From contig JARGFH010000024.1 of NCBI GenBank assembly GCA_029210695.1, positions 1-52,233 of the forward strand: a DNA stretch of 52,233 nt, written 5' to 3'. How positions within the stretch are numbered: the stretch's first letter is position 1; each line of letters begins with the position of its first letter. Position numbers and translations under genes: made by a program. Shown piece after piece: positions 1 through 52,233 of the stretch. This stretch comes from Acidimicrobiia bacterium. Its GTDB lineage: Bacteria; Actinomycetota; Acidimicrobiia; Spongiisociales; JAHEDJ01. Below the pieces are notes generated by a model. That model saw nothing but the letters and a program-made list of their open reading frames with translations, did not search any database and was not told where the DNA came from.

Positions 1-30
1 AACAACTAGCATCCAAACCCAACCCAAGGT

Positions 31-70
31 GAGGAATTTCGATGAGCAACCCTGGGGAATTTCAGCGAGC
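31..70. repeat. Short direct repeats, possible insertion-sequence end
   Basis: Two 17-bp near-repeats lie at 31-47 and 54-70 with a shared core GGAATTTC followed by GAGC (13 of 17 positions equal). Closely spaced repeats of this type occur in the ends of IS21-family elements. No transposase is visible, so the element body would lie left of the window. The rest of 1-341 shows no credible gene. Confidence 0.3.
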
Positions 71-163
71 GGCGTCACTGCCAGCGAAAACCGGGCATGA
101 CGAGGTTTTGGTGCCAGGGCGTTGTAGGTGATTCCACTGCGTGTCGTTTGGTTCTCGGATCGA

Positions 164-194
164 TAGGCGCCAAATAGGCGCCAAATAGGCGCCA
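164..194. repeat. Three phased GGCGCC palindromes
   Basis: TAGGCGCCA occurs three times with an exact 11-bp period (starts 164, 175, 186). Each copy contains the 6-bp palindrome GGCGCC, so the copies lie on one face of the helix. It sits downstream of the minus-strand operon that ends at 342 and no plus-strand gene follows. Function unknown: it could be a protein-binding array or a chance tandem expansion. Confidence 0.5.
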
Positions 195-341
195 GTTCCC
201 TGCCTCGACGAGTTGCGTTATCTGTCGAGAACATCGAAAGATTCCCAGATGGGCTCCGCCCCCTCGATGTGCTCAACCCCGAGGCGTACGGGGAGACCGC
301 AACCCACGACGAGAGAATCGGGTAGCCAAACGGGACGACGG

Positions 342-680
342 TCAACCGGGCGTGTCTCCGGTGGTCGTGGGTAGCTCGTCGGGAAGAAGCGGATTGGGAC
401 GATTCCTCTGCCATCGCTCGATGGCCTCCGCATCACAGTTAGTGCAGAGGTGGATGATGCGGATCCCGACCACGGAGAGTTGAGTACCCCGGGACTTCTC
501 CACGATGGCCAGGGGGACCGCCCGGAGGTCCGCGCCGCCACAATGGGCACAGATTGGTGTGGTCGGACGTTGCCAAGTCTGACCGCAGTGGCCGCAGGTG
601 ATCTCGATCTGATCCTCGACGCGACGACCGAGGAGTTCTTCTGTCTCGCCACAGATCGGGCAGGTGATGTCGAGGGCCAC
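342..680 (-). CDS. Zinc-ribbon protein with four CxxC pairs
   Basis: A 112-residue protein from a GTG start at 680. Four CxxC knuckles are spread along it (CPIC, CGHC, CAHC, CTNC), enough to bind two zinc ions, as in rubredoxin-like or zinc-ribbon proteins. The longer open frame upstream of the GTG is low-complexity Arg/Ser/Pro and looks non-coding. It is the last gene of a three-gene minus-strand set and starts 8 bp after the stop of the small ORF before it. No catalytic motif is visible. Its role is unknown; binding of nucleic acid or protein is the usual use of such ribbons. Confidence 0.55.
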   Translation of the reverse strand: MALDITCPICGETEELLGRRVEDQIEITCGHCGQTWQRPTTPICAHCGGADLRAVPLAIVEKSRGTQLSVVGIRIIHLCTNCDAEAIERWQRNRPNPLLPDELPTTTGDTPG

Positions 681-687
681 GTGCCAG

Positions 688-879
688 TCAGTCCTCGGGC
701 CAGCACTGGGGGCAGGGGGTCTGCCCCGATCGCTCGGCCTGGACTCTGATCGCCAGGACGCCTCGGATCCGGTCCGGCTGGCAGGCCGGCCGGAGGTCGT
801 CGTCTGGATGGCTGCGGTGATAGTGGCTCTCACTCATGTAGGAGATGACCAGCGAATCGGTGGGGTGGTTATCGCTCAT
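688..879 (-). CDS. Small hypothetical protein with C-terminal CPQC
   Basis: A 63-residue ORF whose ATG overlaps the TGA of the preceding SRPBCC gene by one base (TGATG), the usual sign of translational coupling. The C-terminus holds a CPQC pair, which may be a lone metal-binding knuckle or may pair with the zinc-ribbon protein encoded next. I do not recognise a family. The overlap and position between two plausible genes are the main support. Confidence 0.4.
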   Translation of the reverse strand: MSDNHPTDSLVISYMSESHYHRSHPDDDLRPACQPDRIRGVLAIRVQAERSGQTPCPQCWPED

Positions 880-1376
880 CAGCCGGATGGGGCGGTCGTC
901 ATTCGTCCCGAGAACACAACGCCGAGTTCCTCGAGGTTGGTTGAGATGGCAGCGCTGAGCCGAGCGACGTAGAAATTGGCTGCCCTTATTGGAGCTGCCG
1001 ATTCCAGGACCACGGTGGCGACCAGTCGTGTCCGGAGCTGGGAGGATGCAGCCAGCTCATAGCGGTAGCGCACGTCACCTTCTTCGAGGTTCCCGCGGAC
1101 TTCGAGAAGGCGGGGAGGCTGATAGATGCTGATCCCGAACCTGTCGCTGCCCGGTCGAGGCCAAATCCGGCGTTGGATGAAACGTGCGCCCTGACGGGGT
1201 GGCCCATCGAGAGGTGTGGTTGATGACACCGCCCAATTCCAAGACGGGTTGTTCTCCAGGTCGGACAGGTACGAGAAGACGTCTTCTAGCGATGCGGGTA
1301 TCTCGATGACCAGATCGACTCGGATCGAACTTCGACTGCTCGGGTCTGATCTATTTGGGATTGGTTCGTGTTTCAA
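879..1376 (-). CDS. SRPBCC (polyketide cyclase/START-like) protein
   Basis: 165 residues from a TTG at 1376. From about residue 20 the pattern fits the SRPBCC fold: an opening beta strand leading into IPASLEDVFSYLSD, then an NPSW motif, and a terminal amphipathic helix (about 140-158). These proteins form a deep hydrophobic cavity that binds lipids, polyketides or other small ligands. The ligand cannot be read from sequence. It is the first gene of the minus-strand operon with the small and zinc-ribbon ORFs. No clear Shine-Dalgarno precedes the TTG, so the start is uncertain, though no better in-frame start lies before the domain. Confidence 0.65.
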   Translation of the reverse strand: MKHEPIPNRSDPSSRSSIRVDLVIEIPASLEDVFSYLSDLENNPSWNWAVSSTTPLDGPPRQGARFIQRRIWPRPGSDRFGISIYQPPRLLEVRGNLEEGDVRYRYELAASSQLRTRLVATVVLESAAPIRAANFYVARLSAAISTNLEELGVVFSGRMTTAPSG

Positions 1377-1598
1377 AGTGTCTCTGTTCTTGTCTCATAT
1401 GGCTGGTCTGGCCAGCATTGGCTGCATGCGATCAGCCCGCTCCTACTGGGGTTGGTGCGGCTGGTCAGCACGCCCGGGGGTCTGATCGGTGTGCAGATCG
1501 GCTTGTTGGGCTGGTCGGGGTGTCTCTGTGGGGGTCGGTGCCGAAATAGATCACGACCAGGTTGGAGTCCGGAGTGAGCTGGGAAGGTCTGCGCCGAT

Positions 1599-3170
1599 TC
1601 ATACACCGACGATTGGGTCGAGGGTCAACTCGGGGTGATCGCGGCGGATCCCGTCCAGCCAACCCTGCCCGGTGAACAGGGCGAGGATGGTCCCGTCGGA
1701 GCGGGTGGCTATCTCCACTCCCCTACGCCCGGCCAGGGTTGCCCTCCCCTGTCCGTCGGTGCGTCGTGCCACCGAATAGGGAGCAGGGTCGCATTGGGGG
1801 TGGGCGCCGAACTCGTTGCGGAGCCGGTGCAGGGCCACCTCGAACTGAAGCTCACCGACTGCGGCGAGGATCGGCTCCCGTTCCCCGCCTTCGAAGGTGT
1901 TCAGGGCTTGGATCACACCCTCCTCGTCGAGCTGGGTGATCCCCTTGCGGAACTGCTTGTACCGGGCGGTGTCGAGGTTTCGGGCGATCCGGAAATGCTC
2001 GGGGGCAAATGTCGGGATCGGCGGGAACTGCGCTCTGCCGTCGACACTGAGACTGTCCCCGATCTTGAGATCGGCCGCGTTGACCAGCCCGACCACGTCT
2101 CCCGGGTAGGCCACGTCGACCGTCTCCCGGTCCCTGCCGAACACCTGATGGGCGTGTTTGGTGGAAAAGCCGCGACCCGTCCGATTGTTGACCAGGGTCA
2201 TGCCCCGTTCAAATCGCCCCGAGCAGACCCGCATGAAGGCGATCCGGTCGCGGTGGCGGGCGTCGAGGTTGGCCTGGATCTTGAACACGAAACCCGACAG
2301 CCCTTGGTCGAGAGACTTCGGCTCGCCTCCAAGCCCGGACCAGGGCTGAGGGGCAGGTGCGATCTCGGCGATGGCGTCGAGGAGGAGACGCACCCCGAAA
2401 TTCCACAGCGCGGAGCCGAAGAAGACCGGAGTCGACTCCCCGGCAAGGAACCGTTTCTGGTCGTGGTCGGCCTCCACCGCGTCCAACAGTCCCAGCTCCT
2501 GGACTGCCTGAGCCCGGATCGGACTGGTCTCGACCAAGTCGAGCCGGGCACGATCCTCCCCTCCGATCTTCCCTCCTCTGGGGGTACGTTCGAACCTCCA
2601 CAACGAACCGTCCCGCCGATCGACCACTCCTTCGAATTCGGGGCCACTGCCAACCGGCCAGGTGACCGGAGTTGCCTTGATCCCGAGCCGAGCCTCGAGG
2701 TCGTCGATCAGCGCCAGCGGGCCGAGCCCGGGGCGGTCCATCTTGTTGACGAATGTGATCAGGGGCAGACCACGGGCCTGGGCCACCTGGAACAGCTTGA
2801 GCGTCTGGGACTCGATACCACGGGCCGCGTCGATGACGATCACCGCGGCGTCCACCGCGGACAGCACCCGATAGGTGTCCTCGGAGAAGTCACGGTGTCC
2901 CGGTGTGTCCAACAGGTTGAAAACCAGACCGTCATGGGGAAACTGAAGGACCGTCGAGCTGATCGAAATGCCCCGCTGTCGCTCCAGGTCCATCCAATCC
3001 GAGGTCACATCGCGCTGACGACCGGCCCGGGCACGCACCGAACCAGCCTCGGCTATCGCACCCGAATAGAGCAGAAGCTTCTCGGTGAGGGTCGTCTTCC
3101 CGGCGTCAGGGTGGGAGATGACGGCGAAAGTGCGGCGACGATCGACCTCAGGGGTAATGACGTCGATCAT
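1599..3170 (-). CDS. prfC: Peptide chain release factor 3
   Basis: A 523-residue translational GTPase of normal RF3 length. It shows the P-loop HPDAGKTT (about 20-27), the switch I region with RQRGISIS, DTPGH (switch II) and NKMD (guanine specificity). RF3 uses GTP to recycle RF1/RF2 from the ribosome after termination and takes part in post-peptidyl-transfer quality control. The ATG at 3170 is preceded by GAGGGACG and overlaps the merR stop (ATGA), so the two genes are probably co-translated. The longer frame upstream of this ATG lies inside merR and is not used. Confidence 0.93.
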   Translation of the reverse strand: MIDVITPEVDRRRTFAVISHPDAGKTTLTEKLLLYSGAIAEAGSVRARAGRQRDVTSDWMDLERQRGISISSTVLQFPHDGLVFNLLDTPGHRDFSEDTYRVLSAVDAAVIVIDAARGIESQTLKLFQVAQARGLPLITFVNKMDRPGLGPLALIDDLEARLGIKATPVTWPVGSGPEFEGVVDRRDGSLWRFERTPRGGKIGGEDRARLDLVETSPIRAQAVQELGLLDAVEADHDQKRFLAGESTPVFFGSALWNFGVRLLLDAIAEIAPAPQPWSGLGGEPKSLDQGLSGFVFKIQANLDARHRDRIAFMRVCSGRFERGMTLVNNRTGRGFSTKHAHQVFGRDRETVDVAYPGDVVGLVNAADLKIGDSLSVDGRAQFPPIPTFAPEHFRIARNLDTARYKQFRKGITQLDEEGVIQALNTFEGGEREPILAAVGELQFEVALHRLRNEFGAHPQCDPAPYSVARRTDGQGRATLAGRRGVEIATRSDGTILALFTGQGWLDGIRRDHPELTLDPIVGV

Positions 3171-3559
3171 CTCGTCCCTCGCACCGAGCCGACCGAAAGA
3201 CTTCGTAATGCATCCCGGGCCGCCGTCAGCCGATCCTCCAACTGATCGCATCTCTCCAAGGCTTGGCCGATCACACCCTCCAAACGTCTCTCCGCCTCAC
3301 CGGCGACAGCGGCGGCACCTTCACAGAGCAGGTCCACGCATTCGAGGAGTTCACCCAACGTCTCCAACGACATGCCCACCGGCTTCAGAGCCTTGACCAG
3401 TCGCAACCGATCCACATCGGTTTCGGTGTAGAGACGGAATCCACCCTCGGTCCTCCCCGACGGAGTCACCAGCCCGATCTCCTCGTAGTAGCGGATGGTG
3501 CGCAGCGACAAGCCGACTCTCTCGGCGACCTCACCAATCTGGAAATGGTTGTCGATCAT
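3167..3559 (-). CDS. MerR-family transcriptional regulator
   Basis: 130 residues. An N-terminal winged HTH of MerR type (FQIGEVAERVGLSLRTIRYYEE, written here as IGEVAERVG then RTIRYYEEIGL, residues 7-28) is followed by the wing GGFRLYTETDVDRL and a long C-terminal coiled coil for dimerisation. Only one pair of Cys lies in the effector region (about 75-79, CVDLLC), which leaves a metal or small-molecule ligand open. It is transcribed with prfC and diverges from the operon starting at 3674. A palindrome in the shared promoter is the likely operator. Confidence 0.88.
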   Translation of the reverse strand: MIDNHFQIGEVAERVGLSLRTIRYYEEIGLVTPSGRTEGGFRLYTETDVDRLRLVKALKPVGMSLETLGELLECVDLLCEGAAAVAGEAERRLEGVIGQALERCDQLEDRLTAARDALRSLSVGSVRGTR

Positions 3560-3629
3560 CGGTTCTTTCCCTGGTGGGGTGATGAAGGCCTGGCACCGCC
3601 CGGTTTGGGCAAGGCAGGCCTACCCGTGT

Positions 3630-3655
3630 ACTCTACCCTAACGTAAGAGAAGAGT
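3630..3655. promoter_or_regulatory. MerR-type operator palindrome
   Basis: A 26-bp imperfect palindrome (20 of 26 symmetric) with centre ACCCTAACGTAAGAG and outer arms ACTCT/AGAGT. It lies between merR (start 3559) and the plus-strand ORF at 3674. ACCCTAACGT-centred dyads are typical of actinobacterial MerR operators. The neighbouring merR gene is the obvious candidate binder, controlling both directions. Confidence 0.65.
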
Positions 3656-3673
3656 TGAAATCAGGAGTTTTCG

Positions 3674-3886
3674 ATGAGTCAACCAGCGACCAGATTGGAG
3701 ATCGCCGACGCGGTCAGAACCGCGTTCGAGGGTGGTGGAGCCAGCCGCGATGAGATCCTCGCAGCCGCAGCCGGGAGCGGTAGCAGACCGGAGGTGGCCG
3801 AGGTGCTGACCGGACTTACTGTCCGTCGCTACTCCCGACTCAACGAGATTTGGCATGAGCTGGCCGAAATCCCGGTCGGAGTTTGA
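3674..3886 (+). CDS. Small hypothetical protein, first gene of RNase J operon
   Basis: 70 residues, predicted mostly helical, no cysteines, no transmembrane segment. The first half resembles a helix-turn-helix-like arrangement (TRLEIADAVRTAFEGGGASRD) but I cannot assign a family. It starts 18 bp after the MerR-type palindrome, and its TGA overlaps the TTG start of the ADP-ribosylglycohydrolase gene (TTGA), which supports real translation and coupling. AGGAGTTTTCG just before the ATG serves as ribosome binding site. Confidence 0.6.
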   Translation: MSQPATRLEIADAVRTAFEGGGASRDEILAAAAGSGSRPEVAEVLTGLTVRRYSRLNEIWHELAEIPVGV

Positions 3887-4815
3887 CCGGGACAACGAGC
3901 ACGATCAACCTCGCCGACCGATATCGCGGCGCAATGGTCGGCACAGCAGTCGGTGACGCCCTGGGCGCACCCACTGAAGGCCAGGCGAGGGTTCCCCCCG
4001 CCTATCTCGAGACGCTGGACACACACCCCAACCTCTCATACACCGACGACACTGCAATGACCCTGGCAGTAGCCAGGTCACTGGTCGACCAAGGCGGATT
4101 CGAAGGACCTCACATGGCCGCCACCCTGGCCGCGCAATTCGCCGCCGAGCCGTTTCGAGGTTACGGGTCTGGCCCACCCATCGTCTTCTTCCGTCTCGAG
4201 AACGGTGTGAGCTGGGATCAAGCATCGAGAAGCCTGTTCAACGGGACCGGCTCCTACGGCAACGGCGCCTCGATGCGGGTGGCGCCCGTCGCTCTCCACA
4301 CCTTCCCCGACCTCGACTCGGCCGCTGAGTGTGCCGCCCAGACGGCACTGATCACCCACAGCCATCCCGAAGGGATCGACGGCGCTGTCGCCCAGACCGT
4401 GGCCATCGCCTTACTCCTCAACACCGAGACGCTCAATCCGCAAGCCCTGATCCGAACCGTACGCTCCCATGTGAAAACACCGGTGTTCCGAGACAAGCTC
4501 TCCTTTCTCGCCAAACATGCCGGGAGTCGAGACGCCGGCGAGCTGGCCGAAGTCCTCGGCACTGGTATCGCCGCCCACGCCTCGGTGGTGACCGCACTCG
4601 GCTGCTTCCTCAGCTCGCCCGACTCCTTCTCCGAAGCGGTCAAGAGCGCGGTCGGCCTCGGCGGCGACACCGACACCATCGCCGCCATGACCGGAGCGTT
4701 GGCCGGCGCCCACCTCGGTCACAACGCCATCCCGCCGGCCTGGCAGTCAGTAGAAGGGTCGGCCGACCTCTGTGTCCTCGCTGATCGGCTCCACTCCCGA
4801 TATCGGGCCCGATGA
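3883..4815 (+). CDS. ADP-ribosylglycohydrolase family protein
   Basis: 310 residues, the usual length of DraG/ARH-type hydrolases. The metal-binding and substrate loops are present: GDALGAPTEG (about 25-34), TDDTAM (about 54-59), NGASMR (about 128-133) and GGDTDT near residue 260. The family removes ADP-ribose from proteins, nucleic acids or small molecules with two Mg ions. TTG start at 3883 overlaps the previous stop, and the stop overlaps the next ATG. Its place in an operon with RNA-acting enzymes suggests ADP-ribosylated RNA or ribosome-linked substrate, but this is inference. Confidence 0.88.
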   Translation: MTGTTSTINLADRYRGAMVGTAVGDALGAPTEGQARVPPAYLETLDTHPNLSYTDDTAMTLAVARSLVDQGGFEGPHMAATLAAQFAAEPFRGYGSGPPIVFFRLENGVSWDQASRSLFNGTGSYGNGASMRVAPVALHTFPDLDSAAECAAQTALITHSHPEGIDGAVAQTVAIALLLNTETLNPQALIRTVRSHVKTPVFRDKLSFLAKHAGSRDAGELAEVLGTGIAAHASVVTALGCFLSSPDSFSEAVKSAVGLGGDTDTIAAMTGALAGAHLGHNAIPPAWQSVEGSADLCVLADRLHSRYRAR

Positions 4816-5205
4816 GCCGCTATCTCTATCTTTCCACCCCCCATCCCCACCGCCTCGAAGTCGAAGCGGCGGCCGATGAGGTGGTCGGCTCTGATCCTCC
4901 GATCGGACCGGTACCAACCAGACCGGGCCAGGACGCCGACGGCTGGAGAAGGATGGTCGGCCATCACGTGGCCGCCTGTGACGGGATGCTGGTGCTGATC
5001 AGCCTCGCCCCTGACCCGAAACAGGAGTACGAGATCGAGAGTGCCCGCCATGCCGGAACTCCGATCCTGATCCGCACCGCCCGGGCCGACGTGAATGTCG
5101 AGGTGGGAAGGCCGCCCGGTGGAACCGTTCCTACTCGATACGGTCGGCATCTTCATGAACCTGGCCATGACAGACTCCCCGCCGGCGTGGGCGACACACC
5201 GGTGA
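4812..5205 (+). CDS. Rossmann-like hypothetical protein, apparent frameshift near 5100
   Basis: From ATG 4812 the frame reads about 97 residues with a pattern like nucleotide-processing Rossmannoid proteins (a CDGMLVLIS strand followed by EYEIESARHAGTPILI). After about 5100 the reading frame that makes sense shifts by one base (removing one G near 5099-5100). It then continues RWEGRPVEPFLLDTVGIF and ends at a TGA (5203-5205) that overlaps the GTG of the glycosyltransferase at 5202. Unshifted, the frame runs into the glycosyltransferase and would give a chimaera. Either a real frameshift or a consensus error. Family uncertain; resemblance to the 2-deoxyribosyltransferase/DUF4406 group is only suggestive. 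Confidence 0.45.
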
Positions 5206-6293
5206 GGATCGTCCTGGTCAACCCCTATTTCGACGGATCGCATGAGGCGTGGGCGGAGGGGTATGCCGCCCACTCCGGTCACGAGGTTCGGGTGGTCACC
5301 CATCCTGGAAGATGGTGAAAGTGGCGGATGCGAGGATCAGCTCTCACCCTGGCCCGATCCCTTGCCGAGCTGGAGGGATGGGACCCGGACCTGGCCCTGG
5401 TCTCGGACATGATCGACCTGGCCCAGTTCCGCAACTTCGCCCACCCCCACATCGGCCACCCGCCCGCCGTCCCCTACTTCCACGAGTCCCGGCTCACCTA
5501 CCCCACACCCGCCGGTACCGAGCCTGACCTCTCCTATGCGTTGACCAACTGGCTGTCCGCGTACGCCGCCGACCGGATCCTGTTCAACTCCGAATACCAC
5601 CGCAACGTCTTCTTCGACCGGCTACCCCGCCTACTCCACGATTTCCCGGATCTGACCCATGAGCATCTCATCGATCAAGTCGCCGCCCGTAGCGAGGTGC
5701 TCCCGGTTGGGATCGACCTGTCCTGGGTCGAGGACCGGGCCGATCGGAGCGGCCTGCCGCGCATCCTCTGGAACCATCGCTGGGACCATGACAAGTACCC
5801 TGACGCCTTCGCCGACGCCGTCGAACAGCTCCTGGACTCCGGTGCCGATTTCGAGTTCGTCCTCCTCAGGCCTCGCCCGCCGCAACCCCCGCCGGCCCTG
5901 ACCCGCATCCGCGCTGTTGCCGGTAATCGGATCGTCCACGACGGTGAGGCAACCCTCGACCTGTACCGTAAGCTGGTGGCCAGCTGTGACGTGGTCGTGT
6001 CCACCGCTCTCCAGGAATTCTTCGGGATCTCGATGATCGAAGCCGTCGCCGCCGGCTGCCGGCCGGTACTCCCCAATCGTCTCTCCTATCCAGGGCTGAT
6101 TGCCGCCGGCTACCACGAAACCGTGCTCTACCCCGACGGTGGGCTGGTCGAAACGTTGACCATCGCCTTAAACGAGCCCCTCCCACCGCCAGGACTGCAA
6201 TCCGCGATGGCCCGTTACTCGTGGAACGAACTGGCACCGGTCTACGACGGGCGGCTCCAACAGATCGCCACCGACGCGGGAGTCCTGCCGTGA
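5202..6293 (+). pseudogene. Queuosine-tRNA mannosyltransferase-like glycosyltransferase, interrupted by in-frame UGA
   Basis: The protein starts with GTG at 5202 and has the DUF3524/GTDC1 N-terminal signature (a VNPYFDGSHEAWAEGYAAHS run). At 5316-5318 an in-frame TGA falls inside the conserved PGR-x-W-K-W-R-M-R-G block, exactly where family members carry Trp. The same frame then continues for another 325 codons to 6293, with a GT-B style C-terminal half (ALQEFFGISMIEAVAAG near the end, the sugar-nucleotide binding site). Family enzymes mannosylate queuosine in tRNA-Asp or are close relatives. Its TGA overlaps the rnj start. An ATG/GTG restart near 5328 would lose the N-terminal domain. Confidence 0.75.
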
Positions 6294-7927
6294 CCGTCAG
6301 TGTCTCGTTTCTTGGTGGATTGGGCGAGATCGGCCGCAACTGCGCCGCGGTCGAGGTCGAAGGCCACCTCTGTCTCATCGATGTCGGACTCATGTTCCCC
6401 GAAGAGGACATGCTCGGCGTCGACCTGGTATTCCCGGACTGGTCGTGGCTGGTGAAACGACGCCAAGACGTCGAATGCGTGATCCTCACCCACGGCCACG
6501 AAGACCATATGGGAGCCCTCGCCTACTTCCTCGGCGACATCAACGTCCCGGTCTATGGGACCAGTCTCGCCCTCCAGATCGCAGCAGGGCGGGTCGAAGA
6601 GCTCGGAGTCAAAGCCGATTGGCGTCCGGTCGACGGTTTCAAGTGGCAACAGCACGGGCCGTTCCGGTTCCAACTGATACCAGTCACCCACTCAATCCCT
6701 GACGCCAGAGGCATCGCCTTCGACACGCCAGAAGGAATCGTCATCCACTCCGGAGACTTCAAACTCGACCCCACCCCCATCGACGGCCGTCCCACCGATC
6801 TGGCCATGTTCGCCGCCCTCGGCACCCGCGGAGTCAGACTGCTGCTTTCGGATTCGACCAACGCCGAATCCCCCGGCTTCACCCCGTCGGAAAGCTCCCT
6901 GGCCCAACCCATCACCGACATAATCCGGGCCGCACCGGGACGGGTCGTAGCCGCCTGCTTCAGCTCCCATGTCCACCGAGTGCAACAGATCGCCGATGCC
7001 GGCCTCGACACCGGACGCAGCATCGCCCTGTTCGGCCGGTCGATGCAACGAAACGCAGGCGTCGCCCGGGACCTCGGCATCCTCCGCATCCCCGAGAAAC
7101 GAATGGTCGACATCGAAGACCTACTCAAGCTGCCCGAGAAAGAACAGCTGCTCATCACGACCGGCAGCCAGGGAGAGCCTTTCGCCGCCCTCTCCCTGAT
7201 GGCCCAGGGTCGGCACCGCTTCCTCGACATCGACCACGAGGACACGGTGATCATCTCGGCCACTCCCATCCCCGGCAACGAGACCGCGGTGTCCCATGTT
7301 GTCAGCCGGCTCCTCCGCCTCGGAGCTGAAGTGTTCCACGGACGTAACGCCCCCGTCCACGTCTCCGGCCACGCCGCCCGCGACGAGCTGTTGACCATGC
7401 TCAACGTGATCCGACCCAAAGCGATGGTCCCGGTCCACGGCGAGTATCGGCACCTCCATGCACACGCCCAGCTCGCCCGACGAGTCGGTATCCCCTTCGT
7501 CGAAGTCCTCGAAGACGGCGACCGGATCACACTCGACGGCCGTAAGACCACGGTCCAACGCCGGGCCTTCGAAGCCGGATACGTATACCTCGACGGCTCA
7601 GGCTTCGGAGAGGTCCAACGCGGTGTGCTCAGAGACCGCGGACATCTCGCCGACGAAGGAGTCGTGGTGGTTACTGTCGCCATCAGCCACGAGACCGGGG
7701 AACTGGTCCACGGGCCCGACCTCGACAGCCATGGCCTCATGGACGACCCCACCTCTGTACTCGACAAAGCAGCCGACGCTATCCGGATCGCGTTGAGCGA
7801 CAAGTCACCATCAAGGACGCCTGATAGAAAAGACCTACAGGCCACGGTGAGGCAGGCGGCTTCCAGGGTGTTCCGAGCCGAAACCTCCCGCAAACCGGTG
7901 ATCATCCCCATCATCCTCGAGCTGTAG
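6290..7927 (+). CDS. rnj: Ribonuclease J
   Basis: 545 residues, metallo-beta-lactamase/beta-CASP nuclease of normal RNase J length. GTG at 6290 overlaps the upstream stop (GTGA). Motifs: FLGGLGEIGRN at the N-terminus, HGHEDH (zinc ligands, about residues 66-71), HSGDFK with the following Asp, and PVHGEYRHL plus HVSGHA of the beta-CASP domain. RNase J is a 5'-3' exo- and endonuclease acting in mRNA decay and rRNA/tRNA maturation. Here it closes an operon with tRNA-modification-like and ADP-ribose genes. The C-terminal tail (VRQAASRVFRAET) matches the dimerisation domain. Confidence 0.95.
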   Translation: MTVSVSFLGGLGEIGRNCAAVEVEGHLCLIDVGLMFPEEDMLGVDLVFPDWSWLVKRRQDVECVILTHGHEDHMGALAYFLGDINVPVYGTSLALQIAAGRVEELGVKADWRPVDGFKWQQHGPFRFQLIPVTHSIPDARGIAFDTPEGIVIHSGDFKLDPTPIDGRPTDLAMFAALGTRGVRLLLSDSTNAESPGFTPSESSLAQPITDIIRAAPGRVVAACFSSHVHRVQQIADAGLDTGRSIALFGRSMQRNAGVARDLGILRIPEKRMVDIEDLLKLPEKEQLLITTGSQGEPFAALSLMAQGRHRFLDIDHEDTVIISATPIPGNETAVSHVVSRLLRLGAEVFHGRNAPVHVSGHAARDELLTMLNVIRPKAMVPVHGEYRHLHAHAQLARRVGIPFVEVLEDGDRITLDGRKTTVQRRAFEAGYVYLDGSGFGEVQRGVLRDRGHLADEGVVVVTVAISHETGELVHGPDLDSHGLMDDPTSVLDKAADAIRIALSDKSPSRTPDRKDLQATVRQAASRVFRAETSRKPVIIPIILEL

Positions 7928-7972
7928 AAGCCCGACCCGGATCTGGTGGGATCTTCCCGCCCGGACGCAGGC

Positions 7973-9247
7973 TCACCGGACCCGGCCGTCTCGCGTCAGA
8001 CGGAGAAACGGCGCAAGAGCGGCCAACCCGATCGGAAGGATGGCAGTGAGGGCGAGGACGGGCTCGTAGCTGCCGGCGAGATCGTAGCCTACGGCGACCA
8101 GCAACGGTCCGGCGGCGGACCCTCCCACCGTGATCATGGAGGCGAACCCTTTGATCGACCCGAAATGGAGCCGCCCGAAATAGTGCCCATAAACGGTCGA
8201 CTGCACTGCCTGGCTCGTCCCCTGCATCGAACCTAAAACCACTCCGTACACCACGACAGCGCCCGCTGTTGAAACGCTTCCGGCGCCGAGCATCGCCACA
8301 CCCATCAACCCCAATGTGACGCTGAGAAAACGTGCTGGAGGCATCCGATCGATGAGATAGCCGGTGAGCAGGTTCGCTACCGCCAGCATCAGCCCGTATG
8401 CAATGAACATGAGGGCGGCGGTAGGCCGAGCAACGCCGTTTTGAGACATGATCGAGAAGTGGTGAAAGACCAGACCGGTCCCAAGTCCTGCGGTCAGGAA
8501 ACCACCGACCGCGTAGAGCCAGAATGTGATGGTACGCCGAGCCTCATCGAGCCGAAAATGGTTCTCTGCGCTGTTGACGCCATCAGCTTGGCCAGTATGA
8601 CGATCGGGGGTCAGCCCGTATCGCTCGGGTCTGTGGCGGAAAAGCCCGCCGCCGACGGGAAGCATCACGGCAGCCACCAACAGTCCCAGGATCCCATACG
8701 CCCACCGCCATCCAACCGTCGAGACCAGGGAGTCGAGACCCAAAGGGACCACCGCGGTGGCAGCAGCAAAGCCGAGTCCGGCGAGACCGATGGCAAGGCC
8801 GCGACGTTGGACAAACCAGATGTTGATCGAATGGATGCTGACCAGCCCCAATGCACCCTGGCCTAGCCCGCGAATGAGCGTGAATCCGACCAGCAGAGTG
8901 ATGAAACCAACCGTCAACCCCATAAAGGCGCAAGCCAGTGCGAATAGGGTGGCGATCACTGTCACCGCGCGGCGAGGACCGACCCGGTCGATCTGACGGC
9001 CCACGAACGGCAATGCGAGTGAGCCGATCAAAGTCCCAGCGGTATAGGCGCCCGAGACTGCAGCCCTTCCCAGCCCCAGATCGGCGATGATCGAATCTAA
9101 GAACACCGATACCCCAACGGTCTGGCCGGGGATGGTCAGGGCCATGCCCACGGTGGACGCGCCGAGCACGACCCACGCGTAGTGGATCGGGCTCTTGTCT
9201 ACGAGCCTGCTCGTCAGCAAAGGCGGTTGTTCGGGAGTGGTATTCAT
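7973..9247 (-). CDS. MFS transporter (OFA/monocarboxylate-like)
   Basis: 424 residues with about 12 hydrophobic segments. The HYAWVVLGASTVGMALTIPG opening and the GRQIDRVGPRR loop between TM2 and TM3 (MFS motif A) fit the oxalate/formate antiporter-like branch. A short hydrophilic central loop (GLFRHRPERYGLTPDR) separates the two six-helix halves. The substrate cannot be predicted. It is convergent with rnj (46 bp apart) and sits directly next to the accessory island. Confidence 0.87.
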   Translation of the reverse strand: MNTTPEQPPLLTSRLVDKSPIHYAWVVLGASTVGMALTIPGQTVGVSVFLDSIIADLGLGRAAVSGAYTAGTLIGSLALPFVGRQIDRVGPRRAVTVIATLFALACAFMGLTVGFITLLVGFTLIRGLGQGALGLVSIHSINIWFVQRRGLAIGLAGLGFAAATAVVPLGLDSLVSTVGWRWAYGILGLLVAAVMLPVGGGLFRHRPERYGLTPDRHTGQADGVNSAENHFRLDEARRTITFWLYAVGGFLTAGLGTGLVFHHFSIMSQNGVARPTAALMFIAYGLMLAVANLLTGYLIDRMPPARFLSVTLGLMGVAMLGAGSVSTAGAVVVYGVVLGSMQGTSQAVQSTVYGHYFGRLHFGSIKGFASMITVGGSAAGPLLVAVGYDLAGSYEPVLALTAILPIGLAALAPFLRLTRDGRVR

Positions 9248-9365
9248 AGGCGACGAGTCGGGTCAGAACACACGACTCAGGAGGGTGCGAGGGAACAAAG
9301 CTGGAAGGTACAACATTACCGGTGGGTCGGGGCTAACGGGAGGCGGCAGGATCGAATCCGAGCTC

Positions 9366-9674
9366 TGGGTGTTCACCACAGCGACGGCAAGCCCGGCCAT
9401 CCCATTCGATCTCCCAGACCTTCGAACGGATCGCCGCCAAGGCCGGCGTTCCTAGAAACCGACCCCACGATGTTCGCCTTACTCACGGCACCCTGCTCAC
9501 GAAAGCCGGAGTGCCGATCAAAGTGGTGTCAGAACGTCTCGGACACGGGAACCTGGCCTTCACGATTGACACCTACAGCACGTGCTTCCCGGCCTTCAGG
9601 CCGAAGCAACCCGCATCTTCGAGAGGCTCACCGCCGAAGCTCGGCCCGGAACCACCGGTGGAAGAACCGCATGA
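9366..9674 (+). pseudogene. Tyrosine integrase C-terminal remnant
   Basis: Translation in mixed frames recovers the catalytic C-terminus of a phage-type integrase: HSDGKPGHPIR, SQTFERIAAKAGV, PHDVRLTHGTLLTKAG (box II region with the usual HxLRH degraded to HDVRLTH), VVSERLGHGNLAFTIDTY and then, after a one-base deletion near 9576, HVLPGLQAEATRIFERLT ending with TGA at 9672. At least two frameshifts and loss of the N-terminal half show decay. It lies 50 bp from a tRNA-Met 3' fragment, the expected attachment site of such an element. Confidence 0.8.
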
Positions 9675-9725
9675 CCCGCATGACACGGTAGAAACCCTGG
9701 CCGGCGAGCCGCTGGCCAAGGCATG

Positions 9726-9770
9726 TGGTAGCGGGGGCAGGATTTGAACCCGCGACCTTCGGGTTATGAG
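9726..9770 (-). other. tRNA-Met(CAT) 3' half, attachment-site scar
   Basis: The minus strand reads CTCATAA (anticodon loop with CAT), the variable region, GGTTCAAATCC T-arm, acceptor strand and CCA, so it is the 3' 45 bases of a tRNA-Met. No 5' half is adjacent, so this is not a working tRNA. Integrases of tRNA-borne islands carry exactly such a segment as att core. It marks the left border of the island or the scar of an older one. No full tRNA-Met is in the window. Confidence 0.8.
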
Positions 9771-9968
9771 TTCCTTCCGGGGGGTACTGGTTGGTTTTCA
9801 TTGGTGCTCAATAGTGCCCACTACCAGGGCTTTCGCGGAATCCGTGTGATGCCTCGTGCCTGTGGATAACCCCTCGTGACGGCCTGTCCGTTAGAAGATC
9901 CGTTAGAAGAATCGGTCGAGCGAAGCAACGTCACGGAGAACCGGGAGAAGACACCGCGCTCAATCCTG

Positions 9969-10565
9969 TCAGCCCAACGAGCCCGATACTTGCAGGTAGC
10001 ACCGTTCCTCGGGTAGGTACCGGCCCTGGTACCAGCTCGCCAGTGAGAGTCGGACTAATTCCCCCGGCACAATCGTTGGTGTGGGTTCATCCAGCCCCAC
10101 ATACTTGATCGTCCGACGCTGCCCAAGCACCGCCTCATACCGCGTTTCGTCGGCGTCGAACCGAAGCTCCCGGTCCGCCAACCAGAAGTGGGTGCTCTGG
10201 GATGGGAGGCTGCCGCCAGGCCCCACATACAGCTTCGAGTTCGCCACCGTGAGGGTGTTCTCGAACACATGGTCCAGCTCCCCCTGCCATGGTGTCACCA
10301 GCCCGAGTACTAACCCACGAAGATCAGCAATGTCGCCAATGTATCGCTCTCGGTGGACGACAACGTCTTCGACATGAGGTGGCCGAACCTGCTCCTTTGG
10401 TTCGACGTCCATGTCCCAAGCCTGTCCGACTCTGTAGTGGTCGCGGATGGGGTATTCGCCGGCGACATTGAAAAGCCTGAGGCCGCGGCCATCGTCCAGT
10501 GAGAGCGCCCCTGCGCACGCGCTCGCTACGCCCATATGCGTCCGTCCGACGATGACCGTCTTCAC
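9969..10565 (-). CDS. Dual OB-domain-like protein of DUF488 cassette
   Basis: 198 residues. The MKTVIVGRTHMG opening and the later pattern of short beta strands (LRLFNVAGEYP, IGDIADLRGLVLGLVTPW, ELVRLSLASWYQGR) match proteins described as dual OB-containing that occur beside DUF488 genes. OB folds usually bind nucleic acid or oligonucleotides. Its ATG overlaps the stop of the DUF488 gene upstream by four bases, so the three genes form one translational unit. Family assignment is from memory and moderate; function is unproven. Confidence 0.6.
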   Translation of the reverse strand: MKTVIVGRTHMGVASACAGALSLDDGRGLRLFNVAGEYPIRDHYRVGQAWDMDVEPKEQVRPPHVEDVVVHRERYIGDIADLRGLVLGLVTPWQGELDHVFENTLTVANSKLYVGPGGSLPSQSTHFWLADRELRFDADETRYEAVLGQRRTIKYVGLDEPTPTIVPGELVRLSLASWYQGRYLPEERCYLQVSGSLG

Positions 10566-11056
10566 TCAACCTCCAGATCAACCACCTTCACTCCTGCACC
10601 CTCGGCCAACCATCTCGCTGCCAACGATCTATGGCAAGCGGGCGCAGAGCCCTCGACGCAAAGGATGGCGGGCCGCCGATAGTCCGCCAGACGATCCAGC
10701 AGTTCCCCCGGGTCCTGGAGCGCAAGTACCTCTCTCTCGTATCCAGCTACGAAATCGGGGGCCAATTCGCCGCGGGTTGTTTTGGTGTGAGATGTGGATT
10801 TGTCTGCTTCCTTCTGTTTGTCACGCAGTCGGGTAGACGGGGCCAGATCCTTCCACGACACGACCGCCACACCAGCGCGAGATAGGGCCGCATCGAGTCG
10901 AGAGGCATTGGCGAAGGCGTACCTCGATCCCCGTACAGCACGCCGTTGCCGGACGTCTACCACGATGTCCACGCAGTTTCGCTCGAGGAGATCGAGGAAC
11001 GACTGCTCGGTGTGGCCGTAGACACCGATCGTATAGATGGCGTCGACTTGGGTCAT
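10562..11056 (-). CDS. DUF488 family protein (second paralogue)
   Basis: 164 residues. Family marks: YTIGVYGHTEQSFLDLL at the N-terminus, VVDVRQRRAVRGSRYAF (DVR motif), and the C-terminal CVEGSAPACHRSLAARW with the conserved Cys-x7-Cys-His-Arg. DUF488 proteins are small Rossmann-like proteins, widespread and mostly uncharacterised, often seen in mobile or defence neighbourhoods. It overlaps both neighbours by four bases (ATGA). Clearly diverged from the DUF488 gene upstream, so two paralogues are kept in one operon. Confidence 0.85.
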   Translation of the reverse strand: MTQVDAIYTIGVYGHTEQSFLDLLERNCVDIVVDVRQRRAVRGSRYAFANASRLDAALSRAGVAVVSWKDLAPSTRLRDKQKEADKSTSHTKTTRGELAPDFVAGYEREVLALQDPGELLDRLADYRRPAILCVEGSAPACHRSLAARWLAEGAGVKVVDLEVE

Positions 11057-11670
11057 CGACGGCTTCCATCTCCTGAGTATTGCTGAACCGAATGGTGGAC
11101 GCGGTCATCGAACTCGAACGTCTGTTGGCCACCCTTCACCCGCTCCATCACTTCGGCGTGCGGTGTCAGACACCCATCGACTTCGATATGGACCACGTTA
11201 AAACCGAAGGTGTCTACGAGCGCTTCGCCAATCAGCTTTGTTCTGTGGCAGGTTTCGGGACGCCCTTCGCTGCAGAGCAAGCAGACCTTGTAGCAGCGTT
11301 CCACCCCCCGCCTAACGCGTTCCAGGCCGCTCTTGAAGTAGTCCCGCGCACGCACGCTTGCGTAGTCGACCCGTCCATCAGGCGTATAGCATTCTGCATC
11401 ATCGGGTCGGCCACCGAGCTCCGCCCCCAGGAAGACGTACTCGACGTCGACTGCCTTCAAGGCGTACTGAAGCTCAGGGCCATTGAACTCAGGGCGATGA
11501 CGGGAATAGGGCATAGAGCGCACATCGGCCACGTGGGTGACGCCGCCGGAGCCAAGCCGCTTGATGAACCCCTCGAGTGTGTCTCCGCCGTATCCGATGG
11601 TGAGCACCGAGTGACTCTCACCAGGCTGCAGGGGTCGCCTCAGCTGTGCGTTATCAGGATGCAGTGTCAC
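11053..11670 (-). CDS. DUF488 family protein (first paralogue)
   Basis: 205 residues from a GTG at 11670; an in-frame upstream start at 11736 would add 22 residues with little conservation. Motifs: VLTIGYGGDTLEGFIKRL, VADVRSMPYSRHRPEF (DVR-S-PxS as in canonical DUF488) and CLLCSEGRPETCHRTKL with the conserved CxxC...CHR. This is the more typical family member of the pair. The C-terminal extension (about residues 165-205, with QQTFEFDD) is extra. First gene of the three-gene cassette; AGGATC precedes the GTG. Confidence 0.85.
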   Translation of the reverse strand: MTLHPDNAQLRRPLQPGESHSVLTIGYGGDTLEGFIKRLGSGGVTHVADVRSMPYSRHRPEFNGPELQYALKAVDVEYVFLGAELGGRPDDAECYTPDGRVDYASVRARDYFKSGLERVRRGVERCYKVCLLCSEGRPETCHRTKLIGEALVDTFGFNVVHIEVDGCLTPHAEVMERVKGGQQTFEFDDRVHHSVQQYSGDGSRR

Positions 11671-11752
11671 TTCGTTGATCCTAGGCCAGCGGCCGCCGGT
11701 GGCCGCGGCGAAGCAACGGACACCTGGCCTTGCCACAGACGAATTGCTCTCG

Positions 11753-12301
11753 TCATTGAATCCGGTCCTGCGTCGAGCTCAAGAGCGGACCAAGGGGCTT
11801 TGGGGGTGCCTCCCTTCGCTTCCTCGCAGCGATCCGTCGCATGCGTTGTTGCACGAGGTATGCGGCACGCTCGAGGGGCAGGATCTCGTTCTTTGTTCGA
11901 AGGGCCCGGACGCACACGGGTTCGGTCGCCGCCACCAGGAGGGACTCCCATTCAGCGGCCGTCCGGAACACGAGCACCACCATCTCGTCTCTCTTGAACT
12001 GGCGCCCTCGAGGGTCGAGCCAAATGACCGATTCCTCTTGTTCCGCGCAAAGCAGGATCATGTCGTGATTCGACGTCACCACAACCTGGCCCGTATTTCT
12101 CGCGTGGCTAAGAACATCCTCGTCGGAGGAACCCCGGACGGGAGACCCATCGTCGTCGTGCCCTACCCAGCTGGCGTTGTAGCCGAGGACTCGCAGCGCT
12201 GCGGGCACTCTCCACGGGAGCTGCTCGTCGAAAAAAAGCCGAATTCGCGGAGACCTTCGCCGAGCCGTTGGTCTCTCCTCACGCAGCCCGTTCGTACTCA
12301 A
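11753..12301 (-). CDS. DUF5615 PIN-like toxin
   Basis: 182 residues from a TTG at 12301. Core IRLFFDEQLPWRVPAALR, then SSDEDVLSHARNTGQVVVTSNHDM fits the Mut7-C/DUF5615 PIN-like fold, with acidic residues D25, E26, D64-E65-D66-type and D84 as metal-ligand candidates. Such proteins are predicted RNases paired with DUF433 antitoxins. The gene overlaps the DUF433 gene end by 23 bases. The C-terminal 60 residues (basic, QQRMRRIAARKRRE) exceed the minimal fold. Confidence 0.75.
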   Translation of the reverse strand: MSTNGLREERPTARRRSPRIRLFFDEQLPWRVPAALRVLGYNASWVGHDDDGSPVRGSSDEDVLSHARNTGQVVVTSNHDMILLCAEQEESVIWLDPRGRQFKRDEMVVLVFRTAAEWESLLVAATEPVCVRALRTKNEILPLERAAYLVQQRMRRIAARKRREAPPKPLGPLLSSTQDRIQ

Positions 12302-12911
12302 GTGCGGCCTCCACTTCGGATACGCCGAGGTGGAGGTCTTCGGCGATGTCTTCGAGATCCTCTTCCGCCTCAGCGAGTTCCGCGATGACCCGCGTCGGTA
12401 CCCGAGTGCCGTCGATGCACGGTGCTCCGGCTTGGACGGCGGGGTTCACCCAAACACCAGATCTCGGCCGCCAAACCGCAGCAAGTTGATCGGATCCGTA
12501 TTCGATGGGCCTGAGCAGGTCACGGACCACAAGCTCAAAAGCTCCTTGTCCGCCCTTTCCAACGTCGACCCAATCGCCAACCTTGCCAAAGAAGGCTGCT
12601 CCGGCCGTTGCCAGCTTTTCATGTGCGAATGGGTAGCTCGTCTTCAGCTTCGTGGCGAGGTAGTCGGCCCCAGCCCTGATTTCCCGCTTGGGAACCTTTC
12701 GCTCAACCAACTCGGAGACCACAAGGAGGCTGACCACATCGAGGAAGGAGAGGAACCTGGTGTCGGCTACCGGGTAGAGCGGCTGCTTCCCTCGTATCCA
12801 TCGAGCGATCGTGTCGGGATCGCGCCGAACGAGGCGGGCGGTCTCGACCAAGTCGTAGATACCCCTGCCGAGCAACCGATCAGCCATGTCAGCCCGCTCC
12901 TTGGTACCCAT
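12279..12911 (-). CDS. DUF433 antitoxin with N-terminal HTH
   Basis: 210 residues from ATG 12911, preceded by GAGAGGAG at good spacing. The N-terminal third (DRLLGRGIYDLVETARLV, DTIARWIRG) reads as a MerR-like HTH. The C-terminal 70 residues carry the DUF433 mark (APCIDGTRVPTRVIAELAEA then DLHLGVSEVEAALEY). The family is the antitoxin partner of DUF5615 PIN-like toxins and represses its own operon. It sits 72 bp after hsdR on the same strand, so it may be co-transcribed with the restriction operon. Confidence 0.8.
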   Translation of the reverse strand: MGTKERADMADRLLGRGIYDLVETARLVRRDPDTIARWIRGKQPLYPVADTRFLSFLDVVSLLVVSELVERKVPKREIRAGADYLATKLKTSYPFAHEKLATAGAAFFGKVGDWVDVGKGGQGAFELVVRDLLRPIEYGSDQLAAVWRPRSGVWVNPAVQAGAPCIDGTRVPTRVIAELAEAEEDLEDIAEDLHLGVSEVEAALEYERAA

Positions 12912-12983
12912 GGTCCGCTCCTCTCGCGGTCGCCAGCCGTCACTTGGCAAACTACACCCCACCCGTGACGAGGTTCGGTCGTA

Positions 12984-15900
12984 TCACGCCTTTCCCCAGC
13001 GTTGGGCGATGTACTTCTGTTTCTCGTCCGCGTCGGTGAATTCGTGGGTCTTGTTGTTGAGACGCACGTAGAAGGCGGTCTTCTTCAGGTGCTGGCCGTT
13101 CATGACCACGGTCACCTCGGCGTCAACCGGAAAGCCCGACGGCTTGACGTGGACCCGGCACAGGTCCTTGCCATCGATCGTGTGAATCTGGGTGGATACG
13201 TTGGCTACGGCAGCGTCACCCATCGACGCCTGGACGATCTGCGTGAGGTGGAGCTGGAACAGGTCGGCATCGTCCTTGCCTTCCTTGGCGAGGCCGGCGT
13301 AGTCGGAATCAAGACCCGCAACCGTGCCGTCGTCGGCAACCCCGATCAGCAGAGTGCCTCCGGACGGCGAGTTGAGGAATGCGGCGATCGTCTTCAGTGA
13401 AGCGGTCTCGAGCGGCTTGAAAACCTCCCCGCCATCGGCGTGGGTGCGGAGCGTCGACTTGTACTCGATCGACGCCGTCTCTCCGGCGGCAAGCAGGTCG
13501 CCGATTGGGATCCATTGCTGGCTGGCCACCTTGGCGGCGGCGTAGGCGCCGGGCAGGGTGGCACCGATCAGCTTGCTGAATAGCTCCGGATCGTCGAGCA
13601 GCTTGTAGGTGAAGTCTTCGTGGGCTTTGGCCATGTCGATCATGGCGTTCTGGAAGAAGTCGCTGTAGACCTCCCCAAACGCCTTCTCGTCGTTCGCCCA
13701 GGCCACCCCTTGCACGTCCTCGTCGGCGACCAGGGCATCCACGATCGTTCTGGTGTGCACGGCCTGGGCATCGGTGAAGCGGGTGCCGAACCGCTCGTTC
13801 ATCTGGGCGATGATCTCCGACAGCGGTGCCTCGTCCGGGGCGTAGATCTTCCCGGCTCCACTGAAGATGGTCACGACCTCGCCCTCCACATCGGGGTCGA
13901 GCGACGCCGACCCTTCGGAGGTCTTCTCCAACGCCAGGTGGGTGAGCTCGACCTGGCTGCCCAGATCTACCCCGGGTTCGGCGTCGGCGCGGATGAACGG
14001 GGCCAACGCCCTGGCGAAGAGGTAGTCACGTTCGAGCTTGGTGTCACCGAACGACACTACCTGGGACAGGAACGAGTAGATGCGGATGAACCGGTGCAGG
14101 GCGTCACGGAAGGCGTCCTGCTCGTCGGTGTCGAGATCGTGATGGAACCGGTCGATGGCCGGCGCCAACGCCCCGTGGATGCGGGCGTGGTTGGCCGAGG
14201 CGTCGGTGAGCAGCAGAGTCACGACGGTATGAACTTCTTCGGGATGAAGGATCCCATACCCGCCCAGTTCGCCGTGGGTGTTGTACAGCAGGTGGGGGTC
14301 GGTGGGCGGCGCCACGGTCTGGACGTACCAGGGGGCGAAGGATGTGCGGATGTCCTCGGCTTCGTTGCGGAAGTCGAGCACGAACGTCCCGGTTTTGTCG
14401 GGGTGGGTGCGGTTGAGCCGGGAAAGCGTCTGCACCGCCGCCAACCCGGTGAGGACCTTGTCGACGTACATGGAGTAGAGCTTGGGCTGATCGAACCCGG
14501 TCTGGTACTTCTCGGCGACCACGAGGATGTGGTTGTCGTCCTCGTCGAAGCGGCGGGTGGTCTGGGTTTCGGGGAAGCCGTTGAGGTTGGATTCGGTGAC
14601 CTTCTCCCCATCGACGGTGAGCGAGTCTGAGAAGGCGACGAGCACGCCGATGTCGCCGTGACCGTTCTCATTGCAGTACCTCTTGAGCGCCTGCGAGTAG
14701 CGGACGGCGTGGAGCCGTGACGAGGTGACGACCATCGCCTTGGCCTTCCCTCGCATCCTGGGGCGGACGTGCTGGCGGTAGTGCTCGATGATGACCTCTG
14801 CCTTCTGGGCGAGGTTGTGCTCGTGGAAAGCGACGAACCGGGCGATCGCTGCCTTGGCCTTATCGGTCTCGTATTTGGGGTCGTCCTCCACCGCCTTCTC
14901 GATCCGCCAATACGTCTTGTAAGTGGTGTAGTTGGCGAGTACGTCCCAGATGAACCCCTCTTCGATGGCCTGGCGCATCGAGTACAGATGGGACGGCTCG
15001 TGCTTGCCGGTATCGGGGTTGAGCCTGCCGAACATCTCAAGGGTCCGGCCCTTGGGGGTGGCGGTAAAGGCGAAAAAGCTCAGGTTGGGCTGCTGGCCAC
15101 GGGCGGTAACCTCGGCCAGCAGCGCCTCCTCGGCAGGGTCCCCGACCTCAACCGTCAGTGACGCCTCGACGGCCTCCGCCTGCGCCAGTTCGGTCTCCGC
15201 ATCGGAGCCGGCGCCGCCGAGCACCTTCTTCAAGTCTTTGGCCGCTTCGCCGGTCTGACTGGAATGGGCCTCGTCGATGATCACGGCATAGCGGCGCGAC
15301 GGTAGCGCCCCCACCTTGTCGAGAACGAACGGGAACTTCTGCAGGGTGGTGATGATGATGCGGGCCTGCTCCCCGGTGAGGGCCTCGGCGAGCTGGGTGG
15401 AGTCAATGTCGATCTTCTGCACCACTCCGTGGGCGTGCTCGAACTGGTAGATGGTGTCCTGGAGCTGACGGTCGAGCACCACCCGGTCGGTGATCACCAC
15501 CACCTTGTTGAACACCTTGACGTCCCCGGCGTGCAGGCTAGACAGCCGGTGAGCCAGCCAGGCGATCGTGTTCGACTTGCCCGACCCGGCCGAATGCTGC
15601 ACCAGATAGGAATGACCGGCGCCCTCGGTCCGTGCCGCTTCCTCCAACTGCCGCACCGCGTCCCACTGGTGGAAGCGGGGGAAGATCATCGTGGCCGGCT
15701 TCTTCGAACCCTTGGCGGCGGGCTCGACGTGGAGGAACCGGGCAAGGATGTCGAGCCAGGCATCCTTCTGCCACACCGACTCCCACAGATAGGCGCTCCG
15801 GTGCCCCGCCGGGTTGGGCGGGTTCCCGGCGCCGAGACCGTCACCCCGGTTGAAAGGAAGAAAGACGGTCCGCTCCCCGTCGAGGCGGGTGGTCATGAAC

Positions 15901-16508
15901 ACCTGCTCCGTGTCGACGGCGAAATGAACCAGCGCCCGCCTCAGCGTCAGGTTCTTCGGATCGCGGTCGGTCCGATACTGGGCCTTGGCGTTGTCGACCG
16001 TCTGGCCGGTGAGATGGTTCTTCACCTCGGCGGTGGCGACCGGGATCCCGTTGACGAACAAGCCGAGATCGACGGTCTTGTTGGTTCCCGACTCGTACGG
16101 CAGCTGGCGGGTGACGGTCAGCCGATTGGCTGCGTACCGCTTGGCGAGCACCGGGTTGAGCCCGGAGGCGGGACGGAAGAAGGCAAGGGCGAACTCGGCC
16201 TTCTCATGGCCGGCGTACACCAGAGCGTGGCGGAGCACGTCCACCGTGCCCCGGGCGTCGAGCTCTTTGGTGAGCCGGTCGAGGAATCCGGCCCGAGCGG
16301 CAGCCGGGTCACCGGCGTGGGTCTTCAGCACCTTGGCCCACTCGCCGGGCTGGGTGTCCTCGATGAAGGCGAACAACTCGACGGCGTCGAGACCCCGGCC
16401 GGCGTCGAAGTCGTCGGACTGGGTGCCGAGCTTCCAGTTGGTGTAGCCGCCATGGTCGGCGAGCCATTCGGCGATGTGCGACTCGAACGCCGCCTCGTCC
16501 GGTTTCAT
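12984..16508 (-). CDS. hsdR: Type I restriction subunit R with C-terminal AlbA_2-like domain
   Basis: 1174 residues. Order: PD-(D/E)xK nuclease (D147, E161-V-K163 in TAEVKN), SF2 translocase with Walker A SAGSGKS (about 306-312) and DEAH (412-415), helical middle region, and an unusual C-terminal domain from about 1013 (IEYKSTLRTH, then FLNSPSGGTLLIGVADDG). That tail matches the AlbA_2/Schlafen-like fold. HsdR cuts unmodified DNA after ATP-driven translocation as part of HsdR2M2S. It starts in a four-base overlap with the fic stop. The fused domain may sense or cut nucleic acid; that part is inference. Confidence 0.92.
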   Translation of the reverse strand: MKPDEAAFESHIAEWLADHGGYTNWKLGTQSDDFDAGRGLDAVELFAFIEDTQPGEWAKVLKTHAGDPAAARAGFLDRLTKELDARGTVDVLRHALVYAGHEKAEFALAFFRPASGLNPVLAKRYAANRLTVTRQLPYESGTNKTVDLGLFVNGIPVATAEVKNHLTGQTVDNAKAQYRTDRDPKNLTLRRALVHFAVDTEQVFMTTRLDGERTVFLPFNRGDGLGAGNPPNPAGHRSAYLWESVWQKDAWLDILARFLHVEPAAKGSKKPATMIFPRFHQWDAVRQLEEAARTEGAGHSYLVQHSAGSGKSNTIAWLAHRLSSLHAGDVKVFNKVVVITDRVVLDRQLQDTIYQFEHAHGVVQKIDIDSTQLAEALTGEQARIIITTLQKFPFVLDKVGALPSRRYAVIIDEAHSSQTGEAAKDLKKVLGGAGSDAETELAQAEAVEASLTVEVGDPAEEALLAEVTARGQQPNLSFFAFTATPKGRTLEMFGRLNPDTGKHEPSHLYSMRQAIEEGFIWDVLANYTTYKTYWRIEKAVEDDPKYETDKAKAAIARFVAFHEHNLAQKAEVIIEHYRQHVRPRMRGKAKAMVVTSSRLHAVRYSQALKRYCNENGHGDIGVLVAFSDSLTVDGEKVTESNLNGFPETQTTRRFDEDDNHILVVAEKYQTGFDQPKLYSMYVDKVLTGLAAVQTLSRLNRTHPDKTGTFVLDFRNEAEDIRTSFAPWYVQTVAPPTDPHLLYNTHGELGGYGILHPEEVHTVVTLLLTDASANHARIHGALAPAIDRFHHDLDTDEQDAFRDALHRFIRIYSFLSQVVSFGDTKLERDYLFARALAPFIRADAEPGVDLGSQVELTHLALEKTSEGSASLDPDVEGEVVTIFSGAGKIYAPDEAPLSEIIAQMNERFGTRFTDAQAVHTRTIVDALVADEDVQGVAWANDEKAFGEVYSDFFQNAMIDMAKAHEDFTYKLLDDPELFSKLIGATLPGAYAAAKVASQQWIPIGDLLAAGETASIEYKSTLRTHADGGEVFKPLETASLKTIAAFLNSPSGGTLLIGVADDGTVAGLDSDYAGLAKEGKDDADLFQLHLTQIVQASMGDAAVANVSTQIHTIDGKDLCRVHVKPSGFPVDAEVTVVMNGQHLKKTAFYVRLNNKTHEFTDADEKQKYIAQRWGKA

Positions 16509-17629
16509 ATCGTGTCCTCGTCCAGCGCGGTCATCACTTCCGACGCGATGAAGCGACGCTGGCGTCTCGGTCCCGCCTCCATCTCACTGAGGATCCCTAT
16601 ATCGACGAGTTGGTCAAGCATCCTGAGGGCAGTCGGCCGGCGTACGTCGACATTCGACTCGACAAGTCGGGCGGTGAGGATCGGGTGAGCGAACAACACG
16701 TCAACCAAGGCCACAGCTTGGCTCCGGGTCGACTCCATCACGCGAGCGCGGTAGGTCTCTCGGAGATCAGCGAGCAGTTCGGCTCGCGCCACCGCGTCGT
16801 TTGCCTGCGTTTCGACGCCCTGAAGGTAGAAGCGGATCCATGCATCAAGGTCACCACGTTCTCGCACCGCCTGAAGCATGTCGTAGTACTCGGTCCGGTT
16901 GCGCTCGAAATACGGAGACAGATACAGCAATGGGCTCGGTAGCCGCCCTCGAAGTACGAGATGGAAAACGATCACCAGCCTCCCAAGTCGTCCGTTGCCA
17001 TCGAGGAACGGATGAATGGTCTCGAACTGGTAGTGCACCAGTCCGCTCTGCACAAGCACGGGGATGGTGCGGTTCTCGTGGACGAACCGTTCCCAGTTGG
17101 AAAGAAGAGGACTGAGCTCTTCCGGTGGTGGCGGCACGAACGACGCCGTCTCAATCGTGGCACCGGCCGGCCCAATCCAGTTCTGGCTAGTTCGAAGCTC
17201 GCCCGGCCGACGGTCCCTTCCGCGCACTCCATCCAGGAGGATCGCGTGCATCTCGCGCACCAGGCGAAGACTGAACGGCAGTTCTGCGAGGCGAGAGAGA
17301 CCCTGTTCCATCGCTCGGACGTAATTGACCACCTCCTCGACATCCGGCCCATAAGCCGCACCGCCCGCCTCGGCTTCAAGGACACCGACCAGGGAGGCTC
17401 GTGTCCCCTCGATGCGAGTCGACGCCAACGCCTCCCGAAGCAGGTACGGTCGGATGAGAAGATGTGGATTGGGCAGCAGACGCCCTGCTCCGGCCAGTCG
17501 CCCCAGGGCTGCCTCGGCGTCGGCGAGCAACCCGACTGTGCTTGGAGACAGGTCAACGGATTCGGGAAGCTGGTTCGGGTAGTACGCGAAGTAGCCCTTG
17601 CCGGGAACCCGACGTACTCGTCCGTACAT
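16505..17629 (-). CDS. Fic family protein with winged HTH
   Basis: 374 residues from ATG 17629 (GTG at 17656 is possible). N-terminal Fic_N-type region (ASTRIEGTRASL, the inhibitory-type motif), then the catalytic HPFLDGNGRLGR (the HPFxxGNGR motif) with its His and Asn, and a C-terminal wHTH. Fic enzymes transfer AMP from ATP to a protein hydroxyl. The gene is between the pRiA4b-like gene and hsdR, overlapping hsdR by four bases. A 136-bp gap upstream holds a GACCAT...ATGGTC dyad (17672-17705), so fic-hsdR may have its own promoter. Confidence 0.88.
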   Translation of the reverse strand: MYGRVRRVPGKGYFAYYPNQLPESVDLSPSTVGLLADAEAALGRLAGAGRLLPNPHLLIRPYLLREALASTRIEGTRASLVGVLEAEAGGAAYGPDVEEVVNYVRAMEQGLSRLAELPFSLRLVREMHAILLDGVRGRDRRPGELRTSQNWIGPAGATIETASFVPPPPEELSPLLSNWERFVHENRTIPVLVQSGLVHYQFETIHPFLDGNGRLGRLVIVFHLVLRGRLPSPLLYLSPYFERNRTEYYDMLQAVRERGDLDAWIRFYLQGVETQANDAVARAELLADLRETYRARVMESTRSQAVALVDVLFAHPILTARLVESNVDVRRPTALRMLDQLVDIGILSEMEAGPRRQRRFIASEVMTALDEDTI

Positions 17630-17765
17630 GGTCTGAACATACCGCTCGGTGTTCACAGGGACACAGTAGCTGACCATTACACAGAATGGCGTTATCGTTA
17701 TGGTCGTGCGTTGACTCGCCGAGATCTGTAAAGGTCCCGTCGCGCACCCAATCAGGCTCTCGACG

Positions 17766-18329
17766 TCACCAGCCTTCGACGGGCCGGGGCGAACGCATGT
17801 CCTCGGTCGTCTCCTCGATATCGAAGAAGGCAGGGTCGAAGTCGAGCGGCGCCCACTCGCGCAGCTCCTCGTGCTCGGCATGGTCGGGGTTGACCAGCGC
17901 ATCCAGCAGATCTGCATATCCCCACGGACCACCACAGTCCTCGGGTGGACATGCTCGCCGACCGGCCAGGCACAGCGGGTACTCGACTCCACGCTCGGGA
18001 ATGCTGATCGCTTCGACCAGCACGTCGTGCTCCCATCCATCCCCGAAGTCGTATTCCCACCGCATCTTCATCCCGACCTTGGGAAGCACCTCGCCGAGCC
18101 GGAACCGGTTCTCGTCGAGATCGTCCATCCCCCAATCAGGGTCCGGCGTCCCGTACCGGGTGCCACCGACGTCGAAGACGTGAAGGTGGCCGCCCAGCCA
18201 CCCCATCGCCGCCTCCAACACCGGAGCCAACTCCCCCAGGGTCAGATCCGACTCCACGATGATCCGCCGCCACACCGGCGGCTTCACCTGACGGAGCGTC
18301 ACCTTCAACTGATGGACGGTCCTCGTCAC
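17766..18329 (-). CDS. Plasmid pRiA4b ORF-3 family protein
   Basis: 187 residues with the family pattern: TLRQVKPPVWRRIIV at the start, GGHLHVFDVGG, WEYDFGDGWEHDVLVE and CPPEDCGGPWGYADLL. The family is found on plasmids and near restriction and CRISPR genes and lacks a proven function. Its ATG overlaps the hsdS stop by four bases (ATGA), so it is made with the specificity subunit. I take it as an accessory of the RM locus. Confidence 0.88.
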   Translation of the reverse strand: MTRTVHQLKVTLRQVKPPVWRRIIVESDLTLGELAPVLEAAMGWLGGHLHVFDVGGTRYGTPDPDWGMDDLDENRFRLGEVLPKVGMKMRWEYDFGDGWEHDVLVEAISIPERGVEYPLCLAGRRACPPEDCGGPWGYADLLDALVNPDHAEHEELREWAPLDFDPAFFDIEETTEDMRSPRPVEGW

Positions 18330-19564
18330 GACGCCTCCTCCGCGATACTTTCGGCAACATCGAGTTCGCCGGTCACGGCGGCGGTGATGAGCGCCTGCCG
18401 GCGCTCGGCCAGGAGGCCGAGTTGATTTTCAAGGAGACCCCAAACCGCGGCTCGAGCCGTTGCCTCTGATTCGATCCGGTCGGCGGCTTGTCGTTGGACC
18501 TCCACCCTGGGAGCAGGAACGCGAATACTCAGCATCACGTCATTCATCAGTTTGGGGTTGATGTCCTGTCGGACAAACCATCGGGTCGCCACTGATAGAG
18601 CGTGGCGCATAAAACGATAGTCCAGATCCTCGCTAGCTTGGAGAGTGCCGCACACGTTCGTGCAATTGAACTTTCCCGTGCGGTGAAAGACTGTGCCAGC
18701 ATTCGCTCCGTCCGTCGTCCATGTCAGGTATTCACCGTCAAAGTCGAAACTATCGATCGAACCCATACGACCGTCGTTAGCGGTCTGCGAGCTGTAGACC
18801 GGGTAGGGACCAGGGTTCGCGGCAATTTCCTCGTGGCTAAGGACGCGGCCACGTCCGCTGCGGAAAAGGGTCCACACGGTCCGGACTGGCCAATGGTCTG
18901 GAAGCTCACCAAACCCTGGCGGAACGTCAAGGGTCCACCGAACGGAAGAACCGAGCCACCTGCCTGAGACTGTATCAAGGACAAGACGCTCCCAGCGCTC
19001 TTCGAGCAGTTCGATCATCCGACGCTTTTTGGCGATGAGGGCGTCGATTCGGGCTGTCTCGGCGTCGAGGAAGTCGGCGATCGCCCGTTGGGCATGCAGC
19101 GGTGGTGCAGGAAGCTCAACGGACCCGATCACATCGAGTCTGAGTCCGAACCGGGTCACACCCGTTGCTCCGGCGGAAAGCTGCTTGCGGGCAACATCGG
19201 AGGACATGGCCCAGAACAGGTAGTGCCCGTCAATCGCGTCAGCTAACGGTCTCAGAACAGCGAGATGATAGCCACACACCATGTCATCAGCAGCTTGATC
19301 CACGAAGGACGCTACGCCGATGTCGTCCGGTGTCTCCGAGTCCTTGGTGATCACCACGTCGCCCTCGTACAGACGAAACGCTGCCGCCTGGCCCGCTGAG
19401 GCCGATGCGCTCATGAGTCCCATGTCCGGCGACAGCCGATCGTGGTAGTAGACATCCGTGTAGTTGACAAGCCGAACCGGGATCTCGTCGTTCGCTGCCT
19501 TCTTGTCCACGTTGCTGACGCGAATGGCTGCGAGGTGCTTGAGGCGCCTTCGCTGCCAGGTCAC
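18326..19564 (-). CDS. hsdS: Type I restriction specificity subunit S
   Basis: 412 residues from GTG 19564, which overlaps the hsdM stop (GTGA). Two target-recognition domains, each followed by a conserved coiled-coil helix: first TRD about 1-150 with PPLHAQRAIADFLDAETARIDALI, second TRD about 200-345 with PAPRVEVQRQAADRIESE then a terminal helix. This is the standard HsdS plan that reads a bipartite target site and holds two HsdM. A longer open frame upstream of the GTG lies within hsdM and is non-coding. Confidence 0.92.
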   Translation of the reverse strand: MTWQRRRLKHLAAIRVSNVDKKAANDEIPVRLVNYTDVYYHDRLSPDMGLMSASASAGQAAAFRLYEGDVVITKDSETPDDIGVASFVDQAADDMVCGYHLAVLRPLADAIDGHYLFWAMSSDVARKQLSAGATGVTRFGLRLDVIGSVELPAPPLHAQRAIADFLDAETARIDALIAKKRRMIELLEERWERLVLDTVSGRWLGSSVRWTLDVPPGFGELPDHWPVRTVWTLFRSGRGRVLSHEEIAANPGPYPVYSSQTANDGRMGSIDSFDFDGEYLTWTTDGANAGTVFHRTGKFNCTNVCGTLQASEDLDYRFMRHALSVATRWFVRQDINPKLMNDVMLSIRVPAPRVEVQRQAADRIESEATARAAVWGLLENQLGLLAERRQALITAAVTGELDVAESIAEEAS

Positions 19565-21339
19565 TCCGTCACCTCGGCCAACAACTCCTGGATCTCCTTC
19601 TCCAGCGCTTTGATCTCTGCGTCGATCTCCTCCAGTGGTCTTGGTGGCTGGTACCGGTAGAAGTGGCGGGTGAGGGGGATCTCGTAGCCGATCTTGGTCT
19701 TGGCGTGATCGACCCAGGCGTCGGGGACGAATGGCAGCACCTCGGCTTCCATGTACGCGGCGATCGCCTTCCGATACTCCGGCGTGGCCATGCGTTCGGT
19801 GGGGTCGGGCTCGTACGAGACCTTGCCGTTGGGGAGAGGAACGTTCTCGTTGTCCCTCAGGCTTGGGTCGGACTTCGGCTGTCCCTTCGAGTCGACCTCG
19901 CCGTCGAGCGGACGTTCGACGGCTATGCGGAGGAACCCGAACGCTTCGTTGGGGAGGATCTTGACCTGGTCGCTCTCCTCGAAGTCGCCGTAGAGGCGCA
20001 CGATCTCGGCGATCTGTTCGTCGGAGAGCTGCTTGCGCTTCTCGCCGAGGCTCTTGCGCATCTTGGTCCACAGCTCCCGAGCGTCGACGAGTTGGACCTT
20101 GCCCCGCCGTTCTGGGGCCTTGCGGTTGGTGACGATCCAGAAGTAGGTGGAGATCCCGGTGTTGTAGAACAACTGGTCGGGCAGGGCGACCACCGCTTCC
20201 AACCAGTCGTTTTCGATGATCCACCGCCGGATCTCCGAGGGGCCGGATTGGGCGGCGCCGGTGAACAGGGGTGAGCCGTTGAAGACGATCGCCAGCCGGG
20301 ACCCACCTTCCGACGCCGGCTTCATCTTGGAGATCATGTGCTGGATGAAGAGCAGGCTGCCGTCGTTGATCGGCGGCAGCCCCGCTCCGAACCGTCCCGC
20401 GAAGCCTCTGGTCTGGTGTTCGCCCTTGATCTCCTTCTGCACCTTCTTCCACTCGACGCCGAAGGGCGGGTTAGCTAGTAGGTAGTCGAAGTGGCGCCCC
20501 TGGTGACCGTCCTCCGAGAAGGAGTTTCCGTAGACGATGTTGGAGGCGTCCTGGCCTTTCAGCATCATGTCGGATCGGCAGACGGCGTAGGTCTCGGCGT
20601 TGAGTTCCTGGCCGAACACCTTCAGCGTTGCCTGCGGATTGTGGCGGCGCAGGTAGTCCTCGGCAACCGAGAGCATCCCGCCGGTGCCGCAGGCGGGGTC
20701 GAAGATGGTCTTGACCACACCGGGCTTCGACAGGAGCTTGTCGTCTTCGATGAACAGCAGGCTCACCATGAGGCGGATCACTTCGCGGGGGGTGAAGTGC
20801 TCACCGGCGGTCTCGTTGGAGAGCTCGGAGAATCGGCGGATCAGCTCCTCGTAGAGGTAGCCCATCTCGATGTTGGAGACCTTGTCAGGGTGGAGGTCGA
20901 TCTCGGCGAACTTGGAGACGACCAGGTAGAGGAGGTTGGCCTTATCGAGTCGGGTGATCTGGGCGGCGAGATCGAACTTGTCGATGATGTCGCGGATCTC
21001 GGGCGAGAATCCGTGGATGTATGCGCGAAGGTTGTCGGCAATGTGGTCGGGGTCGTCCAACAGCCTGGGGAAGTCGAACGGGGAGATGTTCCACAGATCC
21101 CTGATGTCGGTGAGCTTGTCGAGGAGCGGACCGAAGTTGCCTACCTTGCCCTTCACCTGCTCATGCTTTGCGAGCATCGCCGCCTTCACGGGATCGAGCA
21201 CGCAGTCGAGCCGGCGCAGCACCGTGAGCGGAAGGATCACCCGGCCGTACTCGGATTGCTTGTAGTCGCCGCGCAGTAGGTCGGCCACCGACCAGATGAA
21301 ACCGGCGTGGTTATTGATCTGTTCGCTCGCCTCGGCCAT
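19561..21339 (-). CDS. hsdM: Type I DNA adenine methyltransferase subunit M
   Basis: 592 residues. N-terminal HsdM_N helical region (residues 1-140, NNHAGFIWSVADLLRG), then the N6-adenine methylase domain with motif I DPACGTGG (about 217-224) and catalytic NPPF (about 293-296). It methylates adenine in the site chosen by HsdS. First gene of the operon; ATAGGGG lies upstream of the ATG. The 98 bp between this start and the relaxase stop probably hold the promoter. Confidence 0.94.
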   Translation of the reverse strand: MAEASEQINNHAGFIWSVADLLRGDYKQSEYGRVILPLTVLRRLDCVLDPVKAAMLAKHEQVKGKVGNFGPLLDKLTDIRDLWNISPFDFPRLLDDPDHIADNLRAYIHGFSPEIRDIIDKFDLAAQITRLDKANLLYLVVSKFAEIDLHPDKVSNIEMGYLYEELIRRFSELSNETAGEHFTPREVIRLMVSLLFIEDDKLLSKPGVVKTIFDPACGTGGMLSVAEDYLRRHNPQATLKVFGQELNAETYAVCRSDMMLKGQDASNIVYGNSFSEDGHQGRHFDYLLANPPFGVEWKKVQKEIKGEHQTRGFAGRFGAGLPPINDGSLLFIQHMISKMKPASEGGSRLAIVFNGSPLFTGAAQSGPSEIRRWIIENDWLEAVVALPDQLFYNTGISTYFWIVTNRKAPERRGKVQLVDARELWTKMRKSLGEKRKQLSDEQIAEIVRLYGDFEESDQVKILPNEAFGFLRIAVERPLDGEVDSKGQPKSDPSLRDNENVPLPNGKVSYEPDPTERMATPEYRKAIAAYMEAEVLPFVPDAWVDHAKTKIGYEIPLTRHFYRYQPPRPLEEIDAEIKALEKEIQELLAEVTE

Positions 21340-21437
21340 GGAACCCCTATTGTTTTCGCGACCATCACGATAGAGGATGGTGCAACCTCACTGACTTCGG
21401 ACAGGTAATGCACTCGGCCGGAGGCGATGGCGGGGCA

Positions 21438-24131
21438 TCAGTCGATGACCAGACCGAGGCCACGTGCAGCGGTGCGTCCCGCCTCTCGGGTCCGTGCTCG
21501 GCGTTCGTCGATGAGCCTCCAGACATGGCGCTCGAGTCGGTCGAGTTCATCTTCTTCACCCGGTTCGAGGTGGTTCAGCTGCCGAGAGGGGCGTGGGCCA
21601 AGCTTCGCTCTCCGAGCGACCGCCGGTTGGTCGATCCAGTCGCGGGTGAGGGCCTGGGTGAGCACATCGTGGGCGGTCTGGTTGTCTTCGACGACGACGT
21701 AGGCATGATTGCTGTCTCGTCCTCGGGTCATGGGCGTGTAGACACCGCGGATGTCGGTTGGGGTGTCCACCAGGAGGAGGGCGGTGTCAACGGTTCGTCC
21801 TTGGGTGGCGTGGCTGGTCTGGGCGTAGCCGAGTTCGAGATCCCCGGCCACGTACTCGGCTGGGAGCTGGATTGTGCCTGTGCGGCCGGTGAGGGTGACG
21901 CTGTGATCACGATGGACTTCAGTGACGGTCCAGTGATCGCGATTCTTGACCATGAGCCCTTGATCGGTGCGCAGTGTTCGGTCGTTGCGGCGGGTGACCA
22001 CCTCATCGCCGACCAGTATCCACTCGTCGCCGACTCGCATCGAGGGTGCGCCGGTGTCGAGCTCCCTGGTCATGATGCGGGTGTGTTGGGCGAGCCCATT
22101 GAGCCGGGCGACGGTGTCGGTGCTGTTGGCCATCAGCGCAACGGTCTCGCCCCGGTGGCGGGCCTGTTCCCACGCGGCGATGATGTCGGTCTCCACCTGT
22201 TTGAGGGTGCCGCCGTGGAGGCGCCCCCGCGCCTCGTATTCGGCGAGCACGCCCGGGTCTCCGGCACGGAGACGCAAGCTGGCTTGTCTCTCCCAATGGT
22301 GACGGAAGCGGTGGACCCGGTCGAGTTCCACTGCCCCCAGGCTGTCGACGAGGTGGCCGAACATGCCACCTCGTCCCACCGCTGAGAACTGGCGAGGGTC
22401 CCCAACCAACACGACCCGCCAGCCCTGTTGGTCGGCGAGCCGGGCGAGCTCGGCCAGCTTGGGAGTGGCTGCGGTTCCGGCTTCGTCGACGATCACCGTG
22501 CTTCCGGCCGGGAGGTCGTAGCCAGGTTGGGGTGGCCGGGTCGGATCACGATGCTCGATGAGCAGCTTGTCGATCGTGTCGGATGACATCGCGGTCTCGG
22601 TGGCCAACACTTCGGCCGCGGCTGCGGTCGGTGCCACCCCGAAAGCCAGACGGCCCTGGGCGGCGAGGTTGAGCACTGCGGCGGCGAGCATGGTGGTTTT
22701 GCCGGTGCCGGCAGGGCCGACGATGAGCTCCAAACCGGCATCGCCGGCGACGGCGGCTACGGCTGTCTCCTGTGCTGGTGTGAGGTCCCCGACGAAGCGG
22801 GCAGGGCGCGGTCGCGTCCTGGTCGCACCTTGGTTTTTCCGGAGTTGAGCCCAGGCGATCAGCTGTTCTTCCTCGTCGAGGATGGCCCTGGTGGTGAGCG
22901 CCCGATCTGCCGCGGATTCGGTGATAGGTCTGCCGTCGCGTCGAAGCGCCATTCCGGTCGGCACGGGTCGAGAGATGTCCACACAGCGGGCCGGGGCCGC
23001 CTGGTCGGCGAGTCGCTGCAGGAACTCAGTCAGCTGCTCGGAGTCGACGGCGACGGTGGTGGGCACGGCCCCGGCCAGTTCTCGGACCAGTTCGGCTGGC
23101 CGCCACGTCGACTGGCGCTCAGCCAGCGAGACCAACGCGTTTTCGGCCAGCAGGACGGCCGCTTCGGAGTCGATACCCTCGAGACGGTGCTGGTGGCCGA
23201 CCACGCCCTCGACCAGCCTCTCCGGGTCGTGACCCAACCCCCGGACCCGCTCCTGCCATTCTCGGCGCAACTCGGCCGGGGTGGGGCCATGAGGTTTGGC
23301 GGGCCGGCTGTCCACGGCTGCCTCCCGCTCCAACTTCCAGCGCTCGCAGGCGGTCGGGTCTCTCCCCAAATCCGTGCGAAACCGGCCGAGCTTCTCATCC
23401 AAGCGGCGTTGCACATCGTTGGTGCGTTGGGACAACTCGGCCAGCACGTCGGCATCGAAGTCGGAGATCTCGGCGATGCCGTGCTCGGGTGGCTGCCAGC
23501 GGACGCCGAGGCGGCGGGTCAGCTCTGCTCGCAGGTTGGCGTGATACAGCGCCGAAAGGGTGCGTTGGTCGAGCTTGATGGTGCGGGCGTCCAGGGCCAG
23601 CCAGCGGCCGTCGGCTGCCATAACCCGGTTGGCGATCACCGCGTGGGTGTGCAGCTGGGGGTCGAGCTTGCGGCTGGTGTGCTGTCGAAACACCCCGACC
23701 ACAACCCCCTCGGCATCCACGCACATGATGTGGCCCTGGACGCGCATCCGGGTGTGGGCGTGGGCCTCGATCCAGCCCAGCACCGCCTGCACCGCACACT
23801 CGTGGGCTTCGACCACCTGCTCGCGCACGTCCGGATCGCCGAGCCCGAACAGGACCGACACCGACTTGGGCGCCGAAAACGTGGCGTCGTACCCCCGCAC
23901 CGACCCGTCCCCGAACCGGCGCCCCAGATCCCGTTCGGTCGTCGGATCGTGTCCGGCCATCACCGCCAGGAAGGCATCCGAGTCGACCACGCCCTGGAGG
24001 CCTAGGCGATCCGCGCCCTGGCCCCACCAGCGGCCCGGAGGCTCCTCATCACTGAGGTAGTAGGAGGGCAGGTGCTCGGTGTAGTACCGGCCCGCCCCCG
24101 CGCCCTTCAACGTGGTCACCCGCACCGTCAC
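21438..24131 (-). CDS. MobF-type relaxase/helicase (TrwC/TraA-like)
   Basis: 897 residues from GTG 24131. N-terminal relaxase with paired tyrosines (GRYYTEHLPSYYL, about 15-27) and the HUH motif in QLHTHAVI (about 155-162). C-terminal SF1 helicase with Walker A GPAGTGKTT (about 470-478), VDEAG box and a late TSHATQGRT motif. Such enzymes nick oriT, bind the 5' end and unwind the strand for conjugative transfer. No type IV secretion genes are in the window, so the element would be mobilizable, not self-transmissible. Next to RM genes on the same strand. Confidence 0.9.
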   Translation of the reverse strand: MTVRVTTLKGAGAGRYYTEHLPSYYLSDEEPPGRWWGQGADRLGLQGVVDSDAFLAVMAGHDPTTERDLGRRFGDGSVRGYDATFSAPKSVSVLFGLGDPDVREQVVEAHECAVQAVLGWIEAHAHTRMRVQGHIMCVDAEGVVVGVFRQHTSRKLDPQLHTHAVIANRVMAADGRWLALDARTIKLDQRTLSALYHANLRAELTRRLGVRWQPPEHGIAEISDFDADVLAELSQRTNDVQRRLDEKLGRFRTDLGRDPTACERWKLEREAAVDSRPAKPHGPTPAELRREWQERVRGLGHDPERLVEGVVGHQHRLEGIDSEAAVLLAENALVSLAERQSTWRPAELVRELAGAVPTTVAVDSEQLTEFLQRLADQAAPARCVDISRPVPTGMALRRDGRPITESAADRALTTRAILDEEEQLIAWAQLRKNQGATRTRPRPARFVGDLTPAQETAVAAVAGDAGLELIVGPAGTGKTTMLAAAVLNLAAQGRLAFGVAPTAAAAEVLATETAMSSDTIDKLLIEHRDPTRPPQPGYDLPAGSTVIVDEAGTAATPKLAELARLADQQGWRVVLVGDPRQFSAVGRGGMFGHLVDSLGAVELDRVHRFRHHWERQASLRLRAGDPGVLAEYEARGRLHGGTLKQVETDIIAAWEQARHRGETVALMANSTDTVARLNGLAQHTRIMTRELDTGAPSMRVGDEWILVGDEVVTRRNDRTLRTDQGLMVKNRDHWTVTEVHRDHSVTLTGRTGTIQLPAEYVAGDLELGYAQTSHATQGRTVDTALLLVDTPTDIRGVYTPMTRGRDSNHAYVVVEDNQTAHDVLTQALTRDWIDQPAVARRAKLGPRPSRQLNHLEPGEEDELDRLERHVWRLIDERRARTREAGRTAARGLGLVID

Positions 24132-24224
24132 GACAGGCCTCCACTTACCGTGTCACCGCAGGTGTGCACCCGTCTGTCCTGAAAAGCTTGGGATCGTGGC
24201 TGGGTGGACATGGGATCTCCGTCC

Positions 24225-24596
24225 TCAGGTGGACCTGGGCTGCGAGTCGAAAAAGTCGAGCTGGCTGGCGGTGCGGTTCTGGCGACGACTGTTTCGTGGG
24301 GTCGCCTCGGCGGGTTTGGTGGCCGGTGGCTTCAGTGGTTCGGCCGGCAGTGCGGCGTCCTTGGTTTCCTCGGCTCGGGTGGGACGTTCGACGTCGGTCA
24401 GTTCGGCCCCAATGAGCTCCTCGAGCGCCCGCCGTGGCACCCGCAACACATGACCGAGGTCAACTACCGGCAGACCCGAACGGCCATCGGTCTCCCGCCA
24501 CTCTCTCGCCATCGCATACGCTTTGGTCCGCCCGATCCGCAGCAGCACGGCGGCTTCCTCCACCGTCAGAAGAACTGGAACCCCTTCACCAGACAC
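24225..24596 (-). CDS. Excisionase-like HTH DNA-binding protein
   Basis: 123 residues from GTG 24596. Residues 9-60 read LLTVEEAAVLLRIGRTKAYA with LPVVDLGHVLRVPRRALEEL, the HTH_17/excisionase pattern. The C-terminal half is Pro/Ala/Lys-rich and probably disordered. It precedes the relaxase by 94 bp and diverges from the XRE regulator. In integrative elements such genes encode recombination directionality factors that bias the integrase to excision. Confidence 0.78.
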   Translation of the reverse strand: MSGEGVPVLLTVEEAAVLLRIGRTKAYAMAREWRETDGRSGLPVVDLGHVLRVPRRALEELIGAELTDVERPTRAEETKDAALPAEPLKPPATKPAEATPRNSRRQNRTASQLDFFDSQPRST

Positions 24597-24679
24597 AAGT
24601 TATACCCTTTGCTCACACTGCTCACAGGTAGTATCATATCAGAATGTTGACGCACTACCACCACAAGTCACAAGTTGTG
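24594..24679. promoter_or_regulatory. Divergent control region with CACAAGTT operators
   Basis: CACAAGT(T) occurs at 24594-24601, 24662-24668 and as the 11-bp palindrome CACAAGTTGTG at 24669-24679. Between them is a direct repeat GCTCACA/GCTCACA (about 24611-24626). A plus-strand promoter fits TTGCTC (24609-24614), 17 bp, TATCAT (24632-24637), which would put the first base at or near the ATG at 24644. The repeats flank both divergent genes and are the natural sites for the XRE regulator. Confidence 0.45.
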
Positions 24680-24691
24680 TATCCTTCGGTG

Positions 24692-25417
24692 ATGACCCCA
24701 CAGCCCAACCCGCCGGCACCCGATGACATCGACCTCAACCAGGTGGTCGCCTACAACATCCGCGAAGCCCGCCAACTCCGCGGGTGGACCCAAGAAGAAC
24801 TCGCCGACCGACTCGAGCGCTACCTCGGCCAGCGGCTCACCCAAGCCGGGGTCTCCTCCATTGAGCGGGCCTGGGACGGGGAACGGCGCCGAGAGTTCGA
24901 TGCCCACGAGCTGCTGATCTTCGCCATGGTTTTCGACCTGCCCATGGTCTGGTTCCTCCTCCCCCCACCCGGCGACCACCGGGCCATGAAATCCACGACC
25001 CGACCCGTCGACGAGCTGTACACCTGGCTCCTCGGACAACCCCAACAGCTCGGGCCGGTCTACGAGCGGCTCCGCCAGCTCGGCATCGCCGACCCCACCG
25101 CAGCCGAAAAGACCGTGGAGAAGATCACCGGCATCACTAGCCCAGCGAAACAGTGGAGCTACCGGGAACGCCGCAAAGAGCTACTCCTCGCCATCCTCGA
25201 CGAACACAGCGACAGCTTCGACAAGAACATCGACGAACTCGGCCGGATCGTCGACCACCTCCGCCAGGTCGGCATCCGAGGGTTCATCGCCGAACACACC
25301 GGCGACGAAGACTTCACCTACATCAAAGGACACAACCCGGCCGTGGAGCCCGAAGCGGACGAAACGACATCAGGCAAGACGAACCAAGACCGTACGTCAG
25401 CGGGAGAAACAGGATGA
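24692..25417 (+). CDS. XRE-family transcriptional regulator of the mobile element
   Basis: 241 residues from ATG 24692. HTH_3 domain at about 20-75 (YNIREARQLRGWTQEELADR, then VSSIERAWDG). The C-terminal part is helical and hydrophilic. An upstream ATG at 24644 adds 16 unconserved residues; it coincides with a predicted transcription start, so a leaderless longer form cannot be excluded. The stop overlaps the ATG of the broken integrase (ATGA). Likely the element's master regulator, acting on the CACAAGTT sites. Confidence 0.8.
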   Translation: MTPQPNPPAPDDIDLNQVVAYNIREARQLRGWTQEELADRLERYLGQRLTQAGVSSIERAWDGERRREFDAHELLIFAMVFDLPMVWFLLPPPGDHRAMKSTTRPVDELYTWLLGQPQQLGPVYERLRQLGIADPTAAEKTVEKITGITSPAKQWSYRERRKELLLAILDEHSDSFDKNIDELGRIVDHLRQVGIRGFIAEHTGDEDFTYIKGHNPAVEPEADETTSGKTNQDRTSAGETG

Positions 25418-25700
25418 GAGGACACGTCGCAAAGAAGGGCAACCGCTACTACGCGGTCATCTACGAAGGGATCGACCCGGGGACCGGCAAAGGAAAGCAC
25501 CGCTGGCACGCCGCCGGCTCGACCCGCAAGGAAGCCGAGCGCCTACTGGCCGACCTGGTCAAGCGCCACCACGACGGCGAATACCGGCCACCGGAGAAGA
25601 TCACCCTCGGCGAGTACCTGGAGCGCTGGCTGCCCACCCAGAAGCAGCCAGTTGCGGCCTCCACCCGGACTACTTCTCCCAGACCTTCGACAGCATGAGC
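25414..25700 (+). pseudogene. Internally deleted tyrosine integrase
   Basis: Starts intact: about 80 residues of the arm-type and core-binding N-terminus (GNRYYAVIYEGIDPGTGKGK, then LGEYLERWLPTQKQ). At about 25650 it jumps, with a frame change, to a catalytic-core segment (HPDYFSQTFDSMS) and stops at a TAG near 25699. Some 200 codons, including the first Arg of the active site, and all of the C-terminus are gone. Translationally coupled to the XRE gene, as intact elements of this kind have it. The element's own integrase is therefore dead. Confidence 0.8.
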
Positions 25701-25708
25701 AGGCCGGG

Positions 25709-26857
25709 CTAGCCGGAAGGTCGGGTGGAACCTCGTTTGGCGATCTTCTCGGTGACGGTCCGCGCGGATTCGGGGAGGACATGTGCGTAGGTCTTCATCA
25801 GCATGTCGGGACTATGCCCGAGAATGTCGGCTGCTGCTCTGATCTCTCCGATGTCTGAGGCGTGGCGGACCATGTGTGTTGCGGCGGTGTGCCGAAGTCC
25901 ATGCGATGACAGCCGCGGGACATCCGCCTTAGCAACCAGTCGAGCAAAGGTCGTGTCGAAGTTGCGGGGCGACACGACACGGCCAGCCCTTGTCGCTAAG
26001 ACCAGGTCGTTGTCTTCCCACTGAGGCCCGGCGGCCAGCCGTTCCATCGCCTGGAGCCTTCGATGACCAGTCAGGGCGGCGGCTGTCTCGTCGTCGATCG
26101 GGATCGTTCGGCGAGACCGCTCATTCTTGCCGTCGCTCCACTCCGGCCGACCAGCCACGTCGACCACTCCACGTTCAATGCGGACTGCTCCCTTTCTCAG
26201 GCTTACCGCAGCCCATCGCAGGCCGAGAAGCTCGCTTCGTCGAAGGCCGTAAAGCACTGCCAACCGGAGAGGCCCTTCCCAGCGGTGTCCCCTGATTGTC
26301 TGGAGGAAACGCTGAATCTGGGATTCAGTCCACACCTCAGTGTCTCGTTCGGGAGCAGGTTTGGACACTTGTCGTGGCATTGCCACACGAGCAGCTGGAT
26401 TGCGACGAAGCTCTCCCATGGCCACCGCGTCGTCGAGGGCAGCTCGCAACACCATTCGGATGATCTGGATGCTGCGACGCGAAAACCGACCTTCTGCCGC
26501 GAGACCCTCAAGCCATCGCGCGATGTCGTCTCTTTCAAGGTTGTCGGCACGGATCCCACCCAGGCCGGTCTTGATGTGGCCAGCCGCCCATTGGTACTGC
26601 TGCCGTGTCTTGTTCGACACGTCGATCTTGCCGGCTACCCACCGATCTACGAGGCGAGCAACGGTCCCCCGATCAGACGCGATGTCGCCTGACGCTGCGA
26701 AAGATGTGGCTGCCGATTGCGCTGCGCGGCGGGACCTGAAGGTGCCGAGCTGTCGTGGTTGACGTCGTCCGGTCTCAGTGTCGATGCCAGGAACGCGCAC
26801 AACCCATCGTTCGCGCTGCTTTTGGACGGTTGGGTGGCCCGTCTGTTTCCAATGCAT
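25709..26857 (-). CDS. Tyrosine recombinase (integrase)
   Basis: 382 residues, full length. Arm-binding N-terminus (about 10-60), SAM-like core-binding domain (about 65-155) and catalytic domain with R in LYGLRRSELLGL, HGLRHTAATH (H-x-x-R), LGHS and the nucleophile Y in MKTYAHV. It integrates and excises an element at a chromosomal att site. It lies 110 bp from the 3' end of tRNA-Arg(ACG), the likely target. It is a different subfamily from the broken integrase 10 bp away, so two insertion events meet here. Confidence 0.9.
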   Translation of the reverse strand: MHWKQTGHPTVQKQRERWVVRVPGIDTETGRRQPRQLGTFRSRRAAQSAATSFAASGDIASDRGTVARLVDRWVAGKIDVSNKTRQQYQWAAGHIKTGLGGIRADNLERDDIARWLEGLAAEGRFSRRSIQIIRMVLRAALDDAVAMGELRRNPAARVAMPRQVSKPAPERDTEVWTESQIQRFLQTIRGHRWEGPLRLAVLYGLRRSELLGLRWAAVSLRKGAVRIERGVVDVAGRPEWSDGKNERSRRTIPIDDETAAALTGHRRLQAMERLAAGPQWEDNDLVLATRAGRVVSPRNFDTTFARLVAKADVPRLSSHGLRHTAATHMVRHASDIGEIRAAADILGHSPDMLMKTYAHVLPESARTVTEKIAKRGSTRPSG

Positions 26858-26902
26858 CAGCCGACTTTACATACATTCGACATACATCGCTAGTGCGAAG
26901 GC

Positions 26903-26933
26903 AAGATAGCCCCGCTCGAAGCGGGGCCATCTT
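26903..26933. terminator. Strong hairpin between integrase and tRNA-Arg
   Basis: Near-perfect inverted repeat AAGATAGCCCCGCT / AGCGGGGCCATCTT with a 3-base loop. On the minus strand it follows tRNA-Arg by about 35 bp, so it probably terminates the tRNA transcript. The T-run is weak. Confidence 0.55.
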
Positions 26934-26966
26934 ATGGCATTTCCCCTGGTAGAAGCCAGATTTGCC

Positions 26967-27044
<78 letters not shown>

Positions 27045-27127
27045 TGGTATCGACCCAAAGGTAGTCGCCGGCAGAAGGTTCGGAAAGCCCGTATAGGCTC
27101 CACGACACCAATGACGAAGGGCAGGCC

Positions 27128-28798
27128 ATGCACGAGGAACTCCACCAACTCGGAGAAGAGTACTTCGAGGCATACCTGCGACGCTCCCCTACCACGGCGC
27201 TGATGCTCGGGGATCATCGTTACGACGATCAGATGGAAGACCTCTCGCTCGAAGCCGAGGATGCGATCATTGCCGAACTCAGGTCGTTCGCCGACCGGGC
27301 GGAGGCAATCGATCCCACCAGCCTGTCGCCACAGGAAGGCCTCAGCCGCAAGGTGTTGATATTTGAGGCTCGCACCACCGCAGACTTGATGGCAACCCGC
27401 CAGGCGGAACTCGACGCCAATCCGGCGATGAGCGCTCATGTGATGGTCCCCGTCGCGGCCGCCCAGTTCCCGATCGTCGAACCTGGGCATGCCGAGGCAC
27501 TGGTGGCCAAGTACGAGAAGATGGGTCGGGCTATGCGCCAATGGGCGGAGCGCCTTCAGCAGGGAGTCGCCGCCCATCACTCCCCGCCGGCGTTGATGGC
27601 GGAGAAGGTCATCGCCCAATTGGACGACCACCTGGCAAGCCCGATCGAATTTGATCCGCTGGTCGCGGCCGTCCGCGCCCCCGAAGCCTTTGATTCCGCC
27701 GCAACTGCCGTCTGGCGGCAACGGCTCGCCGAGCAGGTTGCGACACAGATTCGACCGGGCTTCGCCGAGTTGCGGCGAGTGCTGGCCGAGGAAGTCCTCC
27801 CGAGCGCCCGATCGGAAGACAAGGTCGGGATCACATGGCTGGCGGGCGGGGATGCAACCTACCGGGCAGCCATCCGTAGCTACACCTCGGTCGATCTGAG
27901 CCCGGAAGAGATCCACCAGATTGGGCTCGACACAATCGCTTCGCTCGAAGACGAGTACCGGGAACTCGGCGCGATCGTATTCGGGACAGATGACCTCCAG
28001 ACGATCTATTCGAAGCTCAAAGACGATCCGGAACTCCGCTACCAGACCGCCGACGAGGTGCTGACGGCGTCGCAGGAGGCGTTTGCCAAGGCGAAATCGA
28101 CCATGGGCGACTGGTTCGGACGGCTCCCCAAGGCCGACTGCCTCGTCTCGACGGTGACGCAGGGTCCCGAGGCGTTCTACTTCCCGCCCGCACAGGACGG
28201 GAGCCGTCCCGGGATCTTCTTCATGAACGTCGCGGATCCGACCTCATGGACGAAATACGAACTGGAGGCCACCGTCTTTCACGAAGGCATCCCCGGACAT
28301 CACCTGCAATTGGCCATCGCCCAGGAACTCGACGACATACCCGAGTTCCGCAAGCACAGCATCGTGACGGCGTACGCCGAAGGATGGGGCCTCTATACGG
28401 AGCGTCTTTCGGACGAGATGGGGATGTACGGAGGTCCGCTCCAAAGGATCGGCATGCTGTCCGCCGATTCATTGCGAGCCTCACGCCTGGTTGTGGACAC
28501 CGGGATGCATGCCCTTGGATGGAGTCGGCGCCAGGCGATCGACTACATGGCCGCCAACATCCCCACCAGCATCACCTCGATCACCAACGAGGTCGACCGC
28601 TACATCGGCGTACCCGGCCAGGCCCTCGCCTACATGATCGGTCGCAAAGAGATCGTCAAGATCAGGGAGCAAGCCGAAGTCACCATGGGCGCCCGATTCG
28701 ACATAAAGGGATTCCACGACACGGTGTTGGGTTCCGGTGCGCTGCCACTGCCGGCGCTGTCGGACCTCGTCAACGGGTGGGCGGCAGGAAGTGCCTAG
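27128..28798 (+). CDS. DUF885 family peptidase-like protein (copy 1)
   Basis: 556 residues, the normal size for DUF885. The zinc-site motif FHEGIPGHHLQ (about 385-395) with its HExxxHH pattern, and AEGWGLYTERL with the downstream Glu, are intact. DUF885 proteins are predicted metallopeptidases related to the M3/M32-like gluzincin group; substrates are mostly unknown. No signal peptide is seen, so it is cytoplasmic. It is followed at once by a paralogue, whose GTG overlaps its stop. The ATG is preceded by GAAGGGCAGG. Confidence 0.88.
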   Translation: MHEELHQLGEEYFEAYLRRSPTTALMLGDHRYDDQMEDLSLEAEDAIIAELRSFADRAEAIDPTSLSPQEGLSRKVLIFEARTTADLMATRQAELDANPAMSAHVMVPVAAAQFPIVEPGHAEALVAKYEKMGRAMRQWAERLQQGVAAHHSPPALMAEKVIAQLDDHLASPIEFDPLVAAVRAPEAFDSAATAVWRQRLAEQVATQIRPGFAELRRVLAEEVLPSARSEDKVGITWLAGGDATYRAAIRSYTSVDLSPEEIHQIGLDTIASLEDEYRELGAIVFGTDDLQTIYSKLKDDPELRYQTADEVLTASQEAFAKAKSTMGDWFGRLPKADCLVSTVTQGPEAFYFPPAQDGSRPGIFFMNVADPTSWTKYELEATVFHEGIPGHHLQLAIAQELDDIPEFRKHSIVTAYAEGWGLYTERLSDEMGMYGGPLQRIGMLSADSLRASRLVVDTGMHALGWSRRQAIDYMAANIPTSITSITNEVDRYIGVPGQALAYMIGRKEIVKIREQAEVTMGARFDIKGFHDTVLGSGALPLPALSDLVNGWAAGSA

Positions 28799-30476
28799 CC
28801 GGTCGGAGGTCCTCGTGGATCTCGCCCGGCGTTACTGGGATCACGTCAGCGCCACCAACCCCACCACGGCTCTGCTCAACGGAGATCACCGATTCGACGA
28901 CCAGATGGAGGACGTCACCCGGGCAGCGGAGGACACCTCCATCGGCGCCCTGGAGGGCTTCGCCGCCGAGGCCGAACGCCTCGATCCAACTTCTCTGACA
29001 GAGGATGAGCGCGTTTCGCGGGCTGTGCTCATTCAAGAGGCGGCTGCTCAGGCTGCTGAACTCCGTTCACGATATGCGGAAACGACCGTCAGTTCGGTGA
29101 TGGGTTTCCACGTCAACCTCCAGAGCGTCGCGCCGCAATTCCCGATCTTGGATCCGGAACACGCCCGGGCACTGGTCGGGAAGTATCAGAAGATCGGTGG
29201 GATGTTCGACGACACGATCAAACGGCTGCGACAGGGAATTGCGAGAGACCGGACACCGCCTGCAGTTGCCGTAGAGCGGACCATCGAACAGATCGACGGC
29301 TACCTGGCCACTCCGATCGAAACGGACCTGTTCATGGGTGTGTGCTCTCCTGCGGCATTCGACGAGTCGGCCGAACGGTCGTGGCGATCGGAACTAGCAG
29401 GGGTGGTCGAGCAAGAGATCCGCCCCGCCTACCGGCGATACCGGGACGCCCTCGCAGATGAGGTGCTCGAGAAGGCTCGACCGCAGGAGAAGGTTGGTGT
29501 GGCCTGGCTTCCCGACGGTGAGGAGGTATACAGGCGAGCGATCGCCCGCCACACCACGCTGGACCTGACTCCGATGGAGGTTCACCGGATCGGACTCGAG
29601 ACCGTCGAGTCGCTCGCCGACGAATACCGGGGCTTGGGCGGCCGGGTTCTGGGAACAACCGACCTCCAAGAGATCTTCGGGCGCCTGCGCAGCGATCCTG
29701 ACCTGCGATTCAAAGACGCCGGCGAGGTGCGCAATGGGGCAGCGCGGGCACTGGCCAGAGCGAAGGAGGCCATTCCCGATTGGTTCGGGCGCCTCCCGGC
29801 GGCGGACTGCATCGTGGTCGATATCCCGGACGTTGCCGCACAGGACGCCACGATCGCCTACTACCTGCAGCCGGCCGCGGATGGAAGCAGGCCGGGGACC
29901 TACTACATCAACGTGTCGGAGCCGACCACGAGAACTACGTTCGAGTCTGAGGTGCTGGCGTTCCATGAGAGCATCCCCGGCCACCATCTGCAGGTCGCCA
30001 TCGCCCAGGAACTCGAGGGTATCCCGGAGTTCAGGCGGCATGCCTGGATCACGGCCTACGGAGAGGGATGGGGCCTCTACACGGAGCGACTCTCTGACGA
30101 GATGGGGTTGTACTCGGGCGACATCGCCCGGCTCGGGATCCTGTCGTTCGACTCGTGGCGGGCCTGCCGGTTGGTCGTCGACACGGGGCTCCACGCCCTC
30201 GGCTGGAGCAGACGGGAAGCAATCGACTACCTGATAGAGAACTCGCCGCAGGCACCGAACAACATCACCAACGAGGTCGACCGCTACATAGCCTGGCCTG
30301 GCCAGGCTCTCGCCTACAAGATCGGCCAGCGCGAGATCATCCGCCTGCGAGACGATGCACGCCTAGCGATGGGTGACCGCTTCGATATCAGGGATTTCCA
30401 CGACGTCGTGCTCGGTTCGGGCCCGGTGCCGCTATCAGTGTTGGGAGACCTCGTGGCGGAGTGGGCCAACTCCTGA
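28791..30476 (+). CDS. DUF885 family peptidase-like protein (copy 2)
   Basis: 561 residues from GTG 28791, inside the last codons of copy 1. The N-termini of the two copies align around NPTTALLNGDHRFDDQMED, which fixes this start. Zinc-site motif FHESIPGHHLQ and GEGWGLYTERL are conserved. The tandem pair has diverged widely but keeps the catalytic residues in both, so subfunction or a heterodimer is more likely than redundancy. A hairpin repeat follows the stop. Confidence 0.88.
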   Translation: MPSRSEVLVDLARRYWDHVSATNPTTALLNGDHRFDDQMEDVTRAAEDTSIGALEGFAAEAERLDPTSLTEDERVSRAVLIQEAAAQAAELRSRYAETTVSSVMGFHVNLQSVAPQFPILDPEHARALVGKYQKIGGMFDDTIKRLRQGIARDRTPPAVAVERTIEQIDGYLATPIETDLFMGVCSPAAFDESAERSWRSELAGVVEQEIRPAYRRYRDALADEVLEKARPQEKVGVAWLPDGEEVYRRAIARHTTLDLTPMEVHRIGLETVESLADEYRGLGGRVLGTTDLQEIFGRLRSDPDLRFKDAGEVRNGAARALARAKEAIPDWFGRLPAADCIVVDIPDVAAQDATIAYYLQPAADGSRPGTYYINVSEPTTRTTFESEVLAFHESIPGHHLQVAIAQELEGIPEFRRHAWITAYGEGWGLYTERLSDEMGLYSGDIARLGILSFDSWRACRLVVDTGLHALGWSRREAIDYLIENSPQAPNNITNEVDRYIAWPGQALAYKIGQREIIRLRDDARLAMGDRFDIRDFHDVVLGSGPVPLSVLGDLVAEWANS

Positions 30477-30479
30477 GGT

Positions 30480-30525
30480 TTCTGCGCAATGCAATGGTGT
30501 GTTTTCGATACATAGCATTGCCGAG

Positions 30526-30527
<2 letters not shown>
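30480..30527. repeat. Hairpin repeat element, copy 1
   Basis: Arms TTCTGCGCAATGC (30480-30492) and GCATTGCCGAGAA (30515-30527), 11 of 13 paired, 22-base loop starting AATG. The same element is at 36605-36652 with perfect arms. Both lie between convergent genes. Confidence 0.7.
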
Positions 30528-30651
<124 letters not shown>

Positions 30652-30690
30652 AACTCGTCGGGCATTGGTAGCCCGGCGGTACTGATACCT

Positions 30691-30710
30691 CGTACAACGT
30701 ACTACGTACC
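30691..30710. repeat. GTAC-rich short repeat beside tRNA-Ser(GCT)
   Basis: The core GTAC recurs within 20 bp (CGTACAACGTACTACGTACC). A similar GGTAC/GTACC array is beside tRNA-Ser(TGA) at 35177-35203. The 200 bp between the tRNA and the next gene holds nothing else I can name. Confidence 0.4.
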
Positions 30711-30855
30711 TCGGGCATTCTACGAGCCAGGCGATTCCGTGAACGATTCGACACAAGATGCACACGTGGACGCCGTGTTCAACCACTGAGGGCTCTTCCG
30801 GGACACGCCCGAACCGACCGCCCGATCGCAGCCGTTGTGTGCGGGGTGACGTAGT

Positions 30856-31722
30856 GTGGATGGGGTGGATACTTCTGATCCGAATCCCGACGCCCTGCTG
30901 GATGGCCGGGAGCCGGCTCGTCGCCAGGTTTCAGTCGGGGCCACCGTCCTGTACGTCGAGGAGCAGGGTTCAGGTCCGGCGGTGTTGTTGATCGGTGCTG
31001 CCGACGAGGACGCCGAGATATATCGGGGCATCGCCGATCGTCTTTCATCAGACTGCAGGGTTGTTACCTACGACCGTCGCGGCACCCGGCGTAGCGGACG
31101 GGAGGGGTGGCCATCCGACTCGGCTCGCCATGCCGACGACGCTGCTGACCTGATCACCAGCCTTGGACTGGAGGAGGTGACGGTTCTGGGAGCCAGCGCC
31201 GGTGGGATCGTCGCCCTCAGGCTGGCGCTCCGCCACCCTGACCTGGTGAGGAATGTCCTCTGCTTCGAACCTGGCATCTTTCAGATGACCGACGACGGAA
31301 GGAAGCTCGAGGACCAAGGCGCATCATCAGTCGAGCAACATCTTGACTCACATCCAGGCGACTGGATCGGCGCAGTCGATGCCTTAGGACGAGCAGCAGC
31401 CAGTTCCCTCACCGACGTTTCAAGCTTGTTCACCCCACCCATTGGACGGGAGTGGTTCGCCCAACGAGCCGATGAGAACGCTGAAGCGTTTATCCGAGGT
31501 GACCTGCCCATCACCCGAGAGCACTTCGATCTAGAGGCAGTAGCAGGCTGCCAGACAAACCTTCGATTCGCCTACGGCAGCGCATCGCACCCTGTCTTTC
31601 ACGGCATAACAGCCGAACTCGCTGCGAGCCGCTCACAAATCCCAGACCGCCTTGAGGGAGTCGGCCACCTCCTATTCCACCACCCTGAAGCAGCAGCCTC
31701 TTACATCCTCGGCTCGCTCTAA
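30856..31722 (+). CDS. Alpha/beta hydrolase
   Basis: 288 residues from GTG 30856. Classic fold marks: oxyanion region VLLIGAADED, DRRGTRRSG loop, nucleophile elbow GASAGG (Ser about 117), and a late His in GVGHLLFHHP (about 273). Probably a cytoplasmic esterase or hydrolase of unknown substrate. The promoter segment is a diverged copy of the one before the DUF4386 gene. A hairpin terminator follows 27 bp after the stop. Confidence 0.85.
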   Translation: MDGVDTSDPNPDALLDGREPARRQVSVGATVLYVEEQGSGPAVLLIGAADEDAEIYRGIADRLSSDCRVVTYDRRGTRRSGREGWPSDSARHADDAADLITSLGLEEVTVLGASAGGIVALRLALRHPDLVRNVLCFEPGIFQMTDDGRKLEDQGASSVEQHLDSHPGDWIGAVDALGRAAASSLTDVSSLFTPPIGREWFAQRADENAEAFIRGDLPITREHFDLEAVAGCQTNLRFAYGSASHPVFHGITAELAASRSQIPDRLEGVGHLLFHHPEAAASYILGSL

Positions 31723-31748
31723 AGGCGCAACACCCCTCTGCGACAGCA

Positions 31749-31779
31749 CAACCGCCCACAAGTCCGATTTGGGCGGTTG
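31749..31779 (+). terminator. Hairpin terminator after the hydrolase
   Basis: Stem CAACCGCCCA/TGGGCGGTTG with an 11-base loop, no long T-run. From here to 32080 (about 300 bp) I see no gene, only a segment similar to the upstream region of the hydrolase. Confidence 0.55.
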
Positions 31780-32080
31780 ACGGGTGTACTCGTTCTGGTC
31801 CGAGACTGAGTGATATGCGTGGCTCGATGCTCCGCAACAACCCCGTAGTTTTTGGTGACCGGGTGTAGTCGAGGGAAACACCGTCTAGACCCGTCTAGTT
31901 CCGTTGGCTGACGCACACCATGGCACCGGGTACAGCACCGGGACGGCGTATGCAACCAACTAGGGCCTCCTCCGGGGCACGCCTCGACCTACCGCTCAGT
32001 ATCTGCCGCTATATGCGGATGTGGTGCGCCGATGCGGGTGTCTGCCATACTCGAATCAGCCCACAACGGAGGACATAGCC

Positions 32081-32791
32081 ATTTCGAAGCTCATTAGAAC
32101 CGCCCGGTGGACGGGGGTGTTCTACCTCGGGCTCGCTGTGGCGGGACTCGTCGGGTTTCTCTTCGTTCGTGGCGAGTTATTCGTGGCCGAGGACCCCGCA
32201 GCCACACTGGCCAACTTGATCGATCAGGTCACGCTCGCCCGACTTGGCATCGCTGCCGACATGACGATCGTTCTCACCCAGGCCCTGGCGGCCATCTGGT
32301 TCTTCAAGCTCTTCCGCAGCGAGAACAGCTTCGCCGCAGGATCGATCGCCGCCTTCGGGTTGGTCAACGCCGCTGCGATCGTGGTAGCAACGACCTTCTC
32401 AGCGACGGCCCTTATGGTGGCGGGCGACGCCGCCCTCGCTCCGGGCGGGGACCAGGCTGCAACCGTACAGTTGCTCTACGAGCTCAATGGAAGCGCCTGG
32501 AGTATCGGTGGTCTCTTCTTCGGTCTGTGGCTGATACCGATGGGTTACGTGGTGGTCAAATCCAGAGTGATGCCAGTCGCTCTCGGGTGGGTGTTGATGG
32601 CCGGAGGAGTCGCATACGTGATCAGCACCTACGTCACCCAACTCGTCCCCGACGCTCCGACAGCGGTCGAATCATTGCTCGTGGGGGTGGCCACCGTCGG
32701 CGAGTTCTGGATGATCGGGTACCTCCTCATCTTCGGTATACGCAGGTCGGATCGCATTCCCCATTCAAGCTCCCCTGCGGCAGAAGCGTGA
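32081..32791 (+). CDS. DUF4386 membrane protein, probable ATT start
   Basis: 236 residues when read from ATT at 32081. The family N-terminus (SKLIRTARWTGVFYLGLAVAG) begins exactly there, and ACGGAGGAC sits 8 bases upstream, ideal for this codon; a GTG 60 bases earlier (32021) adds unconserved residues. About six hydrophobic helices, as in DUF4386. Function unknown. ATT starts are rare (infC), so either a weak-start gene or an ATG-to-ATT change. Confidence 0.75.
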   Translation: MSKLIRTARWTGVFYLGLAVAGLVGFLFVRGELFVAEDPAATLANLIDQVTLARLGIAADMTIVLTQALAAIWFFKLFRSENSFAAGSIAAFGLVNAAAIVVATTFSATALMVAGDAALAPGGDQAATVQLLYELNGSAWSIGGLFFGLWLIPMGYVVVKSRVMPVALGWVLMAGGVAYVISTYVTQLVPDAPTAVESLLVGVATVGEFWMIGYLLIFGIRRSDRIPHSSSPAAEA

Positions 32792-32968
32792 TCCGTCGAG
32801 TAGGAGGAGGTACTGGTCCGGTCGGTTTGGCAGGCGCCGAACCAGACCAGACCTGAGGGAAATCACGCTGTCGGCGAGGCTGGGCCCCCACTGTCCAACA
32901 GTCCAGTTGGTTGCCGACGGTCGGATCACGCGAGCGCAACCGCGGTCGACGAGAGAACCGGGGGAAAC

Positions 32969-33415
32969 GTGACAAGCGACAAGTTCCTGACCCGCACCTG
33001 GAACAACCAATTGACGCTGCTGCTGGGCCTGCCGACCCTGGCCTGGGCCGTCGTCGCGCTAACCACCTCGGTCTTCTCGGATCTGACAGAGTTCATCGGC
33101 ATGGTGGTGTTCGCCGCGGTCTATTGACCGGTCGTGGAGTACCACTCCACCCGGCGGTTCGCCTGGGAACGCGAGAAGACGGTGGGCGGTGACCCGCAGA
33201 AGCTCAGTATCGGCCACCCGTACACCTGGATCCTCATCATCTACAACGCCGTCTACTGGATCCCGATGGTCCTGCCGTGGACGCCGCTGATGAGCTACCG
33301 GGGCGGGGTCATCGGCCTAGTCATCCTCATTGGCGTCCGAGCGACAGCCAACCTGTATCGGAACAACTTCATGACGTTCGAGCAGGCGGAGGTGTTTCCG
33401 CTGAGGATTCCCTAG
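32969..33415 (+). pseudogene. Small membrane protein interrupted by in-frame UGA
   Basis: GTG 32969 with GGGGGAAAC upstream opens a 149-codon frame with one TGA at 33125-33127. Before it: DKFLTRTWNNQLTLLLGLPT and a second helix ending FAAVY. After it, same frame: PVVEYHSTRRFAWEREKTVGG, two further helices (ILIIYNAVYWIPMVLPW and VIGLVILIGVRATANL). A Trp in place of the TGA would give VYWPVV, like the NAVYWIP further on. The final stop (TAG 33413-33415) is made at the edge of a MITE-like insert, so the C-terminus may also be truncated. No family recognised. Confidence 0.6.
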
Positions 33416-33521
33416 TGGTCTGTCTGCTATTTGATGACCGGGGTAGGCAGTGCCACGAACCCTGCCACAGCGGGGATCGTCCGGCAGGAGACCAAGTCAC
33501 CAAATCCGCGACGGACCACTA
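33413..33521. mobile_element. MITE-like element with TA target duplication
   Basis: Terminal inverted repeats start GTGGTCTGTC at the left and read GTGGTCCGTC on the opposite strand at the right; about 20 of 26 terminal bases pair. The element (33415-33519, 105 bp) is flanked by TA on both sides, the duplication made by IS630/Tc1-mariner transposases. It has no coding capacity. It forms the stop codon of the upstream gene. Confidence 0.6.
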
Positions 33522-33616
33522 GGAGGTTGCAGCCAACCCCAACCAACTCTCGGGGCAACGCTGACCCCGCTCTTCATGAACGAGCCTCCGACAGACCCGG
33601 ACGAGTTCTGTCGTCT

Positions 33617-34600
33617 TTATTTGGAGGTGTGGTCCACCGTGATGATGGTCTTTCCCTGGGAGTGCCCTTCTCCGACGGTGGCCACGGCGTCCTGTGTCTC
33701 GCTCAGCGAATAGGTCTTGTCGATTATCGGCCTGATCTTCTCTGCTTCCGCGAGTTCTCTGAGTGTGACAAGGTCCTGAGGGTTCGACATCGACAGGAAG
33801 GGACGCCCTTGTTGGCGGACGAATAGTGACGACACGAACGCCGCTATGGGACTCTTGAGACCCCCGAACCAGCCACCGACTGGTGCACCATTGGCCAACA
33901 GCTTTCCGGTTGGGGTGAGCGCTTTTCTCGTGTCTGACAACGAATGGTTTCCGACATTGTCGAAGATGAGATCGTATCGGTCCTCGCCCTCTGTGAAGTC
34001 TTCCTGGGTGTAGTCAATGACATGGTCTGCACCGATCGATCGGACCATCTCCGCGTTCCTCGTGCTGCATACACCGGTCACCTCGGCCCCAAGAGCTTTG
34101 GCAATCTGCACTGCGAACGTTCCCACGCCGCCAGATGCGCCTGTGATCAGAACCTTCTGTCCTGGCTGGACCTTCCCATGATCACGCAGAGCCTGCAGGG
34201 CGGCCAATGCGGACACCCCGACCGCCGATGCTTCTTCAAACGTCAAGTTGGTCGGCTTCATCGCCAAGGACCCTTCGGGGAATGACACGTACTCGGCGAA
34301 TGCGCCCTTGTAGGAGCCGAAGACCTCATCGCCCGGTTGGAGGTGCGAGACGTTCGTTCCGACCTCTTCGACGACTCCTGCGATATCGGTTCCGGGCACT
34401 CGGTTCTTGGCCCGCATGGCCGAGAACATCGGGCGCATGACGTAGGGCAGCCCGCCGATCGTGTAGTAATCGCCTATGTGGATGGAGGCGGCGTGCACCC
34501 GTACCAGTGCCTCGCCTTCCCCGACTATCGGCTTGTCGATCTCCTTGATCTCCAATACATCTTGGGGTGGGCCGAACTTGCCCTGGACAATTGCTTTCAT
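33617..34600 (-). CDS. NAD(P)-dependent alcohol dehydrogenase/quinone oxidoreductase-like
   Basis: 327 residues of the zinc-free MDR group: KAIVQGKFGPPQ start, GTDIAGVVEEVG, GDEVFGSYKGAFAEYV and the cofactor loop ITGASGGVGTFAVQIA (about 148-163). No structural-zinc cysteine cluster. Likely reduces quinones or enones with NAD(P)H. ATG at 34600 follows AGGTAGCAG. Single transcription unit on the minus strand. Confidence 0.88.
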   Translation of the reverse strand: MKAIVQGKFGPPQDVLEIKEIDKPIVGEGEALVRVHAASIHIGDYYTIGGLPYVMRPMFSAMRAKNRVPGTDIAGVVEEVGTNVSHLQPGDEVFGSYKGAFAEYVSFPEGSLAMKPTNLTFEEASAVGVSALAALQALRDHGKVQPGQKVLITGASGGVGTFAVQIAKALGAEVTGVCSTRNAEMVRSIGADHVIDYTQEDFTEGEDRYDLIFDNVGNHSLSDTRKALTPTGKLLANGAPVGGWFGGLKSPIAAFVSSLFVRQQGRPFLSMSNPQDLVTLRELAEAEKIRPIIDKTYSLSETQDAVATVGEGHSQGKTIITVDHTSK

Positions 34601-35071
34601 GGTCTGCTACCTCCGCCGTAGTTCATTTCGATACTGTCATGGTGGTGGAGTTCGAGGCCAGCAATATGGCACCAGCGCGAACACTCATCGGACTGCCGTT
34701 CGTGGTGCCGATCCGCTTCAACGGTACCGCAGCGATGCGACCAACCACGAAGTCCGGCGAAACCAGCACACATCCCCCGTGCCGCCAACGACCGTCAATG
34801 GGTGCGCTGAATACTGGCAATGGTGTCGGGCCCGCCGGATTCAACGGTTCGCCTGTTCCCGAGGGTCTCCGTCCGTTTCGCCGCCATGCCGGATCGCAAC
34901 GATCGCAATTCCGGTAGCGCACAACCGGCGATGTGCGCTACCCGCCTTCCCGCTTCAGGTCGCAGCACAGCCTGTGTGCGAGTCGTCTTCCTGGATGGTG
35001 CGGCTCTCAACTCGGGCGGATCACTGTCATGCTCGATCCCGCGATTGAGACCTGGCATCGCCTTCTGGCAG
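34601..35071. other. 470-bp region without a convincing gene; 11-bp hairpin
   Basis: Several overlapping open frames exist on both strands but none has a family pattern or good start. One feature stands out: a perfect hairpin GGTAGCGCACA/TGTGCGCTACC (34913-34923 and 34932-34942) with an 8-base loop, about 130 bp downstream of tRNA-Ser(TGA) on its strand. It may be a terminator or regulatory structure. Confidence 0.4.
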
Positions 35072-35161
35072 CGGAGGGAGTGGGATTCGAACCCACGGAA
35101 CCGCTTAACACGGTTCAACAGTTTTCAAGACTGTCGCCTTCGTCCGCTCGGCCATCCCTCC
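35072..35161 (-). tRNA. tRNA-Ser(TGA)
   Basis: Acceptor GGAGGGA, anticodon stem-loop ACAGTCTTGAAAACTGT with TGA, long variable arm, T-arm GGTTCGAATCC. CCA is not encoded (CTG follows). It lies 78 bp from tRNA-Ser(CGA) in the same direction. Confidence 0.94.
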
Positions 35162-35176
35162 TCGCCGGCCGGGGCC

Positions 35177-35203
35177 GGTAGTACCTGGTACCGGGTACCG
35201 GGC
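35177..35203. repeat. GGTACC-rich short repeat between two tRNA-Ser genes
   Basis: GGTAGTACC, GGTACC and GGGTACCGGG in tandem, a set of short palindromes. Similar in type to 30691-30710 beside another tRNA-Ser. Confidence 0.4.
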
Positions 35204-35239
35204 ACGAAGTGTGCGGCCCGACTGCCGGGTCGCTTAGAG

Positions 35240-35330
35240 CGGAGGGAGTGGGATTCGAACCCACGAGGGCGGGTAAACGCCCTACGGCATTTCGAGTGCC
35301 GCGCACTAGGCCGGACTATGCGATCCCTCC
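35240..35330 (-). tRNA. tRNA-Ser(CGA)
   Basis: Acceptor GGAGGGA, anticodon stem-loop GGCACTCGAAATGCC with CGA, long variable arm, T-arm GGTTCGAATCC, no encoded CCA. Reads UCG codons. Confidence 0.94.
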
Positions 35331-35387
35331 GAGGATCTGGGATTGTACACGGCAGCGTCGAGGCGGAACCTGTGTGAGAATGCGACG

Positions 35388-36599
35388 ATGGAACACGGCG
35401 CCGCTATTCGCTCCGAGGTTGGAGCACTGCAAACGGTCATCATTCACCGTCCCGATCTCGAACTATCTCGCATCACACCGAGCAACAAGGACGAGTTGCT
35501 CTTCGATGAGCTGATCTGGCTCGAACGGGCGCAGGTGGAACACGACGCATTTGCCGACCTGATGCGAGCCACCGGTGCAGAGGTTCTCTACATCGACGAC
35601 TTACTCACCGAGGTAATGGCCGATCGCAGCCTTGCCGACGCCGTCATCGTGGAACACGTCACCAACGACCTGTGCGGCGTCCGACTTGCCGACCGGGTCC
35701 GGTCATTTCTCACCGAGCTGCCACCGGAACGTCTCGTCAAGCACCTGATCGGCGGCGTGACGCTCGACGAGGTCGGCGCGACCGAGGGGCTAGTCGCCGC
35801 ACTCCACGGGCCTAATGACTTCCTGCTGCCCCCACTCCCAAACGCGGTATTCATGCGGGACTCGTCGATCTGGATCGGGGATGGTGTGGTCCTCTCTCCG
35901 ATGAATCGTCTCGTCCGTCGACGGGAGACCGATCTCCTCCGAATGGTCTACTCGCACCACCCCCGCTTTGCCGCCACCCGGATCTGGTTCGGGAACGAGC
36001 CTGGAGAGCACTTCCCGGCCTCGGTAGAAGGCGGCGATGTGCTGGTGGTCGGTGAACGTGGGATCGCGATCGGCGTTTCCGAACGGACCTCGCCGACCGG
36101 AGCCGCCGCGTTGACGGCTCGCCTCTTCGAGGAGGGTGTCGTTGATCGCGTGCTGGCGGTCGAACTTCCGAAGGGGCGGTCGACGATGCACCTCGACACC
36201 GTCGTCACAATGGTGGACCGTAACCGGTTTGTGCTGTATCCGCGCATTCGTTCTCACGTTCGGGCACTTCAGGTGACACCCGGTCCGGAACTCGGCCTCC
36301 ACGTCGAAGGCGAGATCGATCTCATTGAAGGGCTGGCCTGGGCGGCCGGCCTCGACTCGGCCGACGTGATCGAACCGGCGATGACCAGCATCCAGGCCGA
36401 TCGTGAACAGTGGAACGACGCCAACAACACTTTTGCGGTGGCGCCCGGCGAGGTGATCGCCTACGAACGCAACGTGGCCACGAACGAAATCCTCGAGGAA
36501 GCCGGCGTCGTCGTGCATCGCATGCCGTCCTATGAACTCCCACGCGGACGCGGTGGCCCCCGCTGTATGACGTGTCCGGTGGCTCGCGCCCCCTTGTAG
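35388..36599 (+). CDS. arcA: Arginine deiminase
   Basis: 403 residues from ATG 35388, the family length. Guanidino-group hydrolase motifs are intact: FMRDSS (about 162-167), EGGDVLVVGE, HLDTVVTMVD (catalytic His/Asp) and the C-terminal GPRCMTCPVAR with the nucleophile Cys. It converts arginine to citrulline and ammonia, usually feeding carbamate-kinase ATP synthesis. Neither arcB nor arcC is in the window, so here it may serve nitrogen supply or pH control. A hairpin repeat follows the stop. Confidence 0.93.
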   Translation: MEHGAAIRSEVGALQTVIIHRPDLELSRITPSNKDELLFDELIWLERAQVEHDAFADLMRATGAEVLYIDDLLTEVMADRSLADAVIVEHVTNDLCGVRLADRVRSFLTELPPERLVKHLIGGVTLDEVGATEGLVAALHGPNDFLLPPLPNAVFMRDSSIWIGDGVVLSPMNRLVRRRETDLLRMVYSHHPRFAATRIWFGNEPGEHFPASVEGGDVLVVGERGIAIGVSERTSPTGAAALTARLFEEGVVDRVLAVELPKGRSTMHLDTVVTMVDRNRFVLYPRIRSHVRALQVTPGPELGLHVEGEIDLIEGLAWAAGLDSADVIEPAMTSIQADREQWNDANNTFAVAPGEVIAYERNVATNEILEEAGVVVHRMPSYELPRGRGGPRCMTCPVARAPL

Positions 36600-36604
36600 T
36601 GAGT

Positions 36605-36652
36605 TTCTCCGCAATGCAATGATGCAAAAACCGACCACAGCATTGCGGAGAA
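36605..36652. repeat. Hairpin repeat element, copy 2
   Basis: Perfect 13-bp arms TTCTCCGCAATGC (36605-36617) and GCATTGCGGAGAA (36640-36652), 22-base loop starting AATG, same size and arms as copy 1 at 30480-30527. It separates the convergent arcA and tadA. Confidence 0.75.
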
Positions 36653-36660
36653 AAGGAGAT

Positions 36661-37116
36661 TCAGCGTCTGGACTCGAAGAATTCTCGCAGCTGCGCCGAA
36701 CACTCACCCTCTCGCACGCCGGCGATCACTTCGCAACGGTGGTTGAGGCGACGATCCTGGGGGATGTTGAAGAGACTCCATACGCCGCCTGCCTTGAGGT
36801 CGGCGGCGCCGTACACGATCCGGTCCAGGCGAGCCCACATGGCAGCGCCGGCGCACATCGGGCACGGCTCCAGCGTCACCACCAGCGTGTGGCCGGCCAG
36901 GCGCCAATCGCCCGAAGCTCGGGCCCTGTGTGATATCACCAGCATCTCCGCATGAGCCGTCGGATCCTGCGCCTGTTCGCGACGGTTGTGATCCGATCCG
37001 ACCACCGTTCCCACCTCGTCGAGCAGGACCGCACCCACCGGGACGTCCCCATGCTCGACGGCAGCTCGCGCCTCGACGAGGGCAAGTCCCATCGCTTCGA
37101 TGAAGTCGAGTTCCAT
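36661..37116 (-). CDS. tadA: tRNA-specific adenosine deaminase
   Basis: 151 residues from ATG 37116. Cytidine-deaminase fold with HAE (zinc His and proton-shuttle Glu, about residues 55-57) and PCPMCAGA (two zinc Cys). TadA turns A34 into inosine in tRNA-Arg(ACG), and a tRNA-Arg(ACG) gene lies 10 kb away in this window. The longer frame upstream lies across tRNA-Ser(GGA) and is not coding. Confidence 0.93.
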   Translation of the reverse strand: MELDFIEAMGLALVEARAAVEHGDVPVGAVLLDEVGTVVGSDHNRREQAQDPTAHAEMLVISHRARASGDWRLAGHTLVVTLEPCPMCAGAAMWARLDRIVYGAADLKAGGVWSLFNIPQDRRLNHRCEVIAGVREGECSAQLREFFESRR

Positions 37117-37141
37117 AACGCCCTCTACACTATGGCGCCCT

Positions 37142-37235
37142 GGAGGGATCGCATAGTCTGGCCTAGTGCGCACGCCTGGAAAGCGTGTAGGGGGTGTGAG
37201 CTCCCTCGCGGGTTCAAATCCCGCTCCCTCCGCCA
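37142..37235 (+). tRNA. tRNA-Ser(GGA)
   Basis: Acceptor GGAGGGA, anticodon stem-loop ACGCCTGGAAAGCGT with GGA, long variable arm, T-arm GGTTCAAATCC and encoded CCA. It diverges from tadA with 25 bp between. Confidence 0.94.
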
Positions 37236-37237
37236 AC

Positions 37238-37258
37238 CTGCCTGCCCGAGGCAGGCAG
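37238..37258 (+). terminator. Hairpin terminator after tRNA-Ser(GGA)
   Basis: Perfect stem CTGCCTGCC/GGCAGGCAG with loop CGA, starting 3 bp after the tRNA. No T-run follows. Confidence 0.65.
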
Positions 37259-37408
37259 CCGTATCAGATATCAGGTGTCGGTAGATCCGCCGGGGTCCTG
37301 TTGCCGGCGGCCGTCCGCCCTCCGCTGGCCCCCTCTGCCGCAAAGACCCGGCATCTTTCCCCTCTAGCACTAGCGCCGGGGGAGAAACGCAAGCGAGCTA
37401 CAATGCCT

Positions 37409-37650
37409 CTCCGTGCTAAGTGGGGCGCTAGGGGTGCCCTGAACCCGAAATCCTCTCTATGCGGGACTGAATTCCCTGCCCGAGCGTGACAGCGGTCGGG
37501 TTTGCACCGGGCACGTGGTGTTGACGGCTGGGTCCTGCGCGGCGGGGTCTCGTGAATCGGGTCAGGTCCGGAAGGAAGCAGCCCTAAGCGAAACACCTCG
37601 GGTGCCGCAGGAGCGCCTGGTCTGAGCCGGCGACCCGGGAGGCACCGGTC
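37409..37650 (+). ncRNA. ffs: SRP RNA, large bacterial type with Alu domain
   Basis: The domain IV core GGTCAGGTCCGGAAGGAAGC is present, followed by the CCGCAGG...GCCTGG side of the long helix. The 5' part CCGTGCTAAG, GGTGCCCTGAACCC and TGAATTCCC matches the Alu-like domain of the large (Bacillus-type) SRP RNA, and GGTGTTGACGGCTGGGTCCTGCGC the central helix. The 5' CCGTGC can pair with GCACCGG near 37643-37649. A TACAAT box at 37399-37404 gives a start near 37410. About 240 nt, far longer than the small 4.5S form. Confidence 0.9.
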
Positions 37651-37703
37651 ACTGCTCATGCGACGGCAGGGTGCACGGAAGAAGAGTCGCGAGTCGCGGG
37701 TTC

Positions 37704-38441
37704 CTAGTCGCGGGTCCGGTTTCTCCGCCCTCGAACCTTCCTGATTCGCCGAGACCGTGTCCACAAAGCGGGAGAATCAGAATCGAAGAGGGAATCGAGC
37801 CCCTCTGTTGGTTTTCTCAGGACTGCTCCGTATACGAAGCCCAAAGGGCCCATTCGCCACACCCGTTGCAGGTGCAGCGGACCGCGAGCGAACATCTCCT
37901 CCGGAGGAGGCAGCTTGTCCAGCGACCGGTGCAGATACCAGTAATCGCCCGGTGAGCCAATCGTCAATCCGGCCAGCGGCAAGAAGATCGCCGACCCGAT
38001 CCGGTGCAGCGAGCGAGCGAACACGTTGCGCGGCCGTCCCAGACCGATCACCACCATCGCTCCCCCTGGTCGGAGGACGCGCCGGACCTCGGCCAGAGTT
38101 GCCGGAATCGAGGCCAAATTGCGGAATACGTAGGCCGAGAACACGCCGTCAAACGACCCGTCTGCGAAAGGCAGTTGCTCGCCGTACCCGACCACCCGTG
38201 CCCGAATCGGGCTGAGGGCCAGCATCTCAGGGACCGGATCAAGCGCCACGACCTCACGACCCTCAAACACCGGAAGCGCGGCCCCCGTCCCGCTTCCCAG
38301 ATCGAGTACTCGACCTTCCGGGAGGTATGCGGCGCCGCGTCTTCGCCACTCCTGCTCCTGCCCGAACGACAAGACACTATTGAGGAGGTCATATCGTCTG
38401 GCTATACGCGAGAATATCTCCCGCGGACGTGCCGAACTCAT
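37704..38441 (-). CDS. UbiE/MenG-like methyltransferase
   Basis: 245 residues, class I SAM methyltransferase: IFSRIARRYDLLNSVLSFG opening of UbiE/MenG, LDLGSGTG (motif I, about 46-53), DGSFDGVFSAYVFRNL and RRVLRPGG (about 126-133). MenG methylates demethylmenaquinone in the menaquinone route. Its ATG overlaps the serS stop by four bases. The last 15 residues (Arg-rich) run into a degenerate GTCGCGGG repeat at 37685-37717 next to the SRP RNA, so the tail may be recent. Confidence 0.82.
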   Translation of the reverse strand: MSSARPREIFSRIARRYDLLNSVLSFGQEQEWRRRGAAYLPEGRVLDLGSGTGAALPVFEGREVVALDPVPEMLALSPIRARVVGYGEQLPFADGSFDGVFSAYVFRNLASIPATLAEVRRVLRPGGAMVVIGLGRPRNVFARSLHRIGSAIFLPLAGLTIGSPGDYWYLHRSLDKLPPPEEMFARGPLHLQRVWRMGPLGFVYGAVLRKPTEGLDSLFDSDSPALWTRSRRIRKVRGRRNRTRD

Positions 38442-39694
38442 CGTTCGATCGACTCAAACCCAACGTAGGGTTGCAGCGCGGCCGGAATCCCAATCGAACC
38501 ATCGGCGCGCTGATGGTTCTCCAGTATCGCCAGCACCGTCCGCGAACTCGTCACCACCGTCCCGTTGAGCGTATGCACGAGACGATTGCCCTGCTCGGAC
38601 TTGAACCGCGTCTTGAGGCGACGAGCCTGATAGTCGGTCGTGTTGGAGCATGAAGTGATCTCTCGATAGGCGCCCTGAGACGGCAACCACACTTCGATGT
38701 CGTATTTCTTGGCAGCCGAATCTCCGAGGTCTCCCACCGCAACGTTGACCATCCGATAGGGCAACTCCAATTCCTGGAGGACCCGTTCCTCGATCGAAAC
38801 CAGATACTCGTGCTCTTCCCACGACCGATCGGGATGACAGAACGAGAACATCTCGACCTTGTCGAACTGGTGCATTCGGAAAATGCCTCGAGTGTCTTTG
38901 CCGTAGGTCCCTGCCTCGCGTCGGAAGCAGGTGGAAACACCGGCATACCGGACGGGGAGGTCGGCTCCGTCCAGGATCTCGTCCAGGTGCAGCGCAGCGA
39001 GGGATACTTCAGATGTGCCCACCAAGAACAGGTCATCGCGTTCCACGGCATAGACCTGGTCGCGGTCGGCCGGGAAGAATCCGGTTCCGAACAGGGCCTC
39101 CTCGCGAACCAGGACCGGTGGAGCGACCGGCGTGAAGCCTTCGGAGGTGAGGCGGTCCATCGCAAAACGGACCAAGCCCAGCTCCAACAAGACGGCCTTT
39201 CCTTTGAGATAGGCAAAACGGCTTCCGGACACTTTGACGCCGCGTTCAATGTCGATGATGTCGAGTGCCTCTCCCAGATCCTGGTGATCCTTTACCTCGA
39301 ACTCGAAATCCGGGATCACCCCCCAGCGCTTGATCTCGACGGCGTCGGCCTCGGTCATCCCGTCGGGCGCGGAGTCGTGGGCGATATTCGGTATCTGCAC
39401 CCACAACGCATCGAACTCTGCGTCGAGGCCGTCGGCTTCGACGGTCAGTCGCTTGTAGGACTCCGAAAGCGATGCCGCATGTGTGATCGCCGCCTGCTTC
39501 TCCTCGCCCTGGAGGGCGGCAATGGCCGTGCCGGCCTGCTTCTGCTCAGACCGGATTTCTTCCGCAGCATGGCGCACGTCGCGCCGACGGCGATCGAGTT
39601 CGGACAACTCGTCGACGCTGAGTTCTACTCCCCGCCGGCCCAGGGCCAAGCGGAGCAAGTTGGGGTTCTCTCGGAGGAAGGTGACATCGATCAT
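38438..39694 (-). CDS. serS: Seryl-tRNA synthetase
   Basis: 418 residues, class II synthetase. N-terminal tRNA-binding coiled coil (about 30-100), motif 2 with CFRREAGTYGKDTRGIFRMHQF (written as FRREAG then RGIFRMHQF, about 262-283), and motif 3 with TLNGTVVTSSRTVLAILE (about 380-397). It charges tRNA-Ser for all serine codons and tRNA-Sec where present. All four tRNA-Ser genes in the window lie within 9 kb on one side. First gene of a two-gene unit with the methyltransferase. Confidence 0.96.
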   Translation of the reverse strand: MIDVTFLRENPNLLRLALGRRGVELSVDELSELDRRRRDVRHAAEEIRSEQKQAGTAIAALQGEEKQAAITHAASLSESYKRLTVEADGLDAEFDALWVQIPNIAHDSAPDGMTEADAVEIKRWGVIPDFEFEVKDHQDLGEALDIIDIERGVKVSGSRFAYLKGKAVLLELGLVRFAMDRLTSEGFTPVAPPVLVREEALFGTGFFPADRDQVYAVERDDLFLVGTSEVSLAALHLDEILDGADLPVRYAGVSTCFRREAGTYGKDTRGIFRMHQFDKVEMFSFCHPDRSWEEHEYLVSIEERVLQELELPYRMVNVAVGDLGDSAAKKYDIEVWLPSQGAYREITSCSNTTDYQARRLKTRFKSEQGNRLVHTLNGTVVTSSRTVLAILENHQRADGSIGIPAALQPYVGFESIER

Positions 39695-39739
39695 GGCGAG
39701 ATGATGGTACCGCGGGCAACGAGAGCCGTGTTCGGTGTT

Positions 39740-40783
39740 CTATGAGGGGGCTTGCACGAAGAACGACAACGACGCTGTGTTGTTGTCGCCGTCGACGTCG
39801 CCGGTGACGGCCATGACGATCGCCAACACCTCGTGGGTAATGCCCTCCACGACCGGGACATCCAGAAACTCGACGGTTCGTGAAGCGCCCGGCTCGAGCG
39901 AGGTGATGATGGTTTGCTCGCTGAAAACGACCGTGCCGTCCGCAACCGTGATCACCCGCAGTGCCACCGTCAAGTCGCTCTCCGGGAGGTTGCCTGCGTT
40001 CGAGACGACCGCGGTGGCATTCACCGTCTCTGTGAACGCCAGAACACCCACGCCGTCGTGTTGTCCCCCGGTGAAATCCGGATCGAGCCCGATTTGGCCG
40101 ACTCGCACGTCGTGGAAGGCCGCCACCTGGTTCGATCCACGAACGGCCGCCGCCAGCAACTCACCGGTCACCGGCAATCCGCCGGCCGGAGCGTACGCAA
40201 CCAGGGGCAGAACCCCGATATCCGTCTCGAGTTCAGTCCTGAGTTCCCCAAGCGAGAGCAAGAACCGCTCATAGAGGCGATCACCCACCTGTACGTCGAT
40301 GAGGGCATCGTCGATGGCAATGATCGGAATCGGGCTGGTCGGCTCATCGGCCGCCACCAGCAAACTGTTCTCGAGTGCCACCGACCCGCCCAGCCAGGCC
40401 CTCAGAGACTCCTCGAAGAGGGCTGCCGATCCGGCGCCGCTGGCGGGGACTGACAGAGCATCCAGCTCATCCAGCGACTGTCTGATCGAGGTCTCGATTC
40501 TGCCGAACAGGGCGCTGATCCTGTCTCGATCGGCGCTCGCCAGCTCGAAATTCAGAAAGTCACGGAACTGGGCGGCCAGCGCTTCGTGCTCGAGGGAGGT
40601 CACCTTGGTGAGGTCCACGAACTCCCGGAGATCGGCGCGATCGCTCCGGAGATTCGAAAACCCGAACGAAAAAGCGAGTAGAAGCGTGACGGCGATCAGG
40701 GCATACAGCCCGCCGCGACGCTTCCGGCGCCGCGATGGTTCCGGAAACACTAGGTCGGCCTCACTGGATGGTTCCTGATCCAT
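39740..40783 (-). CDS. Membrane-anchored protein with CARDB-like C-terminus
   Basis: 347 residues from ATG 40783. A charged cytoplasmic start (PSRRRKRRGG), one transmembrane helix (about 24-41, LYALIAVTLLLAFSFGF), a helical extracytoplasmic region (about 45-160), and a C-terminal beta domain (about 240-345) with SNAGNLPESDLTVALRV and GDNNTASLSF, the pattern of CARDB/Ig-like adhesion modules. Function unknown; placed between serS and tRNA-Leu. Confidence 0.65.
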   Translation of the reverse strand: MDQEPSSEADLVFPEPSRRRKRRGGLYALIAVTLLLAFSFGFSNLRSDRADLREFVDLTKVTSLEHEALAAQFRDFLNFELASADRDRISALFGRIETSIRQSLDELDALSVPASGAGSAALFEESLRAWLGGSVALENSLLVAADEPTSPIPIIAIDDALIDVQVGDRLYERFLLSLGELRTELETDIGVLPLVAYAPAGGLPVTGELLAAAVRGSNQVAAFHDVRVGQIGLDPDFTGGQHDGVGVLAFTETVNATAVVSNAGNLPESDLTVALRVITVADGTVVFSEQTIITSLEPGASRTVEFLDVPVVEGITHEVLAIVMAVTGDVDGDNNTASLSFFVQAPS

Positions 40784-40864
40784 CCTGACGGTTGACGGAA
40801 CATCCGGGGATGTCCCGATGGATTTCGGTTTCGCACAAACGCAGGTGCCGACACATCGACACCG

Positions 40865-40948
40865 TGGGCGAGGGGGGACTTGAACCCCCACGAGCTATTG
40901 CTCACAGGCACCTGAAGCCTGCGCGTCTGCCATTTCCGCCACTCGCCC
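40865..40948 (-). tRNA. tRNA-Leu(CAG)
   Basis: Acceptor GGGCGAG, D-arm TGGCGGAAATGGCAGACGCG, anticodon stem-loop CAGGCTTCAGGTGCCTG with CAG, long variable arm, T-arm GGTTCAAGTCC, no encoded CCA. A tRNA-Leu at this place beside fhaA is also found in mycobacteria. Confidence 0.92.
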
Positions 40949-41025
40949 GTGGACGGGGCGAGATGGTACCACGAGCCCCTGAAGAATATTCGTCCGTACC
41001 TCTCGATAAACTCCGCCGGGTGGAC

Positions 41026-41673
41026 ATGGTACGCAACCTCGAACGACGCCTCGAACGGCTGGTCGAAGACCTGGCCGGAAAGGTATTCCGCGGGCCTCTT
41101 CATCCTGTCGAACTGGCGGCCCGGTTAGTCCGGGAGGGTGACCTGGCGTTGCGCTCCAGCGCTGCCGGTCCGGTGGCACCAAATGTCTACGTCATTCACA
41201 TTCATCCATCGGACATTGGTGATGGGCTCGTCCCCGCCGGATTATCCGGGGAACTCGCCGGCTATCTCGAAGCCACCGCTGCAGAGCGAGGATGGCGCCT
41301 CGAGGGACCGGTCATCGTGCACTTCGAGATAGATGAGGCAAGCCCGGTTGGTGCCGTCCGGTGCCGCACAGATTTCACAACCGGACCGGTTCCGGTGTGG
41401 GGATACCTGGCCGGATCCTCTCAGGAGTTCGCCTTGCGCTCCAATCGATTGACCATCGGTCGTGGACTCGAAAACGACATCGTGATCGACAACCCAAAAG
41501 TGAGTAGGACTCACGCCCATCTCTGGCGTGAATCGGGGTCGGCCTGGGTCGCCGACGCTGGATCTGCCAACGGAACCGCCGTCGACGGATTAGTTATCGA
41601 TGCACCGACCTCGATCGGGCAAGGGTCGGTCATCACCTTCGGTTCGGTTGCTTTCACATTCCGAGGGGCGTGA
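41026..41673 (+). CDS. fhaA: FhaA-like protein (DUF3662 + FHA domain)
   Basis: 215 residues from ATG 41026 (GTG 41020 also possible). N-terminal FhaA_N/DUF3662 domain (about 1-115, starting MVRNLERRLERLVEDLAGKV) and a C-terminal FHA domain with IGRG, SRTHAHL and SANGT. FhaA binds phosphothreonine made by PknB and in mycobacteria links kinase signalling to peptidoglycan synthesis. First gene of the six-gene block; overlapping frames upstream cross the tRNA-Leu and are not used. Confidence 0.88.
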   Translation: MVRNLERRLERLVEDLAGKVFRGPLHPVELAARLVREGDLALRSSAAGPVAPNVYVIHIHPSDIGDGLVPAGLSGELAGYLEATAAERGWRLEGPVIVHFEIDEASPVGAVRCRTDFTTGPVPVWGYLAGSSQEFALRSNRLTIGRGLENDIVIDNPKVSRTHAHLWRESGSAWVADAGSANGTAVDGLVIDAPTSIGQGSVITFGSVAFTFRGA

Positions 41674-41680
41674 ACGCCAC

Positions 41681-42094
41681 ATGCCGGCCCTCATCCTCAC
41701 CCTCCTCAAGCTGATCTTCATTGCGCTTCTCTTTTTGTTCGTGTGGCAGATCTCGCGCGCGATAACCGGGCACCTCGCCATCGGTACCACGCGTACCTCC
41801 ACGAGGCGCTCCAGGGAGCTCGTGTTGATCCGGGGCGACGACGGAGCTGGCGAAACGTTCAAGGTCGACGACGTGGCGGTGTTGGGTCGAAGCCCGCAGG
41901 CGGATATCGTTGTCGATGATCCGTACGCATCTGAGTTCCACATGCGCTTCGTGAGTGGAGAGGAAGGCATAGTCCTTCATGATCTCGGAAGTACAAACGG
42001 AACGTATGTCAACGGACGCAGGGTTTCATCGCCCCAACTCCTCGTCAAAGGGGACGCCGTGCAAGTTGGAAAAACCGTGATGGAGGTGCGATGA
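41681..42094 (+). CDS. fhaB: FhaB-like FHA protein with membrane anchor
   Basis: 137 residues. N-terminal transmembrane helix (about 5-23, ILTLLKLIFIALLFLFVW) and FHA domain at about 60-130 (LGRSPQADIVVDD, SEFHMRF, STNGTYVNG). FhaB (FipA-like partner in mycobacteria) is a PknB substrate tied to septal wall synthesis. AGGGGCG lies upstream of the ATG at 41681; the stop overlaps pstP. Confidence 0.88.
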   Translation: MPALILTLLKLIFIALLFLFVWQISRAITGHLAIGTTRTSTRRSRELVLIRGDDGAGETFKVDDVAVLGRSPQADIVVDDPYASEFHMRFVSGEEGIVLHDLGSTNGTYVNGRRVSSPQLLVKGDAVQVGKTVMEVR

Positions 42095-42801
42095 AGTTCA
42101 TCTGGGCTATCGCAACCCATCGTGGCCTCGTACGAGACTCGAACCAGGATTCCGTCCACCCAACCACGGGCGGGACCGGTTCCGGACCCCTGCTGGTCGC
42201 CGTCGCCGACGGGATGGGAGGACATGCCGGTGGCGAGGTCGCCAGCCGGATCGCCATCGAGACAATCATCGCCAACACCGAACTCACCATCGCCGAACGG
42301 ATCATCGACGCCAACGAGAAGATCGCCTCCGAGAGCCGGGCCGATCCGTCGCTCACCGGCATGGGAACGACGGTTTCAGTTGCCAAGATCGAGGAAGACG
42401 GGAGTGCGACCATCGGGCATGTCGGGGACAGCCGCGTGTACCTCCTGCGGGCGGGCGCCCTCCGGCAGCTCACCCGGGACCACACCCTCGTTGCCCAATG
42501 GGTCGCCGACGGTCGGCTCACCCCGGAAGAGGCTGCCGTCCACCCGCAGCGCAGCATGCTGATGCGAGCTGTTGGCCACGGACGTCCGCTCGACGTGGAC
42601 GTCATCGAGGAACCTTTGCTGAGCGGAGATCGTTTGATGATCTGTTCCGATGGATTGTCTGGAATGATCAACGACGAACTCATCACCGAATTGCTGTCGA
42701 GGGGCACCGCTGAGGAATCGGTGTGGGCGCTCGTGGAGGCCGCCAACCGGGCCGGCGGACACGACAACATCACCGTGGCCGCCATCGACGTCCAGTTGTG
42801 A
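42091..42801 (+). CDS. pstP: PP2C-type Ser/Thr phosphatase
   Basis: 236 residues, catalytic PP2C domain: RDSNQDS, VADGMGGHAGGE, GMGTTV, HVGDSRVYL and GGHDNITV provide the metal-binding aspartates. It lacks the extracytoplasmic C-terminal part and TM helix of mycobacterial PstP, so it is soluble. It reverses PknB phosphorylation. Overlaps both neighbours by four bases. Confidence 0.92.
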   Translation: MKFIWAIATHRGLVRDSNQDSVHPTTGGTGSGPLLVAVADGMGGHAGGEVASRIAIETIIANTELTIAERIIDANEKIASESRADPSLTGMGTTVSVAKIEEDGSATIGHVGDSRVYLLRAGALRQLTRDHTLVAQWVADGRLTPEEAAVHPQRSMLMRAVGHGRPLDVDVIEEPLLSGDRLMICSDGLSGMINDELITELLSRGTAEESVWALVEAANRAGGHDNITVAAIDVQL

Positions 42802-44093
42802 ACAGGTCGGCTGAGGCGGCGTTCCTGATCGGAGCGTCTGCTCTGGCCGCGTTCGGGATCGCCATGGCGAACCTCGCCGGAGGAGGCGGGATCGACGCAC
42901 AGGTAGCGCTCACGTTCCTCGTCTTCTTGATTGCCTTTGGCGGACTCCACCTCTCCCTGCGGCAATGGGCACCGCGTGCAACGGCCTACCTCCTCCCGCT
43001 CGTGGCCATTATCACCGCGGTCGGCTTCACGATGGTCTACCGGCTGGACCCAGAAAGGGCGGGGCTCCAACGGTGGTGGCTCCTGATCGCCGCCGGACTC
43101 GCCGTCGGGTTCCTGTTCGCAGTCAGATCAACCGGGCTCGAGCCGCTTCGTCGCTATCGCTACCTGCTGCTCCTGGGAGCTCTGGTGCTTCTGATCCTCC
43201 CGCTGCTTCCCGCCGATTGGCCGGTACCGTTACGCGGCAAGACCGTCAACGGGTCACGCCTCTGGGTCGAGTTCGCCGGCGGTCCGATCGGTATTCAGTT
43301 CCAACCGGGCGAGTTCGCCAAGCTGTTGTTGGTCATATTCCTGGCCTCATACCTGGCCGAACGAAATACGGTGCTGGCGTCGGGGACGCGAACAATCGGG
43401 CGCCTGCGACTCATCGAGCCGCGCCAGTTGGTACCGGTACTGGTGGCATGGACCGCCAGCTTTGGTGTGCTGGTGTACCAGCGCGACCTTGGAGCCTCGC
43501 TCCTCCTCTTCGCCGTCTTCCTGACTCTCTTGTTCATGGCGACCGGCCGGGCGGCCTATCCGGCCATCGGTTCGGTGATGTTTGTGGTCGGCGCCCTCTT
43601 TGCCCGGGGAGCCTTCGCCCATGTCGACAGACGACTGGTCGCCTGGCTGGATCCATTCAGCGACTTCGAAGGAGCGGGCTACCAGATCGCCCAGGGCCTC
43701 TTCGCGATGGGTTCCGGGAGCCTGTCGGGATCCGGCATCGGGCTGGGACGCCCCGACCTGATCCCGTTCGCGCAGACGGACTTCGTTTTCGCCGCCGTCG
43801 GCGAGGAGTTGGGCCTGGCCGGCTCGGTGGTCGTGCTGTGCGCCTATGCCCTACTCACCGCCGTCGGCTTCGGCATTGCCCTCCGTTCTCGCGACCTGTT
43901 CCGAAAGCTCCTGGCAGCCGGGTTGACCTTCGCGCTCGGCCTCCAGACCTTCCTGATCATCGGTGGTGTCGTGCGGATCCTTCCGCTCACCGGCATCACT
44001 CTGCCGTTCATGTCCTACGGCGGATCGTCCCTCGTCTCCAACCTGGTGCTCATCGCCCTGCTCGCTCGCCTGTCACACGAGGAACCGGCATGA
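42798..44093 (+). CDS. rodA: SEDS glycosyltransferase RodA/FtsW
   Basis: 431 residues from GTG 42798 (overlapping the pstP stop). About ten to twelve membrane helices; SEDS marks include GSRLWVEFAGGPIGIQFQPGEFAKL (cited here as FQPGEFAKL), YQRDLGASLLLF with the catalytic-type Asp, GSGIGLGRPDLIPFAQTDFVF (FAQTDFVF) and LPLTGITLPFMSYGGSS near the C-terminus. It polymerises lipid II together with the class B PBP encoded next. Gene order points to RodA rather than FtsW. Confidence 0.92.
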   Translation: MNRSAEAAFLIGASALAAFGIAMANLAGGGGIDAQVALTFLVFLIAFGGLHLSLRQWAPRATAYLLPLVAIITAVGFTMVYRLDPERAGLQRWWLLIAAGLAVGFLFAVRSTGLEPLRRYRYLLLLGALVLLILPLLPADWPVPLRGKTVNGSRLWVEFAGGPIGIQFQPGEFAKLLLVIFLASYLAERNTVLASGTRTIGRLRLIEPRQLVPVLVAWTASFGVLVYQRDLGASLLLFAVFLTLLFMATGRAAYPAIGSVMFVVGALFARGAFAHVDRRLVAWLDPFSDFEGAGYQIAQGLFAMGSGSLSGSGIGLGRPDLIPFAQTDFVFAAVGEELGLAGSVVVLCAYALLTAVGFGIALRSRDLFRKLLAAGLTFALGLQTFLIIGGVVRILPLTGITLPFMSYGGSSLVSNLVLIALLARLSHEEPA

Positions 44094-45553
44094 ACGGTCC
44101 GATACGCAAAGTGGCCATTGCCGTTCTCGTTGCGTTTGCCGTGCTCCTGGCCGACGTCACCTACATTCAGGCGATCGCCGGCCCCGGGTACCGCGACGAT
44201 GCGCGTAACCCGCGCGTCCAGATCGGGATCTCCGGCAGGGAGCGCGGGCTCATCGTCGATGCCGATGGTGTCCGATTGGCCAGGTCGGAATCACAGGCGG
44301 TCGACCCGCGAACGTTCGTACGGGTGTATCCGGAAGGCAGCCTGTTTGCGCACAGCGTCGGATTCACGTCAACGCTTTTCGGTGACTGGGGCCTCGAGTC
44401 GAACTACGCAACCGAACTCCGCTCAAAACGTGACTTGACCATCTCGGACTTGATCGACGCGCTACTCGGACGGGACCTGCAAGCGCGGAACCTCGAACTC
44501 ACTCTCGTCGCCGAACTCCAACGCCTGGCCACCGAAGCACTCGGTAACCAGCGCGGGGCGGTGGTCGCCATCGAACCGTCAACCGGCGCGATCCTGGCAT
44601 TCGTCTCGTCGCCGACTTTCGACCCCAACACGATCCTGGACAGCACGGGAGCCGCCAACTGGGAGGCGCTGTCCAACGATCCGGCCGAGCCGCTGAGAGA
44701 CAGAGCCAGCCGTCAGAGCTACCCGCCCGGCTCCACGTTCAAGGTCATCACCGCGGCGGCCGCCATCGAGGCCGGGGTTGCCGGGCCGGACAGTTTGTTC
44801 GCCAACCCGGTGGAACTCCCGTTGCCAGGATCGACGGCGGTGATCCGCAACTTCGCCGGATCTCTGTGCGGTGACGGCGCGGAGGTGACCCTCAGGGAGG
44901 CATTCCGTCGCTCCTGTAACACCGTGTTCGGCCAGCTGGCCATGGATCTGGGAGCCGCCAGAGTCGAAGAACAGGCGAACCTATTCGGTTTCAACAGAGA
45001 CATTCCCTTCGAGTGGGAAGCCCTTGCAGGTGTCTTTCCCGATGCCGCCAGCTTTGGGGGAGACCTCGCCGCCCTGGCGCAAAGCGGGTTGGGTCAGCGT
45101 GACGTACAGGCGACGCCGCTCCTCATGGCCCTGGTGGCGGCCGCCATTGCCAACGGGGGCAACGAGATGGAGCCCTATATGGTCGCCCGAATCTACGACG
45201 CGGCGGGGGCTGTCGTCGACGAGCGGGTGCCGTCGGTATGGGCGACGCCTATCTCCCCCGCCACTGCGGACGTCATGGCAAGCATGATGGAACAAGTCGT
45301 CGCAAGTGGTACCGGCACCCGGGCGGCAGTTTCAGGGGTGCGTGTTGCCGGCAAGACCGGAACGGCCGAAACTCAGAATGGCCCACCCCACGCCTGGTTC
45401 ATCGGGTTTGCCCCGGTCGAAAATCCAACGATTGCACTGGCAGTCTTAGTGGAGGAGGGCGGGGCCGCCGGCGAGAATGCGACCGGAGGATCGGTCGCCG
45501 CGCCGGTCGCCCAGCAAATCTTCGAGTACTGGCTGCTGAATCGAGGATCATGA
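44090..45553 (+). CDS. pbpA: Class B penicillin-binding protein
   Basis: 487 residues. N-terminal membrane helix (about 6-24), PBP dimerisation region, then transpeptidase with SxxK in PGSTFKV (about 209-214), SCN in RRSCNTVF and KTG in VAGKTGTAE (about 421). It cross-links glycan strands made by the RodA partner. ATG at 44090 overlaps the rodA stop (ATGA). No PASTA domains, so it is PbpA rather than FtsI-type. Confidence 0.93.
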   Translation: MNGPIRKVAIAVLVAFAVLLADVTYIQAIAGPGYRDDARNPRVQIGISGRERGLIVDADGVRLARSESQAVDPRTFVRVYPEGSLFAHSVGFTSTLFGDWGLESNYATELRSKRDLTISDLIDALLGRDLQARNLELTLVAELQRLATEALGNQRGAVVAIEPSTGAILAFVSSPTFDPNTILDSTGAANWEALSNDPAEPLRDRASRQSYPPGSTFKVITAAAAIEAGVAGPDSLFANPVELPLPGSTAVIRNFAGSLCGDGAEVTLREAFRRSCNTVFGQLAMDLGAARVEEQANLFGFNRDIPFEWEALAGVFPDAASFGGDLAALAQSGLGQRDVQATPLLMALVAAAIANGGNEMEPYMVARIYDAAGAVVDERVPSVWATPISPATADVMASMMEQVVASGTGTRAAVSGVRVAGKTGTAETQNGPPHAWFIGFAPVENPTIALAVLVEEGGAAGENATGGSVAAPVAQQIFEYWLLNRGS

Positions 45554-45571
45554 CCCCTACAATCACCACGA

Positions 45572-47497
45572 ATGCAGATTGAACGCACGCTCGCCGACCG
45601 GTACGAGCTCGTCTCCCACATCGCCCGCGGGGGGATGGCCGACGTCTATGAGGCGCGTGACACGCTTCTCGGACGCCGCGTCGCGGTCAAGGTACTCCAC
45701 TCACAATTCAGTTCTGACGAGGCCTTCGTCAAACGGTTCCGGAGGGAAGCGCAAGCGGCCGCCAACCTGAGCCACCCGAACATCGTCTCGATCTACGACT
45801 GGGGTGAGGACGGGTCCACATACTTCATCGTGATGGAGTTGATCGAGGGGCGCACACTGCGCGACGTTCTCAAGAGCGAGCGACAGTTGCTCCCCCGCCG
45901 TGCCTGCGAGATCGGCGCGGAGGTTGCCGCCGCCCTCGCCGTCGCTCACCGGGCTGGACTCATTCACCGCGACATCAAACCGGGCAACATCCTGCTGGCT
46001 CCCGACGGCACGGTCCGCGTCACCGATTTTGGCATCGCCCGAGCGTGGGACGACTCGCAAGAACTAACCAGGACCGGAGCGGTGATCGGCACCGCAACGT
46101 ACTTCAGCCCTGAACAAGCCCAAGGCCTGACGGCCGATGAACGCTCCGACATCTACTCGCTCGGAGTCGTGATGTATGAGATGGCCACCGGCGCGCCTCC
46201 CTTCACGGGAGACAGCCCGGTGGCGGTCGCCTATCAGCACGTTTCGACGCCAGTGACACAGCCATCGACACTCAACCCCGACATCCCCCCTGCTCTGGAG
46301 TCGATCATCGGTCGTGCCCTAGACAAGGACCCGGTCGGGCGCTACCAAACCTCAGACGACATCCGCGCAGACCTGTTGCGTTTTCTGAGAGGAGAAGCTC
46401 CAGCCACCGTGCCCGCCGCCGACGCACCGACTCAGATGATGACGGCCATGACTCCGCCGACGGTTCCGCCCGACGAGACCTACCGGCGCCTGGCCGATGA
46501 GCGACCACCCAGCCAGGTCCCGTTCATTCTCACCGCGTTTGCTCTGCTGGTGGCGCTTGGAGTCGGTCTGTTCCTGATCTTCCGGCTGATGAACACCACC
46601 GCCACCGACGCTGCCTCGATGGTGACGGTCCCCGCTGTCACGAACATGGAGCAAGAAGCTGCCCTGGCGTTGTTGCAGGATGCCGGGCTGAAGGTTCGGC
46701 CGGTCAATCAAGCCGATCCCGATGTGCTCGCCGGATTCGTCATCGGAACCGAACCCGGCGCCGGGGAGGAGATCGAGGTCGGAGGCTATGTCAACGTCCT
46801 GGTGTCAACGGGAGTCGGGGCGGCCAACGTACCTCCGGTGGTCGGAGAGACCCTCACCGAGGCGATGCGGCTCATCAATCTCAACGGTTTGACGGTAGGT
46901 GTCATCAACGAAGCACCCAACGACGTACAGCCGCCCGGCATCGTCATCGATCAGAGCCCGGCCGCCGGCCATAAACAGGAACCCGGAACGGCCATCGACC
47001 TGTGGGTGTCGACAGGCCCCGATTCGGTGTTGCTCGAAGACCTCACAGGCCGTGCAGAGATCGACGCGGCCTTCGTCCTCGAAAGCGCCCAACTGGTTGT
47101 CGCCCGGGACGAAGAGTTCGACGATGCCGTCGACAAGGGTCGGGTCGCCAGGACCACACCGGAGGCCGGAACGCTCGTAGCTGCCGGCTCGACCGTCACG
47201 CTGTGGATTTCACTCGGGCCGGAGCCGGTGCAAGTACCGAATGTGGTCGGGATGACGGCTGAGGCTGCCCGGGCCGCCCTCGAGGCTGTGAACCTCGTAT
47301 ACCGCGAGGCGGCCACCACCGTTGAGGTGGAGGCGGCCTTCGACGGGCTTGTTGCTCAGCAGTCGATCGGAGCAGGCACCGAAGTCGACCCGGGCAGGAC
47401 CGTTACCGTGACGCTCGGAAAGGCGCCCCCTCCGACCACGACCACCACGACCGTTCCCGATACAACGACCACCGTCCCGCCGGCACCGACTCCGTAG
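45572..47497 (+). CDS. pknB: Ser/Thr kinase with four PASTA domains
   Basis: 641 residues. Kinase domain about 8-275 with GGMADVYEA, VAVKVL (ATP Lys), HRDIKPGNILL, DFGIARA and GTATYFSPEQ; juxtamembrane segment; TM helix (about 315-335, FILTAFALLVALGVGLFLIF); then four PASTA repeats (about 350-630), with a Thr/Pro-rich tail. PASTA modules bind muropeptides or lipid II. The kinase phosphorylates FhaA, FhaB and division proteins. Start 19 bp after pbpA. The second half is extracytoplasmic. Confidence 0.95.
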   Translation: MQIERTLADRYELVSHIARGGMADVYEARDTLLGRRVAVKVLHSQFSSDEAFVKRFRREAQAAANLSHPNIVSIYDWGEDGSTYFIVMELIEGRTLRDVLKSERQLLPRRACEIGAEVAAALAVAHRAGLIHRDIKPGNILLAPDGTVRVTDFGIARAWDDSQELTRTGAVIGTATYFSPEQAQGLTADERSDIYSLGVVMYEMATGAPPFTGDSPVAVAYQHVSTPVTQPSTLNPDIPPALESIIGRALDKDPVGRYQTSDDIRADLLRFLRGEAPATVPAADAPTQMMTAMTPPTVPPDETYRRLADERPPSQVPFILTAFALLVALGVGLFLIFRLMNTTATDAASMVTVPAVTNMEQEAALALLQDAGLKVRPVNQADPDVLAGFVIGTEPGAGEEIEVGGYVNVLVSTGVGAANVPPVVGETLTEAMRLINLNGLTVGVINEAPNDVQPPGIVIDQSPAAGHKQEPGTAIDLWVSTGPDSVLLEDLTGRAEIDAAFVLESAQLVVARDEEFDDAVDKGRVARTTPEAGTLVAAGSTVTLWISLGPEPVQVPNVVGMTAEAARAALEAVNLVYREAATTVEVEAAFDGLVAQQSIGAGTEVDPGRTVTVTLGKAPPPTTTTTTVPDTTTTVPPAPTP

Positions 47498-47587
47498 CCC
47501 TTGATCGGCGGATCTATCGATGGATCAGGTCGCCGGCCGGCTGCTGAGGTCGGGATTGCGGTTCGTGACTGGCTTTGACGGCGTTGG

Positions 47588-48151
47588 TCAAGGCGCCTCT
47601 AGGAAGTTCTGAAGCAGTTTCTTGCCCTCGGTGGTCAGCACGCTTTCGGGGTGGAACTGCACCCCGCTCATCGGGAGCAGGCGGTGGCGAATGCCCTGGA
47701 TCACATCGTCCTCGCTCCAGGCGCAGGCTTCCAGCTCATCCGGCAACTCGACTGCGGCCAGTGAGTGATAGCGGGTAGCGGTGAACGGCATCTGGAGGCC
47801 GGTGAACACGCCTTTCCCATCATGACGGATCTGCGACGTTTTGCCGTGTTTCGGCTCGGGAGCGAGATCAACCCGTCCTCCGAACGCGGCGACGATGGCC
47901 TGGTGGCCGAGGCACACTCCAAGGCTCGGCATCTCGGTGCCGAGTGTCTGCAGGAATTCGATCGACGCGCCGGCGTTCTCCGGGCGGCCGGGGCCGGGCG
48001 AGACCACGAGACGATCCGGCTTCAAGGCGCTGGCCTCCGCCGGACTCACTTCATCGTTGCGCACAACCACGGGCTCCGCGCCGAGTTCCCCCAGATACTG
48101 CACCAGGTTGTAGGTGAAGGAGTCATAGTTGTCGACGACGAGAATCCGCAT
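47588..48151 (-). CDS. trpG: Anthranilate/aminodeoxychorismate synthase glutaminase
   Basis: 187 residues from ATG 48151. Class I glutamine amidotransferase with VVSPGPGRPENAG, nucleophile Cys in GVCLGHQAI (about 79) and catalytic His/Glu in FHPES (about 168). It supplies ammonia to TrpE or PabB, which are not in the window; it may serve both. The location between pknB and crgA is typical of actinobacteria, where it is named trpG or pabA. GTG/ATG 12 bases upstream is a possible longer start. Confidence 0.92.
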   Translation of the reverse strand: MRILVVDNYDSFTYNLVQYLGELGAEPVVVRNDEVSPAEASALKPDRLVVSPGPGRPENAGASIEFLQTLGTEMPSLGVCLGHQAIVAAFGGRVDLAPEPKHGKTSQIRHDGKGVFTGLQMPFTATRYHSLAAVELPDELEACAWSEDDVIQGIRHRLLPMSGVQFHPESVLTTEGKKLLQNFLEAP

Positions 48152-48208
48152 CGATGCGAGCATACCGTTGAGTGGTCGCGCAGATGGAGCCGACTACGCT
48201 ATACCGCC

Positions 48209-48445
48209 ATGCCGGAATCAAAGCGACGGAAACCGAAATACGACGGGCCGACTCAGTCCAAGAAACCGAAGGAAGTCAACCGGGCGCCGTCTCCCACGTG
48301 GTACGTCGTGCTGATGTTCGCCATGATGGCGCTGGGGGTGGCGCTCGTGCTGCTCCGGTATTTCCTCAGTTGGGACAACATCGTGCTGATAGTCGGCCTT
48401 GGCTTCATCGCCGGTGGGTTCCTGATGACGACGAGTTATCGATAG
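48209..48445 (+). CDS. crgA: Cell division protein CrgA
   Basis: 78 residues: basic N-terminus (KRRKPKYDG, then NRAPSPTWYV), two transmembrane helices (about 28-47 and 55-73) separated by YFLSWDN, ending FLMTTSYR, the typical CrgA layout. CrgA connects FtsZ-ring proteins with wall synthesis in actinobacteria. Diverges from trpG with 57 bp between. Confidence 0.92.
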   Translation: MPESKRRKPKYDGPTQSKKPKEVNRAPSPTWYVVLMFAMMALGVALVLLRYFLSWDNIVLIVGLGFIAGGFLMTTSYR

Positions 48446-48528
48446 CAGCGGGCGATGGAGGTCGGTCAGACCCGGAGCCCGGAACTACATCGGTGTTGTT
48501 ATCACCAGAATTGTCCACAGCCTGTGGG

Positions 48529-48768
48529 TTACTGAGCAGGGACCTCGTCCATCTCCTCACGGCAGTGTTTCGGCGGCGCCGCTTCGCTGGTGGAAACCGC
48601 CGTCATCGTGACCTCCGTTCCGCACAGTGAGCACCGGTATTTGACATCGGTCGCCACGATATCGTCCGGGTCGACCTCCGGCGGTGCCTGAGCAAGCATA
48701 CGTATCACCCACATCGCCACCATCCAGATGGTCACACCGATCACAACGGCAACGAAGTACTTCAGCAC
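48529..48768 (-). CDS. Small membrane protein with zinc-ribbon-like Cys pair
   Basis: 79 residues: one N-terminal TM helix (about 4-26, FVAVVIGVTIWMVAMWVIRML), acidic linker, then CSLCGTEV and a downstream C in PKHCREEM that could form a three- or four-ligand zinc site. Family not recognised; small one-TM zinc proteins like this are frequent beside crgA in actinobacteria. The region between crgA and this stop holds a TTGTCCACA DnaA-box-like site (48511-48519). Confidence 0.65.
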   Translation of the reverse strand: MLKYFVAVVIGVTIWMVAMWVIRMLAQAPPEVDPDDIVATDVKYRCSLCGTEVTMTAVSTSEAAPPKHCREEMDEVPAQ

Positions 48769-48826
48769 CGGCGGGCTCCAGGTTCTGTGTTGCAGGTTAT
48801 GGCCGTCGGGGCGCGGCGATCGGGCT

Positions 48827-49987
48827 TCAGATCAACTCCAGGATTGTGGCGTTGGCCATGCCTCCACCCTCGCACATCACCTGCAAGCCGTATCGACTAC
48901 CTATGCGCTCCATCTCATGCACAAGGGTCGTCATGAGCCGGGCTCCCGACGCACCCAACGGGTGTCCCAGCGCCACGGCACCGCCGTTGACGTTCGTGCG
49001 GTTCCATAGAGACTCGGAGTCACCGTGGCCGTGCTCGTGACGCCAGGCGGCAATAACCGTTGCGAAGGCCTCGTTGACCTCGAAGAGCCCGATCTCATCG
49101 ATGGTCATGCCCGCTCTCTCGAGCACCTTGCTTGTGGCAGGGATCGGGGCGGACAACATGATGACCGGGTCGGCCGCCACCACCGCGAATGAAACGAATC
49201 TCGCCATCGGCTCCAGACCCAGGTCTTCGGCTGTGTCCTCACCCATGATGAGAAGGGCGGCTGCGCCGTCCGAGATCTGAGATGAGTTGCCCGCCGTGAC
49301 CACCCCGTCCTCTTTGAAGGCCGGTTTGAGCGTTCCCAGTTTCTCGAGCGACGTATCCCACCGGATCCCCCCGTCCCGACTGACGGCCCCTTCGGATGTC
49401 TCGATCGGAACGATCTGCCGGGCGAAGCGACCTTCCTGAGTTGCTACAGCCGCCCGCTGGTGAGAGTCGAGTGAGATCTGATCGACTTCCTCGCGTTTGA
49501 TCCCCCACCGGTCGGCGATCATCTCGGCAGACAGACCCTGCGGCACCAGACGGTGGTCGTACCGGTCGCTCATCCGCGGGCCGAATGGGACACCAGGACC
49601 TTGTGCGTTCGATCCCATCGGGACCCTGGTCATCGATTCGATACCTGCCGCTACCACGACGTCGTAGGCGCCGGCCATCACTCCTTGCGCAGCGAAGTGG
49701 ACCGCCTGTTGTGACGACCCGCACTGCCGGTCGATAGTTACGCCCGGAACCTCTTCCGGATACCCGGCCGCCAGGGTGGCGTTTCGAGCGATGTTGATGC
49801 CTTGCTCGCCCGTTTGTGTGACGCAACCCATAATTACATCGTCGACACGTCCGGGATCGAGGTCACTCCGCGCAACGACGGCCTTCAGGGTCTCTGAGGC
49901 AAGGTCGACTGCATGCCAGTCCTTCAAGAACCCCCCGCGTTTCCCTACCGGGGTACGCACCGCATCGACGATCACCGCGTTCCTCAT
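48827..49987 (-). CDS. Acetyl-CoA acetyltransferase (thiolase)
   Basis: 386 residues from ATG 49987, preceded by AAGGAG. Thiolase motifs: nucleophile Cys in RQCGSSQQA (about 90), NEAFA, GHPLGASGAR (His) and CEGGGMANA (second Cys). It makes acetoacetyl-CoA from acetyl-CoA or cleaves 3-ketoacyl-CoA. Upstream frame to 50125 lies across tRNA-Ala and is not used. Single unit. Confidence 0.95.
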   Translation of the reverse strand: MRNAVIVDAVRTPVGKRGGFLKDWHAVDLASETLKAVVARSDLDPGRVDDVIMGCVTQTGEQGINIARNATLAAGYPEEVPGVTIDRQCGSSQQAVHFAAQGVMAGAYDVVVAAGIESMTRVPMGSNAQGPGVPFGPRMSDRYDHRLVPQGLSAEMIADRWGIKREEVDQISLDSHQRAAVATQEGRFARQIVPIETSEGAVSRDGGIRWDTSLEKLGTLKPAFKEDGVVTAGNSSQISDGAAALLIMGEDTAEDLGLEPMARFVSFAVVAADPVIMLSAPIPATSKVLERAGMTIDEIGLFEVNEAFATVIAAWRHEHGHGDSESLWNRTNVNGGAVALGHPLGASGARLMTTLVHEMERIGSRYGLQVMCEGGGMANATILELI

Positions 49988-50098
49988 GAGACTCCTTCGC
50001 TCCGACGTGTTCCCCATCGTACGCCGGGGTACGAGGCGGGCGAAGCGCAGGACCCGTCTGGCATCATTGCCGGTGCGACGTATCATGGTGGTGCCATT

Positions 50099-50171
50099 GG
50101 GGATGTAGCTCAGTTGGCAGAGCACCTGCTTTGCAAGCAGGGGGTCGTCGGTTCAAGTCCGATCATCTCCA
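50099..50171 (+). tRNA. tRNA-Ala(TGC)
   Basis: Acceptor GGGGATG, anticodon stem-loop CTGCTTTGCAAGCAG with TGC, T-arm GGTTCAAGTCC, no encoded CCA. Two G-U or mismatch positions in the acceptor are tolerable. Confidence 0.93.
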
Positions 50172-50232
50172 CGACGAGGGCGGATAGCCCGGGTGTGCCG
50201 TATATGGCAGCTGGTAACATCCAATCCCTCAT

Positions 50233-50310
50233 GGGCCCATAGCTCAGCCTGGTTAGAGCGCATCCCTGATAAGGATGAGGCCCCTGGTTCAAGTCCAGGT
50301 GGGCCCACCA
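50233..50310 (+). tRNA. tRNA-Ile(GAT)
   Basis: Acceptor GGGCCCA, anticodon stem-loop CATCCCTGATAAGGATG with GAT, T-arm GGTTCAAGTCC, encoded CCA. tRNA-Ala(TGC) and tRNA-Ile(GAT) usually sit in the rRNA spacer; here they stand alone 60 bp apart. Target of a decayed integrase downstream. Confidence 0.94.
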
Positions 50311-50312
50311 AC

Positions 50313-50336
50313 AAACCCCCTCGTCAGAGGGGGTTT
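50313..50336 (+). terminator. Rho-independent terminator of tRNA-Ile
   Basis: Perfect 10-bp stem AAACCCCCTC/GAGGGGGTTT with a 4-base loop, 2 bp after the tRNA, followed by TCTCTTC. Confidence 0.85.
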
Positions 50337-50340
50337 CTCT

Positions 50341-51119
50341 TCATTCGGACGACAGGGCAATGACCGGGGCATCCTCTCGCGTGCACATCGCGTGCACATC
50401 AGCGGCAGCAAAGGTCGCTTCGAGACGGTCCGCAGCGGCCTCGTCGAGGCCCTCGAAGAGATGACCGTAGGTGTCGAGTGTGGTTTTGATCGAGGCGTGT
50501 CCGAGCCGCTCCTGGATGTCTTTCGGATGTTCGCCCTGGGCAATCAGGAGCGCAGCATGCGAATGCCGCAGATCGTGGAATGTGCACGGACGACCGACGG
50601 ATTTCTCCACCGCAGGCAGCCAGATCCGCCTGCGGAAGTTGTTCCGGCGAATCGGCCCGCCGCTTGGGGCCGAGAAAACGAGGTCCGAGCCGTCGCCGTA
50701 CATCGTCAGATGCGCAGCCAGAACGTCGACGAGGAAGGGTGGCACGCGGACGGTGCGGCGCGAGGCCTCCGATTTCGGTTCCTCGAAGTAGAACTGGCCT
50801 CTGCTTCCACGAGAGAGGCAGCCACCCGGATGGTGCGCCGGAGGGCATTGATTCGATCCACCCGGAGCGCTCGTAATTCGCTGAAGCGGAGCCCGGTGTA
50901 GGCAGCTGCGAGGACCATGGCCGAGTACCGGGAGTCGATAGCGTCGGCCAGGAGGTTGATCTCAGCAGCGTCCAGGAATCGGATCTCAGCTGTGGTCTCG
51001 AGCTTTGGCAGCTTCACACCTCGACACGGCGAGCGTCCGATGAGCCCGGACTCCACAGCAGCATCGAGCGCCGCGGCCAGCAGTTGATATGACTTGCGCA
51101 CCGTTGCCCCAGACACGAA
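50341..51119 (-). pseudogene. Tyrosine integrase remnant at tRNA-Ile
   Basis: Two frames together give an integrase: the upstream frame (from about 51119) has ATVRKSYQLLAAALDAAVES, GLRFSELRALR (first active-site Arg); the downstream frame has FYFEEPKSEASRRTVRVP, FHDLRHSHAALL (H-x-x-R) and LGHASIKTTLDTYGHLF with the nucleophile Tyr. They are joined by a one-base deletion near 50800. The first about 120 residues are missing. It stops 5 bp from the tRNA terminator, so it used the tRNA-Ile att site. Confidence 0.85.
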
Positions 51120-51226
51120 TCGACAGCGGACATGCCCATTCGCGTACAAGACCCTGTCAATCCCACCCGAAGGTAAACCACTGACAAGTTGCCTCCGGTA
51201 TACCCGTCTACTCGGGAGGTGAAGTG

Positions 51227-51673
51227 ATGGCACTGGAACGGGGAGTACTGGCCAAGATTGATCGTCGGGTCCTCTCCGAGTTGGATCATGGTCGGGGTGT
51301 CCAGTTGGTGAAGGTTCCGCTGTCGGAGGCGGTCTGGTCGACCTGGCGACGCTACTGCCAAGCGCTCGGTCTTGCCATGGGACAGGGCATCGCCGGCCTG
51401 ATCACCTACGAACTCGGCCAACTCGTGAACAACGACCAGCATCAGGGGACGGTCTTCGCTCCAGAGCTGCAGCGCCAGCTCATGGCCAGGTCGGAGGCCC
51501 TCGACGCCCGGGAACGCAGTCTCGACGAGCGTGAGCGGTCGCTGAGGGCATCACAGCGACTGCTACGGGCCAGAACCATCCCACTGGACCGGGCAGATCA
51601 TTCGAAGGTTGGTCGGAACGACCCCTGCCCGTGCGGATCGGGCTCCAAGTACAAGCGGTGCCACGGCAACTGA
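51227..51673 (+). CDS. SEC-C motif protein
   Basis: 148 residues from ATG 51227, with GGGAGGTGA upstream (GTG 51224 is close). N-terminal part is RHR-like and helical ([19 protein letters not shown]), a charged coiled-coil linker (residues 80-115, [17 protein letters not shown]), and a C-terminal SEC-C zinc motif [17 protein letters not shown] (CxC...CH). SEC-C motifs bind ribosomes or other partners, as in SecA. A hairpin follows the stop. No neighbour suggests a pathway. Confidence 0.82.
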
Positions 51674-51700
51674 TGGCTACCGAAAGTGAGTTACGGATGT

Positions 51701-51724
51701 GTCCGGGATTGCCGGATCCCGGAC
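51701..51724 (+). terminator. Hairpin after the SEC-C gene
   Basis: Perfect 9-bp stem GTCCGGGAT/ATCCCGGAC with loop TGCCGG, 27 bp after the stop. A second small hairpin GCGCG-ATAA-CGCGC follows near 51737. No T-run. Confidence 0.5.
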
Positions 51725-51771
51725 GCCGGTGGGTGCGCGATAACGCGCTGGGTGGTAGGTGATCTGATTCC

Positions 51772-52218
51772 CTAAGTCGATATTGGTGTCAAGTCGGGTT
51801 TGACGTGCGATGGGGCGGCGGGGATGCTTGATGGTAGGGAGGGTCGCCTCGGTTGGCGCTGTGAGCGTTGTGATGCATGCCCGTCGAGGGCTTGTTGAGG
51901 GGCCCTCCCTTTGGTCTTTTTGGAGCGGCGCCGGCGGCGGATGTCCTCGGGAACGGTGTAGCGCTCGGCGATGATGGTCTTGGCCTGCTCAGGGGTGACC
52001 GGGGTGTCGTCGATGTCGCGGAGCTGGTAGGCGGTGCCACGGTGGAGCACCCTCCAGCCACGTTCGGCGAGTTTGGCCGCGACCACACAGCAGGCTTTGG
52101 TGTGAGCGGCGCCCTTGTTGACCATCTGGTCGTAATAGACGGCGGCGAGCTGGGGGTTGAGTCGCCCTGGGTTTGATGGAGACCGTTTTGTTTGGTTTCC
52201 TTGCTTACCCTGTGGTGG
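51772..52218 (-). pseudogene. IS110-family transposase C-terminal fragment
   Basis: The open frame from about 52200 reads GRLNPQLAAVYYDQMVNKG, HTKACCVVAAKL, and VLHRGTAYQLRD, the end of IS110-type (transposase_20) proteins. A TAG at 52219-52221 closes the frame upstream, so the DEDD-type N-terminal catalytic half is not attached. The tail after residue 70 is basic and Ser/Pro-rich. Either a remnant or a rearranged element crossing the window edge. Confidence 0.6.
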
Positions 52219-52233
52219 CTAGTTGAGCGTAGT

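Follow-up and report, generated by a model that had tools for sequence, protein, structure and literature searches.

The window, that is, the whole 52,233-nucleotide stretch of DNA from an Acidimicrobiia bacterium analysed here, carries on its reverse strand three consecutive genes for two DUF488 proteins, designated DUF488-B and DUF488-C, and a dual OB-containing protein, designated DuOB (Table 1). The coordinates and gene content given for this cassette by an earlier sequence-only reading were confirmed by the sequence and by Pfam matches. In the Pfam comparison both DUF488 proteins matched PF04343 (threshold 22.2), with 69.4 bits (5.5e-19) for B and 46.8 bits (5.5e-12) for C, and C also matched PF22751 (DUF488-N3a, "Active DUF488-N3 subclade"; 8.7e-8, 32.9 bits, threshold 27), a family matched at E 0.001 by 54 of the 55 aligned C rows. 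The DuOB match to PF22557 is full-length (residues 4-195; 2e-6, 28.4 bits, cut-off 27), while the same protein reached 24.3 bits in the six-frame genome search, below the cut-off, so that its membership is marginal. The start of DUF488-B is probably the GTG at 11605-11607, because its homologues begin just before a "TIG" motif; a longer form from another GTG is possible.

Both joints of the cassette are four-base overlaps, as had been proposed; ATGA, earlier ascribed to both of them, is found at the B/C joint, but at the C/DuOB joint the GTG start of DuOB makes the overlap GTGA. The D-V-R and C-x-E...C-H-R motifs, also described as intact at that time, are unbroken in the two DUF488 proteins of the window, and seven of their residues do not vary in any of the 55 aligned rows of the respective protein: D28, R30, C112, E114, C120, H121, and R122 in B (numbering from GTG 11607) and D34, R36, C133, E135, C141, H142, and R143 in C. 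Both enzymes thereby keep the catalytic-type cysteine loop (C112/C120 in B, C133/C141 in C) that is a feature of the rhodanese-phosphatase superfamily.

Table 1. Features of the cassette and its immediate surroundings (positions in the window)
Feature	Position	Strand	Basis
DUF488-B, apparently exchangeable enzyme slot	11053..11607, possible longer form from GTG 11670	(-)	PF04343, PDC-M45B
DUF488-C, divergent "IGVYG...DVRQRRxVRG" subfamily	10562..11056	(-)	PF04343, PF22751
DuOB, dual OB-containing protein, GTG start	9969..10565	(-)	PF22557
ATGA overlap, B stop / C start	11053..11056	(-)	sequence
GTGA overlap, C stop / DuOB start	10562..10565	(-)	sequence
tRNA-Met 3' fragment, 39 bases, left island edge next to the cassette	9731..9769	(-)	exact pattern
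Neighbour pair outside the conserved cassette, directly upstream: DUF433 (12279-12962) and DUF5615 PIN-like (11753-12301)	11753..12962	(-)	Pfam

The island to which the cassette belongs also bears genes for type I restriction, Fic, and toxin-antitoxin functions; the cassette is its leftmost, outermost cargo, and in this respect the earlier description holds. The tRNA-Met fragment that marks the island edge has an intact copy with one mismatch on another contig (G000:C6:37324-37362). Rightward of the cassette the order is the DUF433/DUF5615 genes, which are a probable toxin-antitoxin pair, a type I set (HsdR, HsdS, and HsdM), a SoFic-type Fic protein, a pRiA4b ORF3-like protein, a TrwC relaxase, and a tyrosine integrase that adjoins tRNA-Arg. 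Three further observations concern this region and the rest of the window. The HsdR-like subunit (12984-16508, reverse strand) bears a C-terminal Schlafen AlbA_2 domain (residues 1010-1156), which is an unusual fusion. A short open reading frame at 9511-9747 on the forward strand, which has no Pfam match and ends beside the tRNA-Met fragment, resembles by eye the C-terminal part of a tyrosine integrase and is a probable remnant of an older element. Outside the island, at 28172-30341, two stretches are repeated with a spacing of 1684 bases (258 nt at 71% and 78 nt at 81%), which is probably a tandem gene duplication.

For the survey of relatives the genome contigs were scanned with a profile of four B proteins, the best 80 loci were taken, and a trio was called with local profiles for DuOB, B, and C when all three lay within 2.5 kb on one strand. 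By this measure the three genes are adjacent in 57 of the best 80 loci, across 13 phyla; three loci have B and C without a recognised DuOB, and in 20, several of them at contig ends, B is alone. DuOB thus accompanies 57 of the 60 loci having both B and C among these best 80 B relatives, and three divergent DuOB genes were recognised by reading the neighbours of B-C pairs. The joints in relatives are mostly overlaps or gaps of fewer than 30 bases, with a four-base overlap at 39 of 73 B-C joints, a count favoured by the choice of starts near the upstream stop. Since two gene orders exist, DuOB-B-C in most relatives and B-C-DuOB in the window, adjacency has been kept through rearrangement. The three genes are therefore a real conserved unit, as the sequence-only reading had supposed for a joint system, and the DUF488 pair is not found mostly without the OB gene. 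At L048 a SIR2-like protein (recognised by eye; 6435-7625, forward strand) lies just upstream of a B-C pair without a recognised DuOB and is a possible alternative partner of that pair.

Within the phylum of the window the PADLOC B profile (PDLC04657) matches 101 of 392 genomes, and the scores form two groups. The 13 loci with PDC-M45B scores of at least 170 bits comprise 11 clear trios, one ambiguous case, and one B alone, while neither C nor DuOB was present in any of the 17 weaker-scoring DUF488 loci inspected. The two score groups indicate that solitary DUF488 genes exist, mostly as a separate, lower-scoring population, yet the DUF488 pair goes with DuOB. The best PDC-M45B protein of the phylum (250 bits; L142, G170:C5:3439-4020) is itself without C or DuOB. 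DuOB is patchy in this phylum, with a match in 8 of 396 genomes, and the tree built from B plus C of 55 loci cannot be reconciled with fewer than 21 changes of phylum label among 13 named phyla, consistent with wide and frequent horizontal transfer. In the Phages collection DuOB was absent and DUF488 gave one weak hit, from a Microbacterium phage. Among viral contigs a portal gene lies near the cassette of L023 and integrases near that of L019, and some of the viral-contig cassettes may be prophage-borne.

The C protein and the tree separate a divergent subtype from the other relatives. The C proteins of the window, of Rhodothermus marinus plasmid pRMAR01, and of a Fimbriimonadaceae metagenome-assembled genome (L031) read "IGVYG...DVR-RR-VRG" where canonical C reads "DVRLNNVSQLAGF", and by these sequence features the three cassettes form a common divergent subtype that appears to be new. 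In the B plus C tree the window joins L031, and a long branch with full support sets the two off from the remaining 53 rows; this join is to be read with caution because both rows are long branches. No relative of the subtype was found in viral contigs. Stand-alone "IGVYG" DUF488 proteins occur in 7 of 396 genomes of the same phylum (L173-L179); they share 43-44% identity with the C protein of the window and fall with the cassette C proteins into one clade (99% SH-aLRT), and neither B nor DuOB lies beside them in the 2.6-3.5 kb loci of these seven genomes. They make up a small uncharacterised subfamily of their own.

A second variation concerns the slot of DUF488-B. The plasmid search for DuOB gave 19 records with the Agrobacterium protein and 23 with the Acinetobacter protein, and in all ten plasmid loci inspected a DUF488 of C type or position adjoins DuOB. 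The other gene is DUF488-B in the plasmid loci of R. marinus, Agrobacterium, Rhodovastum, and Allochromatium and DUF4326 in those of two Citrobacter, Klebsiella, Leclercia, Acinetobacter, and Moraxella. The genes of the Moraxella locus are unannotated; the C profile gives 221 bits for the second, and the CFCKP--CHGD motif of DUF4326 is present in the third. In Escherichia coli the DUF4326 form is matched in 3 of 5426 genomes and occupies chromosomal islets, two of which were inspected: one DuOB-DUF488-DUF4326 set lies at icd, in the neighbourhood of mcrA and phage genes (L115, 8335-10018) and the other beside ffs (L116, 8260-9955). For the DUF488 protein of this form the C profile gives 211-224 bits and the B profile 51-59. 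Because C and DuOB are kept where DUF4326 replaces B, the two look, on sequence grounds, like the core of the system and B like an exchangeable second enzyme. The earlier picture of two equivalent paralogues is accordingly too simple, C and B being different subfamilies. DUF4326 is assigned to the rhodanese-phosphatase superfamily, and terminal phosphates carried by ribose are its proposed substrates (PMC9503650); in another study it is proposed to bridge NAD signalling and DNA modification (PMC7824862).

Defence-type genes recur beside the cassettes. Type III CRISPR-type genes adjoin the cassettes of R. marinus and Allochromatium, a CBASS system that of Agrobacterium, and a NotI-type restriction-modification set a Klebsiella cassette. 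The 142 nearest neighbours of genome cassettes matched 203 PADLOC families at 1e-15 against 9 for 142 control proteins, where the controls come from other genomes of the window's phylum and cover fewer phyla than the cassettes, and where the count is of families rather than proteins, partly redundant and inflated by a few specificity subunits and helicases. Visible among the PADLOC matches are specificity subunits of type I systems, Fic proteins, and Gabija-like helicases, and the Pfam matches among neighbours include Cas1, Schlafen, PIN, and ThiF/DUF6791. Many cassettes also adjoin ordinary metabolic genes. Taken together, this context makes a defence role of the cassette rather likely.

The structure model of DuOB is of medium confidence (mean pLDDT 68.6), and the first 88 residues resemble the OB folds of SSB, RPA, BRCA2, RecO, telomere end-binding proteins, and tRNA-synthetase domains (best Z 7.2), so that the model supports an OB fold in the N-terminal half, while the C-terminal half falls to pLDDT 40-47 in places and residues 121-160 are poorly modelled. 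By sequence the closest solved relative of DuOB is only 3f2z at E 0.23, and no solved relative was found for B or C at E 0.1. The C protein is modelled by AlphaFold2 as Rossmannoid (mean pLDDT 87.7), with the N-terminal domain of diphthine synthase and CbiL as the nearest solved folds (Z 8.0-8.4, rmsd 3.3, 105-122 residues); these matches stand at about the level of common arrangements and, as far as the model goes, are too weak to point to a chemistry. No rhodanese, phosphatase, or RapZ chains are among the VIA-align rows listed for the C model, an absence that proves nothing.

In the reading preferred here the trio is one unit, probably a complex, that serves as mobile cargo and acts in conflicts with phages or mobile DNA via nucleic-acid or nucleotide termini; as a whole this explanation is rated the best of those considered, with an even chance of being right. 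Mobile islands and plasmids would carry the trio as an accessory, and DuOB would bind nucleic acid, likely single strands or ends, via its OB folds. The two DUF488 proteins would be cysteine-dependent Rossmannoid enzymes with D-x-R and C-x-E...CHR loops that work one after the other or jointly on the terminal phosphates or ribose of nucleic acids or nucleotides, and invading nucleic acid marked or processed by them would be the means of protection against mobile DNA. C plus DuOB would be the constant core, with DUF488-B as the second enzyme here and DUF4326 in the enterobacterial variant. The parts of this proposal differ in strength: nucleic-acid binding by DuOB, predicted from its fold, can be expected with good confidence, complex formation by the cassette proteins is likely, and terminal phosphate or ribose chemistry of DUF488 is plausible, a little short of an even call. 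More tentatively, the distinct subtype may be one in which an otherwise solitary "IGVYG" family fills the canonical N3a slot, DUF488-B and DUF4326 sharing the other, within a modular two-enzyme, DuOB-centred antiviral system that modifies nucleic-acid ends by a mechanism unlike any validated defence system.

The same end-cleaning chemistry would suit repair as much as defence, and the trio might serve mobile elements or hosts as a module for repair of DNA or RNA, or for stress, in which damaged ends held by DuOB have their terminal phosphates cleaned by the enzymes, without a direct part in antiviral defence. The OB matches of DuOB to RecO, RPA, and telomere end-binding proteins would agree with this, as would the ssDNA-binding proteins borne by some carrier plasmids. 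However, the patchy distribution in the phylum (8 of 396 genomes with a DuOB match) and the mobility are unusual for repair genes, and restriction, CRISPR, and CBASS neighbours recur, which leaves a repair module unlikely. Somewhat less probable still is that the enzymes make or remove a signal, acting on diffusible nucleotides that stem from NAD or ADP-ribose with DuOB as the sensor, and not on nucleic-acid ends. This possibility draws on DUF4326, the replacement of B, for which the proposed substrates are ribose phosphates in ADP-ribose and in the products of its breakdown (PMC9503650) and a link between NAD signalling and DNA modification is suggested (PMC7824862); against it, DuOB is OB-like, and none of the inspected cassettes, many of whose neighbours are hypothetical proteins, has an annotated Macro, NADAR, or SLOG gene next to it.

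The tight translational coupling, the cassettes on small plasmids beside addiction genes, and the chance that the cassette of the window follows the DUF433/DUF5615 pair in one transcript would fit a toxin-antitoxin or plasmid-maintenance module with one toxic enzyme restrained by another part. Such a module is improbable, however, as all catalytic-type residues are kept in both enzymes, no part resembles a small antitoxin, and B is alone in 20 of the best 80 loci. A chance grouping of three unrelated genes, although islands collect unrelated cargo and DUF488 genes without partners are common, is ruled out for practical purposes by the survey, where the trio is kept in 57 of the best 80 relatives, in 13 phyla and two orders.

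The value of the cassette lies in narrowing a general question. DUF488 is without a settled function, and an OB-fold partner together with an exchangeable second enzyme reduces the matter to a testable one, namely, the action of paired DUF488 or DUF4326 enzymes on nucleic-acid or ribose ends, for which the E. coli version offers inexpensive material. The divergent subtype also indicates that part of the DuOB family is missed by the PADLOC M45A models.

Among known systems the closest is the PADLOC candidate PDC-M45, in which A is DuOB and B and C are DUF488 proteins; it is a trio of the kind found in the window, because PDLC04656 and PF22557 match the same gene of genome G173 and 43 of 50 DuOB relatives match M45A. 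The cassette therefore cannot be called undescribed, as the sequence-only reading had it, since the trio has an entry in PADLOC-DB, PDC-M45 A/B/C, and both DuOB and DUF488-N3a are named families in Pfam. Such PDC entries come from a "guilt-by-embedding" approach and are for the most part candidates without validation (PMC12988326). In the literature searched neither a mention of PDC-M45 by name nor experiments on any cassette member were found. The window shares the three gene kinds of PDC-M45, and its B protein matches M45B with 171.8 bits (3.3e-51). It differs in that its DuOB has no PADLOC family match at E 0.1, its C matches M45C weakly (32.9 bits) and about equally PDC-M19A (34.8) and M45B (32.4), and its order is B-C-DuOB against DuOB-B-C in most relatives. 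Both DUF488 proteins of the window (10562-11607) match the C-terminal half of PDC-M19A (PDLC04505), and DUF488 may occur in more than one candidate defence system.

The R. marinus pRMAR01 cassette (RMAR_RS14230-RS14975) resembles that of the window in the order B-C-DuOB and in the C subfamily, with identities of 41% for C and 31% for DuOB, and its DuOB likewise matches neither M45A nor another PADLOC family; it differs in lying on a plasmid beside cas1, cas2, cas6, and csm6, whereas the window cassette lies in a restriction island. The DuOB-DUF488-DUF4326 set of E. coli islets and of enterobacterial, Acinetobacter, and Moraxella plasmids has in common with the window DuOB, a C-family DUF488, and a compact operon, while its second enzyme is DUF4326 in the slot that DUF488-B takes in the window. 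At a wider level, Burroughs and Aravind reportedly defined in 2023 the RapZ-C/DUF488/DUF4326 clade of the rhodanese-phosphatase superfamily and predicted DNA-end-processing roles for it in conflict systems; the cassette is linked to this clade by DUF488 membership and the conserved cysteine loop. In summary, the cassette is already catalogued as a candidate, of which the window holds a divergent version, and what appears to be new, as judged from sequence comparison, is the subtype of the window, R. marinus, and Fimbriimonadaceae and the exchange of B for DUF4326 in enterobacteria, Acinetobacter, and Moraxella.
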